Source: Nocardia sputorum
GTDB lineage: Bacteria; Actinomycetota; Actinomycetes; Mycobacteriales; Mycobacteriaceae
Reading direction: 5' to 3'
DNA length: 64,000 nucleotides
Assembly (NCBI RefSeq): GCF_027924405.1
Contig: NZ_AP026978.1
Location: forward strand, 1,860,001-1,924,000
The position numbers were made by a program, and so were the translations under genes. Below the pieces are notes generated by a model. The model was not told the origin of the DNA. It did no database searches and saw nothing but the letters and a program-made list of their open reading frames with translations. How positions within the stretch are numbered: position 1 is the stretch's first letter; each line of letters begins with the position of its first letter. Of this stretch, positions 1 through 64,000 are shown in pieces.

Positions 1-488
1 GGCTGATTGTCGTTGCTCGGGCAACCGATCGGGGCCCGACCCGAAGCGGTGGAGGTCAGTACCCTCCGTACCGCCGCGGCGGAGATGCAACGCTGCACGG
101 GTTTCGGGTGCGGCATCGTCGGTCTACGCCTCTCCTGTGTCGGCGGACAGACCGGTGGCCTCGCTACCGAAGGAGTCATCGAACTGGCGGTCGGAGGTAC
201 GGCTGGTCATCGATCGTCAACTTTCGCGGGTACGAAGCACTGATGACCGTCCCACCGGTCGGCTACCGGGGATCGGTGTGTGCCTACGAGATTGACGCGA
301 CACCGCGGAGGGCACGAGTGTTGCGCTCAGCTCGAGCGCAACACCAACGAGGGTTATGGCTCTACTCCGCGCAGTGCCGAATCCGTGATCGATTGAAGGT
401 GTATGAGTCCCCAGGCCGGCCGACACCGCATCTCGACCCGACAGCGACCGCCCTGAAGCGGCCGCTGCGGCGAGGCGATGTAGATCAC
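1..488. other. Left-edge stretch without a supported gene
   Basis: No reading frame here has a convincing ribosome binding site, recognisable domain or family-like composition. The open frames are arginine/proline-rich translations typical of GC-rich non-coding DNA. It lies beyond the 3' end of a small secreted-protein gene. I see no RNA gene or repeat in it. Confidence 0.5.
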
Positions 489-716
489 TCAGTGGTCGGA
501 AAGGTAGATCACCCATTCCCCGCCTTCGTGAACGCACTTATAGTTGCGGACCCAGGCAGTATGCTGCAGCGAGTATTGTCCCCAGCCGTGGCAATCGTTC
601 TCGGATTTGAAACCGGGAAACCTGGTGGGGTCATCCGCTAGGGCAGTCCCGGTGGTGCTCGCAAAAATGCCGGCGAGTGCAATGGTGACCCCGGCTGCGC
701 TCTTTAAAAATTTCAT
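489..716 (-). CDS. Small secreted protein of unknown function
   Basis: A 75-residue product. Residues 1-27 look like a Sec signal peptide: KFLK at the amino end, a hydrophobic core (GVTIALAGIFA), then an ALA|DD cleavage site. The mature part is only about 48 residues, rich in aromatic residues, His and Gly, with exactly two cysteines that could form one disulphide. A GGGGAC stretch precedes the ATG. A longer frame exists upstream, but the start at the signal peptide is the sensible one. It lies downstream of gluD in the same direction, about 295 bases away, so it is probably a separate unit. No family recognised; similar small Cys-pair exported proteins are common in Nocardia. Confidence 0.6.
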   Translation of the reverse strand: MKFLKSAAGVTIALAGIFASTTGTALADDPTRFPGFKSENDCHGWGQYSLQHTAWVRNYKCVHEGGEWVIYLSDH

Positions 717-1011
717 ATTCAGTCCCCGATGTGAACGTGTCGGTCGTGTGAAAAAGGAGAGAGTGCTACCCGCACTCTGCCCATACGTTGCCGCTGCATC
801 GCTCGCCGGAACTCGACGCCGAATTTGCTTCTGCGACGATGCTGTCCAGCCATCGGACACTCATTCGCACACGGCCGGCGGAGCTGCGGGATGTGATCGC
901 TATCGGCTCGAATACGGAAATAGTTCGATCGTGTTCGGTCCCCCCGCCCCCGGTTTGTATCGAACAAATCTCAACACGTAACGCCGCGGAGTGTCAAGAG
1001 AATCAAGGCAT

Positions 1012-1905
1012 TCAGCGTGTCTTGGTCAGATCCATACCGGGGGCCGCATCGGTGATGATGGAGGACGCGGCGACGACGGTTCTACCGCGCTTGCGTGTGC
1101 GTAGGCGGCGCTCCAAATAGGTGGCGAAGGTGGTGAGCGAGTAGTTGAGCGCGATCATGATGGCGGCGATGACGATCAGAGCCGGGATGACATTCTGTTC
1201 GGCGGCGCCGAGTTGCTGACCGGACCGAACGATTTCGGTGTAGGTGATCTGGTATCCGAGTGCCGAATCCTTCAAAGCGACGACCATCTGCGACACGAGG
1301 GCGGGCAGCATCGCGGTGATCGCCTGCGGTAGCAGGATGATCCGCATGAGCTGACCCTTGCGCAATCCCAGCGCGACGGCCGCTTCGGTCTGTCCCTTGG
1401 GTAGTGCGCGGATGCCCGAGCGCACGATCTCGGCGATCACCGAGCCGTTGTAGATCGTCAGCGCGGTCACTACCGCACCCAAGGCGAGCTGGTCGGACGG
1501 GAACACTTTGTAGTCGGCGTACACCGAGAAGAGGAAGATCATCAGGATGAGCACCGGGATGGCCCGGGCGAATTCGACGATCGTGCCCGCCGCCACGCGG
1601 ACGGCCCGATGATCGGACAACCGGAGTACGCCGAAGATCATCCCTATTACCAAGGCGAAGACGATCGACAGAACGGCGGCGACGACGGTGCCGCGCAAAC
1701 CGGGCAGCAGGTAGGTGTTCCACACCTCCTGCTCCACGAATGGCTTCCACTTCTCGGCCTCGAACTGACCCTTGTCGGCGAAGCCTCGGTAGACGAACCA
1801 TCCGACGGCGACGATCGCGGCGACGAACACCACCGAGTAGATGTTGTTGCGCAGCCGCGCCTTCGGCCCGGGAGCATCGAATAGGACGGACGCACCAGAA
1901 CTCAT
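1012..1905 (-). CDS. gluD: Glutamate ABC transporter permease GluD
   Basis: A 297-residue inner-membrane permease of the polar amino acid (His/Glu/Gln) ABC family. An N-terminal membrane segment near residues 24-42 is followed by the transport core. The EAA-like cytoplasmic loop is visible near residues 190-215 (EAAVALGLRKGQLMRIILLP), where the ATPase docks. It is the last gene of gluABCD; its ATG overlaps the TGA of gluC (ATGA), so translation is probably coupled. With GluC it forms the channel for the GluB-bound substrate. The polar C-terminal tail of about 40 residues is longer than in many homologues. Substrate is inferred from operon architecture, which resembles corynebacterial gluABCD. 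Confidence 0.88.
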   Translation of the reverse strand: MSSGASVLFDAPGPKARLRNNIYSVVFVAAIVAVGWFVYRGFADKGQFEAEKWKPFVEQEVWNTYLLPGLRGTVVAAVLSIVFALVIGMIFGVLRLSDHRAVRVAAGTIVEFARAIPVLILMIFLFSVYADYKVFPSDQLALGAVVTALTIYNGSVIAEIVRSGIRALPKGQTEAAVALGLRKGQLMRIILLPQAITAMLPALVSQMVVALKDSALGYQITYTEIVRSGQQLGAAEQNVIPALIVIAAIMIALNYSLTTFATYLERRLRTRKRGRTVVAASSIITDAAPGMDLTKTR

Positions 1906-2582
1906 CGGGCCACCTCGAAGCGCTTGGCCAGCCAGCCGAACAGCAGGCCCATGGGCAGGGTCAGGATCACGAAGCCGAGGGCGAAGATGGCGCCGATCTG
2001 CAGCGGTGCGGCTTCGGTTTCGTTCATGCCCGCCATCAGCAGCGCGGCCTCGGCCACGCCGATCGCGGAGGCGATGGTGGAATTCTTCGTCAGCGCGATC
2101 AGCACGCTACCCAGGGGGGCGATGACCGCGCGAAAGGCTTGCGGCAGCACGATGAGGCGCAGATTCTGGCCGAACGTGAGGCCGAGCGAGCGACCCGCCT
2201 CCGACTGCCCGAGCGGCACCGTGTTGATTCCGGCGCGCAGTGATTCGCAGACGAACGCCGCGGTGTACACGCTGAGTCCGACGAGTGCCCAGCGGAAATT
2301 GTTCTCGGCGATGTCGTCCCTGCCACCAGAGGCCAGCTTGAGCCCGAGCGTGGTGCTCAATCCGAGCGAGCAAAAGACGATGATCAGCGTCAGTGGCGTG
2401 TTGCGGAAGATGGTCACGTAGGCGGCGCCGATCCAGCGTGCCACCGGTATCGGCGATACCCGCATCGCGGCCACCACGGTGCCCAGGACGAGCGCACCGA
2501 TCGCCGACACCACGGTCAGCTTGATGGTCACCCAGAATGCGTCCAGCAACTGGGATTGATAATCCGAGATCAACTCGAACAC
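1902..2582 (-). CDS. gluC: Glutamate ABC transporter permease GluC
   Basis: A 226-residue membrane permease, partner of GluD. Several hydrophobic segments and the EAA loop (GQSEAGRSLGLTFGQNLRLIVLPQA) are characteristic of the His/Glu/Gln permease family. The start codon is GTG, preceded by an AAGGAAAGGGA stretch. It follows gluB across a gap of about 90 bases that contains a strong hairpin, which may lower expression of the permeases relative to the binding protein. Its stop overlaps the gluD start. Substrate assignment rests on the operon and its position beside miaB, as in corynebacteria. Confidence 0.88.
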   Translation of the reverse strand: MFELISDYQSQLLDAFWVTIKLTVVSAIGALVLGTVVAAMRVSPIPVARWIGAAYVTIFRNTPLTLIIVFCSLGLSTTLGLKLASGGRDDIAENNFRWALVGLSVYTAAFVCESLRAGINTVPLGQSEAGRSLGLTFGQNLRLIVLPQAFRAVIAPLGSVLIALTKNSTIASAIGVAEAALLMAGMNETEAAPLQIGAIFALGFVILTLPMGLLFGWLAKRFEVAR

Positions 2583-2613
2583 AGTGGACGCGTCCCTTTC
2601 CTTCTCGAGGGGA

Positions 2614-2637
2614 GGGTCTGCCGCCGCGGCGGGACCC
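2614..2637 (-). promoter_or_regulatory. Intercistronic hairpin between gluB and gluC
   Basis: GGGTC-TG-CCGCCG followed immediately by CGGCGG-GACCC, a near-perfect inverted repeat with a two-base bulge. It lies in the only sizeable gap inside the glu operon. Such hairpins after binding-protein genes commonly stabilise the upstream message or partly terminate transcription, giving more binding protein than permease. There is no U-tract, so full termination is unlikely. Confidence 0.5.
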
Positions 2638-2671
2638 CGGTCCGTCCGGAATCCAGCCGCGGCACGCCGAC

Positions 2672-3514
2672 TCAGTACCGTTCCACCTGTGGCGGCGCCG
2701 GGATCTGATAGCCGGTGGCGGCGAAGTTCTTCTCCAGCGCCGACTTCCAGGCCCCGCTCTGGATCATCGATTCGATCGCGTCGTTGATCTGGTCCCGGGT
2801 CTGCTGATCGCCCTTCTTCACCCCGATGCCGTACTTCTCGGTGGTGAACGGCTGCCCCACCACCTTCAGCGCGTCGGGGGCCTGGGCGGCGAAACCACGC
2901 AGAATGACGTCGTCGGTGGTGACCGCGTCCACGTCGCCGGCTTTCAAAGCCTCAACGCACAACGAGTACGTGTCGTATTCCTGCAGCTGGACATCCTTGG
3001 CGTACTTCTCCTTCACGTTCTGCGCGGGAGTGGAGTTCTTCACCGAGCACAGCTTCTTGTTGCCGTTCAGCGATTCCACGCCGGTGATGTCGGTGTTGCC
3101 GCTCTTGACGAGCAGGGACTGGCCGGTGATGAAGTACGGGCCGGCGAAGTCCACCTTCTCCTTGCGCTTGTCGGTGATGGAATAGGTCGCGACGATGAAG
3201 TCGACCTGCCCGTTCTCGATCAGCGTCTCCCGCTGCGGCGACGGCGCCTCCTTGAACGTCACCTTGTCCTGCTGCACACCCAGCTTCTCGGCGACGTAGC
3301 GGGCGACGTCGACATCGAAGCCGCTGTAGGACCCGTCCTTGGTCCGCAGGCCCAGGCCCGGCTGGTCGAATTTGATGCCGACGGTGAGCTTGCCGTCCTT
3401 GGCGTGGTCGAGGGCGGACTTGTCGTCGCCGCCGCCGCACGCGGTGGCGGTCGCGGCGGCGAGTGTCAGGGCGATCGCTCCGACACCGATGCGCAGAGCG
3501 CGATTGATCCTCAT
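2672..3514 (-). CDS. gluB: Glutamate-binding lipoprotein GluB
   Basis: A 280-residue extracytoplasmic solute-binding protein, family 3. Residues 1-25 form a lipoprotein signal peptide ending in the lipobox ATAC|GG, so the mature protein should be lipid-anchored through Cys. The body has the family signature near DGSYSGFDVDVARYVAEKLG and a downstream KVDFAGPYF segment. The start is chosen at the ATG heading the signal peptide, with AGAAGGA a few bases upstream; the open frame continues further upstream only as an antisense shadow of gluA. It delivers substrate to GluC/GluD. Specificity for glutamate is inferred from gene order. Confidence 0.88.
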   Translation of the reverse strand: MRINRALRIGVGAIALTLAAATATACGGGDDKSALDHAKDGKLTVGIKFDQPGLGLRTKDGSYSGFDVDVARYVAEKLGVQQDKVTFKEAPSPQRETLIENGQVDFIVATYSITDKRKEKVDFAGPYFITGQSLLVKSGNTDITGVESLNGNKKLCSVKNSTPAQNVKEKYAKDVQLQEYDTYSLCVEALKAGDVDAVTTDDVILRGFAAQAPDALKVVGQPFTTEKYGIGVKKGDQQTRDQINDAIESMIQSGAWKSALEKNFAATGYQIPAPPQVERY

Positions 3515-3564
3515 CGAGTTCCTTCTCCCTATCCGTGGGTGTGCTGGCCGCTGTGTCCGGCAGG

Positions 3565-4380
3565 TCAGTGGCTCAAGATCTTGCCCAGGAAGTCCTTCGC
3601 GCGCTCGGACTTCGGCGCGGTGAAGAAGGCGTCCGGCGGCGCGTCCTCCACCACTTGGCCGTCGGCCATGAACAGCACCCGATTCCCCGCGCGGCGCGCG
3701 AAGCCCATCTCGTGGGTGACGACCAGCATCGTCATCCCGTCCTTGGCCAGCGAGACCATCACTTCGAGCACCTCGTTGACCATCTCCGGGTCCAGCGCGG
3801 AGGTCGGCTCGTCGAACAGCATCACCTTCGGGCTCATCGCCAGCGCCCTGGCGATGGCGACGCGCTGCTGCTGGCCGCCGGACAGCTGCGCCGGGTACTT
3901 GTCGGCCTGATCGGCGATGCCCACCCGGTCGAGCAGTTCCATCGCGCGGGCGCGGGCGGCGTCCTTCTTGACTTTGCGGACCTTGACCGGCGCGAGCATG
4001 ACGTTCTCGACGATCGTCTTGTGCGCGAACAGGTTGAAGGATTGGAAGACCATGCCGACGTCGGCGCGCAGGGCGGCCAGTGCGCGGCCCTCGGCGGGCA
4101 GCGGGACGCCGTCGATGGCGATGTCGCCGGAGTCGATCGGCTCCAACCGGTTGATGGTGCGGCACAGTGTCGACTTCCCGGAGCCCGAGGGGCCCAGCAC
4201 GATGACGACCTGCCCTTTGGGCACCTCGAGGTTGATGTCCTTGAGTACGTGGAGGTCGCCGAAGTGCTTGTCCACTTCGCGCATCAAGATCATCGGCGGT
4301 CCGCTTGTGGCGGCGCTGACGGCCCCGGCAGAGGCGTCCCCGGTCGTCGCGGGCGCGGCGTCGTCGTCGGTCATGGTCAT
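3565..4380 (-). CDS. gluA: Glutamate ABC transporter ATP-binding protein GluA
   Basis: A 271-residue ATPase. It has Walker A (GPSGSGKST), the ABC signature (LSGGQQQR), Walker B (VMLFDEPTS) and the H-loop (VVTHEMG). About 35 Asp/Ala/Thr-rich residues precede the first strand, so the true start may be the ATG at 4380, the ATG at 4374, or further in. AAGG just upstream favours 4380. It is the first gene of gluABCD and drives uptake through GluC/GluD. It is divergent from miaB, so the 172-base gap holds promoters for both. Confidence 0.9.
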
Positions 4381-4387
4381 GACCTTA

Positions 4388-4408
4388 GGCAAAAATCGGA
4401 AATTTGCC
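4388..4408. promoter_or_regulatory. Inverted repeat upstream of gluA
   Basis: GGCAAA-N9-TTTGCC, a 21-base dyad in an A/T-rich patch immediately upstream of the gluA start. It is well placed to be an operator or part of the glu promoter. The cognate regulator is unknown. Confidence 0.35.
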
Positions 4409-4552
4409 CGACTTTCCGCGACACACCGTCCCGCCGCGCCGATCGGACACTCGGGCGTAACCTCCCGGTTGCTCGGCCGTCGGCCGTAGACCGCCCGGAG
4501 CCTGCGCCGATGCCCGCGAAAGCCACCGTCGGCCGCCCCGTACCCTGGACGC

Positions 4553-6106
4553 GTGGATTCGATCGGACAGGCAGTGTTGGCTTCCGCTCCCGCCGAGGGC
4601 ACAGCACGCAGTTACGAGGTCCGCACCTTCGGTTGCCAGATGAACGTGCACGATTCCGAACGCTTGTCGGGCTTGCTGGAGGACGCGGGCTACGTGAAGG
4701 CCGCGCCCGGCGCGACGGCCGACCTCGTCGTCTTCAACACCTGCGCGGTGCGTGAGAACGCCGACAACAAGCTCTACGGCACCCTCGGGCATCTGGCGCC
4801 GGTCAAGGCGAGCCATCCGGGCATGCAGATCGCCGTCGGCGGCTGCCTGGCGCAGAAGGACCGCGACGTCGTGGTGCGCAAGGCGCCGTGGGTGGACGTG
4901 GTCTTCGGCACGCACAACATCGGCTCGCTGCCCGTGCTGTTGGAGCGGGCGCGGCACAACCGGGAAGCCCAGGTGGAGATCCTGGAGTCGCTGGAGGCGT
5001 TCCCGTCCACGCTGCCCGCCAAGCGCGAGTCCGCCTATGCGGGCTGGGTCTCCATCTCGGTCGGCTGCAACAACACCTGCACCTTCTGCATCGTTCCGGC
5101 CCTGCGTGGCAAGGAGGTCGACCGCCGCCCCGGCGACGTGCTCGCCGAGGTACAGGCGCTGGTGGACCAAGGCGTGCTCGAGGTGACGCTGCTCGGCCAG
5201 AACGTGAACTCCTACGGCGCCTCCTTCGCCGACCCGAGCGAGCCGCGCGACCGCGGCGCGTTCGCCAAGCTGTTGCGCGCGTGCGGACGCATCGACGGCT
5301 TGGAGCGGGTCCGCTTCACCTCGCCGCACCCGGCCGAGTTCACCGACGACGTGATCGAGGCGATGGCCGAGACCCCGAACATCTGCCCGCAGCTGCACAT
5401 GCCGCTGCAGTCGGGTTCGGATCGGGTGCTCAAGGCGATGCGCCGCTCTTACCGTAAGGCCCGCTACCTCGGCATCATCGACAAAGTGCGCGCCGCGATG
5501 CCGCACGCCGCGATCACCACCGACATCATCGTGGGCTTCCCGGGCGAGACCGAGGAGGACTTCCAGGACACCCTGGACGTGGTCCGGCAGGCGCGGTTCA
5601 CCAGCGCGTACACCTTCCAGTACTCCAAGCGGCCCGGAACGCCCGCCGCCGGCATGCCCGATCAGCTGCCCAAGGCCGTCGTCCAGGAGCGCTACGACCG
5701 GCTCATCGCGCTGCAGGAGGAGATCTCCTTGGCCGCCAACCGGGAGCTGATCGGCACCGAGGTGCAGTTGCTGGTAGCCGAGGGCGCGGGCAAGAAGAAC
5801 GCCGCGACCGCGCGCATGAGCGGCCGCGCCCGCGACGGCAGGCTGGTGCACTTCCGCCCGGGCGGCACCGCCGAGCCGATCCGCCCCGGTGACCTGGTCA
5901 CCGTGGACATCACGGCCGCGGCGCCGCACCACTTGGTCGCCGACGCCGCGATCAAGACCCATCGCCGCACCCGTGCCGGTGACGCGCACGAACGCGGTGT
6001 CACGCCGAAGACCGCTCCGATCGGCGTCGGTCTGGGGCTGCCGCGCATCGGCGCGCCCGTCCCGGAACCGGCCGCCGCCGGCTGCTCCACCGGCTGCGGC
6101 GCATGA
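4553..6106 (+). CDS. miaB: tRNA-2-methylthio-N6-dimethylallyladenosine synthase MiaB
   Basis: A 517-residue radical SAM methylthiotransferase that adds the 2-methylthio group to i6A37 of tRNAs. The N-terminal UPF0004 domain (about residues 20-150) has TFGCQMN and the other cluster-binding cysteines. The radical SAM motif is CNNTCTFC, with the family segment [10 protein letters not shown] after it. A TRAM domain follows near residues 390-465. A Gly/Pro/Cys tail at the end (CSTGCGA) extends beyond the usual length. The start is GTG. The stop overlaps the next gene by 4 bases. Its substrate is made by MiaA, encoded a few genes downstream. Confidence 0.95.
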
Positions 6107-6828
6107 CCACGCGCCCGGACGACAACGACGACGCCGCCGGCGGCGCCGAAGCTGCCGCGTCCGGCGACGACGAGCGCCGCGCGTCCGCGGCGACCCCGGG
6201 GCACGAGCCCGCGAGCCCCGCTGGCGACGAACGAAACGAGGACTCAGTGAGCTCGGTCGAGAGCACCGGCGATTTCGAGCAGTTCCGCGACGATCTGGAC
6301 GCCGTCGAGCGCAGGATCGCCGGTGAGATCGATCCCGGCGTCCGCGCCATGGTCGTGGCCGGCGCGGTGTTCCTGTTGCTGGCGTCGCTGGTCCTGCCGC
6401 ACGCGGGCGCGGCGCGCGGCTTCGACGTGCTGTTGAACACCGACGTCGCGCGGGCCGAGCACATCGGACTGCCCTCGCGGGTCTTCGTCTGGTTCCTCGT
6501 GGTCTTCGGCATCGGGTTCTCGATGCTGGCGCTGATGACCCGCCGCTGGGTGCTGGCCTGGATCGCGGTCGCGGGCAGCGCTGTGGCGAGCGTGTTCGGC
6601 GTGCTCTCGATCTGGCACCGCCAGACGCCCGGGGTCGGCAACTACATCGGCGCGGGCCCCGGTATCGGGCTGATCCTGGGCGCCATCGTCACCGTCGTGC
6701 TCACCTTCCACTGGATCCGCGTGGTGTGGAGCCGCACCGCGCTGCATTTGGCCGCTGAGGAGCAGCGCCGCAACGCCGCGACGGCCGCCGAGGAACGCGA
6801 CCGCCGCCGCCTCATGGGCGATTCCTGA
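6103..6828 (+). CDS. Rv2732c-like conserved membrane protein
   Basis: A 241-residue protein with an acidic, disordered-looking N-terminal region of roughly 75 residues (D/E/A-rich). About four membrane segments follow (near 86-103, 125-148, 153-170 and 185-205), and the C-terminal tail is charged and coiled-coil-like. It starts at ATG overlapping the miaB stop (ATGA), implying co-translation. The same neighbour occurs after miaB in mycobacteria. No biochemical function is known; it may be a later start within the acidic region, because a GTG lies at 6247. Confidence 0.75.
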
Positions 6829-6831
6829 TCG

Positions 6832-8208
6832 TCACCGGTTGCTGACGGCGCCTTCGGCGGCCTCGGCCCACTCCCGCCACTGTTTGGCCTGCTCCAGCGC
6901 TTTCTCGGCATCGCGGGCATTGCCCGCGGCCTGCGCTTTCGCGGCCTGCTCCTCGAACTGCGCCACGCGTTCCCGGAACTGCGCGGCACGCGCCATCGCC
7001 TCCGGATCGGTGCGCCGCCATTGCGCGTCCACGGCATCGCGCACGCGCTTCTCGATCGCGCGCAGCTTTCCTTCCAGTTCCTGCATGCGCTCGCGCGGCA
7101 CCTTGCCGATGGCGTCCCACTTGTCCTGGAGTTCGCGCAGTGCGCTGCGGGCCGTTTCCAGATCGGCGGACGGATCGATGAAGGCGTAGGCGCTCAGCAG
7201 TTCCTCTTTGGCGGCCGCGTTCTGCTCGAACTCGGCGTCGCGCTCGGAGACGGCGGCGTTGCGGGCGGCGAAGAAGACGTCCTGCGCGCTCTTGAAGCGC
7301 CGCCACAGCGCCTCGTCGGCCTCCCGCGGCGCGCGGCCCGCGGCCTTCCACTCGGCGAGCAGGTCGCGGAAGACGCTCGCGGTGGCCACCCACTCGGTGG
7401 AACCGGACAGCTCCTCGGCCTGTACGCACAGCTCTTCCTTGCGCGCTTTCGCGGCGGCGCGTTCCCGGTCCAGCTCGGCGAAGTGCGCGCCGCGGCGGCG
7501 GTTGAACGCCTCGCGCGCTTTGGAGTAGCGCTTCCACAGCGCGTCGTCGACCTTGCGGTCCACGCCGCGGATGGATTTCCACTCGTCGAGGATCTCGCGC
7601 AACCGATCACCCGCCGCCTTCCACTGGGTGGACTCGGCGGCGATCTTCTCCGCCTCGGCGGCCAGCGCCTCCTTGCGTTCGGTGTGCTCGTGCCGGGCGC
7701 GTTCCTTCTCTTCCTTCGCGTGCGCGGCGGCCTCTTCGGAATGCTCGGCGATGGCCTGCAGGCGCCGGGCCAGGCCCTCGATGTCACCGATGACGGCGGC
7801 GGTCGGCAACGACTCGGCCAGCGCCGTCGCGGCGGCCTTGGTCTTGCGCGCGTCCGCCCCCGCGGCCAGCCTCGCTTCCAGCAGGGCGACCTCGGTGGCC
7901 AGATCGTCGAACCGGCGGCCGAAGTGCGCCAGGCCTTCCGCGGCGTCACCGGCCTGCCACGAGCCGACCTGTCGTTCGCCCTCGGCGGTCTTCACCCAGG
8001 CGGTGCCGTCCTCGTCGACCCGGCCCCACAGGCTCGGATCGGAGACGGTGGGCACGACGACGGGATGGGGATGCTGCTGGGCCGGGCCAGGGGCGGGTTT
8101 GACCGCGTGCGGCTTGGGCGGTTGAATCGAGCGGCCCGGTTTCGGAGCACCGGAAGAACGGGGCATCTTGCCGGGGCCGGCTTTCGCGGTTCCGTTGCTG
8201 TCGGTCAT
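6832..8208 (-). CDS. DUF349 coiled-coil protein
   Basis: A 458-residue protein. After a Pro/Lys-rich N-terminus of about 55 residues comes a conserved segment ([24 protein letters not shown]). It is followed by long helical coiled coil built of DUF349 repeats, recognisable by WKxxxR...LWxRF/Yxxxxx(A/V)F elements (for example [15 protein letters not shown] and [15 protein letters not shown]). It corresponds to mycobacterial Rv2731. The function is undefined; the domain is found in proteins linked to RNA/ribosome and stress functions in other bacteria. It is convergent with the membrane protein on its left, only 3 bases apart. Confidence 0.85.
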
Positions 8209-8308
8209 TTTTCCTCGTCCCTGCCGCGCGTCACGGCTGCCTGGTTACGCCCTAGCTCATCCCATTCAACCCGGTCCGAGCCCTTGTGACCATCGACCCA
8301 TGCCTTCC

Positions 8309-8363
8309 CGAGGAGGAATCCCGGGGGTTTCCAACCCCTGATGACCTGGGTTGTAGCTCCTCG
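8309..8363. promoter_or_regulatory. Possible structured RNA or leader element
   Basis: An outer 7-bp pairing CGAGGAG (8309-8315) / CTCCTCG (8357-8363) encloses an inner hairpin GGGGTT-TCC-AACCCC (8324-8338). It lies in the 241-base divergent gap between the DUF349 gene and the dioxygenase-like gene, so it could be in either leader. No named RNA family recognised. Confidence 0.3.
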
Positions 8364-8449
8364 AACACTATCAATCCCGGCGGTGTTTCCGGGAGAGACA
8401 CTCGAAGCCGGGCGGTACCGGTGGTCCCGGCAACGACTACGGTTACGAC

Positions 8450-9217
8450 GTGTTCTCCGTCGCCGCCCTCGTTCCGTCGCCGCCCGTGCTGGTCCCCGAG
8501 CTGTGCGGCGGCGTGGCGGACGAGGCGGGAACAGGCGATCCGGATCCGCGCGTGGTGCTGCGGTCCGCTGTGCTCGACGCCGTGCGCGCCGTCGCGGCCG
8601 CGGCGGACCACTGGACGGTGATCGGCGTCGGCGGCGCGGACGAGCGCACGTTCGGCCCGGAGACCGTCGGTACGTTCCGCGGCTTCGGCGCTGACGTGCG
8701 GGTCGGTCTTTCCGGTGCGGCGGTCACGGGAACCGGGCGGGCTGACGCCGACCTGCCATTGGCCGTGCTGATCGGCGGGTGGCTGCGCGGACAGGTCGCC
8801 CCCGGCGCGATCGCCGAGGCGCGCGTGGTGCCCGCGGACGCGACGCCGGGGCACTGCCGCGAGGCCGGGGCGAAGACGCGTGCCGTGCTGGACGGCGACG
8901 TCGCGCCGCGCGGTGTGCTCGTCGTCGCCGACGGCGCCGCGACGCTGTCCACCAAAGCGCCCGGCTACCTGGACGAACGGGCTCGTCCGGCGCAGGACCG
9001 CCTGGACCACGCTCTGTCCACCGGCGATCGCGCCGCGCTGTGGGCGCTCGATCCCGGCCTGTGCGATGAGCTGGGCATCGCGGGACGCGCCGCCTACCAG
9101 GTGCTGGCCGGGCTGTTCCGCGCCGACCCGCTGGTCGAGACGCGTTACCGCGACGCCCCGTTCGGGGTCGGCTACCACGTGAGCCTCTGGCGGCCCGCGG
9201 GAGACGATGCGCCGTGA
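8450..9217 (+). CDS. Class III extradiol dioxygenase-fold protein (Rv2728c-like)
   Basis: A 255-residue protein starting at GTG. The N-terminus ([18 protein letters not shown]) and the later segments [21 protein letters not shown] and [25 protein letters not shown] match the family that precedes miaA in mycobacteria and is placed in the LigB/class III dioxygenase superfamily. The typical metal-binding histidines of true dioxygenases are not obvious, so ring cleavage is doubtful. It overlaps miaA by 4 bases (GTGA), so the two are translationally coupled. Function unknown. Confidence 0.75.
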
Positions 9218-10146
9218 CAGACTCCGGCATCACGCCGATCGCGGTGGTCGGCCCGACTGCCACCGGCAAATCGGACCTCGCCCTCGAGCTGGCCGAACGG
9301 CTCGGCGGCGAGATCGTGAACATCGACGCCATGCAGCTGTATCGGGGCATGGACATCGGCACCGCCAAGCTGCCCGTCGAGCAGCGCCGGGGCATTCCGC
9401 ACCACCAACTCGACGTGCTCGACGTGACCGACACCGCGTCCGTCGCCGCCTATCAGGCGGCCGCCGCCGCGGACGTCGTCGCGATCATGCGGCGCGGCCG
9501 GGTGCCCGTCATCGTGGGCGGGTCGATGATGTACGTCCAGGCGCTGCTGGACCAGTGGGAGTTCCCGGCCACCGATCCGGCGGTCCGGGCGCGCTGGGAG
9601 GCGATGCTGGCCGAGGAGGGCGTCGCCGCCGTGCACGCGGCGCTGCGCGAGGCCGATCCGGTGGCCGCGGCCACCATTCTGCCCACCGACGGCCGCCGCA
9701 TGGTGCGCGCGCTCGAGGTCGTGGAACTCACCGGGCGGCCGTTCGCCGCCTCCGCGCCGACGATCGGGCAGCCGCGCTGGGGCACCGTCGTCATCGGCGT
9801 CGACCGGGAGACCGCGGCCTTGGACGCGCGAATCGAGCGCCGCACCGCCGCGATGTTCGAGGGCGGGCTGGTGGAGGAGGTGCGCGGCCTCATCGAGCGG
9901 GGGTTGCGTGAGGGCGTGACGGCCCGCCGCGCCATCGGCTACGCACAAGTCCTGGCTTATCTGGACAACGAATACGACCTGAACCACGCTCAGGAACGCA
10001 CCCTGATCGGCACCCGGCGCTACGTGCGCAGGCAACGCTCCTGGTTCCGGCGCGATCCTCGGGTGCGGTGGGTGGACGGCGCCGCCGCGGATCCGGCCGC
10101 GACGGCGCTGGCCCTGCTCGACGAGAAAGAACGGACCCCGCAGTGA
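9214..10146 (+). CDS. miaA: tRNA dimethylallyltransferase MiaA
   Basis: A 310-residue enzyme that transfers a dimethylallyl group to N6 of A37 in tRNAs reading UNN codons, supplying the substrate of MiaB. The P-loop [11 protein letters not shown] is at the N-terminus, followed by [30 protein letters not shown], and the C-terminal [15 protein letters not shown]. The start is GTG, overlapping the previous gene. The next gene starts 4 bases before its stop, giving a tightly packed three-gene run. Confidence 0.96.
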
Positions 10147-10979
10147 CCCGACGTGTGAGCACGCGCAACGCCTCCGTCCAGGTGTGGCAGGCCTACCTCA
10201 ACAACCGCACCAAGCGCCATCGCGACGGCCGTTTCCTGGTGCAAGGGGTCCGTCCGATCACGCAGGCCATGGCCAACGACTGGCCGCTGGAGACGCTGCT
10301 GTACCGGCTCGGCGGCCCGGAGCTGTCGAGCTGGGCGCGCGAAGTGCTGGACACCAGCGGCGTGCCGCAGGTCGGCTTGGTGCCCGAGCTGATGGCCGAA
10401 CTCGGCGAGAAGTCCGGCGGGATCCCGGAACTGGTGGCGGTCGCCGAGTCGCGGCAGCCGGAGCTGGAAACCTTCGAGCCGGGCGAGCCGGGGGAGGACG
10501 CGCCGGTGGTCGTGGTGTTCGACCGGCCCAACTCGCCGGGCAACCTGGGCACCCTGATCCGCTCGGCGGACGCGTTCGGCGCCAGCGGGGTCGTAATCAC
10601 CGGTCACGGCGCCGACCAGTACGACCCGCTGGCCGTGCGCGCCTCGACCGGCTCGCTGTTCGCCGTGCCGGTGTTCCGCGCCGCCGGGCCCGCGCAGGTG
10701 CTGGAGTTTCGCAACCGGCAGGTGCGCCGTGGCATCCCGACCCGCATCGTGGGGACCGACGAGCACGGCAGGCACGCCGCCTACGACTACGACTTCACCG
10801 AAGCGACTATTCTTGTCGTCGGCAACGAGACCAGCGGGATGAGCTCCGCCTGGCAGACGGCCTGCGACGACATGGTGCACATCCCGATGGGCGGCACGGC
10901 CAGTTCCCTGGGGGCGCCCTCGGCCGCGGCGGTGGCGCTCTACGAAATTTCCCGGCAGCGCCGGACGTTTGCCAGATGA
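10143..10979 (+). CDS. SpoU/TrmH-family RNA methyltransferase
   Basis: A 278-residue SAM-dependent RNA 2'-O-methyltransferase of the SPOUT class. The knot motifs are visible: motif 1 [24 protein letters not shown], motif 2 [12 protein letters not shown] and motif 3 [22 protein letters not shown]. The N-terminal ~110 residues form a substrate-binding domain. The start is taken as the GTG overlapping the miaA stop (GTGA); a second in-frame GTG lies 12 bases on. The exact rRNA or tRNA target cannot be read from sequence. Confidence 0.88.
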
Positions 10980-11003
10980 CGACGAGATAGGGAGACATCA
11001 CCC

Positions 11004-11894
11004 GTGCCGGACATCGAGTTCACCAAGGGCCACGGCACCCAGAACGACTTCGTCGTGCTGCCGGACCCGCAGGCCGACCTGGCGCTGACGGCCGCGCAGG
11101 TCGGCGCGCTGTGCGATCGCCGCCGCGGACTCGGCGCGGACGGCGTGCTGCGGGTCGCGCGGGCCGGCGCGTTGCTGGCCGCCGGTGTGCTCGCGGAGGT
11201 TCCGGAGGATGTCGGCGCCGACGACTGGTTCATGGACTACCGCAACGCCGACGGTTCGATCGCCGAGATGTGCGGTAACGGCGTGCGCGTCTTCGCCCAC
11301 TACCTGACCGCGTCGGGACTGGAGACTCGCGACAGCTTCGTCGTCGGCAGCCGCGCCGGGGCGCGCCCGGTGACGGTGCACGCCGGGAACGCGGTCACCG
11401 GGGACGTCACCGTGGGCATGGGGCGGGTGCGCGAACTCGGCGCGTCCACCGCGACCATCGCGGGCTGGGCGCTGCCTGGGATCGGCATCGATGTCGGCAA
11501 TCCCCATCTGGCCTGCGTCGATCCGGGGATGTCCGCGGACGCGCTCGGCAAGCTCGATCTGACGGTGCCGCCCGGCTTCGACCCGGACCTGTTCCCGCAC
11601 GGCGTGAACGTCGAGATCGTCACCGCGCTGGACGGCGAGCGGTCGGTCGACATGCGGGTCTACGAGCGCGGCGTGGGCGAGACCCGTTCCTGCGGAACGG
11701 GAACCGTCGCCGCGGCCGCCGCGGCGCTGGCCGCCGACGGCTTCCGGATCCCCGAGGACACCGGCCGGGTGACGGTCCGTGTCCCCGGGGGCGAATTGAC
11801 CGTCGGCCTCGAGCGCGGCACGGCGTGGCTGCGCGGGCCGTCGGTGCTGGTCGCCACCGGCCGCCTCGCCGGATCGTGGTGGAACGGCCGGTGA
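11004..11894 (+). CDS. dapF: Diaminopimelate epimerase DapF
   Basis: A 296-residue enzyme interconverting LL- and meso-diaminopimelate for lysine and peptidoglycan. Both catalytic cysteines are present in the classic motifs: MCGNGVRVF (about residue 91) and ETRSCGTGT (about residue 231). The N-terminus ([16 protein letters not shown]) is typical. The start is GTG with a GGGAG-type site upstream. It lies between the rRNA methylase and hflX, as in mycobacteria. Confidence 0.96.
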
Positions 11895-11957
11895 GCGGCG
11901 CCGCGCGCCGATAACCGGGTGCGTGCTGCGGTGATGTCGTGGCAGCATGGATGGTGT

Positions 11958-13529
11958 ATGAGGAAATCAGAGACGTATGAATTCACTCCGGCGGACGCGC
12001 CTGATGACGCCGCCGCGGCGGATGACGCCGTGACCGCCGACGACAACGTGACCGGCGCAGACGCCGCGACCGGGGACGTCGTCGCCGAGCACAAGGCCCG
12101 GATGGACCGATCGGGCTGGTCGGCCGATCCGACGGTGGGCGAACTCCAGTTGGAGGACCGCAGCTCGCTACGACGGGTCGCGGGCCTGTCCACCGAACTC
12201 GCCGACATCACCGAGGTCGAGTACCGGCAGCTGCGCTTGGAACGCGTCGTGCTGGTCGGTGTGTGGACCACGGGAACCGCCGCGCAGGCCGAGGCGAGCA
12301 TGGCCGAGCTGGCGGCGCTCGCCGAGACCGCGGGCTCCGAGGTGCTGGAAGCGCTGATCCAGCGCCGCGACCGGCCGGATCCGGCCACCTACATCGGCTC
12401 GGGCAAGGCCGACGAGCTGCGCTCGGTGGTGCTGGAGACCGGCGCCGACACCGTCATCTGCGACGGCGAGCTGACTCCAGCACAGCTGACCGCTCTGGAG
12501 AAGGTGGTCAAGGTCAAGGTGGTCGACCGGACCGCGCTGATCCTGGACATCTTCGCCCAGCACGCCACCTCCCGGGAGGGCAAGGCGCAGGTTTCGCTGG
12601 CCCAGATGGAGTACATGCTGCCCCGGCTGCGCGGCTGGGGTGAGTCGATGTCCCGGCAGGCCGGTGGTCGCGCGGGCAGCAACGGCGGCGTGGGTCTGCG
12701 CGGTCCCGGTGAGACCAAGATCGAAACCGATCGTCGTCGCATCCGCGAGCGCATGGCCAAGTTGCGCCGGGAGATCCGGGAGATGAAGACGGCGCGCGAC
12801 ACCATGCGGGCGCGCCGCACGTCCAGCGGCATCCCGTCCGTCGCGATCGTCGGTTACACCAACGCGGGCAAGTCGAGCCTGATGAACGAACTCACCGGCT
12901 CCGGCGTGCTGGTGCAGGACGCGCTGTTCGCCACCCTCGATCCCACCACCCGCCGGGCCGAGCTGGACGACGGGCGCGAGGTCGTCTTCACCGACACGGT
13001 CGGCTTCGTGCGGCATCTGCCGACCCAGCTGGTCGAGGCGTTCCGCTCCACCTTGGAGGAGGTGACCGGCGCCGACCTGCTGCTGCACGTGGTGGACGGC
13101 TCCGACGCGCTGCCCGCCGAGCAGATCAAGGCGGTCCGCGAGGTCATCACGGATGTGATCAAAGAGTCCGGCACGCCGGCCCCGCCCGAACTGCTGGTGG
13201 TGAACAAGACCGACGCGATGGGCCCGACCGAGCTGACGAAGCTGCGTGCGCTGCTGCCGGACGCGTCCTTCGTCTCCGCGCGCGGTGGCCAGGGCATCGA
13301 CGCGCTGCGCGAGCGGCTCGCCGAGATGCTCGGCGGCTTGGACGTGGAGATCAGTGTGCTGCTGCCGTACACGCGCGGCGACCTGCTCGCCCGCATCCAC
13401 GCCGACGGCCGCATCCTGGGCTCGGATCACGAGGAGGGGGGAACCCGCGTGCGCGCACGCGTCCCCCATGCTCTCGCCGCCGCCCTGTCGGAGTACGCGC
13501 ATGCGGGCACGACCGGTACCCAGGAGTAG
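11958..13529 (+). CDS. hflX: GTPase HflX
   Basis: A 523-residue ribosome-associated GTPase. The N-terminal domain (residues ~90-270) ends in the Gly-rich helix (RQAGGRAGSNGGVGLRGPGETKIE). G1 is GYTNAGKSSL, G3 is DTVGFVRHLP and G4 is NKTD. The start is placed at the ATG giving MRKSETYEF; a frame open 39 bases upstream with a weaker context is possible. About 70 acidic, variable residues precede the conserved core. Family members split or rescue stalled ribosomes under stress. Confidence 0.93.
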   Translation: MRKSETYEFTPADAPDDAAAADDAVTADDNVTGADAATGDVVAEHKARMDRSGWSADPTVGELQLEDRSSLRRVAGLSTELADITEVEYRQLRLERVVLVGVWTTGTAAQAEASMAELAALAETAGSEVLEALIQRRDRPDPATYIGSGKADELRSVVLETGADTVICDGELTPAQLTALEKVVKVKVVDRTALILDIFAQHATSREGKAQVSLAQMEYMLPRLRGWGESMSRQAGGRAGSNGGVGLRGPGETKIETDRRRIRERMAKLRREIREMKTARDTMRARRTSSGIPSVAIVGYTNAGKSSLMNELTGSGVLVQDALFATLDPTTRRAELDDGREVVFTDTVGFVRHLPTQLVEAFRSTLEEVTGADLLLHVVDGSDALPAEQIKAVREVITDVIKESGTPAPPELLVVNKTDAMGPTELTKLRALLPDASFVSARGGQGIDALRERLAEMLGGLDVEISVLLPYTRGDLLARIHADGRILGSDHEEGGTRVRARVPHALAAALSEYAHAGTTGTQE

Positions 13530-13899
13530 TGCGAGAGCCCCACTCTTCGAGCGGTGACTCTTGCCGCGTGTTCGATGCGCACTGGTTCGGAGCGCATCAT
13601 GGGTGCCGTCGACCCGCCGATGGACGTTCGCGCGGAACTTGCCCGCGGCCGCACATGCCACGACGGCAGGCTGGTGCACAGGGGCTGTCACGGTTCTGCG
13701 CCGTGTGGGCGCGCATCGGAGCGGCGCGCCGACGACCCGGCGTAGCGCCGATGAAATGCGAGTTCGCGACGGGCTTGCCGGGTCGTGAATGAGCTGGTCG
13801 ATCGACCGGATCGGGCGTGTCGTGACGTGACGCGCACATCCGGTGCGACGCAGTCGATTTCGTTGCGCTATCGTCATCGAATCGACACCAGGAGGGTTC
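13530..13899. other. Gap between hflX and acyltransferase gene
   Basis: About 370 bases. Short open frames are Arg/Ala-rich with no family match or good start. It presumably holds the hflX terminator and the promoter of the next gene. GGAGGG at 13891 is the ribosome binding site of that gene. No clear terminator hairpin with a U-tract is visible. Confidence 0.4.
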
Positions 13900-14796
13900 A
13901 TGTCGGACGCCCGCTCCGATTCCCGCACCCGGCGCTCCGGCGCCGCGAACAGCGCCGACCCGGCGCTCACCGACGGAGCGCCGCTGTCGGTCTCGCTGAC
14001 CGACACCGATCTGCGGGTGCTCGACACCCTGCTCGCTCCGCTGCGCGCGTGGACCAGTCCGCGTTTCTACGGTTTGGAGAACATCCCGGCCGACGGCCCG
14101 GTGCTGCTGGTCGGTAACCACAACCTGCTCGGCGGCATCGACGCGCCGATGCTGCTGCCCGAGGTGCTGCGCCGCCGCGGCCGCCTGATCCGCGGGCTCG
14201 CCGAGAACGTGCTGATCAACGTGCCCGGTGTCCGGCACTTGCTGCACCACTACGGCGCGGTGCGCGGCACCCGGTCCAACTGCCTGGCCCTGCTGCGGCG
14301 CGGCGAGGCGGTGATGGTGTTCCCGGGCGGCGGGCGGGAGGCGGTCCGCCGCAAGAACGAGAAGTACCTGCTGAAGTGGGAGGGCCGCAGCGGTTTCGCG
14401 CGCATGGCCATCGAGGCGGGTGCGCCTATCGTCCCGGTCGCGATGATCGGCGTCGACGACGCGTACGACATCGTGGTGGACGGCGACCATCCGCTGCTGC
14501 GCCCGCTGCGCTGGACCGTGGAAGCGCTCGGGCTCAGCCGCGACCTCACCCCGCCGCTCATCCGCGGTGTCGGCCCCACCGTGATCCCGCGCCCGGAGCG
14601 CTTCTATTTCTCCGCGGGCGCGCCCATCGATCCGGCGCCCTGGCGCAACGCCGGCGATATGCACGCCGCCGCCACGGAGTTCCGCGACGTGGTGCGCAAG
14701 GCGCTCGAGGAGGAGATGAACTTCCTCTTCGCCGAACGGGCGCGCGACGAAGGCCGCACTCTGGTCGGCCGCTTGCGCGGCTGGCTGACGCGCTGA
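13900..14796 (+). CDS. 1-acyl-glycerol-phosphate-type acyltransferase (LPLAT family)
   Basis: A 298-residue acyltransferase of the PlsC superfamily, probably membrane-associated and active in phospholipid or neutral lipid synthesis. Catalytic block I is GNHNLLGGID (an NHxxxxD variant), and block III is FPGGGREAVRRKNEKY, the form seen in the diacylglycerol acyltransferase/phytyl-ester-synthase-like branch. Block IV (APIVPVAMIGVDD) is present. The start follows a GGAGGG at good spacing; an upstream in-frame ATG is less likely. The exact acyl acceptor cannot be read. Confidence 0.82.
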   Translation: MSDARSDSRTRRSGAANSADPALTDGAPLSVSLTDTDLRVLDTLLAPLRAWTSPRFYGLENIPADGPVLLVGNHNLLGGIDAPMLLPEVLRRRGRLIRGLAENVLINVPGVRHLLHHYGAVRGTRSNCLALLRRGEAVMVFPGGGREAVRRKNEKYLLKWEGRSGFARMAIEAGAPIVPVAMIGVDDAYDIVVDGDHPLLRPLRWTVEALGLSRDLTPPLIRGVGPTVIPRPERFYFSAGAPIDPAPWRNAGDMHAAATEFRDVVRKALEEEMNFLFAERARDEGRTLVGRLRGWLTR

Positions 14797-15569
14797 CGGT
14801 TTCGGCGGCCGGACCGTCACTGCCGCGAGACGGGGTTTGCGCGGTCACGCGAACCGGTCGGCGGGCCGAGTCGTCGGAACGGGTTGGGTGACGGCCGCTT
14901 CTCGATCCCGGCATGAGCTGGTCACACCGGCGGAGGGCCGGGCTGACTGTCACGTCCGGGGCCGCGCATCTCGCGCACGACTGGGATCGCTGGGCACTCA
15001 CTCCGGACGTCACCGATTGACACCACCAGCCCGGTCGACGGATCGGAACTCGCGGGCCGGGTGATAGCCGCGGCGAGGTTGTCATCGGCGCGCGGTGCCG
15101 ACCCGGCTGTCCGGTGTCTCGCCCGGCTCGGCTTCGGCGGTGGTCGCCCGGTTCGTCGTCTCGATTTCATCGGCCGATGCGCGGCTGGTGAAGCACCCGG
15201 GACGGTCGTCGGTGATCGGTGCCTGGTCGATGGCAAGGGATGGCGCGCCGAACCGCTTGTTCGTGGGGCGTCGTTGCCGGTACCGGAGCGGCGACTCGCG
15301 GCCCGGCACCGCCTGCTGACGGCGGGTCGACGGATCGCCCGCCCGCGAATCGGCGGTCGTCGGCGTTACGCCTCCGGGTGGTCTTCCCCATCGTCCGGAG
15401 CCATCGGCCGTTTGCCGGGAATCTCGTCCGCTGATCTCGACCCAGTTCGCCGCTCCTGGTGAGACCATGGTTCTGGCCCCAGAAGTGAACAGGGATTCTC
15501 CTTCCGGGTACGGTATGGGGCAACGACTGGTCGGTGTGGACCGGCCGGTGTGGTCACTAGGAGGTTGGC
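14797..15569. other. Long intergenic region before fadE20
   Basis: About 770 bases. Reading frames on both strands are Arg/Ser/Pro-rich and lack ribosome binding sites or recognisable motifs. I support no gene here. The last part carries AGGAGG (15560-15565), the ribosome binding site of the acyl-CoA dehydrogenase gene. It may contain long untranslated sequence or gene remnants. Confidence 0.4.
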
Positions 15570-16715
15570 GTGGAACGCACACTGTTCGAACCCGAGCACG
15601 AACTGTTCCGGGAGTCGTTCCGCAAGTTTCTCGATCAGCACGTCGCGCCGAATCACGCGAAGTGGGAGGAGCAGGGCATCGTCGACCGGGCGGTCTGGCT
15701 CGAGGCGGGCAAGCAGGGCTTCCTCGGCATGGCCATGCCGGAGCAGTACGGCGGCGGCGGGGTGAAGGACTTCCGCTACAACGCCATCGTCTCGGAGGAG
15801 TGCGTGCGCGGTCAGTACTCCGGCCTCGGCTTCTCGCTGCACAACGATGTGATCGCGCCTTACCTGCTCGAGCTGGCCAACGACGAGCAGAAGCAGCGCT
15901 GGTTGCCCGGCTTCTGCGCGGGCGAGATCATCACCGCGATCGCGATGACCGAACCGGGCACCGGTTCGGACCTGCAGGGCATCAAGACCCGCGCGGTGCG
16001 CGACGGGGACGACTGGATCCTCAACGGCGCCAAGACCTTCATCACCAACGGCATCAACTCCGACATCGTGATCGTGGTGGCACAGACCGACCCGGAGAAG
16101 GGCGCGATGGGCTTCAGCCTGTTCGTGGTCGAGCGCGGCATGCCCGGTTTCGAGCGCGGCCGCAACCTGGACAAGCTCGGCCTCAAGGCCCAGGACACCG
16201 CCGAGCTGAGCTTCACCGACGTCCGCGTGCCCGGCAAGAACCTGCTCGGCACCGAGGGGATGGGCTTCATCCACCTCATGCACAACCTGCCGCAGGAGCG
16301 GCTGTCGATCGCCGTCATGGCGGCGGCGGCCATGGAGTCCTGCCTGGACATGACCATCCAGTACGTCCGCGACCGCAAGGCGTTCGGCAAGCCGATCGGG
16401 GCGCTGCAGAACACCCGTTTCGTGCTCGCCGAACTGGCCACCAAGACCACCGCGGTGCGCCTGATGGTGGACAAGTTCATCGAACTGCTGAACGAGGGCA
16501 AACTGACCGCCGAAGACGCGGCGATGGCCAAGTGGTGGAGCACCGAGGAACAGCTCGACCTGATCAACCGCTGCTTGCAGCTGCACGGCGGCTACGGCTA
16601 CATGAAGGAATACCCGATCGCCAAGGCCTACATGGACGCCCGCATCCAGACCATCTACGGCGGCACCACCGAGATCATGAAGGAGATCATCGGGCGCAGC
16701 CTGAAATTGTCCTGA
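15570..16715 (+). CDS. fadE20: Acyl-CoA dehydrogenase (FadE20-like)
   Basis: A 381-residue flavoenzyme for the first step of acyl-CoA beta-oxidation. FAD/substrate signatures are AMTEPGTGSDLQGIKT and QERLSIAVMAAAAMES, with QLHGGYGYMKEYPIAK and the C-terminal YGGTTEIMKEIIGRSL typical of the family. The catalytic Glu is expected in the YGGTTEIM region or upstream by homology. AGGAGG precedes the GTG start. The homologue sits in the same place (after hflX, before lexA) in mycobacteria. Chain-length preference is unknown. Confidence 0.9.
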   Translation: MERTLFEPEHELFRESFRKFLDQHVAPNHAKWEEQGIVDRAVWLEAGKQGFLGMAMPEQYGGGGVKDFRYNAIVSEECVRGQYSGLGFSLHNDVIAPYLLELANDEQKQRWLPGFCAGEIITAIAMTEPGTGSDLQGIKTRAVRDGDDWILNGAKTFITNGINSDIVIVVAQTDPEKGAMGFSLFVVERGMPGFERGRNLDKLGLKAQDTAELSFTDVRVPGKNLLGTEGMGFIHLMHNLPQERLSIAVMAAAAMESCLDMTIQYVRDRKAFGKPIGALQNTRFVLAELATKTTAVRLMVDKFIELLNEGKLTAEDAAMAKWWSTEEQLDLINRCLQLHGGYGYMKEYPIAKAYMDARIQTIYGGTTEIMKEIIGRSLKLS

Positions 16716-16836
16716 GCGTACGCCGTTTCGGCTCGGGCCGACGTCCGCCGCCGGCCCGAGCGTCGTCTGCGGCACAATCGCCTCCCGAGGGGTTGAAGGA
16801 CTCGTTCCGTCCATCGCCCGGAGCGGAGGAGATGCG

Positions 16837-17739
16837 ATGCCGAGTCTGGCCAACCAGGTCGTGCGCGGATATCTGAAGGCGACGCGCGCCAATCGTGTGT
16901 TCGTCGATGCCGACGCGGCGCGCGAGCGGGTCCGCGACCGGAGCGTACGGCCCCGGCGCTATGGCCCGCCGCGCCGGCTGCGCGCCGATGTGGCGATCGC
17001 GGTGGACCGGCGCGGCGGCTGGCCGGTCTACACGCTCACTCCGCGGGGGCGGCCGCCGCGAGGCAATGTGGTCTACGCGCACGGTGGCGGCTGGGTGCAC
17101 GAGATCGCCCCGCAGCACTGGGCGCTCTGCGCGGCCGTCGCCGCCGACACCGGTGCGGCCGTGACGGTCCCGATCTACCCGCTGGTCCCATTCGGGACGG
17201 CCGGGCCGGTCGTGCGCGGCTTCGCTGATCTGGTGCTCGCCAACCGTGAAACGTACGGAAACGTCTGCCTCGCCGGAGATTCCGCCGGGGGACAGATCGC
17301 TCTGTCGACCGCGGTGGTGCTGCGCGACGAGTCTTCGGTGCGACTGCCGGGTACCGTGCTGATCGCGCCCGCTCTCGACCTCTCGCTGACCAACCCGGAG
17401 ATCGCTGTCGTGCAGCCCCGTGACCCGTGGCTGGGTGTCGCGGGATCAAGGGTGTTCATCGAGTACTGGCGGGGAGATCTCGGCATCGCCGACCCGCGGG
17501 TCAGCCCGCTTGCCGCCGACCCGCGCGGGCTGGGTCCGTTGACGGTTTTCTGTGGCACCGACGACATCCTGTACCCGGACACCTGCCTGCTGGTGGAGGC
17601 GGCTCGCGGCGCCGGGGTCGCGGTGGAGTATCACGAAGGCCCCGGGCTCCCGCATGTCTATCCGCTGACTCCTACTCCGGAGGGCCGTGCCGCCCGCAGG
17701 GTCGTCGTCGAGAGGTTGCGTAGCGCGCTCGCAGGCTGA
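16837..17739 (+). CDS. Alpha/beta hydrolase of the hormone-sensitive-lipase family
   Basis: A 300-residue esterase/lipase. It has the oxyanion motif HGGGW (near residue 87), the nucleophile motif GDSAGG (Ser ~152), an acid in CGTDDILYP and a catalytic His in GPGLPHVYPLTP. CGGAGGAG precedes the start. It is convergent with the two-component genes, 32 bases apart. Likely acts on short- to medium-chain esters; the physiological substrate is unknown. Confidence 0.85.
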   Translation: MPSLANQVVRGYLKATRANRVFVDADAARERVRDRSVRPRRYGPPRRLRADVAIAVDRRGGWPVYTLTPRGRPPRGNVVYAHGGGWVHEIAPQHWALCAAVAADTGAAVTVPIYPLVPFGTAGPVVRGFADLVLANRETYGNVCLAGDSAGGQIALSTAVVLRDESSVRLPGTVLIAPALDLSLTNPEIAVVQPRDPWLGVAGSRVFIEYWRGDLGIADPRVSPLAADPRGLGPLTVFCGTDDILYPDTCLLVEAARGAGVAVEYHEGPGLPHVYPLTPTPEGRAARRVVVERLRSALAG

Positions 17740-17771
17740 TAAGGCGCTCGTCGTGGCGTGACGACCCCGGT

Positions 17772-19259
17772 TCACGTACCGGACCCGGGCAACGTCACCA
17801 CGAAGCAGGCGCCGGGTGCGCCGTCGGTGACGCGGATGGTTCCCCCGTGGCGTTCGACGACGTCGCGGACGATGGCGAGGCCGAGACCCGCGCCACCCTC
17901 GTCGCGGCTGCGCGCGTCGTCCAGGCGGACGAATCGCTGGAAGATGCGGTCGCGCTCGGCGGGCGGCACACCCGGGCCGTCGTCGGTGACCGACAGCACC
18001 GCTCGCCCGTCGGCGTCACGGTCCACGGCGACCCGGACGGTGCTCGCGGCATGCCGCTGGGCGTTGTCGACGAGGTTGCCCAGGACGCGAGCGAGCTGGG
18101 TACGGCTTCCGGTCACCGCCACGGCCTGCTCCGGCGTCGCGATCTGCACGGCGACCCGGTCGCGGACGCGGTGCTCCAACTCCTCGCGGACCAGGACGGT
18201 CAGATCCACGCGATCGGCGCGCGGCTGTTCGCCCGCGTCGAGCCGGGCCAGCAGCAGCAGGTCGGCCGCGAGATGTTCCAGCCGGATGGTGTCGCCGATC
18301 AGTCCGTCGAGCTCCAGCAGTTCGGGATGGGCTTGGGCCACCTCGAGTTGGGTGCGCAGGCTCGCGATGGGGCTGCGCAATTCGTGGGCGGCGTCGGCGA
18401 TGAACCGGCGCTGGCGTTCGGTGGATTCTTCCAGCGCGGCGAGCGTGGCGTTGGTGGTGCTCGCCAGCCTGCCGATCTCGTCGCGAGAGCCCGGTTCCGG
18501 CACGCGCCGGGAGAGATCACCGTCCACGATCTCGGCGAGCTGCCTGCGGATCGCCTCCACCGGGCGCAGGGCGCGCCGGGTGACCAGCCAGGTCACCAGG
18601 GCCACGACTGTGAGCAGCGGCGGCAGTCCGATCAGCATCGCCTGCCGCGCGTCCGCCACCGCGCTGTGGGCGGTCTCCAGCGAGGAGCCCGCGTAGACGG
18701 TGGCAGGCTGCCCGCCGGGGGTTCGCACCGCGAGGGCGGCGACGCGGAACGGGTGCGGTCCGTCCTCGGCGTCGACCGTCAGCCATACGTCTCCGAATTC
18801 GGGTTCGGCCGACGACGGATCCGTGGACGGCGAGGAGCTTTCGTCGTCGTCGGCTTCCTCTTCCTCGTCTTCCTCGTCGTCTTCTTCCTCGCCTTCGTCG
18901 TCTTCGTCTTCGCCCTCGGCAGCCCTCGAGTACGGCCCGAAGTCGGCCATCGGCGGTTTCCCCGCGAGGTCGTCGTCGGCCGCGAGAACCCGGCGGTCGA
19001 GCGAAACCAGCTGCACCGGTTCGTTTTCGGCGTCTGGAAGTCGCAAGCGGGCGGGATCGGTGCCGGCCGCGAGCTGGGCCGCCACGTCGTGCGCGGTGGT
19101 CTCCGCCTGCAATTCCGCGCTGTGCGCCAGGTTGTGCCGCAGCACCGCCAGCACCACCAGCCCCGCCGCCGTGAGCGCCACCGCGACCACGGCCGTCGCC
19201 GCCACCGTGGTGCGTGTGCGGACCGAACGCCACCAGGCCCGGCCGCTCCGCTCAGGCAC
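17772..19259 (-). CDS. Sensor histidine kinase with acidic external domain
   Basis: A 495-residue membrane kinase. Membrane segment 1 is at about 19-40 and segment 2 at about 207-227, flanking an extracytoplasmic domain of about 165 residues. HAMP follows (230-283), then the H-box RFIADAAHELRSPIAS with phospho-acceptor His292 and HATPase N, G1 and G2 motifs (NLVDNAQRHA, DDGPGVPP, GAGLGL). The external domain contains an unusual tract at residues 114-140 made almost only of Asp and Glu, then a Ser-rich stretch. Acidic patches in sensors such as PhoQ bind divalent cations or cationic peptides; that role here is inference. It overlaps its response regulator gene by 8 bases. Confidence 0.92.
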   Translation of the reverse strand: MPERSGRAWWRSVRTRTTVAATAVVAVALTAAGLVVLAVLRHNLAHSAELQAETTAHDVAAQLAAGTDPARLRLPDAENEPVQLVSLDRRVLAADDDLAGKPPMADFGPYSRAAEGEDEDDEGEEEDDEEDEEEEADDDESSSPSTDPSSAEPEFGDVWLTVDAEDGPHPFRVAALAVRTPGGQPATVYAGSSLETAHSAVADARQAMLIGLPPLLTVVALVTWLVTRRALRPVEAIRRQLAEIVDGDLSRRVPEPGSRDEIGRLASTTNATLAALEESTERQRRFIADAAHELRSPIASLRTQLEVAQAHPELLELDGLIGDTIRLEHLAADLLLLARLDAGEQPRADRVDLTVLVREELEHRVRDRVAVQIATPEQAVAVTGSRTQLARVLGNLVDNAQRHAASTVRVAVDRDADGRAVLSVTDDGPGVPPAERDRIFQRFVRLDDARSRDEGGAGLGLAIVRDVVERHGGTIRVTDGAPGACFVVTLPGSGT

Positions 19260-19929
19260 GGTCTGCTGCCAGCCGGTAGCCCGCGCCGCGGACGGTGGTG
19301 ATCGATCGGCGCCCGAACGGCGCGTCGATCTTGCGGCGCAAGGTGCTGATGTAGACCTCGACGATGTTCGGATCGCCGTCGTAGGCGAAGTCCCACACGT
19401 GGTGCAGGATGTCGGCCTTCGACACCACCTCTCCGGCTCGCACGGCCAGGTGCTCGAGCACGGCGAACTCCTTGGCGGTGAGCGTCACCTCTTCCGAGCC
19501 GCGGCGGCAGGTCCGGGTGCCGGGGTCAACGACGAGGTCGCCGACGCGCAGCACCCGTGCGCCGCCGCGAGTCCGCCGGCGCAACAGGGCCCGAATGCGG
19601 GCCAGCAGCACCAGGTAGGAGAACGGCTTGCTGAGGTAGTCGTCCGCCCCGGTGTCCAGGCCCTCGGCCTCGTCGTATTCGCCGTCTTTCGCGGTCAGCA
19701 TGAGCACCGGCGTCTCGTGGCCCCCGGCGCGCAGCGCTGCGCAGACCCGGTAGCCGTTCATGCCGGGCAGCATGATGTCGAGGATGATCAGGTCGTAGTC
19801 GGTGGTGGTCGCCAGATGCAGGCCCTCGGCGCCGTCGTGCACCACATCCACGGCAAAACCCTCGGCCGACAAGCCTTTTGCCAGTGTGAGAGCCAAACGT
19901 TTCTCATCCTCGACGATCAGCAGACGCAT
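19252..19929 (-). CDS. OmpR-family response regulator
   Basis: A 225-residue regulator. The receiver domain has acidic pocket residues EDE near 7-9, phospho-acceptor Asp in YDLIILDIMLPGMNGY (about 51), Thr in VLMLTAKD and Lys in DYLSKPF. The winged-helix DNA-binding domain follows (VTLTAKEFAVLEHLAVRAG ... VEVYISTLRRKID). It is the first gene of the pair with the kinase and is divergent from the PepSY gene. CTTCAG repeats in the shared promoter region are candidate binding sites, suggesting autoregulation and control of the PepSY protein. Confidence 0.93.
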   Translation of the reverse strand: MRLLIVEDEKRLALTLAKGLSAEGFAVDVVHDGAEGLHLATTTDYDLIILDIMLPGMNGYRVCAALRAGGHETPVLMLTAKDGEYDEAEGLDTGADDYLSKPFSYLVLLARIRALLRRRTRGGARVLRVGDLVVDPGTRTCRRGSEEVTLTAKEFAVLEHLAVRAGEVVSKADILHHVWDFAYDGDPNIVEVYISTLRRKIDAPFGRRSITTVRGAGYRLAADRA

Positions 19930-19962
19930 CCACCAAGAGTGGCAGACCGATCCTGAAACCGT

Positions 19963-19989
19963 CTTCAGGTCGCTTCAGGCGGCCTTCAG
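19963..19989. promoter_or_regulatory. Three direct CTTCAG repeats, putative regulator binding site
   Basis: CTTCAG occurs at 19963, 19973 and 19984, with 10- and 11-base periods, in the 115-base gap between the response regulator gene and the PepSY gene. Direct repeats one helical turn apart are the usual target of OmpR-family regulators. A CTGAA on the same strand lies just before them. Confidence 0.55.
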
Positions 19990-20044
19990 TTCTGTGCGAC
20001 AAGGTGAACGCATTCCGAAGCAGCACTCCCGCAGGAGGTTTCGC

Positions 20045-20419
20045 ATGACAACCGTATTCCGCCGCGCCTACGCCGGGCTCCGCTGGCTCCTCGTCGGCAC
20101 GGCCGTCGCGGCTGCCGTCGTCGGCCTGAGCGCCGTTCTGGCCGCGGTCGCCACCGGTGGCCCGGACGACCACACCGTCGCCTTCCGCTCGTCCGCGGCG
20201 GACTGGTCGCTGGTGGCCGACACCGGCGTCAGCAGGCAGCAGGCCATCGACAAGGCGCTCGAAGCCGTGCCGGGCGGGCAGGTTCGGTCCACCGAATTCG
20301 ACACCGAGGGCGGCGTCCCCGTATGGGAAGTGGAGGTCGTCACGCCCGCGGGCGTGGAGCACGACGTGACGATCGATGCGAGCAGCGGCGCGGTCCGCAG
20401 CGCGGCCGACCACGACTGA
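20045..20419 (+). CDS. PepSY-domain membrane or secreted protein
   Basis: A 124-residue protein with an N-terminal signal or anchor segment (about residues 15-38). A single PepSY domain follows (VSRQQAIDKALEAVPGGQVRSTEFDTEGGVPVWEVEVVTPAGVEHDVTID, residues ~60-115). An excellent AGGAGGT site precedes the ATG. PepSY domains are often exported regulators or protease inhibitors and commonly accompany two-component systems. Divergence from the response regulator gene, with repeats between, suggests it is a target or modulator of that system. Confidence 0.85.
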   Translation: MTTVFRRAYAGLRWLLVGTAVAAAVVGLSAVLAAVATGGPDDHTVAFRSSAADWSLVADTGVSRQQAIDKALEAVPGGQVRSTEFDTEGGVPVWEVEVVTPAGVEHDVTIDASSGAVRSAADHD

Positions 20420-20634
20420 GCCCTTCCATCCGGGGCCGACGACGCGGGTGTGACGGGTCGGCCCACGGGTGAGCGTACGAGGTGTCAGCTGCCGGGCGGC
20501 GGGGATCCGGAGGGAGATCCCGGCCGCGGCTTCGCCGCCGCCCTGAGGTACCGCAGAAGCATCGACGTTCTGCCCTTCGGTCGGTTTGCCCAGGAGTAGC
20601 CTCAAGGTTGTCCACTCGAGGGATCGAGGTCGGG

Positions 20635-21009
20635 ATGCACGAGATGGCCATTACGCGCAGTGTCATCGACGCCGTCTGTGAGCACGCGGCGGGCCGGCGG
20701 GTCCACTCCGTCACCGTCGAGGTCGGCGCGCTGTGCGCCGTCGTGCCGGATGCCATGCGGTTCTGTTTCGAGGTGGCGGCCGAAGCGACCGTCGCCGAGG
20801 GCGCCGAACTGGTCCTGGTGGAGATCCCCGGGGTCGCGGCCTGCCGGACCTGCGGCGCCGAGTTCCGGTTGCGAGATCCGATCCTGCTGTGTCCCTGCGG
20901 CAGCGCCGACGTCGAGATCCGCTCCGGGCGCGAGCTGCGTATCCGATCCATGGAGGTGAGTGAGGCATGTGCGCAACCTGCGGGTGCGGCGACGACGCCG
21001 CCGCGCTGA
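20635..21009 (+). CDS. hypA: Hydrogenase nickel incorporation protein HypA
   Basis: A 124-residue nickel metallochaperone. It begins MHEMAITRSV, with the His2 nickel ligand. The zinc site is degenerate: CRTC, then a single LCPCG element. It works with HypB to insert nickel into the hydrogenase large subunit. The start is at the MHE motif rather than the longer upstream frame, because His2 is essential in the family. It is the first gene of the hydrogenase locus and overlaps hypB by 43 bases. Confidence 0.93.
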   Translation: MHEMAITRSVIDAVCEHAAGRRVHSVTVEVGALCAVVPDAMRFCFEVAAEATVAEGAELVLVEIPGVAACRTCGAEFRLRDPILLCPCGSADVEIRSGRELRIRSMEVSEACAQPAGAATTPPR

Positions 21010-21812
21010 TTCGCGTCCCGCACGACCACCAGCACTCCGAAGGGCACGAGCACGCCCACACGGCGGACCGCCAGCCGCACGAGCACGAACACGGCCCGGA
21101 CGCCGATCACGTGCACCTGCCCGCCACCGAGACGGTCACCCTGGAACTGAAGGTGCTGGCCAAGAACGACGAACTGGCGCAGCGCAACCGGGCCTGGCTG
21201 GCCGAGCGCGGCATCGTCGCGCTCAACATGACCAGCTCCCCGGGCGCGGGCAAGACCACGCTGCTGGAACGCACCATCCGCGAATCCGGACAGGCCCCGA
21301 TCGCGGTCGTCGAGGGCGACCAGGCCACGCTGCTGGACGCCGAGCGGATCAAGGCCACGGGGTGCCGCGTCGTGCAGGTCAACACCGGCGCGGGATGCCA
21401 CCTGGACGCGGAGATGATGTACCGCGCCCTGGAGGCGCTCGACCCCGCGCCGGGCACGCTGCTGTTCGTGGAGAACGTCGGCAACCTGGTCTGCCCGGCG
21501 TTGTTCGACCTGGGGGAGCGGGAGAAGGTGGTGCTCGTCTCGGTGACCGAGGGGACCGACAAGCCGCTGAAGTACCCGCATATGTTCCAGGCGGCGGGGC
21601 TGGTGCTGGTGAACAAGACCGACCTGCTGCCGTATGTCGATTTCGACCTGGACCGATGCCGGGAATACATCCATTCGATACATCCCGGCGTCGAGGTCCT
21701 CCCGCTGTCCGTGAGCAGCGGTGCAGGCCTGTCTACCTGGTACGACTGGCTGGTCGCGCGGCGCGGCGCGGCCGGTCCGGCGGCTCTTGAGGAAGCCGCC
21801 GGACGCGCTTAA
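20967..21812 (+). CDS. hypB: Hydrogenase nickel incorporation GTPase HypB
   Basis: A 281-residue GTPase. The N-terminus MCATCGCG is the high-affinity metal motif. A His-rich nickel-storage stretch occupies residues ~19-54. The G domain has G1 SSPGAGKTTLLE, the metal-site CHLDAEMM region, and NKTDLLPYVDFD (G4). GGAGGTGAG precedes the ATG, inside the end of hypA. It provides energy-dependent nickel delivery during large-subunit maturation. The length of the His stretch suggests nickel storage as well as transfer. Confidence 0.95.
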   Translation: MCATCGCGDDAAALIRVPHDHQHSEGHEHAHTADRQPHEHEHGPDADHVHLPATETVTLELKVLAKNDELAQRNRAWLAERGIVALNMTSSPGAGKTTLLERTIRESGQAPIAVVEGDQATLLDAERIKATGCRVVQVNTGAGCHLDAEMMYRALEALDPAPGTLLFVENVGNLVCPALFDLGEREKVVLVSVTEGTDKPLKYPHMFQAAGLVLVNKTDLLPYVDFDLDRCREYIHSIHPGVEVLPLSVSSGAGLSTWYDWLVARRGAAGPAALEEAAGRA

Positions 21813-21817
21813 GGTGA

Positions 21818-21833
21818 AGTGATCAGGATCACA
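21818..21833 (+). promoter_or_regulatory. CRP/FNR-type palindrome before hydrogenase structural genes
   Basis: AGTGATCAGGATCACA differs at one base from the CRP consensus TGTGA-N6-TCACA. Its core GTGATC-AG-GATCAC is a perfect palindrome. It starts 5 bases after the hypB stop and lies about 70 bases before the small-subunit ATG, in the only sizeable gap early in the locus. It could activate a promoter driving the structural genes. Confidence 0.6.
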
Positions 21834-21895
21834 TCTGCGGGTGACCCCTTCTTCGAGAAAGGCGAGATTCGGCCCCCGGTGGTCCGCTGCGGAAG

Positions 21896-22960
21896 GTGGC
21901 GGGAATGCCCACTCAGGAAGCAGTACGAGCCGAAGAAACACTGATCCACGTGCTCTGGATCAACGCGGGACTCAGTTGTGACGGTGACTCGGTCGCCTTG
22001 ACGGCGGCTACGCAGCCGAGCGTCGAAGAGATCGCCCTCGGCTCCCTCCCCGGTCTGCCCAAGATCGCCGTGCACTGGCCGCTCATCGACTTCGAGTGCG
22101 GTCCCAACGGCGGCGCCGACGATTTCCTGGAGTGGTTCTTCAAGGCCGACCGCGGGGAACTCGAACCGTTCGTCCTGGTGGTCGAGGGCTCGATCCCGAA
22201 CGAGCAACTCAAGGACGAGGGCTACTGGTGCGGGTTCGGCAACAATCCCGCCACCGGCCAGCCCATGACCACCAGCGAATGGCTGGACCGTCTCGCGCCG
22301 AAGGCCACCGCCATCATCGCGGCGGGCACCTGCGCGACCTACGGCGGCATCCACGCGATGGCGGGCAACCCGACCGGTGCGATGGGCGTGCCCGACTATC
22401 TCGGCTGGGACTGGAAGAGCAAAGCTGGTATTCCGATCGTCTGCGTGCCGGGTTGCCCGATCCAGCCGGACAACATGTCGGAGACGCTCACCTACCTGCT
22501 CTACATGGCGACCGGACAGGCGCCGATGATCCCGCTGGACGACGCGCTGCGGCCCAAGTGGTTGTTCGGGGCGACCGTGCACGAGGGCTGCGACCGCGCG
22601 GGCTACTACGAGCAGGGTGAGTTCGCCACCGAGTACGGCTCGCCGAAATGCATCGTGAAGCTGGGCTGCTGGGGGCCGGTGGTCAAGTGCAACGTTCCCA
22701 AGCGCGGCTGGATCAACGGCTTGGGCGGCTGCCCGAACGTCGGCGGAATCTGCATCGGCTGCACCATGCCCGGCTTCCCGGACAAGTTCATGCCGTTCAT
22801 GGACGAACCGCCCGGCGGCAAGTTCTCGTCCACCGCATCGGGGCTCTACGGATCGGTGATCCGCAGCCTCCGTCACATCACCGGACGCACGGTCGACAAG
22901 GAGCCGCACTGGCGGCACCGGGGCCGGAAGCTGGAGACCGGCGCGACCCGCACCTGGTAG
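21896..22960 (+). CDS. hhyS: [NiFe]-hydrogenase small subunit, actinobacterial type (group 1h)
   Basis: A 354-residue iron-sulphur subunit that passes electrons from the active site. No Tat signal peptide is present, as in group 1h enzymes. The proximal cluster site reads C28-x-x-D31 where other hydrogenases have CxxC; Cys146 (GTC) and Cys187 (PGCPIQP) supply further ligands. This three-Cys/one-Asp pattern matches the structurally known actinobacterial-type enzyme of Ralstonia. Distal and medial ligands are His229, Cys232, Cys252, Cys258 and Cys265-Cys289. The start could be the ATG at 21896 or at 21905 four codons in. The enzyme is expected to oxidise H2 at atmospheric level under air. Confidence 0.92.
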   Translation: MAGMPTQEAVRAEETLIHVLWINAGLSCDGDSVALTAATQPSVEEIALGSLPGLPKIAVHWPLIDFECGPNGGADDFLEWFFKADRGELEPFVLVVEGSIPNEQLKDEGYWCGFGNNPATGQPMTTSEWLDRLAPKATAIIAAGTCATYGGIHAMAGNPTGAMGVPDYLGWDWKSKAGIPIVCVPGCPIQPDNMSETLTYLLYMATGQAPMIPLDDALRPKWLFGATVHEGCDRAGYYEQGEFATEYGSPKCIVKLGCWGPVVKCNVPKRGWINGLGGCPNVGGICIGCTMPGFPDKFMPFMDEPPGGKFSSTASGLYGSVIRSLRHITGRTVDKEPHWRHRGRKLETGATRTW

Positions 22961-22971
22961 GAGGATCTCTG

Positions 22972-24768
22972 ATGACTCAGATCATCCCGGAGCCGTCCCA
23001 CAAAACGATCGAGCCGGATCGTCTCGTCGAGATGGCGTGGGACCCGATCACTCGCATCGTGGGCAGCCTCGGCATCTACACCAAGATCGACTTCGAGAAT
23101 CGGGAAGTGGTCGAGTGCCACAGCACCTCGTCCATCTTCCGCGGCTACTCGATCTTCATGAAGGGCAAGGACCCGCGCGACGCGCACTTCATCACCAGCC
23201 GCATCTGCGGCATCTGCGGCGACAACCACGCCACCTGTTCGTGCTACTGCCAGAACATGGCCTACGGCGTGCGCCCGCCGCACCTCGGCGAGTGGGTCGT
23301 CAACCTGGGCGAGGCCGCCGAGTACATGTTCGACCACAACATCTTCCAGGAGAACCTGGTCGGCGTGGACTACTGCGAGAAGATGGTCTCCGAGACCAAC
23401 CCGGGCGTGCTGGCCAGGGCGGAGAACACCGAGGCGCCGCACGCGGGCGACCACGGGTATCGCACGATCGCCGACATCATGCGGGCGCTCAATCCGTTCA
23501 CCGGTGAGTTCTACCGGGAGGCGCTGCAGGTCAGCCGGATCACCCGGGAGATGTTCTGCCTGATGGAAGGCAGGCACGTGCATCCGTCCACGCTGTATCC
23601 CGGTGGACCCGGCACGGTCGCGACCATCCAGCTGATGACCGACTACCTGTCCCGGCTGATGCGCTACGTGGAGTTCATGAAGAAGGTCGTGCCGATGCAC
23701 GACGACCTGTTCGACTTCTTCTACGAGGCGATGCCGGGCTACGAGAAGGTCGGTCTGCGCCGCACGCTGCTGGGTTGCTGGGGCTCGTTCCAGGACCCGG
23801 AGGTGTGCAATTTCGAGTACAAGGACATGGCGGACTGGGGCCGGAAGATGTTCGTCACCCCCGGCGTCGTGGTCGACGGCAAGCTGCTGACCACCTCCCT
23901 GGTCGACATCAACCTTGGCCTGCGGATCCTGCTGGGCAGCTCGTACTACGAGGACTGGACCGATCAGGAGATGTTCGTGAAGACCGATCCGCTGGGCAAT
24001 CCGGTGGACCGGCGCCACCCGTGGAATCAGCACACCAATCCCCGGCCGCAGAAGCGGGACCTGGACGAGAAATACAGCTGGGTGATGTCGCCGCGCTGGT
24101 TCGACGGCACCGACCACCTCTCCCTGGACACCGGCGGCGGCCCGCTGGCGCGACTGTGGTCGACGGCGCTGGCCAACCTGATCGACATCGGTTACGTGAA
24201 GTCGACCGGCAACAGCGTGCAGATCAACCTGCCCAAGACCGCGTTGAAGGGCCCGGTCACGCTGGAGTGGAAGATCCCGGCGCATGGCAGCAACACGCTG
24301 GAGCGCAACCGCGCCCGCACCTACTTCCAGGCGTACGCGGCGGCCTGCGCGCTGCATTTCGCGGAGAAGGCGATGGCGGAGATCCGGGCCGGCCACACCA
24401 AGACCTGGGAGAAATTCGAGGTCCCCGAGGAGGGCATCGGCTGCGGCTTCACCGAGGCGGTGCGCGGCGTGCTGTCGCATCACATGGTGATCCGGGACGG
24501 CAAGATCGCCAACTACCACCCGTATCCGCCGACGCCGTGGAACGCCAGCCCGCGCGACAGCTACGGCACGCCGGGACCCTACGAGGACGCGGTGCAGGGC
24601 CAGCCGATCTTCGAGGAGAACGACCGCGAGCACTTCAAGGGCATCGACATCATGCGCACCGTGCGCAGTTTCGATCCCTGCCTGCCGTGCGGCGTGCACA
24701 TGTACCTCGGCAAGGGCAAGACGCTGGAGCAACTGCACTCACCGACGCAGACGCTCACCCCCGAGTGA
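22972..24768 (+). CDS. hhyL: [NiFe]-hydrogenase large subunit, actinobacterial type (group 1h)
   Basis: A 598-residue catalytic subunit. Nickel-iron ligands are Cys79 and Cys82 in RICGICGDNH and Cys570 and Cys573 in DPCLPCGVH. Twenty-two residues follow His576 and should be removed by the maturation protease after nickel insertion. GGAGG precedes the ATG, 11 bases after the small-subunit stop. It binds and splits H2 and forms the core dimer with the small subunit. The long open frame upstream of the ATG is out-of-frame sequence of the small subunit. Homologues in mycobacteria and streptomycetes scavenge atmospheric H2 in starvation. Confidence 0.95.
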   Translation: MTQIIPEPSHKTIEPDRLVEMAWDPITRIVGSLGIYTKIDFENREVVECHSTSSIFRGYSIFMKGKDPRDAHFITSRICGICGDNHATCSCYCQNMAYGVRPPHLGEWVVNLGEAAEYMFDHNIFQENLVGVDYCEKMVSETNPGVLARAENTEAPHAGDHGYRTIADIMRALNPFTGEFYREALQVSRITREMFCLMEGRHVHPSTLYPGGPGTVATIQLMTDYLSRLMRYVEFMKKVVPMHDDLFDFFYEAMPGYEKVGLRRTLLGCWGSFQDPEVCNFEYKDMADWGRKMFVTPGVVVDGKLLTTSLVDINLGLRILLGSSYYEDWTDQEMFVKTDPLGNPVDRRHPWNQHTNPRPQKRDLDEKYSWVMSPRWFDGTDHLSLDTGGGPLARLWSTALANLIDIGYVKSTGNSVQINLPKTALKGPVTLEWKIPAHGSNTLERNRARTYFQAYAAACALHFAEKAMAEIRAGHTKTWEKFEVPEEGIGCGFTEAVRGVLSHHMVIRDGKIANYHPYPPTPWNASPRDSYGTPGPYEDAVQGQPIFEENDREHFKGIDIMRTVRSFDPCLPCGVHMYLGKGKTLEQLHSPTQTLTPE

Positions 24769-24800
24769 GGCCGCGTCGGGCGGAACGACCGGAGGTGACG

Positions 24801-25715
24801 GTGGAGGATCGCCCGGACGACCAGGACGACGCGACGCTCGGTGACGCCCGGTGGCGGGAAGCCGGTGACCGCATCGAGACGTTGCTGGAGGCGAGTTCGG
24901 CGGGCGGTGCGCTCGCGCGCGAGCGCGCCGAACAGCTTGTGCGCGAACTGGTCGAACTCTACGGCGCGGGCCTGACCCGCGTCGTCGGCTTGCTCGATCC
25001 GCAGGCGGTCGAGCGGTTGGCCGGCGACGATCTGGTGGCGAGCCTGCTGCTGGTGCACGGGCTGCACCCGCACGATGTGACCACCCGGGTGCGGACCGCG
25101 CTGGACAGCGTGCGCCCCTACCTCGGTTCGCACGGCGGCGACGTCCACCTGGTCGAGATCGTCGACGGGGTGGTTCGCTTGGAACTGGCGGGCAGTTGCA
25201 AGAGCTGCCCGTCCTCGTCGGTGACGCTCGAACTGGCCGTCGAGGACGCCGTCCGGGCGGCGGCGCCGGAGATCGAGTCCATCGAAGTCGTCGCCGCGCA
25301 GACGGAGTCGGCGGGGGTGATCTCCGCCGACTCGCTGTTCTCGCGCGTGCGCGCGGACGGCGCGCGGTCCGGGAGCTGGGTCGCGGTCCCCGAACTGGCC
25401 GAGCTGAGCGCGGGCGAGGTGGGTGGCTTCGCCGTCGCCGGGTCGACCGTGCTGGCCTGCCGGGTGGGCGAGGACGTGTACGCCTACCGGGACCACTGTC
25501 CCGGCTGCGACCGTTCCCTCGCCGGAGCGACGCTGGAACGGCGCGTGGGATTCCCGGCCGGTGACGCGGTGCTGCGGTGCCCGACCTGCCGGGCGCACTA
25601 CGACGTGGTGCATGCGGGCGCCCGCGTCGACGGAGAGGGGCATCTCGACCCGCTTCCCGTGCTCGTGCGATCGGGTGAACTGTCGGTTGCGGTGCCGGTG
25701 GGGGTGCACGGGTGA
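24801..25715 (+). CDS. hhyE: NifU-like/Rieske-like fusion protein (HhyE-type electron carrier)
   Basis: A 304-residue two-domain protein. Residues ~95-165 are a NifU C-terminal-like scaffold with SCKSC (Cys133, Cys136). Residues ~190-300 have a Rieske-like fold pattern, but its ligand boxes read HCPGC (Cys233, Cys236) and CPTCRAH (Cys260, Cys263). The canonical CxH and CxxH histidines are absent, so an all-Cys cluster is likely. The GTG start has GGAGG five bases upstream; a GTG at 24795 is an alternative. Equivalent proteins beside mycobacterial group 1h and 2a enzymes are proposed to carry electrons to the respiratory chain. The symbol is given by position and domain match. Confidence 0.75.
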   Translation: MEDRPDDQDDATLGDARWREAGDRIETLLEASSAGGALARERAEQLVRELVELYGAGLTRVVGLLDPQAVERLAGDDLVASLLLVHGLHPHDVTTRVRTALDSVRPYLGSHGGDVHLVEIVDGVVRLELAGSCKSCPSSSVTLELAVEDAVRAAAPEIESIEVVAAQTESAGVISADSLFSRVRADGARSGSWVAVPELAELSAGEVGGFAVAGSTVLACRVGEDVYAYRDHCPGCDRSLAGATLERRVGFPAGDAVLRCPTCRAHYDVVHAGARVDGEGHLDPLPVLVRSGELSVAVPVGVHG

Positions 25716-26347
25716 GCACACCGTTCCGCGCGCTACAGCGGATCGCCGCCGACCGCAGGCCCGCGCCGCGGCCCGGCGAACGGTGCGAGATGTGCGCGGA
25801 GCCGATCGCCGACCAGCACCAGCACGTCGTGAACGTCGAGGGCAGGCAGCTGATGTGCGTGTGCCGCGGCTGCTATCTGCTGTTCGTCGACCAGCACGCG
25901 GAGCTGCGCTATCGAGCGGTGCCGGACCGGTATCTCGCGTTCCCCGGATTCACGATCAGCGAGGCGGAATGGGACGCGCTGGAGATCCCGGTGAACCTGG
26001 CGTTCTTCTTCCGCAATTCCGCGCTGGGCCGGACGGTGGCGTTCTATCCCGGGCCCGCGGGTGCGACGGAATCGGAACTGCCGCTGGAGCAGTGGAACGC
26101 GATCCTGCACCGGCATCCCGAGTTGGACGTGCTCGCTCCCGACGTGGAAGCGCTGCTGATCCGGGTGCCCGACCGCAGGACCGAGCGGGCGGCCTGCCTG
26201 CTGCTGCCGATCGACGCCTGTTACGAGTTCGTCGGCCGGATGCGGCTGCTGTGGCGTGGTTTCGACGGCGGCCAGGACGTGCACCGGTATCTGGAGCAGT
26301 TCTTCGCCGACGCGTCGGCGCGCGCGAAATCCGGTGGTGCGGCATGA
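25712..26347 (+). CDS. Hydrogenase-associated DUF5947-type protein
   Basis: A 211-residue soluble protein. Near the N-terminus are two Cys pairs: CEMC (residues ~25-28), followed after HQHVVNVEGRQLM by CVCRGC. This is a zinc-ribbon-like or iron-sulphur-like arrangement. The middle (residues ~85-170) is an alpha/beta segment with VNLAFFFRNSALGRTVAFYPGPAG. The GTG start overlaps the hhyE stop. The family occurs almost only beside this class of hydrogenase as far as I recall. Role unknown: a maturation factor or cluster carrier is plausible. It is co-translated with its neighbours on both sides. Confidence 0.7.
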   Translation: MSTPFRALQRIAADRRPAPRPGERCEMCAEPIADQHQHVVNVEGRQLMCVCRGCYLLFVDQHAELRYRAVPDRYLAFPGFTISEAEWDALEIPVNLAFFFRNSALGRTVAFYPGPAGATESELPLEQWNAILHRHPELDVLAPDVEALLIRVPDRRTERAACLLLPIDACYEFVGRMRLLWRGFDGGQDVHRYLEQFFADASARAKSGGAA

Positions 26348-26991
26348 GCCCGGTGTACTCGACGACGTTCGCCGTGCTCGAGATGAAACCCGAGCCGTAC
26401 GCCGTCGCGCCGATCCTGTCGGCGCGCGTCGGCATCGCCGCGTTGGCGGAGGAACCCGTGCACGCCATCGCCTTGCGCGCGCAGGTGCGCATCGAACCGT
26501 TCCGCCGCGGCTATTCCGACGAGGAAGCCGTGGGGCTGGTCGATCTGTTCGGCCCGCGCGAGCGATGGCACGAGACGCAGCGTTCGTTTCTCTGGATGCA
26601 CTGCGCCACCATGGTTCCGAGCTTCACCGGCGGCGCCGAAGTGGATCTGCCGATGCCGTGCACCTACGACTTCGAGGTTTCCGGGTCGAAGTACCTGCAC
26701 GCGTTGCGCGACGGTGTCGTTCCGCTGCTGTTCCTGTTCAGCGGGACCGTTTTCATCCGGGGCAGCACCGGATTCGCCATCCAGCAGATCCCGTGGGACC
26801 GCGAGGACAAGTTCGAGATGCCGGTGTCGGTGTGGCAGAACCTGATGGCCGCCTACTTCCCGAATTCCGGGTGGGTGCGGCTGCACAACGACACCCTCCG
26901 GGCGCTGGCCGCCTACAAATCCGGCCACGGTCTGCCCGGCTTCGACGACGCGGTGACCCGGCTGCTGACCAGCGCCGAGGAGACGTCGTGA
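26344..26991 (+). CDS. Hydrogenase-associated DUF6084-type protein
   Basis: A 215-residue protein of unknown function with no membrane segment or signal peptide. It is predicted beta-rich: repeated patterns such as HAIALRAQVRIEP, VDLPMPCTYDFEVSGSKYLHAL and LLFLFSGTVFIRG, then a helical C-terminus with WVRLHNDTLRALAAYKSGHGLPGFDDAVTRLL. The ATG overlaps the previous stop (ATGA). The next gene begins 4 bases before its own stop. Conserved position in hydrogenase loci suggests a part in assembly or electron relay. Function cannot be inferred from motifs. Confidence 0.65.
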   Translation: MSPVYSTTFAVLEMKPEPYAVAPILSARVGIAALAEEPVHAIALRAQVRIEPFRRGYSDEEAVGLVDLFGPRERWHETQRSFLWMHCATMVPSFTGGAEVDLPMPCTYDFEVSGSKYLHALRDGVVPLLFLFSGTVFIRGSTGFAIQQIPWDREDKFEMPVSVWQNLMAAYFPNSGWVRLHNDTLRALAAYKSGHGLPGFDDAVTRLLTSAEETS

Positions 26992-28301
26992 CCACCGCGC
27001 AAGCCCGCGCCCGCGCCGTGGCCGACGCGGTGCTCTACGAGGGCTATCTGCTCTATCCCTACCGCGCCGACGCGCGCAAGAACCAGGCGCGATGGCAGTT
27101 CGGTGTGCTCGGGCCGCCCGGGGCCGCCGCCGCGGGCCTCGGCGAGGAATCGACGCTGTCGGCGCAGTGCCTGATCCGCCCCGGCGAGCATCCGCGACTC
27201 ACCCTGACCGTTCGTTTCCTCCAGTTGCAGCGCCGCCAAGTGGTGAACGGGGACGGCGCGCCCGTCGCCGAGCTGACCGAGGGCGGGCGGTGGTGGCTGT
27301 CCTGGGATGAAGCGGTCGAACGGGAGGTCGCTGTCGGCCCGCTCGGGCCCGGTCGCCTCGTCCAGCCCCTGGACATACCGGGCGGCTCCGACATGGAGGA
27401 GATCGCCGCCCCCGCGCAGGGCACCTTCGTGCGCAGCAGACTGCCGTTGGCGGGTGAACTGGAACTCGCCGCCGACCGGGACGACGGATTCCTGCGGCTG
27501 ACGGTCGTCCTGCGCAATGTCGGCGCGCCCGCGGCCGACCAGCGTGACGCCATCGGCCGCTCGCTGATCGGCGCGCACGTCATCGCGGAGATCAACGGCG
27601 GCGAGTTCGTCTCGCTGCTGGAGCCGCCGCCGGACGCGGTGGCCGCGGCCGCCCGCTGCGATCGGCACCGCTGCTTCCCGGTGCTCGCGGGCCCGCCCGG
27701 CGACTACAGCATGCTGCTGATCTCGCCGATCATCCTCTACGACCACCCGGAGATCGCGCAGCAGAGCGAAGGCGCGCTGTTCGACTCCACCGAGATCGAC
27801 GAGATCCTCACGCTGCGGATCCTCACGATGACCGACGCGGAGAAGGCGCGGGCGCGCGCCACCGATCCGCGCGCGGCGGAGATCATCGACCGCTGCGAAG
27901 CCATGTCACCCGACGCCATGCGGCAGCTGCACGGGGTCCTGCGCGATCCACATGCCGAGGGTCCGGGGCTGATCCCGGAGATCCCGGAGGGCGTCGATTG
28001 GTGGGATCCGCTCGCCGACGGCGCCGTTCGCCCGGATGTCGACGCGGTGCCCGTCGCGGGCGTGCTCGTGCGCAAGGGCAGCCGGGTCCGGTTGCATCCG
28101 GCGCGCCGGGCCGACGCCCAGGACCTGTTCTTCGACGGACAGTGCGCGCGGGTCGTGTCGGTCCACGAGGACGTGGACGGGCAGGCGCACGTCGGGGTCG
28201 TGCTGGACGACGACCCGGCGGCCGAGCTGCACGAATGGTATGGCCGCTACCTGTATTTCGCGCCCGACGAACTGGAGCCGCTCGACGGCACCGAGGAATG
28301 A
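26988..28301 (+). CDS. Conserved hydrogenase-locus protein of unknown function
   Basis: A 437-residue cytoplasmic-looking protein starting at a GTG that overlaps the previous stop. It opens with ARAVADAVLYEGYLLYPYRADARKNQARWQFGVL. A beta-rich middle contains CDRHRCFPVLAGPPGDYSMLLISPIILYDHPEIA, and the C-terminal segment (VRKGSRVRLHPARRADAQDLFFDGQCARVVSVHEDVDGQAHVGVVLDD) resembles a small beta-barrel domain. Only three Cys are present, so a metal cluster is not obvious. It is one of several proteins that travel with group 1h hydrogenases. I do not recognise a biochemical function. Confidence 0.65.
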   Translation: MTTAQARARAVADAVLYEGYLLYPYRADARKNQARWQFGVLGPPGAAAAGLGEESTLSAQCLIRPGEHPRLTLTVRFLQLQRRQVVNGDGAPVAELTEGGRWWLSWDEAVEREVAVGPLGPGRLVQPLDIPGGSDMEEIAAPAQGTFVRSRLPLAGELELAADRDDGFLRLTVVLRNVGAPAADQRDAIGRSLIGAHVIAEINGGEFVSLLEPPPDAVAAAARCDRHRCFPVLAGPPGDYSMLLISPIILYDHPEIAQQSEGALFDSTEIDEILTLRILTMTDAEKARARATDPRAAEIIDRCEAMSPDAMRQLHGVLRDPHAEGPGLIPEIPEGVDWWDPLADGAVRPDVDAVPVAGVLVRKGSRVRLHPARRADAQDLFFDGQCARVVSVHEDVDGQAHVGVVLDDDPAAELHEWYGRYLYFAPDELEPLDGTEE

Positions 28302-28314
28302 AAGGAAATCCGCT

Positions 28315-28434
28315 ATGGAAACCGTGGGAGTGGTCTCGACGACCGTCGTCGCCGTGCTGGTGGCGGCGGGGGTGTATCTCGGCGTGCGGTCGATTCCGGA
28401 TCTGCGGCGATACCTCAAGATCCGGCACATGTAG
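28315..28434 (+). CDS. 39-residue single-pass membrane protein (DUF6893-like)
   Basis: A tiny protein: residues ~5-26 form one membrane helix (VVSTTVVAVLVAAGVYLGV), followed by the positively charged tail RSIPDLRRYLKIRHM. The positive-inside rule places the tail in the cytoplasm. AAAGGAAA lies at good spacing before the ATG. Small proteins of this form recur beside actinobacterial hydrogenase genes. Since the hydrogenase subunits have no membrane segment or Tat signal, this protein is a candidate membrane anchor or assembly factor. Confidence 0.65.
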   Translation: METVGVVSTTVVAVLVAAGVYLGVRSIPDLRRYLKIRHM

Positions 28435-28455
28435 CGGGGACCGGAAAGGAGCATC

Positions 28456-28773
28456 ATGGGTGAGCATCGCGAAGAGCCGCAGTCGGCACGTGGCGCGCCG
28501 GGTTCGCGCGACGCGGGCGCGGGCGTCGCGGCCGGAGGCCCCGCGGATCGGAAGCCGGGGCATATCGATCACGAGGAGATGACCTCCGCGCATTCGGAGG
28601 ACACCAAGAAGGAGACCGAGTTCTCCTCGGAGGCCCCGCCCGCGACGGAATCGGCGGCGCCTCCCTACGACGAGCGCAAGGAGACCGCCAACGCCCCCGC
28701 GGAGACGGCGACCGGCGAGGTCGACGACGCGCGTGTGGGCGGGGCGACGACGCCCACCGAGAAAGAGGGGTGA
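28456..28773 (+). CDS. Small disordered hydrophilic protein
   Basis: A 105-residue protein rich in Glu, Ala, Pro, Gly and Thr, with almost no hydrophobic residues and no Cys, so intrinsically disordered. It begins MGEHREEPQSARG and ends TTPTEKEG. AAAGGAG precedes the ATG at normal spacing. It lies between the micro membrane protein and the maturation protease, so it belongs to the locus. Function unknown; a linker or chaperone-like role is speculation. Confidence 0.55.
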   Translation: MGEHREEPQSARGAPGSRDAGAGVAAGGPADRKPGHIDHEEMTSAHSEDTKKETEFSSEAPPATESAAPPYDERKETANAPAETATGEVDDARVGGATTPTEKEG

Positions 28774-28786
28774 CCCGACGGCCGCG

Positions 28787-29260
28787 GTGCTGGTCGCCGG
28801 GATCGGCAACATCTTCCTCGGCGACGACGGATTCGGACCGGAGGTGGTGCGGCGGCTGCCGCGCCACCCGGACCCGGGCGTGCGTGCGGTGGACTACGGC
28901 ATCCGCGGCATGCATCTCGCCTACGACCTGCTCGATCGCTGGGACGCGCTGGTGCTGGTCGACGCGCTGCCAGACCGCGGGGCGCCCGGCCGGGTCGAGG
29001 TGTTCGGCGCCGCGCCGGAGAACACCGGCCCCGCGCCGCTGGACGCCCACGCGATGAGCCCGGACGCCGTCTTCGCCGGAGTTCGCGCGCTGGGTGGCGT
29101 GCTGCCGCCCACCGTGGTGATCGGCTGCCAGGTCGCCTGCGCCGAAGAGGGCATCGGTCTGTCGGAGCCGGTCGCGGCGGCGGTGGACGAGGCGGTCGCG
29201 GCGGTGGGCGACGTGGTCGCCGCGCTGCTCCCGCGGGCCACAGCAGAACAGGAGGACTGA
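28787..29260 (+). CDS. Hydrogenase maturation protease (HybD/HycI family)
   Basis: A nickel-dependent endopeptidase of 157 residues from the chosen start. It opens VLVAGIGNIFLGDDGFG, the family N-terminus, with the metal-sensing acid in GDDGFG, a second Asp in LVLVDAL, and His in LDAHAMSPD. These match the three nickel-recognition positions of HybD. It should remove the 22-residue tail of the large subunit after His576. The start is uncertain: GTG 28787 gives the family N-terminus but has no close ribosome binding site; GTG 28733 would overlap the previous gene by 41 bases. Confidence 0.85.
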   Translation: MLVAGIGNIFLGDDGFGPEVVRRLPRHPDPGVRAVDYGIRGMHLAYDLLDRWDALVLVDALPDRGAPGRVEVFGAAPENTGPAPLDAHAMSPDAVFAGVRALGGVLPPTVVIGCQVACAEEGIGLSEPVAAAVDEAVAAVGDVVAALLPRATAEQED

Positions 29261-29263
29261 CCG

Positions 29264-29506
29264 ATGTGTCTGGGCATCCCGGGACGGGTGATGGCGATTC
29301 CTGACGGCTACCACGGCCAGATCGCGCTGGTCGACGTGTCCGGCGAGCAGCGGAAGGTGAACATCGGTCTGCTCGACGAGGATCCGGCGCGGCCGGGTGA
29401 CTGGGTGATCATCCACATGGGCTTCGCGGTGGAGAAGACCGATGAGGCAGGGGCCGCGGCGGCGCTGGACGGACTGCGCCTGTTGCAACACGGGGACCAG
29501 CTATGA
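29264..29506 (+). CDS. hypC: Hydrogenase assembly chaperone HypC (copy 1)
   Basis: An 80-residue HypC/HupF chaperone that carries the Fe(CN)2CO group with HypD to the large subunit. It begins MCLGIPGRV, where Cys2 is the essential ligand. A core of beta strands (VDVSGEQRKVNIGLL) and the PGDWVIIHMGFAVEK segment are typical. It starts 3 bases after the protease gene and overlaps hypF by 4 bases. A second, longer HypC is encoded after hypF. Confidence 0.93.
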   Translation: MCLGIPGRVMAIPDGYHGQIALVDVSGEQRKVNIGLLDEDPARPGDWVIIHMGFAVEKTDEAGAAAALDGLRLLQHGDQL

Positions 29507-31869
29507 CCACGGAGCGGCTACGGCGTCGTCTGGTGGTGCGCGGTGTGGTACAAGGGGTCGGCTTCCGGCCGTTCGTCTACACCACCGCCGCCGAACTGGC
29601 ACTGTCCGGCAGTGTCGGCAACGACAGCGGCGGCGTCGTCATCGAGATCGAGGGAGCCCCAGCGGATCTCGACGAGTTCGCCGCGCGGCTGCGCCTGCGG
29701 CCGCCGCCCCTGGCGGTGGTCGAATCGGTCGAGCAGGCCGACATCCCGGCGCGCGGCGGCACCGGATTCCACATCGCGGGCACCACGCGGGACGGCGTCG
29801 GTCGCACGCTGGCTTCGCCCGATGTCGCTCTGTGCGCCGACTGCGAACGCGAGTTGCGCGATCCGGGAAACCGCCGCTATCGCCACCCGTTCGTCAACTG
29901 CACCAACTGCGGTCCGCGTTTCACCATCATCGCGAGCCTGCCCTACGACCGCGAGCGGACGTCGATGGCCGACTTCGCCATGTGCGACCGGTGCGCGCGG
30001 GAGTACACCGATCCGGCGGACCGCCGTTTTCACGCGCAGCCGATCGCCTGCCCCGAGTGCGGTCCCACCCTCGCGTATACGGGACCGGGAGGCGGTGAGC
30101 CGCTGGCGGCGGCGCGGCAGCTGCTGCGCGCGGGCGGCATCCTGGCGGTCAAAGGCATCGGCGGCTACCACCTCGCCTGCGACGCCACCGACGAGGCGGC
30201 CGTGGCCGAGTTGCGCAGACGCAAGCGCCGCGGGGACAAGCCGTTCGCGGTGATGGTGCCGGATCTCGCCACGGCACGGGCCGTAGTCGCCGTCGACGAT
30301 GCCGCCGCCACACTGCTGACCAGCCCGGCTCGCCCCATCGTGCTGCTCGCTCGCCGGTCCGCGTCCGAGCGGAGCCCCTCAGCCGCCGATCCCGGAGGCA
30401 CCGCCGAGCCGGGCGGAGACGCTGTGCCGGACGGCGGCGCGCCGCAGTCACCCGCGCCGGTCCCCGCTCCTTCGGTGGCGCCCGGCAACCCGGACCTGGG
30501 CGTCATGCTCGCGTATACGCCGCTGCACCTGCTGTTGTTCGGCCTGCCCGGCGATCCGCCCGGACCGCAGGTGCTGGTGATGACCTCGGGCAATCTCGGT
30601 GGCGAGCCGATCTGCTATCAGGACGACGACGCCCGCACCCGCCTCGCCGGTCTGGCCGACGGCTGGCTGTCGCACAACCGGCGCATCCTGGTGCCTTGCG
30701 ACGACTCGGTGGTGCGTTCGCTCGGCGGCCGCGAACTGCCGGTCCGGCGCTCGCGCGGGTACGCGCCGCTGCCGCTGCTGCTTCCGGTGCCGCTGCCGCC
30801 GACGCTCGCGGTCGGCGCCGATCTCAAGAACACCTGCGCGATGGCCGATGGCCGCTACGCCTGGCTGAGCCAGCACATCGGCGATATGGACGACCTGGCG
30901 ACGCTGCGCTCCTTCGACGCCGCGCAGCGCCATCTCGGGGAACTCACGGGGGTACACCCGGTGCAGCTGGTCGCCGACGCGCATCCCGGCTACCGCTCGG
31001 CCGCGTGGGCGCGCCGGAACGCGGGCGAGCGGCCTCTGTACACCGTCCAGCACCATCACGCGCACATCGCCGCCGTCATGGGCGAGCACGGTCTCGGCGC
31101 TACCGAACAGGTCGTCGGCATCGCGTTCGACGGCACCGGATTCGGGCCGGACGGCGCGGTATGGGGCGGCGAGGTCCTGCTCGCGGGCTACAAGGGCTAT
31201 CGACGCCTGGCCCATCTGAAATACGTGCCGCTGGCGGGCGGCGATCTCGCGGTGCGCAGGCCCTACCGCATGGCGCTGGCTCATCTGCGGACCGCCGGGA
31301 TCGACTGGTCCGACGACATCCCCGCGGTCGCGGCATGTCCGCCGGCCGAGCGTTCGGTGCTGGCCCACCAGTTCCGGACCGGTCTGGGTTGTGCGCCCAC
31401 GTCGAGCATGGGCCGGTTGTTCGACGCGGTGTCCTCGCTGTGCGGCGTGCGGCACGTCGTCGACTACGAAGCTCAGGCAGCGATCGAACTGGAGGGACTG
31501 TCCCGCTCCGGCGCCGAAGGCGCCACCGCCTACCGGTTCCCGCTCGGTGACGGCGATCCCGCCGTGATCGATCCCGCACCGGTGCTCGCGGGCGTGGTCG
31601 CCGACGTTCGCGCGGGCGAGCCCGCACGGGTGGTGGGCGCGCGTTTCCACGCCGCCGTCGCCCGGCTGACGCTCGAACTCGCGGCGCGCTACGCCGCCCC
31701 GGCGCAGATCGTCGCCCTGTCCGGCGGCGTCTTCCAGAACGCGCTGCTGCTCGCGCGATCGTGCGCGCTGCTGCGCGACAACGGCTTCACCGTGATCACC
31801 CATCGCCGGCTGCCGCCCAACGACGGCGGCCTCGCGTTCGGGCAACTCCTCGCGTGCAGCGAGGGATGA
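29503..31869 (+). CDS. hypF: Carbamoyltransferase HypF
   Basis: A 788-residue enzyme that makes the thiocarboxamide used for the active-site cyanides, from carbamoyl phosphate and ATP. Domains in order: acylphosphatase (VRGVVQGVGFRPFVY, residues 9-95), two zinc fingers (CADCEREL...CTNCGP and CDRCAREY...CPECGP, ~107-190), YrdC-like (~205-390) and Kae1-like carbamoyltransferase (VQHHHAHIAAVMGEHG, VGIAFDGTGFGPDGAVWGGE). A Pro/Gly/Ala/Ser-rich insert of about 40 residues (near 285-327) interrupts the YrdC-like part, which is unusual. Confidence 0.95.
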   Translation: MTTERLRRRLVVRGVVQGVGFRPFVYTTAAELALSGSVGNDSGGVVIEIEGAPADLDEFAARLRLRPPPLAVVESVEQADIPARGGTGFHIAGTTRDGVGRTLASPDVALCADCERELRDPGNRRYRHPFVNCTNCGPRFTIIASLPYDRERTSMADFAMCDRCAREYTDPADRRFHAQPIACPECGPTLAYTGPGGGEPLAAARQLLRAGGILAVKGIGGYHLACDATDEAAVAELRRRKRRGDKPFAVMVPDLATARAVVAVDDAAATLLTSPARPIVLLARRSASERSPSAADPGGTAEPGGDAVPDGGAPQSPAPVPAPSVAPGNPDLGVMLAYTPLHLLLFGLPGDPPGPQVLVMTSGNLGGEPICYQDDDARTRLAGLADGWLSHNRRILVPCDDSVVRSLGGRELPVRRSRGYAPLPLLLPVPLPPTLAVGADLKNTCAMADGRYAWLSQHIGDMDDLATLRSFDAAQRHLGELTGVHPVQLVADAHPGYRSAAWARRNAGERPLYTVQHHHAHIAAVMGEHGLGATEQVVGIAFDGTGFGPDGAVWGGEVLLAGYKGYRRLAHLKYVPLAGGDLAVRRPYRMALAHLRTAGIDWSDDIPAVAACPPAERSVLAHQFRTGLGCAPTSSMGRLFDAVSSLCGVRHVVDYEAQAAIELEGLSRSGAEGATAYRFPLGDGDPAVIDPAPVLAGVVADVRAGEPARVVGARFHAAVARLTLELAARYAAPAQIVALSGGVFQNALLLARSCALLRDNGFTVITHRRLPPNDGGLAFGQLLACSEG

Positions 31870-31885
31870 GCGAAGGAGAGCAACG

Positions 31886-32208
31886 ATGTGTCTTGCGGTA
31901 CCAGGCAAAGTGCTCAGCCTGCACGAGCGGGACGGCACGCTGATGTCGGTCGTCGACTTCGGCGGCGTGCACAAAGACGTGTGCCTGCAATACATCCCGG
32001 ACGCGGCGGTGGGTGACTACGTCGTCGTCCACGTCGGCTTCGCGATCCAGCGGTTGGACGAGGAATCCGCGTTGCGGACCCTGGCCGAGTTCGAGCACCT
32101 CGGCGTACTGAACGAGGAATTCGGCGACGGTTTCGCCATCGCCGCGAAGCAGGCGGGCCTGGACAATCCCGCCATCGAGTCGTCACGCGAGGAACCGGAG
32201 GCCCGGTC

Positions 32209-32212
<4 letters not shown>
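31886..32212 (+). CDS. hypC: Hydrogenase assembly chaperone HypC (copy 2)
   Basis: A 108-residue second HypC. It begins MCLAVPGKV with Cys2 and has [40 protein letters not shown]. It carries a C-terminal extension of about 30 residues beyond copy 1, ending in a polar tail. GAAGGAGA precedes the start. The stop overlaps hypD (ATGA). Being coupled to hypD, it is the likelier HypD partner; copy 1 sits beside the protease. In other bacteria paralogues serve different hydrogenases or carry out different delivery steps. Confidence 0.93.
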
Positions 32213-33313
<1,101 letters not shown>

Positions 33314-33321
<8 letters not shown>

Positions 33322-34390
33322 GGAAGGCGCCGCCCCCGTGACGATCGACATGGCGGGCTGGGTCTGCCCGATGCCGCTGCGGGATTCGCCGAACATCGTG
33401 ATGGGGCACGGCGGCGGCGGAGCGATGTCCGGCGAGCTGATCGAGCATCTGTTCCTGCCCGCGTTCGGCTCGGCCGCGCACGCGGACCTCGGCGACTCCG
33501 CGGTGGTCACACTGGACGGCGCGCGCCTGGCCTTCTCCACCGACTCGTTCGTGGTGAAGCCGATCGTGTTCCCGGGCGGCACCATCGGCGAACTTGCGGT
33601 CAACGGCACGGTGAACGATCTGGCCATGGCCGGAGCGCGGCCGATGGTGCTGTCCACCGCGTTCATCCTGGAGGAGGGCACCGCGCTGGCCGACATCGCG
33701 CGCATCGCGCAGGCGGTCGGCACCGCCGCCCTGGCGGCGGAAGTCCAGCTGGTCACCGGGGACACCAAGGTCGTGGACGCCGGACACGGTGACGGGATCT
33801 ACATCAACACCGCCGGAATCGGTGTGGTTGCCCCTGGCGTAGACATCCGGCCGCAGCGCGCGGCACCTGGCGATGTGGTGCTGGTCAGCGGCGACATCGG
33901 TGTGCACGGCGTCGCGGTGCTCAGCTGCCGCGAAGGTCTGGAGTTCGGCACCACCGTGCTCAGCGACACCGCGCCGCTGCACGGCTTGGTCGCGGCGATG
34001 CTGGCCACCGGCGCCGACGTGCACGTGCTGCGCGATCCCACCCGCGGTGGCGTCGCGGCATCGCTCAACGAGATCGCCCGCGCCGCACAGGTCGGCATAT
34101 CGCTGGACGAGCGGCAACTCCCCGTGCCCGACGGCGTGCGCGACGCCTGCGGTCTGCTCGGTCTGGACCCGATGTACGTGGCCAACGAGGGCAAATTGCT
34201 GGCGTTCGTACCGCCCGAGAACGCCGATCGCGTGCTCGCGGCGATGCGGGAACACCCGCTGGGCGCACAGGCCGCCGAGATCGGCCGGTGCGTCGCCGAA
34301 CATCCCGGCATGGTCGTCGCCCGCACGGCGCTCGGCGGGACGCGGGTGGTGGATCTGCCCGCGGGCGAGCAACTGCCGCGCATCTGCTGA
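33314..34390 (+). CDS. hypE: Hydrogenase expression/formation protein HypE
   Basis: A 358-residue dehydratase that converts the carbamoyl group on its own C-terminal cysteine to a thiocyanate. The protein ends exactly in PRIC, with Cys358 last. AIR-synthase-like fold motifs include GHGGGG near residue 30, TDSFVVKP and [16 protein letters not shown]. It overlaps hypD by 8 bases. It works with HypF and then transfers cyanide to the HypC-HypD complex. Confidence 0.96.
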
Positions 34391-34426
34391 CGGCGGACCA
34401 GGATCGGCTCGGAGCCGGAAGGCGAG

Positions 34427-35548
34427 GTGGGGATCATCGTTCGGATCGCCGACACCCCCGCGGCGGCCCGCGTCCCGCTGGACGGACGGCAGCGGCGCGG
34501 CGTCGCCGGGATGGCGTCGGTCGTGGTCGCACTGCACGCGCTCGGGTGGTCCGCGCTGCTGCTGCTCGTGGTCCCCGGCGGGTACCTGGTGGACGGCGCG
34601 GTATTCGGCGTGGGTCTCGGGATCACCGCCTACACGCTCGGGATGCGGCACGCGTTCGACGCCGACCACATCGCCGCCATCGACAACACGACCCGCAAGT
34701 TGGTCGCGGACGGACGCAAGCCGCTGTCGGTCGGGTTCTGGTTCTCTCTCGGGCACTCCACCATCGTTTTCGTCCTCGTCGCGCTGCTGGCGTTCGGCGT
34801 CAAGGCGCTCGCGGGAAACCTGCGCGACGAGGACTCCGGGCTGCACCGATGGACTGGTGTGCTGGGTACCGGTATCTCCGGAACCTTCCTGCTCGCCATC
34901 GGCCTGTTGAATCTGGTCTCGCTGATCGGCATCTGGCGGGTGTTCCGCGGGATGCGCCGCGGAACTTGCGGCGAGGCCGCGGTGCGGCAGCGGTTGGACG
35001 ACCGCGGCGCCCTGCAGCGGGTGATCGGACCGCTCACCAGGGCCGTGCGGGAGCCGTGGCAGATGTACCCGGTCGGGCTGTTGTTCGGACTCGGCTTCGA
35101 CACCGTCACCGAGGTGAGCCTCCTGGTGATCGCGGGCGGCGCGGCGGCGACCGACCTGCCGTGGTACGCGATCCTCGTCCTGCCGGTGTTGTTCTCGGCG
35201 GGAATGACGCTGTTCGACGCGCTGGATGGCGCTTTCATGAACTACGCGTACGGGTGGGCCTTCGCGGGGCCGCTGCGCAGCGTCTACTACAACATCGTCG
35301 TCACGGGTCTGTCGGTTGTCGTGGCCCTGGTCATCGGCGCGCAGGAGATGATCTCCGTGCTGACCGACGAGCTGGGCATCGCCGGCGGTCCACTGGCCTG
35401 GGTCGGCGGATGGGATCTGGGCGCCATGGGGTTCGTCATCGCCGGGCTGTTCGTGCTCACCTGGGCGGTGGCGGTCGCGGTGTGGCGCTTCGGCCGGCTC
35501 GAGCAGCGGTGGTCCGTCGAGCACCCGGGCGAAAGGCCGAGCCGATGA
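34427..35548 (+). CDS. NiCoT-family nickel/cobalt permease (HoxN/NixA type)
   Basis: A 373-residue membrane transporter with about eight membrane segments. The signature HAFDADHIAAIDN (HX4DH type) near residue 75 is the metal-binding element of segment II. The other family motifs GLGFDTVTEV and LFDALDGAFM are present. The start is GTG with GGAAGG upstream. Located at the end of the hyp genes, it most likely imports nickel for the hydrogenase. Cobalt transport cannot be excluded. Confidence 0.92.
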   Translation: MGIIVRIADTPAAARVPLDGRQRRGVAGMASVVVALHALGWSALLLLVVPGGYLVDGAVFGVGLGITAYTLGMRHAFDADHIAAIDNTTRKLVADGRKPLSVGFWFSLGHSTIVFVLVALLAFGVKALAGNLRDEDSGLHRWTGVLGTGISGTFLLAIGLLNLVSLIGIWRVFRGMRRGTCGEAAVRQRLDDRGALQRVIGPLTRAVREPWQMYPVGLLFGLGFDTVTEVSLLVIAGGAAATDLPWYAILVLPVLFSAGMTLFDALDGAFMNYAYGWAFAGPLRSVYYNIVVTGLSVVVALVIGAQEMISVLTDELGIAGGPLAWVGGWDLGAMGFVIAGLFVLTWAVAVAVWRFGRLEQRWSVEHPGERPSR

Positions 35549-36291
35549 CCGGCAGCGGCGCGGAGATGTTCGCCCGGTACGCCTACGCGCCCAATCGGCT
35601 CGGCTACTGCGGTCCGCCCGACGCGGCCGCGCTGCGGGACGGGTCGGACGACCAGGTGCGCGTGGTGGCGCGCCGGTTCACCGGCGCGTGGCCCTACCTG
35701 CGCGTGATGGCGCGGATGACCGGCATCGCCGATCCGCTGGACCGCCGCCTCGTCGAGTCCTATTGGCTGGGCGGTGGCGTCGGCGCGGCACTGGACCCGG
35801 GCGAGTTCACCGCGGAACTGCTGGCGCTGCTCGGCCCGGTGGCAGGCGGGTACTGGACGCACCTGACGCAGCGATTGGCCGAGGAGGCCGCGGCGAACCA
35901 TTGCTTCCACGTCTTCGGTGTGTACCCGTGGTCCCGCTTGCTCCGGCACGGCAACGGACATCCACTGCACGTGCTCGACAGTTGCCGGATCACCTGGGGA
36001 ACGGTCTTCGACCGCAGCGGTGCGGAAGTCGCGCTGCGCTGTCGCACGCTCGATTGGGACGGAGAGCGTCTCGCGCTGCACACCGAGACTGTGCGAACCC
36101 TCGCGATCCGGGTGGACGGGTACGCGGCGTTGCCCGACGTCGCGGTAGGGGAGCAGGTCGCGGTGCATTGGGGGCGGCTGTGCGGGCGGCTGGACGATGC
36201 TCAGGTGCGTGCCCTGGAAGCGGCGACGCTACGTCAGCTGGAGGTCACCAACCGGCGCCTGGCCGAGCGACGCAACCCGGCGACCAGGTGA
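35545..36291 (+). CDS. Hydrogenase-associated DUF6390-type protein
   Basis: A 248-residue soluble protein with no recognised motif. It begins with MFARYAYAPNRLGYCGPPDAAAL and has CFHVFGVYPWSRLL and HPLHVLDSCRITWGTVFD in the middle. Aromatic residues, His and Cys are frequent. ATG overlaps the permease stop (ATGA), so it belongs to the same transcript. This family occurs at the end of hydrogenase loci of this type. Function unknown. Confidence 0.7.
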   Translation: MTGSGAEMFARYAYAPNRLGYCGPPDAAALRDGSDDQVRVVARRFTGAWPYLRVMARMTGIADPLDRRLVESYWLGGGVGAALDPGEFTAELLALLGPVAGGYWTHLTQRLAEEAAANHCFHVFGVYPWSRLLRHGNGHPLHVLDSCRITWGTVFDRSGAEVALRCRTLDWDGERLALHTETVRTLAIRVDGYAALPDVAVGEQVAVHWGRLCGRLDDAQVRALEAATLRQLEVTNRRLAERRNPATR

Positions 36292-36301
36292 CGGATCGAG
36301 C

Positions 36302-36322
36302 GGCGGCACGGCATGTGCCCGC
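36302..36322 (+). terminator. Possible hairpin after the hydrogenase locus
   Basis: GGCGGCAC-GGCAT-GTGC-CCGCC forms an 8-bp stem with one bulged C, 11 bases after the last stop codon. No U-tract follows, so it may only be a weak or factor-assisted terminator. Confidence 0.3.
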
Positions 36323-36499
36323 CATGGCCGCCGAAGCCGCGAAGCGCGTGAATCCCTTTTCTCGAAGGCGACGAGCGCCCGGAGAAATGGCTTCCCGGCC
36401 GCCGTATCGGTGAATGACGAGGCGCTTCTCCATGTTTCGCCGGACCCCTCGCGGCGTATAATGAATATGGCTGTCGAGCCCGACCGCGAGGAGTAACAC

Positions 36500-36655
36500 G
36501 TGTATTCGCCGGTGGTTGTCGGGGCGAAAAATCATTTCTACCCGGAAATATTTATCCGGGTGATTTCGACGGCGTACCTGCGTGTTCCTCGTCATGGCGG
36601 CCGACGGCCCAGCTGCGCCCCCATGTCATGCGCGAAGGGAGGTGAACTACCGTGA
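36500..36655 (+). CDS. Putative 51-residue ORF upstream of and touching the Met-rich ORF
   Basis: A GTG start with GAGGAG a few bases before it. The product (VYSPVVVGAKNHFYPEIFIRV at the start, unrelated Arg/Cys-rich end) matches no family. Its TGA overlaps the next ATG as TGATG, an arrangement typical of coupled translation. It could be a leader peptide or chance. A TATAAT element lies about 40 bases upstream. Confidence 0.3.
   Translation: MYSPVVVGAKNHFYPEIFIRVISTAYLRVPRHGGRRPSCAPMSCAKGGELP
36541..36560. promoter_or_regulatory. 20-base A/T-centred palindrome
   Basis: CCCGGAAATATTTATCCGGG, with perfect 6-bp arms and an 8-base A/T centre. It stands out in a G+C-rich genome. It could be an operator or an RNA hairpin in the leader of the Met-rich micro-ORF. 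Confidence 0.35.
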
Positions 36656-36750
36656 TGGATCAGATGATGGGGATGGCACGCGACTGGTGGAACCGCATGT
36701 TCCCCGGCATGCCGATGCCGATGCTGCCGATGATGCCGATGATGTCGTAG
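36655..36750 (+). CDS. 31-residue methionine-rich micro-protein
   Basis: Twelve of 31 residues are Met. The first half (MDQMMGMARDWWNRMFPG) is amphipathic with two Trp. The second half is a Met-Pro repeat (MPMPMLPMMPMMS). A near-ideal GGGAGGTGA lies 10 bases upstream of the ATG; a GTG one codon earlier is out of frame. It is shorter than most gene finders accept. Met-Pro repeats can bind Cu(I) or Ag(I) or interact with membranes; that is inference. No family recognised. Confidence 0.55.
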   Translation: MDQMMGMARDWWNRMFPGMPMPMLPMMPMMS

Positions 36751-36977
36751 CAGCGCCACCGAACGGAAAACACGGCGAGTTCCTGCTACCGTCTATATGC
36801 GATGTGCAATTCATGCACGGCAGTACGGATGATTTCGTAATCGACCGCACTCGATTCGCCATTCGCCACACATAGCGCGATATCCGTCGGCCCCGTATCC
36901 GCGCCGCGCAATGCCGCGGCGCGATGGACGGGTTCCGTGGTGTCGGCGAATGGCGACGCGATCCAGCGAGGTGCGCT

Positions 36978-37487
36978 ATGACCGCAGATCCGCGACAGGC
37001 GAAGCGGCCGGTCAGTGCCGTGCTGGCCGGTCCGTACGGGCATCCGTTCCATCCCATCTTGGTCACCGTCCCGATCGGCGCCTGGGTCGCCAGTTTCGTG
37101 TTCGACCTCGCGTCCCGATTCGTCGACGATCCGGACTTCCTGGTCGAGGGCTCGTCGTGGTTGATCGCGATCGGCGTGCTGGGCGCCTTGGCCGCCGCGA
37201 CGATCGGGTTCCTCGATCTGCTCGCGATCCCCACCGGTACGCCTGCCTTCCGCACCGGTTTGCTGCACATGACCCTCAACCTGCTCGTGACCGCTGTCTA
37301 CGCGGTCGGCTTCGTCTGGCGGCAGGGCGCCGACAAGGCGGTCGCGGTCCCGGCCGGGCCGTTGGTGCTGTCGGCGGTCGGTCTGATGATATTGGCGATA
37401 TCCGGGTATCTCGGCGGCAAGCTGGCCTATCACTACGGCGTGCGAGTCGCCGACGAAACCACCCAGGCCGGCGGCTTCACCCACTGA
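36978..37487 (+). CDS. DUF2231 membrane protein
   Basis: A 169-residue membrane protein with about four helices. The family signature GHPFHPILVTVPIGAWVASFVFDLAS (residues ~21-46) contains two His that may bind a ligand or metal. A second conserved patch is TGLLHMTLNLLVTAVYAVGF. GCGAGGTG precedes the ATG. It lies 29 bases before another small membrane protein, so the two are probably co-transcribed. Function unknown. Confidence 0.8.
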   Translation: MTADPRQAKRPVSAVLAGPYGHPFHPILVTVPIGAWVASFVFDLASRFVDDPDFLVEGSSWLIAIGVLGALAAATIGFLDLLAIPTGTPAFRTGLLHMTLNLLVTAVYAVGFVWRQGADKAVAVPAGPLVLSAVGLMILAISGYLGGKLAYHYGVRVADETTQAGGFTH

Positions 37488-37516
37488 ATCCCTGCTCATC
37501 TGTCAGGAGGCACACC

Positions 37517-37927
37517 ATGGGCATCGCCGCATTGATCTTCTGGCTCCTCACCGCGGGCGGCGGTTTCTTCCTGCTCGGCACGTGGATCGCCCGAGGCGGC
37601 ACGCGTCAGCCGAATTCGACCCAGCTGCCGCCGCCGGTCCTGTTCGGTCACTTCGCGCTCGCCGTGGCCGGTCTGATCGTCTGGATCGTCTACCTCGCCG
37701 TCGACAGCACGGCGCTGGCCTGGACCGCGTTCGTCTTGCTGATCCCGGTCGCGCTCCTCGGGTTCGCGATGCTGCTGCGCTGGATCCCCGTCTACCGGGA
37801 CCGTTCGGCCGGAAGGACCGAACCTCCCGAGGGACACTTTCCCGTTGCCGTCGTCGCGGGTCACGGCGTACTCGCCGTGACGACTGTCGTGCTGGTGTTC
37901 CTTACCGCGCTCGGCGTCGGGAGCTGA
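37517..37927 (+). CDS. Small four-helix membrane protein
   Basis: A 136-residue protein with hydrophobic segments near residues 4-24, 41-64, 68-88 and 110-133. A conserved-looking LFGHFALAVAGLIVWIVYL stretch carries a His in the second segment, and another His precedes the fourth (VAGHGVLAV). AGGAGG precedes the ATG. Paired with the DUF2231 gene. No function known. Confidence 0.75.
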   Translation: MGIAALIFWLLTAGGGFFLLGTWIARGGTRQPNSTQLPPPVLFGHFALAVAGLIVWIVYLAVDSTALAWTAFVLLIPVALLGFAMLLRWIPVYRDRSAGRTEPPEGHFPVAVVAGHGVLAVTTVVLVFLTALGVGS

Positions 37928-37941
37928 CCCCGGCCGAGCGG

Positions 37942-37969
37942 CCGCCGGCCGCGTCAGCGTGGCCGGCGG
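37942..37969. terminator. Bidirectional terminator hairpin
   Basis: CCGCCGGCC (37942-37950) and GGCCGGCGG (37961-37969) form a perfect 9-bp stem with a 10-base loop. It lies exactly between convergent genes (membrane protein and lexA). No U-tract, as is common in actinobacteria. Confidence 0.55.
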
Positions 37970-37989
37970 TCGCTCGTCGTGCCGGACCG

Positions 37990-38718
37990 TCAGATCTTGC
38001 GAATGACCGTGACGACCTTGCCCAGGATCTGGGCGTCGTTACCGGGGATCGGCTCGAACACCGGATTGTGCGGCATCAGCCAGACGTCCTTGCCGGTGCG
38101 CTTGAAAGTCTTCACCGTGGCCTCGCCGTCGATCATCGCCGCGACGATATCGCCGTTGTCGGCGACGTTCTGCTGCCGCACGACCACCCAGTCGCCGTCG
38201 CAGATCGCCGCGTCGATCATGGACTGACCGACGACCTTCAGCAGGAACAGCGAACCGTCGCCGACCAGTTCGCGCGGCAGCGGGAAGACGTCCTCCACGG
38301 CCTGTTCGGCCAGAATCGGGCCACCGGCGGCGATGCGACCGAGCACCGGGACGAAGGTGGGGACCGGACGGTCCACCTCGACGGCGATCTCGCCGTCGTC
38401 GACCGCGGCGACCGGCAGGCTGGTCACCGACCGCACCACCTCGTCCAGGCCCCGGACGTCCACGGCGCGGGGCCGATTCGGATCGCGGCGCAGGTAGCCC
38501 TTGCGCTCCAGGGCGCGCAGCTGATGAGCGACCGACGAGGTGGACGTGAGGCCGACGGCGTCACCGATCTCCCGGATGCTCGGCGGGTAACCGCGCTCGC
38601 TCACCGAGGTGCGGATCACCTCGAGCACTTTGCGCTGACGCACGGTGAGATCCGCCCCGCTACCCGCCGCGTCGGCGCCGCTTTCGGTCTCGTCACCCGT
38701 GTCGTCCGTCTGCCTCAC
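37990..38718 (-). CDS. lexA: SOS repressor LexA
   Basis: A 242-residue repressor. The N-terminal winged helix is at residues ~25-90 ([34 protein letters not shown]). The self-cleavage site is Ala131-Gly132 (RIAAGGP); the catalytic Ser166 (GQSM) and Lys203 are present. The N-terminal ~24 residues are acidic and variable. The start is GTG, with GGAAAGGG upstream. A SOS-box-like sequence lies about 110 bases upstream, consistent with autoregulation. It is divergent from the ChiZ-like gene. Confidence 0.96.
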
Positions 38719-38824
38719 CGCAACCGCCCTTTCCTGCTGTGCCAGGCCGGTCCGTGCCCGGCATGTGTCTCGATGGCCCGTCGAATCTTCGGTTCTTCGA
38801 ATCTAGTCCGGTCGCGCCGCTGGA

Positions 38825-38840
38825 TCAAACATCTGTTCGA
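38825..38840. promoter_or_regulatory. SOS box (LexA site) upstream of lexA
   Basis: TCAAACATCTGTTCGA matches the mycobacterial/Bacillus-type consensus TCGAAC-N4-GTTCGA with one mismatch. It lies in the lexA/ChiZ-like divergent region. Confidence 0.7.
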
Positions 38841-38888
38841 CGCATGTCGGGTGTTGGTGCTGACTTTGTCACCGAGCCGTGGTAGAAA

Positions 38889-38942
38889 TCGAACACCAGT
38901 TCCTCGAACACTTGAGCGAATACGCTCGGAACACATGTTCGA
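38889..38942. promoter_or_regulatory. Two further SOS-box-like sites before the ChiZ-like gene
   Basis: TCGAACACCAGTTCCT (38889-38904) and CGGAACACATGTTCGA (38927-38942) each differ at two positions from TCGAAC-N4-GTTCGA. The second lies 44 bases before the start of the ChiZ-like gene. Both suit LexA control of that gene. Confidence 0.5.
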
Positions 38943-38986
38943 ACAGCTCGAACGGCGACGGAGCACCCACCACGGAGGTTTGTCCG

Positions 38987-39451
38987 ATGAGCACTGCGAT
39001 CAGCGATGTCACCCTGTCCCTCGGCGCGTCGGTCGCGAAATCCGAGCGCCGCGCCGCCGATCCGGGTCCGGCGGACGATCTCGGGTACGAGGCCGCGCGG
39101 CGATTGGTGCGCGATGGTGCCCGCTCTCGCGCGCTGACGCCCGCGCACCGGTCCGCGGTCGATCGGCGCCCGCCCGGCGCGCGTCCCGGTGCGGGCATGG
39201 TCGCTTACGACCGCGGATCACGCGCGTTCGCGCAGGGGCGCGCCCGCGGCGCTCATCCGATGCGGCGTGTCGAGCAAGCACAGGTCGGCTTCGCGGTCCT
39301 CGCCGTCACCGCGTTGATCACCGCCGTGATCGTGGTGGGGCTGATCGCCATGGCGCATGTGCGGGCGGGTGAGTGGGGTGGCGGCTCCGTCCGGCCCGCG
39401 CCCGCGGTGGTGGACGGTTCGGGCGTGTCCGGCGGCGGCGATTCGCGCTGA
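38987..39451 (+). CDS. SOS-linked ChiZ/DivS-like membrane protein lacking a LysM domain
   Basis: A 154-residue protein: a cytoplasmic Arg/Ala/Pro-rich region (residues 1-95), then one membrane helix near 103-127 (FAVLAVTALITAVIVVGLIAM), then a short Gly/Val/Ser tail. Position (divergent from lexA, with SOS boxes) equals Mtb Rv2719c/ChiZ and C. glutamicum DivS, which block division after DNA damage. ChiZ ends in a LysM domain; here the chain stops about 25 residues after the helix and no LysM is visible in any frame downstream. CGGAGG precedes the ATG. Confidence 0.7.
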   Translation: MSTAISDVTLSLGASVAKSERRAADPGPADDLGYEAARRLVRDGARSRALTPAHRSAVDRRPPGARPGAGMVAYDRGSRAFAQGRARGAHPMRRVEQAQVGFAVLAVTALITAVIVVGLIAMAHVRAGEWGGGSVRPAPAVVDGSGVSGGGDSR

Positions 39452-39576
39452 GTGCAAGGAAATTCGGCCATTTGGACCGGCCGTAATTGTGGATCCGCAA
39501 ACTAGAACGTGTTGCTACCGTGCTGAAGACCTGATCCGGGCAACACCGCCCGAACGACGCCGGGACCTTTCAGCAC

Positions 39577-40830
39577 ATGACTTTCCGCACCTCGGGCCGC
39601 ACGGTTCGCGGCTACCTCCGCGTAGCGGCCTTGTTCCTCTGTCTCGTCTTCGCTGCGGGCGCAGTGTCCACGGCCCGGGCCGAACCCGCGTACGCGGCGT
39701 ATCTCGACCTCCCGTCCGTCAACGGTGACGGCGCGGGGGCGGGCGGGCTCGATCCCGCTCTGCCGCTGGACGAATCCGGCCTCGCCGAGGCGTTGCGTCA
39801 GGCACGGGCCGACGGCGTGGCGCCGCGCCGGTACGCGACGCTGCTGCATCAGTACTGGCTGGTGGTCGCCACCCGCAACGCCGACATCGATCTGGCTGCT
39901 TGGGATCCCGGTCGCGGCCCGCACGCGAACGAACGCATCTTCAACCAGGTGTACGTCAATTATCTGCGGCTGGCTACCCGGCATCCGGAGTTCTACTGGG
40001 CGGGGCTGGCCGGTATCGCGGGCGGATCGTTCGCCTCCGGATTCTTCGACATGGGTGATGTGGGCGTCGTGCTGGACGTGCCGGGCATCCATCAATTCGG
40101 CGAGGCGGTCGCCGATCTGCTGCGCGCCACGCCGCCGGAATTGGCGCGTGCGCTGCCCGAGGACATCCGGCTGCTCGCCACCGAGGGCTCCCGGCTGAGC
40201 GCCGCGGACGTCGCCTGGTATCAGACGCGCCTGATGATCATGCAGAAGCACATCTTCACGGATCTGGTGCCGATGCACGAGGCGTACGTCGCGCTGGGCA
40301 TGCGTGGGATCGAGGAGATGTACGCGGCTGGCCTGCTCGACGACGACCTGCGGACCGCCTGGCGGTCGATCGCCTCGGGCACCCGAGACGGTTACGTCGA
40401 CGCGCTGATCCGGATGACCGACCGGGAGCAGAACCGCGTCGTCGCCGACCAATGGGACGAGACGTCGGCGGGCCGTGCGCCGATCGGCCGCGTGCTGACC
40501 TACGTCAGCACCGTGGCGGGAAAGCCCGGAGTCCCGGGCGTCCGCGCGCCCGGCGTGTTCGCCCCAACGGTGGTCAGCGCCGACGTAGGAGGCCGCAGCC
40601 TCGCGCTGCGCGTCCCGCTGCCCGGCTTCAACTGGGCCGACCGAGACACGCGATGGAACTACATCACCGGCGACCTGGTGCCCCGTCACATCGATCTGGA
40701 GACCGACCCGGCACTGGCCGGTGCCGTCCTCGGCGAGGCGTTCCTGGGCAAACTCGCCCGCGGCCGCCTCGCCGCCCGGTTGCCGGATCTGCTCGCCGAT
40801 CTGACCGCGCACTGGCAGATCTCCGGATGA
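39577..40830 (+). CDS. Secreted protein of unknown function
   Basis: A 417-residue protein with a signal peptide at residues 1-36 (hydrophobic LRVAALFLCLVFAAGAVSTARA, with cleavage before EPAYA). The mature part is mostly helical, with NERIFNQVYVNYLRLATRHPEFYWAGLAGIAGG and LMIMQKHIFTDLVPMHEAYVALG. The pattern faintly recalls the DUF2515 proteins of Bacillus, but I would not assign it. No Cys in the mature part and no catalytic motif seen. A weak start context; it lies alone between lexA-linked genes and nrdR. Confidence 0.65.
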   Translation: MTFRTSGRTVRGYLRVAALFLCLVFAAGAVSTARAEPAYAAYLDLPSVNGDGAGAGGLDPALPLDESGLAEALRQARADGVAPRRYATLLHQYWLVVATRNADIDLAAWDPGRGPHANERIFNQVYVNYLRLATRHPEFYWAGLAGIAGGSFASGFFDMGDVGVVLDVPGIHQFGEAVADLLRATPPELARALPEDIRLLATEGSRLSAADVAWYQTRLMIMQKHIFTDLVPMHEAYVALGMRGIEEMYAAGLLDDDLRTAWRSIASGTRDGYVDALIRMTDREQNRVVADQWDETSAGRAPIGRVLTYVSTVAGKPGVPGVRAPGVFAPTVVSADVGGRSLALRVPLPGFNWADRDTRWNYITGDLVPRHIDLETDPALAGAVLGEAFLGKLARGRLAARLPDLLADLTAHWQISG

Positions 40831-40901
40831 TCGCCCCGCGTCCGATAGCCGGGTGAGTGCGACAATCCGGAAACTCGGACGGGTATCCTCGAAGTGTTAT
40901 G

Positions 40902-40934
40902 CAGGTATTCCGCGTGTCGTACGAGGAATACCTG
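40902..40934. promoter_or_regulatory. Large dyad upstream of nrdR
   Basis: Perfect 10-bp arms CAGGTATTCC (40902-40911) and GGAATACCTG (40925-40934), with a 13-base spacer holding the palindrome TCGTACGA (40917-40924). TATAGA at 40944-40949 could be the nrdR -10 box, placing the dyad where a repressor would act. It does not resemble an NrdR box. Confidence 0.5.
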
Positions 40935-41035
40935 GTGCCGGGGTATAGACCTCTGTACACGGGCTCGCCGGACCGATCACCGCGATCGGCGTCCGGTCCG
41001 GACGCGAGCACGCGCATCGACGAAGGATTTCTCGG

Positions 41036-41506
41036 ATGCATTGCCCGTTCTGCCGACACCCCGACTCCCGGGTGGTGGACTCGCGCGAGGCCGACGAAGG
41101 CGCGGCCATCCGCCGCCGTCGCGCCTGCCCGCAGTGTGGGCGGCGGTTCACCACGGTGGAGACCGCCATCCTGTCGGTGGTCAAGCGCAGCGGCGTCACC
41201 GAGCCGTTCAGCCGCGAGAAGGTCATCCGGGGTGTGCGCCGGGCCTGCCAAGGTCGTGAAGTCGACGACGACGCGCTGAACCTGCTCGCGCAGCAGGTGG
41301 AGGACGCGGTGCGGGCCAAGGGGTCGCCCGAGGTGCCCAGCCACGAGGTGGGCCTGGCCATCCTGGGTCCACTGCGTGACTTGGACGAGGTGGCCTACCT
41401 GCGGTTCGCGTCGGTCTACCGGTCGTTCACCTCGGCCGAGGACTTCGAACGCGAGATCCAGGAGATGCGCCGGGCGCGCGCCGAAGCGCTGTCGGCCGCC
41501 GACTGA
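41036..41506 (+). CDS. nrdR: Transcriptional repressor NrdR
   Basis: A 156-residue zinc-ribbon/ATP-cone repressor of ribonucleotide reductase genes. The ribbon is MHCPFC...[12 protein letters not shown]. The ATP-cone follows ([27 protein letters not shown], residues ~47-137). GAAGGA precedes the ATG. It senses (d)ATP and represses nrd operons. Convergent with hrpA, with 1 base between stops. In mycobacteria it also lies near lexA. Confidence 0.96.
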
Positions 41507-41507
41507 C

Positions 41508-44500
41508 TCAGCGCCGGACCGCGGCCATCGCCTTCTCGATTCGCTTGGCCGACACCGGAAACGGAGTACCGAGTTTCTGCGCGAACAGGCTGACGCGGAA
41601 TTCCTCGATCATCCACCAGATCTCGGTCACCGCCGGCGTCTGTCTGCGGTTCTCCGGCAGCGACTCGATCAGGCGATCGTAGGCGGTCAGGACCCGGTCG
41701 AGTTCGGCCATGCCCTGGCGATCGCGAACCGCCGAGCCGGGCAGCGCTTCCAGTCGTGCCGCCGCCGCTTGTAGATAACGCGGCAGTTCGCGCAGCCTGG
41801 TCGCGCCCGTCTCGGATACGAAGCCGCGAAAGACCAGGTTGTCGAGCTGATGACGGACGTCCTCGGCGATATCGCGCTCGTTCGTACGCTCCAGCGCCGC
41901 CGAAACCTGATGGGCGCCGGCCAGAACCGGCACGACCAGGCGCACGAAACGAGCGACGGTGGGGGCGAAATCGGGACGGATCCGGGCGACGAGCGCGTCG
42001 AATTCCGCCGGATCGAGCACCGGCCCGCCCGCTGCCGTGAGCAGTTCGTCGGCGGCCGCCGCGCGGCAGTCCTCGACCAGCGCCTCCAGGGAGCCGTACG
42101 GATTCTGGCTCAGCGCAAGGCGATCGGAAGGTGACAGCCCCGCGGTGGCGCTGCGCGCCGAAGCGGGCAGCGCGTGCAACAGCAGCGCTCTGGTGCCGAG
42201 GCGCATGGCGGCGGCCTGCTGCGTGGGGGAGCTGAGCACCCGGACCGCCACGCCGTCGCCCTCGGCGACGAGCGCCGGATATCCGGTGACGGTCTGCCCC
42301 GCCACCTCGCGCCGCACCGTCGGCGCGAGGGTGCCCAGCGATTCGGAGGTCCACACCGTGGCAGGCGGTCGCTCCGCCCCCGCGGTTGCCCGGGCGACCG
42401 AGGCGGAAACCTGCTCGGCGAGCTGCGTTTTCAGCGCGGCGAGGCTTTTGCCCCGCGCGAGCGTCACGCCGTCTTCGCCGACGGCCGCGAAAGTCATGCG
42501 CAGGTGGTCGGGCAGTGCCGCGACGTCGAAGTCGGTGGGGGCGATCGGAACCGAACCGAGCCGGGACAGTTCGCGCGCCAGCCCGGCGCGCAGCGGCTCC
42601 GCACGCGGGGTCAGCGCCGCCAAGGCGGCGGCCGCGAAATCGGGGGCGGGAACGACACTGCGCCGCAGGGTTTTCGGCAATGTCTTGATCAACGCGGCGG
42701 CCAGTTCGTCGCGCATGCCCGGCACCAGCCAATCGAAGCCGACGGCACGAACGTGCGCGAGCTGTTCCACCGGGATCCGCACGGTGACGCCGTCGTCCTC
42801 GGTGCCCGGTTCGAATTGATAGGACAGCGGGAAGCTGAGTTCGCCCTGGCGCCAGGAATCGGGGAAGGCCGCCGGGTCGAGTGCGGTCGCGCCTTCGTTG
42901 ACCACGGTCGAAGTGGTGAAGTCGAGCAATCCGGGGTCTTCCCGTCGCGCGGAGCGCCACCAGCTGTCGAAGTGACGCACCGAGACGATGTCGGCGGGCA
43001 GACGTTTGTCGTAGAACTCGAACAGCACCTCGTCGTCGACCAGGATGTCCCGGCGGCGGGCGCGATGTTCCAGATCGGCGACGTCGTCGAGCAGCGCGCG
43101 GTTGCGGTGGAAGAACTCGTGCCTGGTCTGCCACTCGCCCTGGACCAGGGCATGCCGGATGAACAACTCGCGCGACAACTCGGGATCGATGCGGCCGTAG
43201 TCCACGGGCCTGCCGGTGACCAGCGGGATCCCGTACAACGTCACCCGCTCGTAGGCGCGCGCCGCACCCCGCTTGGCCGACCAATGCGGTTCGGAGTAGG
43301 TGCGTTTGACGAGGTCGCCCGCCAGCCGCTCGGCCCATTCGGGCTCGATCTTCGCGGCCATCCGGCCCCACAGCCGTGAGGTCTCGACCAGTTCGGCGGC
43401 CATCACCCAGCGGGGTGGCTTCTTCGCCAGCGACGAACCGGGGAAGATCATGAACTTGGCGTTGCGCGCGCCGAGGAACTCGCGAGATTCCGCCTCGCGG
43501 ACGCCGATGTGCGAGAGCATCCCGGCCAGCAGCGCTTGGTGGATGGCCGTGGAATCCCAGGGGAGTCCGTCGCCGTCCGCGACGGCCGCGATGGCGGACC
43601 GGCCGCGATCGGCGCTCGAGCGTCCGTCGCGTCCGCGCGCTGACCGGCCCCGGCGGGATCGGTTGCCCGCCTTGCCATCCGCCCCGATCGTTTCGGCTCC
43701 GTCCGGCTCCGCCGCCTCCGCCGAGTCCTGCGACCGCGTCGACCACCCGAGGCCCTTGGTGATCGTGCGCAGCTGGCCGTGCAGGTCCTGCCACTCCCGG
43801 ATCCGCAGATAGTGCAGGAACTCCTCCCGGCACAGACGCCGGAACTGGTTGGACGACAACGACTTGCGCTGTCCGCCGAGGTAATCCCACAGTCGCAGGT
43901 AGGCCAGGAAGTCGGAGCCCTCGACCGTGAAGCGCGCGTGTTTGGCGTCGGCCGCCTGCTGCTGCTCGGCGGGGCGCTCCCGGACATCCTGGATGGACAG
44001 CGCCGCGACGATGACCAGCACGTCGGACAGGCAACCCGTGCGCTGCGCCTCCACCAGCATCCGCGCCATCCGCGGATCGACCGGCAGCTGGGCCATCTCA
44101 CGGCCGATCGGCGTCAGCGACAGTGCGGTCGCGTCGTCACCGGCCCGGGCGCCGCCGTCCCGTCGCGCGAGCGCGCCCAGTTCCTCCAGCAGGGCGATGC
44201 CGTCGCGGATGGCGCGGCGGTCCGGCGCCTCGACGAACGGGAACTTCTCGATGTCACCGAGGCCGAGCGCGGTCATCTGCAGGATCACCGCGGCCAGGTT
44301 GGTACGCAGGATCTCCGGATCGGTGAAAGCCGGCCGGGATTCGAAATCGTCCTCCGAGTACAGCCGGATGCAGATGCCGTCGGCGACGCGACCGCACCGT
44401 CCGGATCGCTGCCGCGCCGAGGCCTGAGACACCGGTTCGATCGGCAACCGCTGCACTTTGGTTCGCATGGAATAGCGCGAGATCCGCGCTGTGCCCGGGT

Positions 44501-45620
44501 CGACGACGTACCGGATGCCCGGCACCGTGAGCGAAGTCTCCGCGACGTTCGTCGCCAGCACCACCCGTCGCCCGGTGTGCGGGGCGAACACACGGTGCTG
44601 CTCGGCGGCGGACAGCCGGGCGTACAGCGGGAGGATCTCGGTGCGCGGCAGCTTCAGGTCCCGCAGCGCGTCCGCGGTGTCGCGGATCTCGCGTTCGCCG
44701 GACAGGAACACCAGCACGTCGCCGTCGCCCGCGGCGAACAACTCGGTCACCGCGTCGCCGATGGCGTCCACCGGGTCTCGGTCGACGATGCGGGTGTCCT
44801 CGTCGTCTTCGTCCGCGGCGGCGCCGGGCAGCTCCAGTGCGAGCGGGCGGTAGCGGATCTCCACCGGATAGGAGCGGCCGGAGACTTCCACGATCGGCGC
44901 GGGAGTACCGTGCTCGTCCGCGAAATGCCGCGCGAACAGGTCGGGATCGATGGTCGCCGAGGTGATGATCACCTTGAGGTCGGGCCTGCGCGGCAGCAGC
45001 TGCTTCAGATAGCCGAGCAGGAAATCGATATTGAGACTGCGTTCGTGCGCCTCGTCGATGATGATCGTGTCGTAGCGGCGCAGCAGCCGGTCGCGCTGGA
45101 TCTCCGCGAGCAGGATGCCGTCGGTCATCAGCTTGATCAGGGTGTGCTCGGAGGCGTGATCGGTGAACCGCACCGTGTAGCCGACGACGTCGCCGAGTTC
45201 GGTGCCCAGCTCTTCGGCGATGCGCTCGGCCACGGTGCGCGCGGCGAGCCTGCGGGGCTGGGTGTGCCCGATGGTGCCGCGGACGCCGCGGCCGAGTTCC
45301 AGGCAGATCTTCGGAATCTGGGTGGTCTTGCCCGAGCCGGTCTCGCCCGCGACGATGACCACCTGGTGTTCGGCGATGGCCGCGGCGATGTCCTCGCGGC
45401 GGGCGGTGACCGGCAGCTGCTCCGGATAGCGGATCTGCGGCACCGCGGCGCGTCGCGCCTCGACGCGCAACTCGGCGGCCGTGATCTCGGCCTCCACGTC
45501 GGCCAGGTCGCCGCCGCGCGCCTTGTCGAGTCTGCGCCGCAACCGGTGTTCGTCGCGAAGGGAGAGATTCGCCAGGCGGGTGCGAAGTGCGCGGGAATCG
45601 GTGGCGGCTGTCCTGGTCAT
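41508..45620 (-). CDS. hrpA: ATP-dependent RNA helicase HrpA
   Basis: A 1370-residue DEAH-box helicase. Motif I is GETGSGKTTQIP, motif II DEAHERS, motif III ITSATID and motif VI QRSGRCGR. The helicase core is at about 80-430, then the HA2/OB region. The long C-terminal DUF3418 domain is typical of HrpA. An internal Arg/Asp/Gly-rich insertion (near residues 650-690) is variable. The start is the ATG giving MTRTAATDSRALRTRL; longer upstream sequence is not conserved-looking. HrpA acts on stalled ribosomes and mRNA in other bacteria. Confidence 0.94.
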   Translation of the reverse strand: MTRTAATDSRALRTRLANLSLRDEHRLRRRLDKARGGDLADVEAEITAAELRVEARRAAVPQIRYPEQLPVTARREDIAAAIAEHQVVIVAGETGSGKTTQIPKICLELGRGVRGTIGHTQPRRLAARTVAERIAEELGTELGDVVGYTVRFTDHASEHTLIKLMTDGILLAEIQRDRLLRRYDTIIIDEAHERSLNIDFLLGYLKQLLPRRPDLKVIITSATIDPDLFARHFADEHGTPAPIVEVSGRSYPVEIRYRPLALELPGAAADEDDEDTRIVDRDPVDAIGDAVTELFAAGDGDVLVFLSGEREIRDTADALRDLKLPRTEILPLYARLSAAEQHRVFAPHTGRRVVLATNVAETSLTVPGIRYVVDPGTARISRYSMRTKVQRLPIEPVSQASARQRSGRCGRVADGICIRLYSEDDFESRPAFTDPEILRTNLAAVILQMTALGLGDIEKFPFVEAPDRRAIRDGIALLEELGALARRDGGARAGDDATALSLTPIGREMAQLPVDPRMARMLVEAQRTGCLSDVLVIVAALSIQDVRERPAEQQQAADAKHARFTVEGSDFLAYLRLWDYLGGQRKSLSSNQFRRLCREEFLHYLRIREWQDLHGQLRTITKGLGWSTRSQDSAEAAEPDGAETIGADGKAGNRSRRGRSARGRDGRSSADRGRSAIAAVADGDGLPWDSTAIHQALLAGMLSHIGVREAESREFLGARNAKFMIFPGSSLAKKPPRWVMAAELVETSRLWGRMAAKIEPEWAERLAGDLVKRTYSEPHWSAKRGAARAYERVTLYGIPLVTGRPVDYGRIDPELSRELFIRHALVQGEWQTRHEFFHRNRALLDDVADLEHRARRRDILVDDEVLFEFYDKRLPADIVSVRHFDSWWRSARREDPGLLDFTTSTVVNEGATALDPAAFPDSWRQGELSFPLSYQFEPGTEDDGVTVRIPVEQLAHVRAVGFDWLVPGMRDELAAALIKTLPKTLRRSVVPAPDFAAAALAALTPRAEPLRAGLARELSRLGSVPIAPTDFDVAALPDHLRMTFAAVGEDGVTLARGKSLAALKTQLAEQVSASVARATAGAERPPATVWTSESLGTLAPTVRREVAGQTVTGYPALVAEGDGVAVRVLSSPTQQAAAMRLGTRALLLHALPASARSATAGLSPSDRLALSQNPYGSLEALVEDCRAAAADELLTAAGGPVLDPAEFDALVARIRPDFAPTVARFVRLVVPVLAGAHQVSAALERTNERDIAEDVRHQLDNLVFRGFVSETGATRLRELPRYLQAAAARLEALPGSAVRDRQGMAELDRVLTAYDRLIESLPENRRQTPAVTEIWWMIEEFRVSLFAQKLGTPFPVSAKRIEKAMAAVRR

Positions 45621-45639
45621 TGCATCGACCAGCCTAGCG

Positions 45640-45657
45640 AAATCCGCCAGCGGATTT
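45640..45657. promoter_or_regulatory. Palindrome AAATCCGC-CA-GCGGATTT upstream of hrpA
   Basis: A perfect 8-bp inverted repeat with a 2-base centre, about 20 bases before the hrpA start, followed by TTTC. It may be an operator. As a hairpin it would sit in the hrpA 5' leader. Confidence 0.35.
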
Positions 45658-45884
45658 TTCCACCAGGCGGCGCGGCCGGTAGCCGGGTGGATGCCGACGC
45701 CGCGCGGCGGCCCGGCGGCAGACGCCGATATGCGAGGATCGGAGGAGGAACGAGGATGCCTACGGCGCCGCCGGATGGTCGGTCGTCCCACCACGGTGTG
45801 CTGCTGGCATTGCCCGACCGAGCGCCGGTCCCGGCGCGCGATGCTTCGCGGAGCCGGGCGGTAGGAACCGGTAGAGGTGGACAC

Positions 45885-47114
45885 ATGAACGCGCTATGGC
45901 ATGGCTTCGCCGACATGGGCGCCGTCGAGCGGGACGGGGCGTTCGTGGTCGCCCGCGGGGAGGGCGTCTACGTCTTCGACCGAGCGGGTAACCGCTACCT
46001 CGACGCGACCGCGGGCCTGTGGTTCGCCAACGTGGGTCACGGACGCGGCGAGATCGCCGACGCGGTGGCCGCCCAGCTGCGCACGATCGCGCACTACTCC
46101 AATTTCGGCGACATCACCGAGCCGGCCACCCAGGAACTCGCCGAGCGGCTCGCTCGCCTCGCCCCGGTGCCCGGCAGCAAGATCTTCTTCACCTCGGGCG
46201 GCTCCGCCTCCGTCGACACCGCGACGAAGCTGGCCCGGCGCTACTGGCACGAAGTGGGGCAGCCCGGCAAGACGATCGTGGTCGGGCGGCGGATGGCCTA
46301 TCACGGCATGCACGTGGCGGGCACGGCGCTGGCGGGGCTTCCGGGGAATCGGGAAGGCTACGGCGAGCTGATGCCCGCGGCGCGGACCGTCGAATGGGAC
46401 GACGCGAAGGCTTTGCTCGCGCTGATCGAGGAGATCGGCGCCGAACGGATCGCCGCGTTCTTCTGCGAGCCGGTCATCGGCGCGGGGGGTGTGTATCCGC
46501 CCCCGGCGGGCTACCTCGCCGAGGTGCGGCGCATCTGCCGTGACCACGACATCCTGTTCGTCGCCGACGAGGTGGTGACCGGTTTCGGCCGCATCGGCGG
46601 CGCGTGGTTCGCGTCGTCCCGGCTCGCGCTCGAACCCGACCTGATGACCACCGCGAAGGGCCTGACCTCCGGCTATCTCCCGATGGGCGCGGTCTTCGCC
46701 GCCCCGCACGTCGCGGAGCCGTTCTTCGCGGGCGGCGTCTGGTGGCGGCACGGCTACACCTACGGCGGCCACGCGGGCGCCGCGGCCGCCGCGCTGGCGA
46801 ATCTCGACATCATCGAGCGGGAAGGGCTGCTCGACGCGGCCCTGCGGCTGGAAACCAGCTTGCACGAGCAGCTCTCGGTGCTCGCCGCACATCCTCGGGT
46901 CGCCGAGGTGCGCAGCGGATTCGGCGCCGTCGCGGCGATCCAGCTGGCCGACCCGGCCGAAGGGTTGCCGTTGGTGCGAACCCTGCGTGCGCACGGCATC
47001 TCCAGTCGCGCCGCGGGCCAGGGAGCCATGCAGGTCTCCCCGGCGTTCGTGATGACCGACGACCAGATCGCCGAACTCGTCGACGGCTTCCTCCGCGCAC
47101 TGAACGACGTGTGA
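45885..47114 (+). CDS. Class III aminotransferase
   Basis: A 409-residue PLP enzyme (aspartate/omega-amino acid type). The PLP lysine is in TTAKGLTSGYLPMGAV (about residue 259). Also present: FTSGGSASVDTATKLARRYW, the DEVVTGFGRIG cofactor Asp motif, and the THGYTYGGHAG-like patch (RHGYTYGGHAG). GAGGTGG precedes the ATG. The donor and acceptor cannot be told; gene neighbours give no pathway. The long upstream frame is antisense to hrpA. Confidence 0.88.
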   Translation: MNALWHGFADMGAVERDGAFVVARGEGVYVFDRAGNRYLDATAGLWFANVGHGRGEIADAVAAQLRTIAHYSNFGDITEPATQELAERLARLAPVPGSKIFFTSGGSASVDTATKLARRYWHEVGQPGKTIVVGRRMAYHGMHVAGTALAGLPGNREGYGELMPAARTVEWDDAKALLALIEEIGAERIAAFFCEPVIGAGGVYPPPAGYLAEVRRICRDHDILFVADEVVTGFGRIGGAWFASSRLALEPDLMTTAKGLTSGYLPMGAVFAAPHVAEPFFAGGVWWRHGYTYGGHAGAAAAALANLDIIEREGLLDAALRLETSLHEQLSVLAAHPRVAEVRSGFGAVAAIQLADPAEGLPLVRTLRAHGISSRAAGQGAMQVSPAFVMTDDQIAELVDGFLRALNDV

Positions 47115-47507
47115 TCCGCAGCCCTCGACGAGACGGCACAGCCGGCCCCGAGGGCAGAGGGCGCGAGTCATGAAGACGCTGTGCCGGGTTGGACGGTGGT
47201 CGCCGAAGGGCGCGCAGTAGTCGAAGCCGTGTGCGGCGTCCATGCGGGGCGGGATTGCCACCGGCAGTGCGCCGAACGGACCACCGCATGTGCGGTGATC
47301 AACTGTGCCGCAGGCTGTCTCGACGGTAGCGCGGCGGACCTGTCCGTCGATCGTCGAGTTGTCCTGTCGGCGTGGAAATCGCCGGTCGTGTCGGTAGCCA
47401 CAGTCGATCGACGCTGTGGGCGGATCGAAAATGGACACCCTGACCGTCTCGGGATGCGAGCATGGAGGGGCGACGACCGTGGTCGCCGTGCGGAGAGGTG
47501 GTGGGGT
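47115..47507. other. Gap between aminotransferase and DUF5134 gene
   Basis: About 390 bases with no supported gene. It contains a perfect inverted repeat CACCGCA-TG-TGCGGTG (47282-47297) and GGAGAGG (47492-47498), a plausible ribosome binding site for the next gene. Confidence 0.4.
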
Positions 47508-48191
47508 GTGGCGGAGTTCGTGCAGGAATATGCCGCTTTGCGGTGGGTGGTGGTAGCGGCATTCGTGCTCGCCGCGGTGATCGTGCTGTCCCGGGTGACG
47601 GCCCCCGCGGTGCCGGCCACCGATTCCGCCGAAGGGCTGCCGGAACCGCCCACGGGACACGAACTTACGGCCGGGCACTCCGAGTCCGACGCGGCACACC
47701 TGGTGATGTGCCTGGTCATGCTCGGCATGCTGCTGTTCCCCTCGGGGGCGAGCCCGCACGCGGTGCGCGGCGTGCTGACGGCGATGGCCGTGGTCTTCGC
47801 CGCGCTGCTGACGATCCGCGCGGCGGAGCAGGCCGCCCAGGGGCGGCCGCTGCCGATCGACCGGCTGGTCCCGCTCGGCTACCACATCGTGGCCGCCGCG
47901 GCGATGCTCTACGCCATGTCCGGCCACACGGCCGCTGGGCACGTGGGCGGCCCGGCCGCCGGTCCCGCGCTCGGTCTGGCCGCGCTGTTCCTCCTCGACG
48001 CGCTGCTGGTCGCGTTCGCCGCCTGCACCGGCCGGGCGCACGTGCGGGCGCCGGGGCCGCTGGGGCTGCTGGTGCGTTCCGGCGGCTGTGTCGCCGCGCT
48101 CACCGGCCCGGCGAAACCGTGGGCGGCGGTGCCGCACGTGGTGATGGACGCCGGCACCGCTTACATGCTGGTGTCCGTGATCATTCGGTGA
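47508..48191 (+). CDS. DUF5134 membrane protein
   Basis: A 227-residue protein with about seven hydrophobic segments. The GHSESDAAHLVMCLVMLGMLLFP stretch and the C-terminal PHVVMDAGTAYMLVS, each with a conserved His/Asp, match DUF5134. The GTG start has GGAGAGG upstream; the open frame extends further left without conserved features. The His and Met residues in the helices suggest a possible copper link, which is inference. Followed by sigK after 42-63 bases. Confidence 0.75.
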   Translation: MAEFVQEYAALRWVVVAAFVLAAVIVLSRVTAPAVPATDSAEGLPEPPTGHELTAGHSESDAAHLVMCLVMLGMLLFPSGASPHAVRGVLTAMAVVFAALLTIRAAEQAAQGRPLPIDRLVPLGYHIVAAAAMLYAMSGHTAAGHVGGPAAGPALGLAALFLLDALLVAFAACTGRAHVRAPGPLGLLVRSGGCVAALTGPAKPWAAVPHVVMDAGTAYMLVSVIIR

Positions 48192-48233
48192 TCGGAACCA
48201 ATCCGGTTCCCAGCGCATACCGAACCCCTGTGC

Positions 48234-48941
48234 ATGCAGGCACGGGATTCGGCCATGAGCAACGAACACGGTTCTGCTTCACCCCGACGGCCCGGCGATC
48301 CGGCACGCGCGAGGAAGGAATCCGATGGTCCGGCGCTCGCGTGCCCGCTGCCCGTCGGCTACGACCGCGCGCAGGCCACCCGGGCGAGCCGTGAACTCGC
48401 GGCGCTGCTCGCCGCGGCGGGCACGGGCGATCGCGGCGCGTTCACCGAGTTCTATCAGCGGACCAGCCCGCGGGTGTTCGGTCTGACGGTGCGGATCCTG
48501 CGCAGTCACGCCGCCGCGGAGGAGGTGACCCAGGAGGTCTACCTGCAGGTGTGGTCGATGGCCGATCGCTACGACGCCACACTGGCCAGCCCCGTCGGCT
48601 GGCTCATGATGCTGGCCCATCGCCGGGCGGTGGACCGGGTCCGCGCGGAGAGTTCGGCCACCAGCCGGGACCTGATCTACGCGCACGAGCATCTGGGTCG
48701 CGACCACGACGTCGTCGCCGAATCGGTCACCCAGCGCATCGAAGAGCAACAGGTGACCGCGTGCCTGAAGAACTTGACCCCCACACAGCGCGAAGCGATC
48801 GCGCTGGCCTACTACAGCGGGTGGACCTACCGAGAGGTCGCCGATCATCTCTCGGTGCCGCTACCCACGATCAAGACCCGCATCCGCGACGGGCTGAAGA
48901 GATTGGAGAAGTGTTTGTCCGGGGAACCCACCGATGGTTGA
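48234..48941 (+). CDS. sigK: ECF RNA polymerase sigma factor SigK
   Basis: A 235-residue ECF sigma factor. Region 2 is AFTEFYQRTSPRVFGLTVRILRSHAAAEEVTQEVYLQVW...LMMLAHRRAVDRVR; region 4 is LTPTQREAIALAYYSGWTYREVADHLSVPLPTIKTRIRDGLKRLEKCL. The N-terminal ~50 residues are variable and longer than in the M. tuberculosis protein. An ATG at 48255 is an alternative start. The following gene overlaps it by 8 bases and encodes the anti-sigma factor RskA. Confidence 0.92.
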   Translation: MQARDSAMSNEHGSASPRRPGDPARARKESDGPALACPLPVGYDRAQATRASRELAALLAAAGTGDRGAFTEFYQRTSPRVFGLTVRILRSHAAAEEVTQEVYLQVWSMADRYDATLASPVGWLMMLAHRRAVDRVRAESSATSRDLIYAHEHLGRDHDVVAESVTQRIEEQQVTACLKNLTPTQREAIALAYYSGWTYREVADHLSVPLPTIKTRIRDGLKRLEKCLSGEPTDG

Positions 48942-49662
48942 CACGTCGCCGCGGTCGGAGGCGGACCTCATCGACCTCGCCTACCCGTGCGCGCTGGACG
49001 CGGTGGCCGATATCGAGCGCAGGCATATCGATGCCCGCCTGGCCGCCGCGGACCCGGACGTGCGGCAAGCCTTCTCCGACACCGTCTGGCAGGTGCGCGA
49101 CGTCATGGGGCGGCTGGCCGTGCTCGACGAGCTCGCGCCGCCGCCGGAGCTGGAAGATCGCATCCTCGCCGCGCTGCCCGACCCGGCGACTCGATCCATC
49201 CGGCGTAGTGCGACGTGGCGGCGGACGCTGCGCTGGGCGGCACCGATCGCGGCCGCGGCGTGTCTGGTGATCGGTGGCAGCGTGCTGACCGCGCAGTTCA
49301 TGGGCAACCCGTCGGACCCAGCCGCCGCCGACCAACAGCAGATACACCCGGAGGCGCGGACGGTCAGCGGATCGTTCGCAGGCGGCGGTCTGCTCATGGT
49401 GGACGTCTCGCCTGAACTCGGGCGCGCGGTCGTCGTCTTCGACCAGGTCGCGCCGCCGCCCTCGGGGCAGGTGTATCAGGTGTGGCTGGTCGGCTCCGAT
49501 GGACGACCCCGCTCCGTCGGCGTGCTGAGCGACCTGCCGTCGACCGTCCGGCCGTTCGTCACGGGTTTCCGGTCGGGTGAGGTGCTCGCGGTGAGCGTGG
49601 AACCGGACGGCGGCTCGGACGCGCCCAGCGGCGATCCGGTCGTGGGTGTGACACTGCCCTGA
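48934..49662 (+). CDS. rskA: Anti-sigma-K factor RskA
   Basis: A 242-residue single-pass membrane anti-sigma factor. The cytoplasmic part (1-90) holds the sigma-binding domain with YPCALDAVADIERRHIDARLAAADPDVRQAF. A membrane helix (about residues 96-118, LRWAAPIAAAACLVIGGSVLTAQF) leads to an extracytoplasmic domain with the RskA family core FDQVAPPPSGQVYQVWLVG. It is released by regulated proteolysis in mycobacteria. Overlap with sigK implies tight coupling. Confidence 0.92.
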   Translation: MVDTSPRSEADLIDLAYPCALDAVADIERRHIDARLAAADPDVRQAFSDTVWQVRDVMGRLAVLDELAPPPELEDRILAALPDPATRSIRRSATWRRTLRWAAPIAAAACLVIGGSVLTAQFMGNPSDPAAADQQQIHPEARTVSGSFAGGGLLMVDVSPELGRAVVVFDQVAPPPSGQVYQVWLVGSDGRPRSVGVLSDLPSTVRPFVTGFRSGEVLAVSVEPDGGSDAPSGDPVVGVTLP

Positions 49663-49668
49663 GGGCGC

Positions 49669-50343
49669 CTAGATCTCCACCGGCTGGTCGCCGACGACTC
49701 GGCCGCCCAGATGGACCCACCCGTCGGAATCCCACCGGGTGAACAACTGCGAGCCTTTGCCCTGCGTGATGACCAAGCCCTTGCGCAGCAACGCCGTCAA
49801 AGCCACGGCCGCGGCTCCGGTCGCCTCGTCCTCGGTGATCCCCATGGTGGGAGCGAACATGCGTGAGCGCAGGGCGGCGCGGTGTTCGTCGGTCCACGCC
49901 CACAAGTAATGGGGGCCGCCGGGGAACTCGTCCGGTCGCAGGGTCGCCAGTTCCTCGGCGTCCTCGAGTTGATGGAAGGTGAACGCGGGCGCCCATTCGC
50001 CGCGAGCGGTGATCCAGGTCAGACCCTCCGTGAGTTCCACCGCCACCGGGCCGGCCGGAACGTCCAGTACCCGCACGGGGATGCCCTGCGACGCGAGCCA
50101 CCACGCGGTGCCGACCGACGGGTGCCCCGCGAAGGGCAGCTCCATCGTGGGGGTGTAGATCCGCACCGCTACCGTGTCGTGCACCGGTTCCTCGACCACC
50201 ACGGTCTCGCTGTATCCGGCTTTGGCCGCCAGCGCCTGCCGATCGACCGCGGCCACGTCGGCCGCCCGCGCGATGCCCAACTCGTTGCCGTACCGTCCGG
50301 CGGCGTCGGTGAACACTCGCACCACATCGACCTGTGTGCTCAT
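49669..50343 (-). CDS. PhzF-family isomerase
   Basis: A 224-residue PhzF-like protein, shorter than the usual 260-300. The catalytic Glu is probably in YSETVVVEE (about residue 46). ELPFAGHPSVGTAWWL and EDEATGAAAVAL are the family's two half-site motifs. It is convergent with rskA (6 bases between stops). No phenazine genes nearby, so a broader isomerase role is likely. The shorter C-terminal half may lower confidence in activity. Confidence 0.8.
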   Translation of the reverse strand: MSTQVDVVRVFTDAAGRYGNELGIARAADVAAVDRQALAAKAGYSETVVVEEPVHDTVAVRIYTPTMELPFAGHPSVGTAWWLASQGIPVRVLDVPAGPVAVELTEGLTWITARGEWAPAFTFHQLEDAEELATLRPDEFPGGPHYLWAWTDEHRAALRSRMFAPTMGITEDEATGAAAVALTALLRKGLVITQGKGSQLFTRWDSDGWVHLGGRVVGDQPVEI

Positions 50344-50405
50344 GCTCGCCGAGCCTACCCGGATGCCGTGGACCGAGCTGTCGCCGGATCACATCGGAAC
50401 GCGAA

Positions 50406-50437
50406 AGAGGCCCCTGCCGCAGGGCAGGGGCCTCTTT
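50406..50437 (-). terminator. Strong terminator after the ahpC-ahpD operon
   Basis: A perfect 13-bp stem AGAGGCCCCTGCC (50406-50418) / GGCAGGGGCCTCT (50423-50435) with a GCAG loop, flanked by T-runs on the right (plus strand) and TTTC on the left (minus strand). It follows the ahpD stop and may work in both directions. Confidence 0.9.
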
Positions 50438-50447
50438 TTCAGCGAAA

Positions 50448-50987
50448 TCAGATCGCGGCCGGGCTGAGGGCCTCGGTCGACTGCACAGCCTGGCCGACAC
50501 CGGCCACGATGGCGGCGGCGCGCAGCGATTCGAAGATCACTTCCCGGGACACGCCCGCTTCGCGCAGCGTGTGCTCGTGCGCCTCGAGGCAGTGCGCGCA
50601 GCCGTTGATCGAGGAGACCGCGAACGACCAGAGTTCGAAGTCGGCCTTGTCGACCCCCGGCGTGCCGATGATCTGCATGCGCAGCCCGGCCCGCAGGTCG
50701 TCGTAGCGGCCGCCGAGGAACGCCTTGCTCCGGTAGAACACATTGTTCATGCCCATGATCGAGGCGGCGCCGAGCGCGGCGTTGTACGCCTCCGCCGACA
50801 GCACGTCGGCGGCGTCCTCGGCGATCTCGCGCAGCGTGGTCGTCGACCGGGTCGCGGCCGCCGACGCCAGCAGGGTGCCCCACAGCTGCTGTTCGTTCAG
50901 CACGGTGGTGCGCGCGAGGGATGAAAGATTGAGCTTGAGGTCCTTGGCGTACTCGGGAAGGGAGTTCTTCAGGTTCTCAATGCTCAT
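50448..50987 (-). CDS. ahpD: Alkyl hydroperoxidase AhpD
   Basis: A 179-residue carboxymuconolactone-decarboxylase-family peroxidase that reduces AhpC in actinobacteria. The catalytic motif is [10 protein letters not shown] with Cys130, Cys133 and His137; the supporting Glu and His are present. It is downstream of ahpC (79-base gap) in the same operon and is followed by a strong terminator. Confidence 0.95.
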
Positions 50988-51066
50988 GCGGCGATTCCTC
51001 TATTCGAAGCGGTCCCGGGCGGGGACCAAGGCGGTTTTCGATGTGTGGTGACGGTGACGGCGGTGT

Positions 51067-51654
51067 TCAGACGCTGGCGGCCAGAAGTTCGGCGGCGTTG
51101 ATGGTGGGGTCGCCCTTCTTCCAGTTGCAGGCGCACAGTTCGTCGGACTGCAGCGCGTCCAGCACGCGCAGCACCTCGTCGACGTTGCGGCCGACCGAAC
51201 CGGCGGTGACCGAGACGAACTGGATCTCGTTGTTCGGGTCGACGATGAAGGTGGCGCGGTCGGCGACGCCGTCGGCGTTGAGCACGCCGGTGGCCGTGGC
51301 CAATTCGCGCTTGAGGTCCGACAGGATCGGGAAGGGGAGGGTCTTGAGGTCCTCGTGCTGCGCCCGCCACTGGAAGTGCACGAACTCGTTGTCCACCGAC
51401 GCGCCGAGCACCTGCGCGTCGCGGTCCTCGAACTCCTCGTTGAGCTTGCCGAACGCGGCGATCTCCGTCGGGCACACGAAAGTGAAGTCCTTCGGCCAGA
51501 AGAAGACGATCCGCCACTTGCCGGCGTGGTCGTCGCTGGTGATCTGGGTGAAGTAGTCGTCGGGCTGCTGAGCGTCGACCTTCGACAGGTCACCGCCGAT
51601 GACCGCGGTGAGGTTGTATGCCGGGAATTGGTCGCCGATGGTCAGCAGGGCCAT
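51067..51654 (-). CDS. ahpC: Peroxiredoxin AhpC
   Basis: A 195-residue typical 2-Cys peroxiredoxin. The peroxidatic Cys61 is in FVCPTEI; the C-terminal cysteines Cys174 and Cys176 (CACNW) are as in mycobacterial AhpC. It detoxifies peroxides, taking electrons from AhpD. GAGGAGAG precedes the ATG. It is divergent from oxyR across a 174-base promoter region. Confidence 0.96.
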   Translation of the reverse strand: MALLTIGDQFPAYNLTAVIGGDLSKVDAQQPDDYFTQITSDDHAGKWRIVFFWPKDFTFVCPTEIAAFGKLNEEFEDRDAQVLGASVDNEFVHFQWRAQHEDLKTLPFPILSDLKRELATATGVLNADGVADRATFIVDPNNEIQFVSVTAGSVGRNVDEVLRVLDALQSDELCACNWKKGDPTINAAELLAASV

Positions 51655-51802
51655 GCTCTCTCCTCGTCAGTGGGTTGCCAACTGTGTTCTGCGGTATTGC
51701 GAGGTCTTTGCGGTTACCTGAGCCACCGCCTCCGACCCGGACTCACACCGCGGGTGAAAAGCTCACGGGCGATCTTGCCCAAGGGGTGCTGAAAGGTAAA
51801 GG

Positions 51803-51839
51803 TGATCAGTCGCACTACACTGATAGGAGTGACTGATCA
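51803..51839. promoter_or_regulatory. Inverted repeat at the oxyR start
   Basis: TGATCAGT (51803-51810) and ACTGATCA (51832-51839) are perfect 8-bp arms spanning TACACT (51816-51821), a good -10 box, and the GTG start of oxyR. LysR-type proteins bind such dyads. The position suggests autoregulation of oxyR. A -10 seven bases before GTG suggests a leaderless transcript. Confidence 0.5.
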
Positions 51840-52737
51840 GACTTATCAGCCCACCCTGTCACAGCTGCGTGCGTTCGTGGCGATCGCGGAATATCGCCAT
51901 TTCGGCACCGCGGCCGCCCGTCTCGGTGTGAGTCAGCCCACGTTATCGCAGGCGCTCGCCGCCCTGGAACAGGGGCTCGGGCTCCAGCTGATCGAGCGCA
52001 GCACCCGGCGGGTGCTGGTGACCGCCGCGGGAATGCGCTTGCTGCCCAAAGCGATGGCGACGCTGGAGGCCGCCGACCGCTTCGTCGCGTCGGCGACCGG
52101 GGACGGACTCGGCGGCACGCTGCGCATGGGCATCATCCCGACGGTCGCTCCTTATGTGCTGCCCGGGTTGCTGCCGGAGCTGCGCAAGCGGCTGCCCGAG
52201 TTGCGCCCGCAGATCGTCGAGGACCAGACCGCGCGGCTGCTGGACGGGTTGCGCACCGGCGTGCTGGATGTCGCGTTGCTGGCGGTGCCGACCGAGATGC
52301 CCGGCCTGGTCGAGATCCCGCTCTACTCCGAGGAGTTCGTGCTGGTCACGCCGCGCGGTCACGAGCTGGCCGGGCGCACCGACCTGGCGGCGGCGGTGCT
52401 GGACGCGCAACCGCTGCTGTTGCTGGACGAGGGGCACTGCCTGCGTGATCAGACCTTGGAGGCATGCCGCTCGGCCGACGTGCACCCGGCCGCCGTCGGC
52501 GACACCAGGGCCGCCTCCCTGTCGACCGTGGTGCAGTGCGTGGCGGGTGGACTCGGCGTGACCCTGATTCCGCAGATGGCCGTCGCGGCGGAAACCGCGG
52601 GCGGCACACTGGATGTCGCTCACTTCGCGACGCCCGCGCCCGGCCGCACCATCGGCCTGGTGTTCCGTACGTCCAGCGCTCGCGCCGACGACTACGAATA
52701 TCTGGCCGCCATCGTTCGTGCTCAGCGGCCGATGTGA
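51829..52737 (+). CDS. oxyR: LysR-type peroxide regulator OxyR
   Basis: A 302-residue regulator. The helix-turn-helix is at ~5-60 ([39 protein letters not shown]). The redox pair is expected in [17 protein letters not shown]: both Cys are present, matching OxyR. Divergent from ahpC, as in mycobacteria and streptomycetes with intact oxyR. The GTG start at 51829 is favoured by the -10 box just upstream; an ATG at 51802 lies before that box. Confidence 0.93.
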
Positions 52738-52780
52738 AGGCTGTGGCGGCACAGTGGTGACAGGTGAGAGGAGTGGCGAA

Positions 52781-53275
52781 GTGGAACCGGCGGCGCTGGG
52801 AGAGGGGCGGCTGAGCGGCCTGTCCGGGATGGACCACGCGCTGTTCGCCTATGGCACCCTGCAGTTTCCCGAGGTGCTGGAGGCGCTGCTCGGGCGCGTT
52901 CCCACGCTCGAACCGGCCGAGTTGACCGGATGGCGCGCTGCCGCGCTGCCGCGACGGCTCTATCCGGGACTGGTCGCCGCGGCGCGGGGACTCGCCCGCG
53001 GCGCTGTGCTGAGCGGCCTCACGGCGGCGGAGTGGGCAATCCTCGACGCGTTCGAGGACGACGAGTACGACTTGCGCCGAGTGCGCATCAACGGGCGGGA
53101 TGCTCCGGTGTGGACCTACGTCTGGACCGTGCCTGCGGATCCCGTGGATTGGGACCGGGAGCGTTTCGCCGCCGTGCACCTCGGGGATTTCGCCGCTCGA
53201 TCCGCCCGGTGGCGGCAGGACCCGGAAAGCTTCGGCCGTTCGGCCGGGCCTGGATGGGGAGGGGCTCTCGGGTAG
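52781..53275 (+). CDS. Gamma-glutamylcyclotransferase-family protein
   Basis: A 164-residue AIG2/GGCT-like protein. LFAYGTLQFPEVLEALLGR is the family YGTL motif, with the later LDAFEDDEYDLRRVRI carrying the acidic catalytic region. GAGAGGAG precedes the GTG start; the ATG at 52829 that directly precedes the motif is an alternative. Probably acts on gamma-glutamyl compounds, though several such proteins have other substrates. Confidence 0.75.
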   Translation: MEPAALGEGRLSGLSGMDHALFAYGTLQFPEVLEALLGRVPTLEPAELTGWRAAALPRRLYPGLVAAARGLARGAVLSGLTAAEWAILDAFEDDEYDLRRVRINGRDAPVWTYVWTVPADPVDWDRERFAAVHLGDFAARSARWRQDPESFGRSAGPGWGGALG

Positions 53276-53297
53276 GGCCTACGGTTGCCATTCCAAG

Positions 53298-53309
53298 ACG
53301 ACCGGTCGT
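53298..53309. promoter_or_regulatory. TetR operator copy 1
   Basis: The perfect palindrome ACGACCGGTCGT inside a 17-base block AAGACGACCGGTCGTAT, 11 bases before the TetR start. The same 17 bases occur before the SDR gene at 53957. Two identical copies in front of two adjacent genes argue for a shared operator. Confidence 0.75.
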
Positions 53310-53320
53310 ATATTGAGCGC

Positions 53321-53911
53321 ATGGTACGACCCCGGCGCAGCGAGGACACTCGGCGGCTTCTCGTCGAAGAGGGCGCCGCGGGGTTCCTGACCAACGGCTA
53401 CCACGGCACGGGGCTCAAGCAGATCCTCGACAAGGTCGGCGTGCCGAAGGGTTCGTTCTACAACTACTTCGACAGCAAGGAGAGTTTCGGGCGCGCGATC
53501 ATCGAGCATCACTCGCTGTGCGTGCAGCGCAACCTGACCGAGGCGTTCGCTACCGCCCCGGACCCGGTGAGCGGCCTACGGGCGTTCTTCGCCCGGTTGA
53601 TGGACGATTTCGTGGCGGCCGATTTCACCGGCGGCTGCCTCATCGCGAATCTGGGCGGCGAGCTGGAAGGCAGCGATCTCTTGCGGCAATCGCTGTCGGC
53701 GGCGTGGAACGCGTGGCGCGAGCGCGTCGCCGAGCAACTCGCGCATGGCCAGCGCCTCGGGATGATCCGCGCCGACATCGACGCGGGTGAGCTGGCGGAT
53801 CTGCTGCTCGAATCCTGGGAGGGAGCGGTGATCCGGATGAAGATGGAGCGCACCCTGACACCCCTGCACAAGTGCCTGGATCGTTTGCTCGGCGACTACT
53901 TCCTGCCCTGA
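53321..53911 (+). CDS. TetR-family repressor (NemR/AcuR-like)
   Basis: A 196-residue regulator. The N-terminal domain (TRRLLVEEGAAGFLTNGYHGTGLKQILDKVGVPKGSFYNYFDSKESFGRAIIEHH) is of the NemR/AcuR-type subgroup. The C-terminal domain contains Cys at two places (CVQRN, CLIAN), which in NemR-like proteins sense electrophiles. The start is the ATG; the open frame continues upstream through the operator. An identical operator precedes it and the next gene, so it probably controls both. Confidence 0.85.
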   Translation: MVRPRRSEDTRRLLVEEGAAGFLTNGYHGTGLKQILDKVGVPKGSFYNYFDSKESFGRAIIEHHSLCVQRNLTEAFATAPDPVSGLRAFFARLMDDFVAADFTGGCLIANLGGELEGSDLLRQSLSAAWNAWRERVAEQLAHGQRLGMIRADIDAGELADLLLESWEGAVIRMKMERTLTPLHKCLDRLLGDYFLP

Positions 53912-53956
53912 TCCCAGGGCGGCGCAGCACCCGGCGTCTCGGCTGACAATTCGAAG

Positions 53957-53968
53957 ACGACCGGTCGT
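53957..53968. promoter_or_regulatory. TetR operator copy 2
   Basis: ACGACCGGTCGT, within the same 17-base block AAGACGACCGGTCGTAT, 16 bases before the SDR gene start. Confidence 0.75.
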
Positions 53969-53984
53969 ATCGGAAAGGACAGAT

Positions 53985-54719
53985 ATGGCGAAGACGGTCA
54001 TCGTGACCGGTTCCTCCAGCGGGATCGGTCGCGACATCGCACGGGCGTTCACCGAACGCGGCGACAACGTCGTGCTCAACGGACGGGACGAGGAGAAACT
54101 GGCGCGGGTGGCCGCCGAACTGGGCGCGCCGCGGCGAGTGGCCACTGTGGCGGGTGACATCGGCGCAGCCACGACCGGAGCGGCCTTGGTCGGTGTCGCC
54201 GTCGAGCGGTTCGGCGGCGTGGACGTGCTGGTCAACAACGCGGGCATCTTCGGGGCGAAACCCTTCGTCGACGTCACCGAGCAGGACTTGGACGGCTACC
54301 TGAACGGCAACCTCAAAGGCACCTATTTCACCACGCAGGCGGTGGTGCGGCGGTTCCTGGCGCAGGCGCGCGGCGGCAGCATCGTGAACATCGGCACGGT
54401 GCTGATCGACCATGCGCTCGCCGGTCTGCCCGCCACGGCGGCCTTGGTCAGCAAGGGCGGCGTCCACGCGCTCACCACCAGCCTCGCCGCCGAACTCGCG
54501 GCCGACGGCATCCGGGTCAACGCGGTCGCTCCCGGCATCATCCGCACTCCGCTGTTCGGCGACGGCGACGAGTCGGCCTCGGCCGGGCTCGCGCTGTTGA
54601 ACCGGATCGGCGAAGTCGCCGAGACAACCGCCGCGGTGCTGTATCTGGCCGATGCGGAGTTCACGACCGGACACATTCTCCCCGTGGACGGCGGGTTCAT
54701 CTCGGGAAGGGCGGCTTGA
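53985..54719 (+). CDS. Short-chain dehydrogenase/reductase-like protein lacking catalytic Tyr
   Basis: A 244-residue SDR fold. TGSSSGIG (nucleotide motif, residues 9-16), NNAG (84-87) and Lys157 are present. The YxxxK tyrosine is replaced by Ala153 and the catalytic Ser by Thr138 (NIGTVL), so classical reductase chemistry is doubtful. GGAAAGGAC precedes the ATG. It lies between a TetR operator and a tautomerase gene, 1 base apart, as one transcript. Confidence 0.85.
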   Translation: MAKTVIVTGSSSGIGRDIARAFTERGDNVVLNGRDEEKLARVAAELGAPRRVATVAGDIGAATTGAALVGVAVERFGGVDVLVNNAGIFGAKPFVDVTEQDLDGYLNGNLKGTYFTTQAVVRRFLAQARGGSIVNIGTVLIDHALAGLPATAALVSKGGVHALTTSLAAELAADGIRVNAVAPGIIRTPLFGDGDESASAGLALLNRIGEVAETTAAVLYLADAEFTTGHILPVDGGFISGRAA

Positions 54720-54720
54720 A

Positions 54721-54927
54721 ATGCCTTACGTCAACATCAAAGTGACCGACGACGGCGTCACCCGCGAACAGAAGGCGCGGCTGATCAAGGGCGTCACGGA
54801 TCTGCTGGAAGAGGTGCTCGGCAAGGCGCCCGCGAGTACGTATGTCGTGATCGACGAGGTGCCCGTGTCGAACTGGGGTGTAGGCGGGGTCGACGTCGAG
54901 CAGTGGCGCGAGCGGCAGCGTTCCTGA
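54721..54927 (+). CDS. 4-oxalocrotonate tautomerase-family protein
   Basis: A 68-residue protein whose start is fixed by Pro2 (catalytic Pro1 after Met removal, MPYVNIKVTDDG). ASTYVVIDEVPVSNWGVGG carries the conserved family segment. It starts one base after the SDR stop, so the two are co-expressed. The set TetR/SDR/tautomerase suggests response to a reactive small molecule. The substrate is unknown. Confidence 0.88.
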   Translation: MPYVNIKVTDDGVTREQKARLIKGVTDLLEEVLGKAPASTYVVIDEVPVSNWGVGGVDVEQWRERQRS

Positions 54928-54973
54928 ACCGCGGCAGCCGCCGCGGACTCGGCGCGGCGCTGACCGGAGAACG

Positions 54974-55010
54974 CCGAACGCGCCGGTTCCACCGGAACCG
55001 GCGCATTCGG
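54974..55010. terminator. Bidirectional terminator between tautomerase and speD-speE
   Basis: GCGCCGGTTCC (54980-54990) pairs with GGAACCGGCGC (54994-55004) around a 3-base loop, extended by CCGAA/TTCGG after one mismatch. It lies between two converging genes. No long U-tract, but the stem is very strong. Confidence 0.7.
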
Positions 55011-55020
55011 TCGTCGTCGC

Positions 55021-56235
55021 CTAGACCCGCAGGGCGTGCGGTTCGATCGCGCCGCGCACCAGCGCCCGCGCGTCGATGGTCTCGGGCTTGTAGGGCAGCA
55101 GCGCCAGACGATCGGTCATCCGGCCGACCGGGTCCTCGACCGCGTCCACCAGGCCGAACAGGAACGACCACTCGTGCTCGTCGCTGCCGTAGTGCACGAC
55201 GGTGCCGAACTGCTCGTGGAAACGCTGCCAGGAGCGCTTCAAGGTCTCGTTGCGCCACATCGTCGCGCACCCGGCCTGGGCGCACAGCACGCCGCCGGGC
55301 GCGAGGAGCGCACGACATCGGGACAGGAACTCCGCCTCGTAGAGGCGATTGTGCTGCGCGTCCTCCACGCGCTCGTCCGGCAGGTCGATCACGACGACGT
55401 CGTAGCGAGTGCCCGCCTGCTCGGCCGTGGCCAGGAAGTCCCAGCCGTCGGCGTAGTGCACCTTGATCGGCCCTTCGCCCGCGACGGCGGCGGCCAGCTC
55501 GTCGGTGGAGTACCCGTAGGGCAGGTGCTCGGCGCACAGCTCCACCTCGAGCTGGTCGATGTCGACGTGGTCGACGTGGGTGGCGCCCGCGGCCACCGAC
55601 ATCTGACTGGCCACGCCCTCGCCGGAACCGACGATGAGCACCTTGTCCAGCTTCTCGGCCAGCACGAAGGCGGGCACCATCATCGCCTCGTGGTAGGTGA
55701 GCTGGGAGAACTCGGTGGACTGGCGGTCGTCGTCGGAGAACAGGCTGATGCCCTGCTCGGTCCGCGCGATGACCATGTGCTGGTAGGGGGTGTGGGTGTC
55801 GACGATCACCTCGTGCAGGTCCCAGATGCGGGTCAGACCCGCGCCCACCGGCTCCTCGATCCGCTGGCTGCCGTGCCCCCTGCGGATGACCTGCATGCGA
55901 ACGTCCTTGGGAGCCAAGGCGTCTCGAAGCAGCTCAACCGCCTTCGACGCGCCCGCGCCGATGCTGCCGCAGGTGAACACGTCGACGAAGATGTCGCCGG
56001 ACTCCGGATAAGTGTGAATCGAGGCGTGGGACTCCGACAACAGCGCGAGGACGGTCACCCCCTGCGGTTCGAACTTCTTGTGTACGACATCGCAGATGGT
56101 GACGCCCGCCGCGATCAGAGACTCACGCAACGCCGATTCGAGTCGTTCGAGATCGTCGCAGAGATCTGCGTCGACACCACCGAACTCGGCCAGCACATGC
56201 CAACCGGTGAATTCCGCCGTCATGGGCAAACTCAC
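55021..56235 (-). CDS. Fusion of S-adenosylmethionine decarboxylase and spermidine synthase
   Basis: A 404-residue protein. Residues ~6-130 are a SpeD domain: the self-cleavage site Glu68-Ser69 (LLSES^HASIH) giving a pyruvoyl group, with His74 and Cys89 (FTCG). Residues ~150-400 are a SpeE-like aminopropyltransferase: LTYHEAMMVPAFVLAEKLDKVLIVGSGEGVASQ, HVDIDQLEVELC and VVVIDLPDE. Both steps from SAM plus putrescine to spermidine would be in one chain. The GTG start overlaps the ODC stop; the ATG at 56223 is an alternative. Confidence 0.88.
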   Translation of the reverse strand: MSLPMTAEFTGWHVLAEFGGVDADLCDDLERLESALRESLIAAGVTICDVVHKKFEPQGVTVLALLSESHASIHTYPESGDIFVDVFTCGSIGAGASKAVELLRDALAPKDVRMQVIRRGHGSQRIEEPVGAGLTRIWDLHEVIVDTHTPYQHMVIARTEQGISLFSDDDRQSTEFSQLTYHEAMMVPAFVLAEKLDKVLIVGSGEGVASQMSVAAGATHVDHVDIDQLEVELCAEHLPYGYSTDELAAAVAGEGPIKVHYADGWDFLATAEQAGTRYDVVVIDLPDERVEDAQHNRLYEAEFLSRCRALLAPGGVLCAQAGCATMWRNETLKRSWQRFHEQFGTVVHYGSDEHEWSFLFGLVDAVEDPVGRMTDRLALLPYKPETIDARALVRGAIEPHALRV

Positions 56236-57347
56236 TCTCGCTCAGCGCCCGAGACATGAACGGTCAAGGGCGGAAAACCATTGAAGGACACCGACGAATA
56301 GCTCGCGGTATAGGCACCGGTGTCGAGGATTCGAACGCGATCACCGGCTCGCAACGTGGTCGGTAGGAGGACTCGCGTGCGTTGATACAGTACATCGTCG
56401 CCGTCGCAGGTCGGACCGGCCACCACCGCCTCGTCGACGGGGTCGCCGTCGCGGTCGGTGACGAACCGGTAGGCGATGTACTCGTTCTCGGTCTCGGCCA
56501 TGCCGTTGTAGCGGCCGATGTCGAGATACACCCAGCGCCTGCCGTCCGGCGCGGTGCGGACGCCGACGACCTCGGCGTGAATCGTGCCCGCCGAACCGAC
56601 CAGCGCCCGGCCGGGTTCGACGACCAATCCGGTTGCCCCGGACAGGAATTCGGCCGCTGCGTGCTTGACCACCGCGGCGATCTCGCCCAGCGCGGGCGCC
56701 GGGTCGGCGTAGGAGATCGGCAGCCCGCCGCCGATGTTCACCGAGTTCACCGCGATGTCCTTGTCGGCCAGTGCCTCGGCGATCCGGCCCGCCTGCTCGA
56801 TGCCGATCCGCCACGCGGTGGGGTCCAGTTGCTGGGAGCCGACATGGAAGTACGGCCCGGCGACGACCAGCCCCAGATCCCTGGCCCGGACCAGCAGCCG
56901 GAACGCCTCACCCGGGCTGCAGCCGAACTTCGTGCCGAACGGCGTGCGCGACTCCGGCGCCGAGGCGAGGAAGCGGCACTCCACCTCCGAGCCGGGCGCG
57001 TGCTCCGCGATCCGCAGCAGGTCGTCCTCGGTGTCGAAGGCATAGCGTCGCACCCCCAGGGCGTAGGCCCGGGCGATGTGCGCGGTTTTCTTGATCGGGT
57101 TGCCGTAGCACAGCCGCTGCGGGGACACGCCCAGCCCGAGGCAGAGGTCGATCTCACCGATGCTGGCGACGTCGAATTCCGCGCCTTCCTCGTCGAGCAG
57201 GCGCACGATCTCCGGCACCGGGCTCGCCTTCACGGCGAAACGAATTCTCGTCGCGGCGCCGTCGCCCGTGGACAGGGCGGCGTCGAGCGCGCGGTAATTC
57301 CGGCGGACACGCTCGGGATGGATGACAAGGTACGGCGATTCGGGCAT
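56232..57347 (-). CDS. Ornithine decarboxylase (PLP fold type III)
   Basis: A 371-residue alanine-racemase-fold decarboxylase. PLP lysine is in RFAVKASPVPEIV (about residue 40), and the catalytic Cys in GPTCDGDDVLY. The HVGSQQ and GGGLPISY segments are family features. It forms one operon with the SpeD-SpeE fusion, so putrescine for spermidine is the likely product. Lysine or mixed specificity cannot be excluded. GATACT about 35 bases upstream resembles a -10 box. Confidence 0.88.
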   Translation of the reverse strand: MPESPYLVIHPERVRRNYRALDAALSTGDGAATRIRFAVKASPVPEIVRLLDEEGAEFDVASIGEIDLCLGLGVSPQRLCYGNPIKKTAHIARAYALGVRRYAFDTEDDLLRIAEHAPGSEVECRFLASAPESRTPFGTKFGCSPGEAFRLLVRARDLGLVVAGPYFHVGSQQLDPTAWRIGIEQAGRIAEALADKDIAVNSVNIGGGLPISYADPAPALGEIAAVVKHAAAEFLSGATGLVVEPGRALVGSAGTIHAEVVGVRTAPDGRRWVYLDIGRYNGMAETENEYIAYRFVTDRDGDPVDEAVVAGPTCDGDDVLYQRTRVLLPTTLRAGDRVRILDTGAYTASYSSVSFNGFPPLTVHVSGAERE

Positions 57348-57510
57348 AGTTGATCTTTCGCTTGGGCAGCGGGGGAGAGAGTATCAGCGGCCCGTACCCA
57401 GAAACGAATCCGTCGAAACCTGGGTTCGCCACATGGTCGCGAGCCCTCGTCCTGCTGGCACGAAGGGGCCGCTGACCTGCGTGGATACCGGACCGATGGC
57501 CGATGCGGGC

Positions 57511-60018
57511 TCAGCCGGCGGACACGGTGACGTCGTCGAAGACGACCTCGCCCGCCGCGTCGGACTCGGCCAGATCGACCACCGCGTCGATCGACCAGCC
57601 GTGGTCGCCCGCCGGGTCGTCCAGCACCTGCCGCACATGCCAGAATCCGGGTCTTCGTTCCACCTGGAACAGTTGCGGGCCCCGGGCGTCGGGGCCCGTG
57701 CCGATCCGCTCGTATTCCGCGTAGTAATCGGCGAAAGCTTCCGCCCAATCCGGGCCGGGGCCGAGCGCGGCCAGCTCGTTCCAGCGCCGCAGAGCGGCCA
57801 GCTCGACGCGGCGGAACATCGCGTTGCGGACCATGACCCGGAACGCGCGCTCGTTGGCCGAGATCGGGCGCACCGTCTCCGCGCCGAACGCGACCTGGTC
57901 GGCGTCGGTCTCCGCGCCCGGGTTGGTCAGTTGCTCCCATTCGTCGAGCAGGCTCGAATCGACTTGGCGGACAAGCTCTCCGAGCCATTCGGTGATGTCG
58001 TCCAGTTCCTCGGTGCGCGCCGAATCGGGCACCGTGCGCCGCAGCGCGCGGTAGGCGTCGGCGAGATAGCGCAGCACCACGCCCTCGGAGCGGGCCAGCT
58101 CGTAGAAGGAGATCAGCTCCGCGAAGGTCATGGCTCGTTCGACCATGTCGCGGACCACCGACTTCGGCGCGGGCGCGAACTCCGACACCCACGGGTGCCC
58201 GGCGCGATAGGTCTCGTAGGCCGGTTCGATGAGTTCGGCCAGCGGCTTCGGCCAGGTGACCTCTTCGAGCAGTTCCATCCGCTCGTCGTAGTCGATGCCG
58301 TCGGCCTTCATCTCCGCGATCGCCTCGCCGCGCGCCTTGTGCTGCTGGGCCATCAGCAACTGGCGCGGATCCTCCAGGGTGGATTCGATGAGCGACACCA
58401 CGTCGAGGGTATAACTCGGGGATTGTTTGTCCAGCAGGTCCAGCGCGGCCAGCGCGAACGGCGACAGCGGCTGATCGAGGGCGAAATCACGCTGCAGGTC
58501 GACGGTCAGGCGTGCGCGTCGGCCCTGCGCGTCGGGTTCCGGCAGCTGCTGCACCACCCCGGCGTCGCGCAGCGCGCGGTACAGCCGGATGGCGCGCAGG
58601 ATGTGCCTGCGCTGGGCGGGACGCGGCTCGTGGTTGTCCTCCAGCAGGTGACGCATCGCGGTGAAGCAGTTGCCCGGCCGGGCGATCACGTTCAGCAGCA
58701 TGGCGTTGGTGACCGCGAACCGCGACACCATCGGCTCCGGCTGCGCGGCGACCAAGCGGTCGAAGGTCTCCTCACTCCAGGAGACGAAGCCTTCCGGCGG
58801 TTTGCGCCGCTGCACCTTGCGCTGCTTCTTCGGATCGTCGCCCGCCTTGGCCAGCAGCCGGGTGTTCTCCACCTCGTGTTCGGGAGCCTGCACGACAACG
58901 GTGCCCATGGTGTCGTAACCAGCCCGCCCGGCGCGGCCTGCGATCTGGTGGAACTCCCGCGCCTTGAGCCTGCGGGTGCGCACGCCGTCGAACTTGGTCA
59001 GCCCGGTGAGCAGCACCGTGCGGATGGGCACGTTGATGCCGACGCCGAGGGTGTCGGTGCCGCACACCACCTTCAGCAGGCCGTCCTGGGCGAGTCGCTC
59101 CACCAGGCGCCGGTACTTGGGCAGCATGCCCGCGTGATGCACGCCGATGCCGTGCCGGATCAGCCGCGACAGCGTCTTGCCGAACCCGGCGGCGAACCGG
59201 AACTCGCCCAGCGCGTCGGCGATCGCGTCCTTCTCCGCGCGCGTCGCGAAATTCACACTCGTCAGCGCCTGGGCACGCTCGAGCGCGGCGGCCTGGGTGA
59301 AGTGCACCACATACACCGGGGCCTGATGGGTGGTGACCAGCTCTTCCAGTGTCTCCGTGATCGGCGTGCGGGCATAGGAGAAGGTCAGCGGCACGGGACG
59401 CTCGGTGCCCGCGACGACCGCGGTGGAGCGGCCGGTCCGGCGCTCCAGGTCGCGGACGAAGAAGTCGACCTCGCCGAGCGTGGCCGACATGAGCAGGAAC
59501 TGGGCGCGGGGCAGTTCGAGCAGCGGCACCTGCCAGGCCCACCCCCGGTCGGGGTCGGCGTAGAAGTGGAATTCGTCCATCACGACTTGGCCGACGGCGG
59601 CGTCCGCGCCTTCCCGCAGCGCCAGGTTGGCCAGGATCTCCGCGGTCGCGCAGATGATCGGCGCCTCCGGATTCACCGCGGCGTCGCCGGTGACCATGCC
59701 GACGCGTTCGGCCCCGAACACCTCGCAGAGGGCGAAGAATTTCTCGCTCACCAGCGCCTTGATCGGAGCGGTGTAGTACGTGCGCAAACCCTGGGTCAGC
59801 GCGAACAGATGCGCGCCGACCGCGACGAGTGATTTACCGGAACCGGTTGGGGTGGCGAGGATGACGTTGGATCCGGAGGCCAGCTCGAGCAGTGCCTCGT
59901 CCTGCGCCGGGTAGAGCGGGGTGCCCTGCTCGGCGGCCCACATCCCGAACGACTCGTAGAGCGCGTCGGCGTCGGTCCCCGGGATGTCGAGCAGTTCGGT
60001 CAGATCCACTCCGACCAC
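57511..60018 (-). CDS. DEAD/DEAH-box helicase with DUF3516 domain
   Basis: An 835-residue superfamily 2 helicase. Walker A is TPTGSGKSLVA, motif II is DEFH, motif III is LLMSATLG and the C-terminal helicase domain has GRAGRAGYD. The C-terminal half (about 500-835) is a DUF3516 domain. It resembles actinobacterial helicases related to the Ski2 group. The start is taken as the ATG giving MVGVDLTELLDIPG. Role likely in RNA turnover or repair; not defined. Confidence 0.9.
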   Translation of the reverse strand: MVGVDLTELLDIPGTDADALYESFGMWAAEQGTPLYPAQDEALLELASGSNVILATPTGSGKSLVAVGAHLFALTQGLRTYYTAPIKALVSEKFFALCEVFGAERVGMVTGDAAVNPEAPIICATAEILANLALREGADAAVGQVVMDEFHFYADPDRGWAWQVPLLELPRAQFLLMSATLGEVDFFVRDLERRTGRSTAVVAGTERPVPLTFSYARTPITETLEELVTTHQAPVYVVHFTQAAALERAQALTSVNFATRAEKDAIADALGEFRFAAGFGKTLSRLIRHGIGVHHAGMLPKYRRLVERLAQDGLLKVVCGTDTLGVGINVPIRTVLLTGLTKFDGVRTRRLKAREFHQIAGRAGRAGYDTMGTVVVQAPEHEVENTRLLAKAGDDPKKQRKVQRRKPPEGFVSWSEETFDRLVAAQPEPMVSRFAVTNAMLLNVIARPGNCFTAMRHLLEDNHEPRPAQRRHILRAIRLYRALRDAGVVQQLPEPDAQGRRARLTVDLQRDFALDQPLSPFALAALDLLDKQSPSYTLDVVSLIESTLEDPRQLLMAQQHKARGEAIAEMKADGIDYDERMELLEEVTWPKPLAELIEPAYETYRAGHPWVSEFAPAPKSVVRDMVERAMTFAELISFYELARSEGVVLRYLADAYRALRRTVPDSARTEELDDITEWLGELVRQVDSSLLDEWEQLTNPGAETDADQVAFGAETVRPISANERAFRVMVRNAMFRRVELAALRRWNELAALGPGPDWAEAFADYYAEYERIGTGPDARGPQLFQVERRPGFWHVRQVLDDPAGDHGWSIDAVVDLAESDAAGEVVFDDVTVSAG

Positions 60019-60072
60019 CCTACGGCCTCGCCGGTAGGCACGCGTGCAGGGGCGATCGGGACCCCGCGCGGG

Positions 60073-61011
60073 TCAGTCCTGCTCGTCCTCGTCCTTGTTG
60101 CGGCTCTGCTCGGCGAGGAATCGCTCGAACTCGGCGCCCAGCTCGTCACCGCTCGGCAGCTCGCCATCGCCCACCAGCAGGCTCGACTGCCGCTCCTGCG
60201 CGGTGACGAAGCTGTCGTACTGCCGCTCCAAGGCGTGCACGACGGTCTCCACCTCGACGTTGCCCGCGATGTGCTCGTTGACCTGTTCGCGCACCCGCGC
60301 GGCGGCCTCGCCCAACGCGGCCAGCGGGAACTCCAGGCCGGCGTTGTCCGCGACGTTCTCCAGCAGCGTCTGCGCGGCCTCCGGGTAGGCGGTCTGCGCG
60401 AGGTAGTGCGGCACGTGCACCGAGAACCCGACCGACTCGTGCCCGTGCTGCGCCATGCGGAATTCCAGCAGCGACGACGCGCTGCCCGGCACCTGGAGTT
60501 CCCCCGGCCACCGCTGATGGTCGGAGATCAGGTCGCGGTTGGAGGAATGCGCGGTGACGCCGAGCGGGCGAGTGTGCGGGATCGCCATCGGAATGGCGCT
60601 CAGGCCGATGCTGCGGCGCACGCCCAGCTGTTCGGCGAGCAACCGCACCGCCGTGGTGAACTTCTCCCAGCGTAGGTCCGGTTCCAGACCGGCGAGCAAC
60701 AGGAACGGAGTCCCCGCGGTGTCGCGCAAGGCCCAGAGGTTGAGTTCCGGCTCGGCGTATTGGGAGAAGTGATCGGTCTTGAAGGTCATGAGCGGACGCC
60801 GCGACCGGTAGTCCAGCAGCTCGTCCACATCGAAGGAGGCGACGAGTTCACTCTCGAGGCTCTCGCGCAGATGCGTGGTCGCCAGCCGCACCGCGTGCCC
60901 GGCGTCGGTGAAACCTTCCAGCCCGTGCACCAGGACCGGGCCCGCACCGTCGGCGGACGACAGCTGCGGAGCGGGGAACTCCAATTCGTACATTCGCGAC
61001 TCGTAGTCCAT
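60073..61011 (-). CDS. PAC2-family protein (Rv2714-like)
   Basis: A 312-residue protein of the proteasome assembly chaperone 2 family. VLVHGLEGFTDAGHAVRLATTHL and the SIGLSAIPMAIPHTRPLGVTAHSS segment are family hallmarks. AGGAAGGAG precedes the ATG; the frame extends upstream without conserved sequence. In mycobacteria the homologue lies in the same block. Function unknown; an acidic tail ends the protein. Confidence 0.85.
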   Translation of the reverse strand: MDYESRMYELEFPAPQLSSADGAGPVLVHGLEGFTDAGHAVRLATTHLRESLESELVASFDVDELLDYRSRRPLMTFKTDHFSQYAEPELNLWALRDTAGTPFLLLAGLEPDLRWEKFTTAVRLLAEQLGVRRSIGLSAIPMAIPHTRPLGVTAHSSNRDLISDHQRWPGELQVPGSASSLLEFRMAQHGHESVGFSVHVPHYLAQTAYPEAAQTLLENVADNAGLEFPLAALGEAAARVREQVNEHIAGNVEVETVVHALERQYDSFVTAQERQSSLLVGDGELPSGDELGAEFERFLAEQSRNKDEDEQD

Positions 61012-61288
61012 CGCGTACTCCTTCCTGCGCGGCTCCTGTGGCCCGGACGCGTACCGCACGCGCCAGTGTGGTTGCCTGCCCGGTCGTTCACCACCGCTGG
61101 TGGTGGTGCGAGGCGAGCGGTCGTCCGAACCGGGGACCACTGTCCATTGTCCCCCATGCCGTGGCGGTCACCGCGCACGGCCGGACACCGACCCATACTC
61201 CGAGGCAACAGCATCGGTGGCTCGCGCATTCCCGGCCCGGCGGCGTGGCATCGCCGACTTGACACCAGGAGTTTGGCACAGTGGGGGT

Positions 61289-61993
61289 GTGACCGTGGCG
61301 GATTCGAAGCGCATGCGGCTGGGCCCGGTGGTATCCCTCGTCTGCGCGGTGCTGCTGGCAGGCTGCGGGTCGACGGTATCGGGGCGCCCGGTCTCCTCGG
61401 CGCCGACCACGGTGACCAGGCACGTGAGCGCAGAACTGCCGACTCTGCTGCCGGATCCGGCGCAGTTCCCGGCGCCGTACACGGCGGTGGTGCTGCCCCA
61501 GGAGGCCGTGGCCCAGGCGGCGGGTGACCTGGACGGCACGGGCCGCGGCGCGAACGTCCAGCCCAGCCGGTGTGTGCCGCCGAGCCAGGACTTCGGACCC
61601 GAGCACACCGCGATGGCGGTCGGCACGGACGACATTACGCGCGCCACACTGACCGTCGAATTGACCCGCACCGGCGAGCCGTTGGCGGCGCTGCGCGACC
61701 GGCTGGGGCAGTGCGGATCGGTGCGGGTGAACCGGGCGGGCGCCGCCACCACCGTGACGACCGAGCTGGAGTCGCCCCCGCCGATCGACGCCGACGACGC
61801 CCTCTCGCTGCGCAGGACGGTGCGGCCGGAATCCGGTGGCGCGCGGCTGACCCAATCCATGCGCACCCACGTCGCGCAGTCCGGGGATGTGCGAATCACG
61901 GTGACCTACATGTCCTTCACCGAGGGTGAAGCGGATATCGCCGCGCTGAACGCGCTGTTCGCCACCGCTGTGCGTAAAGTGCGCGAAAGATAG
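61289..61993 (+). CDS. DUF5642-like lipoprotein
   Basis: About 234 residues with a lipoprotein signal peptide (LGPVVSLVCAVLLAGC|GS), so it should be anchored outside the membrane. The body contains QPSRCVPPS and the small conserved two-Cys pattern (about residues 93 and 136), probably a disulphide. The start is uncertain: GTG 61289, GTG 61295 or ATG 61313 all precede the signal core. Resembles mycobacterial sensor-like DUF5642 lipoproteins of unknown function. Confidence 0.7.
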   Translation: MTVADSKRMRLGPVVSLVCAVLLAGCGSTVSGRPVSSAPTTVTRHVSAELPTLLPDPAQFPAPYTAVVLPQEAVAQAAGDLDGTGRGANVQPSRCVPPSQDFGPEHTAMAVGTDDITRATLTVELTRTGEPLAALRDRLGQCGSVRVNRAGAATTVTTELESPPPIDADDALSLRRTVRPESGGARLTQSMRTHVAQSGDVRITVTYMSFTEGEADIAALNALFATAVRKVRER

Positions 61994-62152
61994 CGGGCAG
62001 GGGAAAGCACGGTAGCAGGCGGCACCGACACGAATCGCGGGCCATGCGAGGTGCCGATCGACTCGTGCACAGCGCGAATCGATTTCCCCAGGGTGGCTGA
62101 AGGGCCAGGTCGGCCTCCGGGTCCGGTGACCGGCACCCCGCATCGTCGGTGC

Positions 62153-63505
62153 ATGACAACTTCCTCTTCCGAACCGGTCGACGCGAGATACACAGGCAAG
62201 GACGGCGTCTTCCGGCTGGGCGCCGGCAGAGACACTCGATTCACCCGCGGTGCTCCGCCGGCGGACGCGGTGCAAGTCACTCCTGTCGAAGAAGCGGTGC
62301 CGGAATCGTTTTCGCACGCGGTGGCGAACGGGGCAACTGTGTGGAACTCCCGCCGACCGGCACGGCAGGTCCGCTGCCGCGACGATCCTCCGCCGTTCCG
62401 GCATTCGCCCGAGCAAGCCGTGCGGGTGGACGACCCGGCGGAGCTGATCGCCGCCGTGCCCGCGATGCTGGGCTTCACCCCGGAACGGTCCGTGGTCGTG
62501 CTCGTCCTGCGGCGCGCTGCGGGCGGTGGCGCGATCGTCGACGCGGTGGTGCGGTTCGATCTGGATTCGCCCAGCGGGCGGCGCGTACGTGGCGCGACTT
62601 TGGCCTCCGCGATCGCGCGGATCTGCGCGCACGACGAGGCGGCCGAGGTACTGGCCGTCGTCGTCGACGAACGCGCCGTGGAGCCCGGAGCAGGCGCCGA
62701 CCGGTCCGGATGCGCGGCCGGTCGATTCGACGTGCTGGCCGGCTCGCTCGGCAGGCGCTTGGCCGCGTGTGACATCTCGCTCGCGGGAGTGTGGGCGGTG
62801 CGGTCGATCGCCGCTGGACAGCGCTGGTGGACGGTGACGGGACCGCGACGGCACGGGGTGCTGCGGGACCCGGCGGCTTCCCTGGTGACGCTGACCCATG
62901 TGCTGGACGGCAGGCCGATCCGCGGTTCGCGCTCCGAGCTCACGGATTTGGTCGCGCCGGAGCCGGCCGCGCGGGCCGAGGTGGCGGCGCACCTGGCGGA
63001 CGCGGTCGTGCGCGCCCGTGAGCGCTACGCGGTGGCGGCGCGTCGCGGTGATCCGATCGGGTACAGCAGGCAAGCGCTCGACTACGTGTTGTGGCAGATC
63101 GCCAACACCGCCTCGGGCGCCGAGCTACTGGCGTCAGAGCTGGCCGAAATGGCTGCGGCCCTGCGTGATCGGGCAGTGCGGGACACGATGTTCGCCTTGG
63201 CGGTCGGCGACCACGCCGCCGCGGCCGAGGCGGTGTGGGTGGCGCTGACCCGCGCGCTGTCCGGCACGGACCGCGCCGAGGCGGCCGCTCTGCTGGGGTA
63301 CAGCGCCTACGTCCGTGGTGACGGACCGCTGGCGGGCATCGCGCTGGATGCCGCGCTGGAGGCGGATCCGGGTCACCCGATGGCACTGTTGCTGGACACC
63401 TCGCTGCGCCTGGGCATGCGTCCGGAACAGATGCGGCGCCTCGCGCACAGCGGCTATCGGACCGCCGCGGGTCTCGGCGTCGACCTCGGCACACCGTCGT
63501 CGTGA
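62153..63505 (+). CDS. DUF4192 protein
   Basis: A 450-residue protein. The signature is VRVDDPAELIAAVPAMLGFTPERSVVVLVLRR (about residues 90-120), followed by RFDL and the tetratricopeptide-like C-terminal part (DHAAAAEAVWVALTRALSGTDRAEAAALLGYSAYVRGDGPLAGIALDAALEADPGHPMA). The first ~85 residues are variable and probably disordered. Function unknown. Common in actinobacteria. Confidence 0.85.
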   Translation: MTTSSSEPVDARYTGKDGVFRLGAGRDTRFTRGAPPADAVQVTPVEEAVPESFSHAVANGATVWNSRRPARQVRCRDDPPPFRHSPEQAVRVDDPAELIAAVPAMLGFTPERSVVVLVLRRAAGGGAIVDAVVRFDLDSPSGRRVRGATLASAIARICAHDEAAEVLAVVVDERAVEPGAGADRSGCAAGRFDVLAGSLGRRLAACDISLAGVWAVRSIAAGQRWWTVTGPRRHGVLRDPAASLVTLTHVLDGRPIRGSRSELTDLVAPEPAARAEVAAHLADAVVRARERYAVAARRGDPIGYSRQALDYVLWQIANTASGAELLASELAEMAAALRDRAVRDTMFALAVGDHAAAAEAVWVALTRALSGTDRAEAAALLGYSAYVRGDGPLAGIALDAALEADPGHPMALLLDTSLRLGMRPEQMRRLAHSGYRTAAGLGVDLGTPSS

Positions 63506-63645
63506 AACCGGAAATGAGGGTCGGTGGCGGAGAGTCGGCGGTGCGCAGTCCGATTCCGCGCGACTCCGGCGACTTCGCGCGGCAGAGTGCATCCTCCGGG
63601 CGCACGGCGCCGCGGTGGCTCCGGTGCGGTGGCGCGGTCTCGGCA

Positions 63646-63674
63646 GCCCGAGTCGGTGCGGGACCGACTCGGGC
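63646..63674. terminator. Bidirectional terminator hairpin
   Basis: GCCCGAGTCGGT (63646-63657) pairs perfectly with ACCGACTCGGGC (63663-63674) around a 5-base loop, between the converging DUF4192 and galE-like genes. Confidence 0.7.
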
Positions 63675-63687
63675 ACGGGGGAGCCGG

Positions 63688-64000
63688 TTACTTCGCGCTG
63701 TGCGCGCGGGGGCCGAGCGACTGAAGGAAAGCCCAGGCGTCGGTGACGATCTCGTCGAGCTCGTTGTGTTCTGGACGCCACCCGAGTTCGGCCATGGCAC
63801 GCTCGCTGGACGCGATCAGCGTCGCCGGGTCGCCAGGGCGGCGAGGCGCGTCCTGCGCGGCGATCGGCAGGCCGGTGACCCGCTCGCAGGCCGAGATCAC
63901 CTCGCGAACGGAGAACCCGGTGCCGCTGCCGAGGTTGTAGATCCGATGGGTGCCCGTTTCCGCGGTCGCCAAGGCCAGCAGATGGGCCTCGGCGAGGTCG
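63688..64000 (-). CDS. galE: UDP-glucose 4-epimerase-like protein, C-terminal part (partial)
   Basis: The last 103 residues of a galE-like NAD-dependent epimerase; the gene continues past the right edge. Family features are AEAHLLAL, YNLGSGTGFSVREVISACERVTG, RRPGDPATLIASSERAMAELGWRP and a C-terminal helix. The nucleotide-binding half is outside the window, so assignment to galE is likely but not certain (related sugar epimerases share this end). Confidence 0.75.
   Translation of the reverse strand, partial: DLAEAHLLALATAETGTHRIYNLGSGTGFSVREVISACERVTGLPIAAQDAPRRPGDPATLIASSERAMAELGWRPEHNELDEIVTDAWAFLQSLGPRAHSAK

Follow-up and report, generated by a model that had tools for sequence, protein, structure and literature searches.

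A conserved methionine-rich micro-gene family of Nocardia with candidate SigB/SigF-type promoters

The window, a 64,000-nucleotide stretch of DNA from Nocardia sputorum, contains an open reading frame of 31 codons at positions 36655-36750 which, judging from sequence comparison, is almost certainly a real translated gene. It belongs to a family so far found only in Nocardia, and the genome searches gave no convincing relative outside the genus. The comparisons themselves yield the family, its conservation as a protein, a strong Shine-Dalgarno (SD) site, recurrent GGGTA boxes and the gain or loss of compact units. On this basis we tentatively propose a Nocardia-only micro-gene under general-stress control, whose product would form an amphipathic helix at the membrane surface and use its methionines for metal or oxidant chemistry. 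The features of the locus are as follows.

36434..36459, forward strand: candidate SigB/SigF-type promoter, GTTT-N16-GCGTAT (consensus from excerpts of PMC4694148 and PMC8346170)
36466..36651, forward strand: putative 5' leader shared by the window-type copies, containing a conserved GAGGAG (36488-36493) and GTG (36500)
36500..36655, forward strand: upstream short open reading frame of 51 codons starting with GTG, its length and sequence varying among relatives
36637..36645, forward strand: SD site GGGAGGTGA, identical or nearly so across 11 window-type copies
36655..36750, forward strand: Met-rich microprotein gene, ATG start, 31 amino acids, stop TAG, assigned from its translation and family conservation
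36978..37487, forward strand: DUF2231 membrane protein (Pfam PF09990, E 4.7e-35), acquired or lost jointly with the peptide
37517..37927, forward strand: 'c0', a hydrophobic protein of 136 amino acids, without a Pfam family, standing in a pair with DUF2231

Translation of positions 36655-36750 (forward strand) gives the peptide MDQMMGMARDWWNRMFPGMPMPMLPMMPMMS, in which 12 of 31 residues are methionine. An in-frame GTG at 36652 is an alternative start that would yield 32 residues. The spacing after GGGAGGTGA is 6 nt to this GTG and 9 nt to the ATG at 36655. A near-ideal ribosome binding site had been part of the original prediction. In line with it, 15 of 35 non-redundant family copies match AGGAGGTGA over all 9 bases; among the control genes the same holds for 1 in 583, even though a bonus had favoured starts with an SD site when the control starts were picked. 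ARAGORN detected no tRNA or tmRNA in the window, and an Rfam scan of the window gave no family at the gathering threshold.

A single-sequence search of 60 relatives found close copies in the same genus, two of the genomes showing 93% identity. When a profile of 13 members was used to search 150 Nocardia genomes, 48 matched, and 57 regions outside the window were retrieved and read individually. One of these (L106 from genome G124) was judged a non-member and dropped from the family. Another (L105 from G128) is interrupted and was excluded from the peptide counts; here an inserted segment of about 2.2 kb, bearing an integrase-core transposase, cuts the micro-gene in two. A weak match in G113 (L107, E 0.015) was kept because the SD site, a GGGTA box and FPGMPM were all present. 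Counting the window's own copy, 46 of the 150 genomes carry 56 intact family members between them, and the transposon-split copy comes in addition. The intact copies encode 45 distinct peptides of 22 to 34 residues, with start codons chosen by script from the SD site, and the peptides average 40% Met. The family is missing from two thirds of the Nocardia genomes and is therefore dispensable.

The order-level search (397 genomes, 85 genera) returned two matches, the query and G150, both Nocardia. The phylum-level search (396 genomes, 236 genera) also returned two, the query and a non-convincing one at E 0.005, which was taken as chance because it falls within a 213-codon frame. There was no match among the plasmids of PLSDB and no confirmed match among the viruses of IMG/VR. 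For the four peptides searched against known families, NCBIfam gave none and Pfam a single match at E 0.24, and a profile of 38 peptides had no match among PDB sequences at E 10. Nothing in the open-licence literature on small proteins of Nocardia and mycobacteria or on Met-rich micropeptides was recognised as this family.

The core of the family carries the signature Q-x3-M-x-R-x2-W-N-x2-F-P-x-M-P-M. The 43 distinct 19-codon cores form 903 pairs with a pN/pS of 0.34; for the 506 closer ones the value is 0.28. All these pairs are non-independent and offer only about 8 synonymous sites each. The core Arg is invariant while being encoded by five codons, and the Pro of FP is invariant via three. 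Methionines at -2, +10 and +12 relative to this Arg were present in all 43 distinct cores, the last two forming an MxM thioether motif kept by selection, and the hydrophobic core positions -5, -1 and +2 are variable. Changes in tail length within the window's subfamily are in-frame blocks of 9 or 3 nt, and frame disruption in close relatives, which the original prediction had named as a refutation, appeared in none of the other 10 copies of the window type. Directed pairwise BLAST alignments between copies, 666 in all and restricted to 80-135 nt, placed the median borders of homology at -14 relative to the start and -2 relative to the stop codon's end; the length filter itself favours such borders. 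Read in this way, the micro-gene is conserved as a protein. A chance open reading frame, which had been called unlikely from the start, is largely ruled out by the 93% relatives, the occurrence in 46 of 150 genomes, the pN/pS values and the homology borders.

The 14-residue stretch from Q to F scored as an amphipathic helix against shuffled sequences in 43 of the 45 distinct peptides, and it is amphipathic rather than plainly transmembrane. AlphaFold2, given ten sequences, predicted a helix at residues 2-16 with block pLDDT values of 87 and 93 and a pTM of 0.43. The earlier description of an amphipathic, W-containing half followed by a Met-Pro half was thus borne out. The Met-Pro repeat itself is mainly a trait of the window's subfamily, and the family-wide signature is instead the helix plus FPxMPM. 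A near-neutral amphipathic helix of such size suggests a location on the membrane surface, with chances about even. As Met is invariant at places where Leu or Ile would pack equally well, a need for the thioether is suggested. A thioether role in metal or redox chemistry, either soft-metal binding through MxM as in Mets motifs or the trapping of oxidants, is possible, if doubtful; contacts between proteins would account just as well for a hydrophobic helix and thioethers. Binding to soft metals or membranes, as the original prediction had suggested, is plausible. MymT-like metallothioneins carry several Cys residues. This Cys-rich trait is absent here: the window peptide contains neither Cys nor His, and Cys occurs in 17 of the 45 distinct peptides, one in each.

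Two known copper systems bear comparison with the peptide. CopM, a DUF305 protein of Synechocystis, binds Cu(I) according to the sections of PMC4335983 consulted; like the peptide it is rich in Met, and in one genomic context a DUF305 gene uses the peptide's promoter. CopM differs in being a periplasmic protein of 196 amino acids that has His, whereas the peptide has no DUF305 domain, no evident signal sequence and no His. The Mets-motif copper peptides, such as the N-terminus of Ctr1, share the MxM thioether motif, as far as the excerpt of PMC9117721 describes them. In contrast to the Ctr1 N-terminus, the peptide is a free-standing microprotein without a transporter domain.

Upstream of the family genes a GGGTA box at -60 to -42 was present in 22 of 35 non-redundant copies, compared with 36 of 628 control genes. 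The controls were the other called genes of the same regions, with GGGTA tested across -62 to -25, and the contrast looks larger than it is because some control genes lie inside operons and need no promoter. Dinucleotide shuffles gave a mean of 1.3 in 35. A G..T box stood 13-17 nt ahead of GGGTA in 17 of the 35 family upstream regions and in 37 of 628 controls; 13 of the 35 had no GGGTA at -60 to -42. The genome encodes five sigma factors of the SigB/F/G type above the family cut-off. In the parts of the two sources drawn on here, SigF promoters of M. smegmatis follow GTTT-N14-19-GGGTA (PMC4694148), and promoters of Streptomyces SigB homologues combine a GNNT-type -35 element with GGGTA (PMC8346170). 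The boxes of the family resemble both, and among the SigF/SigB regulon genes in the same parts of PMC4694148 and PMC8346170 none of the peptide's size or composition was noticed. From these boxes, control of the family by a SigB/F-type factor seems probable.

For the window's own copy the same control could go either way on its sequence. Its -10 element, GCGTAT, is one base off GGGTAT and stands roughly 200 nt ahead of the peptide; transcription would start near 36466. Ten of the 11 window-type copies have G(C/A/G)GTA at -46 from the conserved GAGGAG-GTG. This GAGGAG-GTG (36500) thus sits at the family's usual promoter-box distance, and the open reading frame there is non-conserved; the element may be a leader, a regulatory open reading frame or the remains of a lost first copy. 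The leader also contains an inverted repeat, ACCCGGA-N8-TCCGGGT (36540-36561), which is present in the window, nearly so in L054, and absent from the other aligned relatives. Elsewhere in the family, four copies (L093, L099, L101 and L104) have a small GCCCA-loop-TGGG hairpin just before the SD site, and the counterpart in L100, CTCA-loop-TGAG, looks compensatory. Some copies, for example L090, terminate in a stem followed by T residues, resembling a terminator.

In the window the peptide is preceded by DUF6390, a NicO nickel transporter and hydrogenase maturation genes (a HycI-type protease, two HypC and HypF). It is followed after 228 nt by DUF2231, then by c0 and, on the opposite strand, by lexA. 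The gap of about 1.7 kb between DUF6390 and lexA consists of the promoter, leader, peptide, DUF2231 and c0. Three related genomes (G023, G069 and G070) have lexA within about 80-85 nt of DUF6390, and in G152 the two are separated by other DNA, lexA following within some 490 nt; none of the four has the peptide block. Judging from these empty sites, the whole set from promoter to c0 is gained or lost as a single block. In G152 (L196) the gap has a different short open frame where the peptide block would be. In all nine other DUF6390 loci inspected the peptide was absent within the stretch examined; 10 of 30 DUF6390 loci and 8 of 24 DUF305 loci were inspected for empty sites. The position just after the hydrogenase locus, which the original prediction had noted, therefore looks incidental. 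A hydrogenase accessory is ruled out by these empty sites together with the 46 of 57 family loci that lie in contexts other than the window's.

Neighbouring gene families define at least 20 contexts, a low count obtained by single linkage. One of them combines TetR and DUF305. In L164 and L166 of this context a GCATA-N-GGGTA promoter and GAGGAGG lead straight into DUF305 without the peptide, and in L154, L156, L159, L160 and L165 the peptide ORF lies between the promoter and DUF305. An upstream GGGTA box was found at 2 of 20 DUF305 loci scanned. On the chromosome and the second contig of G150 the copies lie in a near-identical unit, with 280 nt in common at 91%. The second contig, of 175 kb, carries two copies, L097 and L098, which have matching surroundings and stand about 50 kb apart in opposite orientation. 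A mobile element with terminal repeats was rejected, as terminal inverted repeats were not seen, but the unit may be mobile by other means.

A second type of unit, in which an HTH regulator, DUF2231, c0 and GTP cyclohydrolase I precede the peptide, is complete in L093 and L101. L099 has only c0 and the cyclohydrolase, and L071 has remnants of DUF2231 and c0. Another reading makes the peptide a partner of a single membrane protein (DUF2231/c0), or its regulator, and involves no metal or redox chemistry. It adjoins these genes in two unit types and forms one moving block with them in the window's context. Twenty-eight genomes have both peptide and DUF2231/c0 (p 2e-5, or 0.007 excluding window-type genomes), values that ignore ancestry and were obtained with 48 peptide genomes, including the later-dropped G124. 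Most contexts, however, lack DUF2231/c0, and a motif scan of 20 additional loci carrying DUF2231 and/or c0 found no peptide at any of them; one (L134) ends soon after c0, and three (L142, L143 and L148) have one complete member of the pair only. DUF2231/c0 as a constant partner is ruled out by these 20 loci, although the genomes overlap, and a partner or regulator role free of metal or redox chemistry is unlikely. Upstream of several DUF2231 genes (L133-L152, L093 and L101) there is a palindrome, CCAAT...ATTGG, which may serve as operator for the divergently oriented HTH gene. GGGTA occurred within 170 nt upstream of DUF2231 in 9 of 21 cases, a count without a chance level.

Slightly less probable still is a type I toxin, in which a short peptide acting on membranes is normally kept silent by antisense RNA. 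The size of 22-34 amino acids and the amphipathic helix would fit, as would the many contexts, the patchy occurrence with several copies in some genomes, and the two copies on the second contig of G150. TisB and Lpt, both of 29 amino acids, resemble the peptide in length and predicted membrane helix, as given in the portions of PMC11449926 and PMC6811638 used here. In contrast to these toxins, the family averages two Met in five residues, and a scan for opposite-strand promoters at 35 copies found no antisense gene: sigma-70-like sites were present on the opposite strand in 13 of 35 copies, with 13.2 expected from shuffles in this crude test. The SD site is moreover very strong and was not hidden in most of the folds seen.

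It is very unlikely that the peptide is a leader whose translation regulates the next gene. It is the first open reading frame between promoter and DUF305 in the TetR-DUF305 context and lies ahead of DUF2231 in the window, but 15 of 35 non-redundant copies are followed by a gene on the opposite strand, no downstream same-strand gene is fixed, and conservation acts at the level of the peptide, beyond codons alone. Terminator-like stems also follow some copies. As a general explanation a leader is ruled out by the opposite-strand genes and by the differing next genes of the 20 or more contexts. That the RNA rather than the peptide is the functional product is highly improbable: hairpins flank the ORF on both sides in some copies and the near-identical 280-nt unit occurs at two places in G150, but the low pN/pS, the in-frame changes of length, the closeness of SD site and stop to the homology borders and the absence of an Rfam match at the gathering threshold all speak for a protein.

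According to the stress-related reading that we prefer, the product would be made under general-stress control of the SigB/SigF type. It would lie on the membrane surface as a short, predicted amphipathic alpha-helix, ended by F-P and followed by a Met-Pro-Met tail. Its methionines, three of them invariant, would most likely bind Cu(I) or another soft metal, or else take up oxidants. The peptide would act beside envelope stress proteins, with DUF2231/c0 as putative partners in the window and a DUF305 lipoprotein elsewhere. Several results speak against this reading: the 13 upstream regions lacking GGGTA in place, the variant and distant -10 element of the window's copy, the 20 DUF2231/c0 loci with no peptide, the low count of GGGTA boxes at DUF305 loci, the lack of Cys and His in the window peptide, and the family's dispensability. 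A more specific version, which we consider improbable as a whole, is a genus-restricted plug-in micro-gene whose unit spans about 200-280 bp, with a stress promoter, strong SD site, 22-34 codons and terminator, and that settles in many loci and whose helix, with a three-Met site for Cu(I)/Ag(I) or for trapping oxidants, serves envelope stress proteins of the DUF2231 and DUF305 types.

Microproteins of fewer than 35 residues easily escape gene calling. The sharp signature, the invariant residues, including three methionines, the natural empty sites and the promoter class make the role of this family directly testable. Should these methionines prove to bind copper or to trap oxidants, the family would represent a minimal thioether membrane peptide linked to the general stress response.
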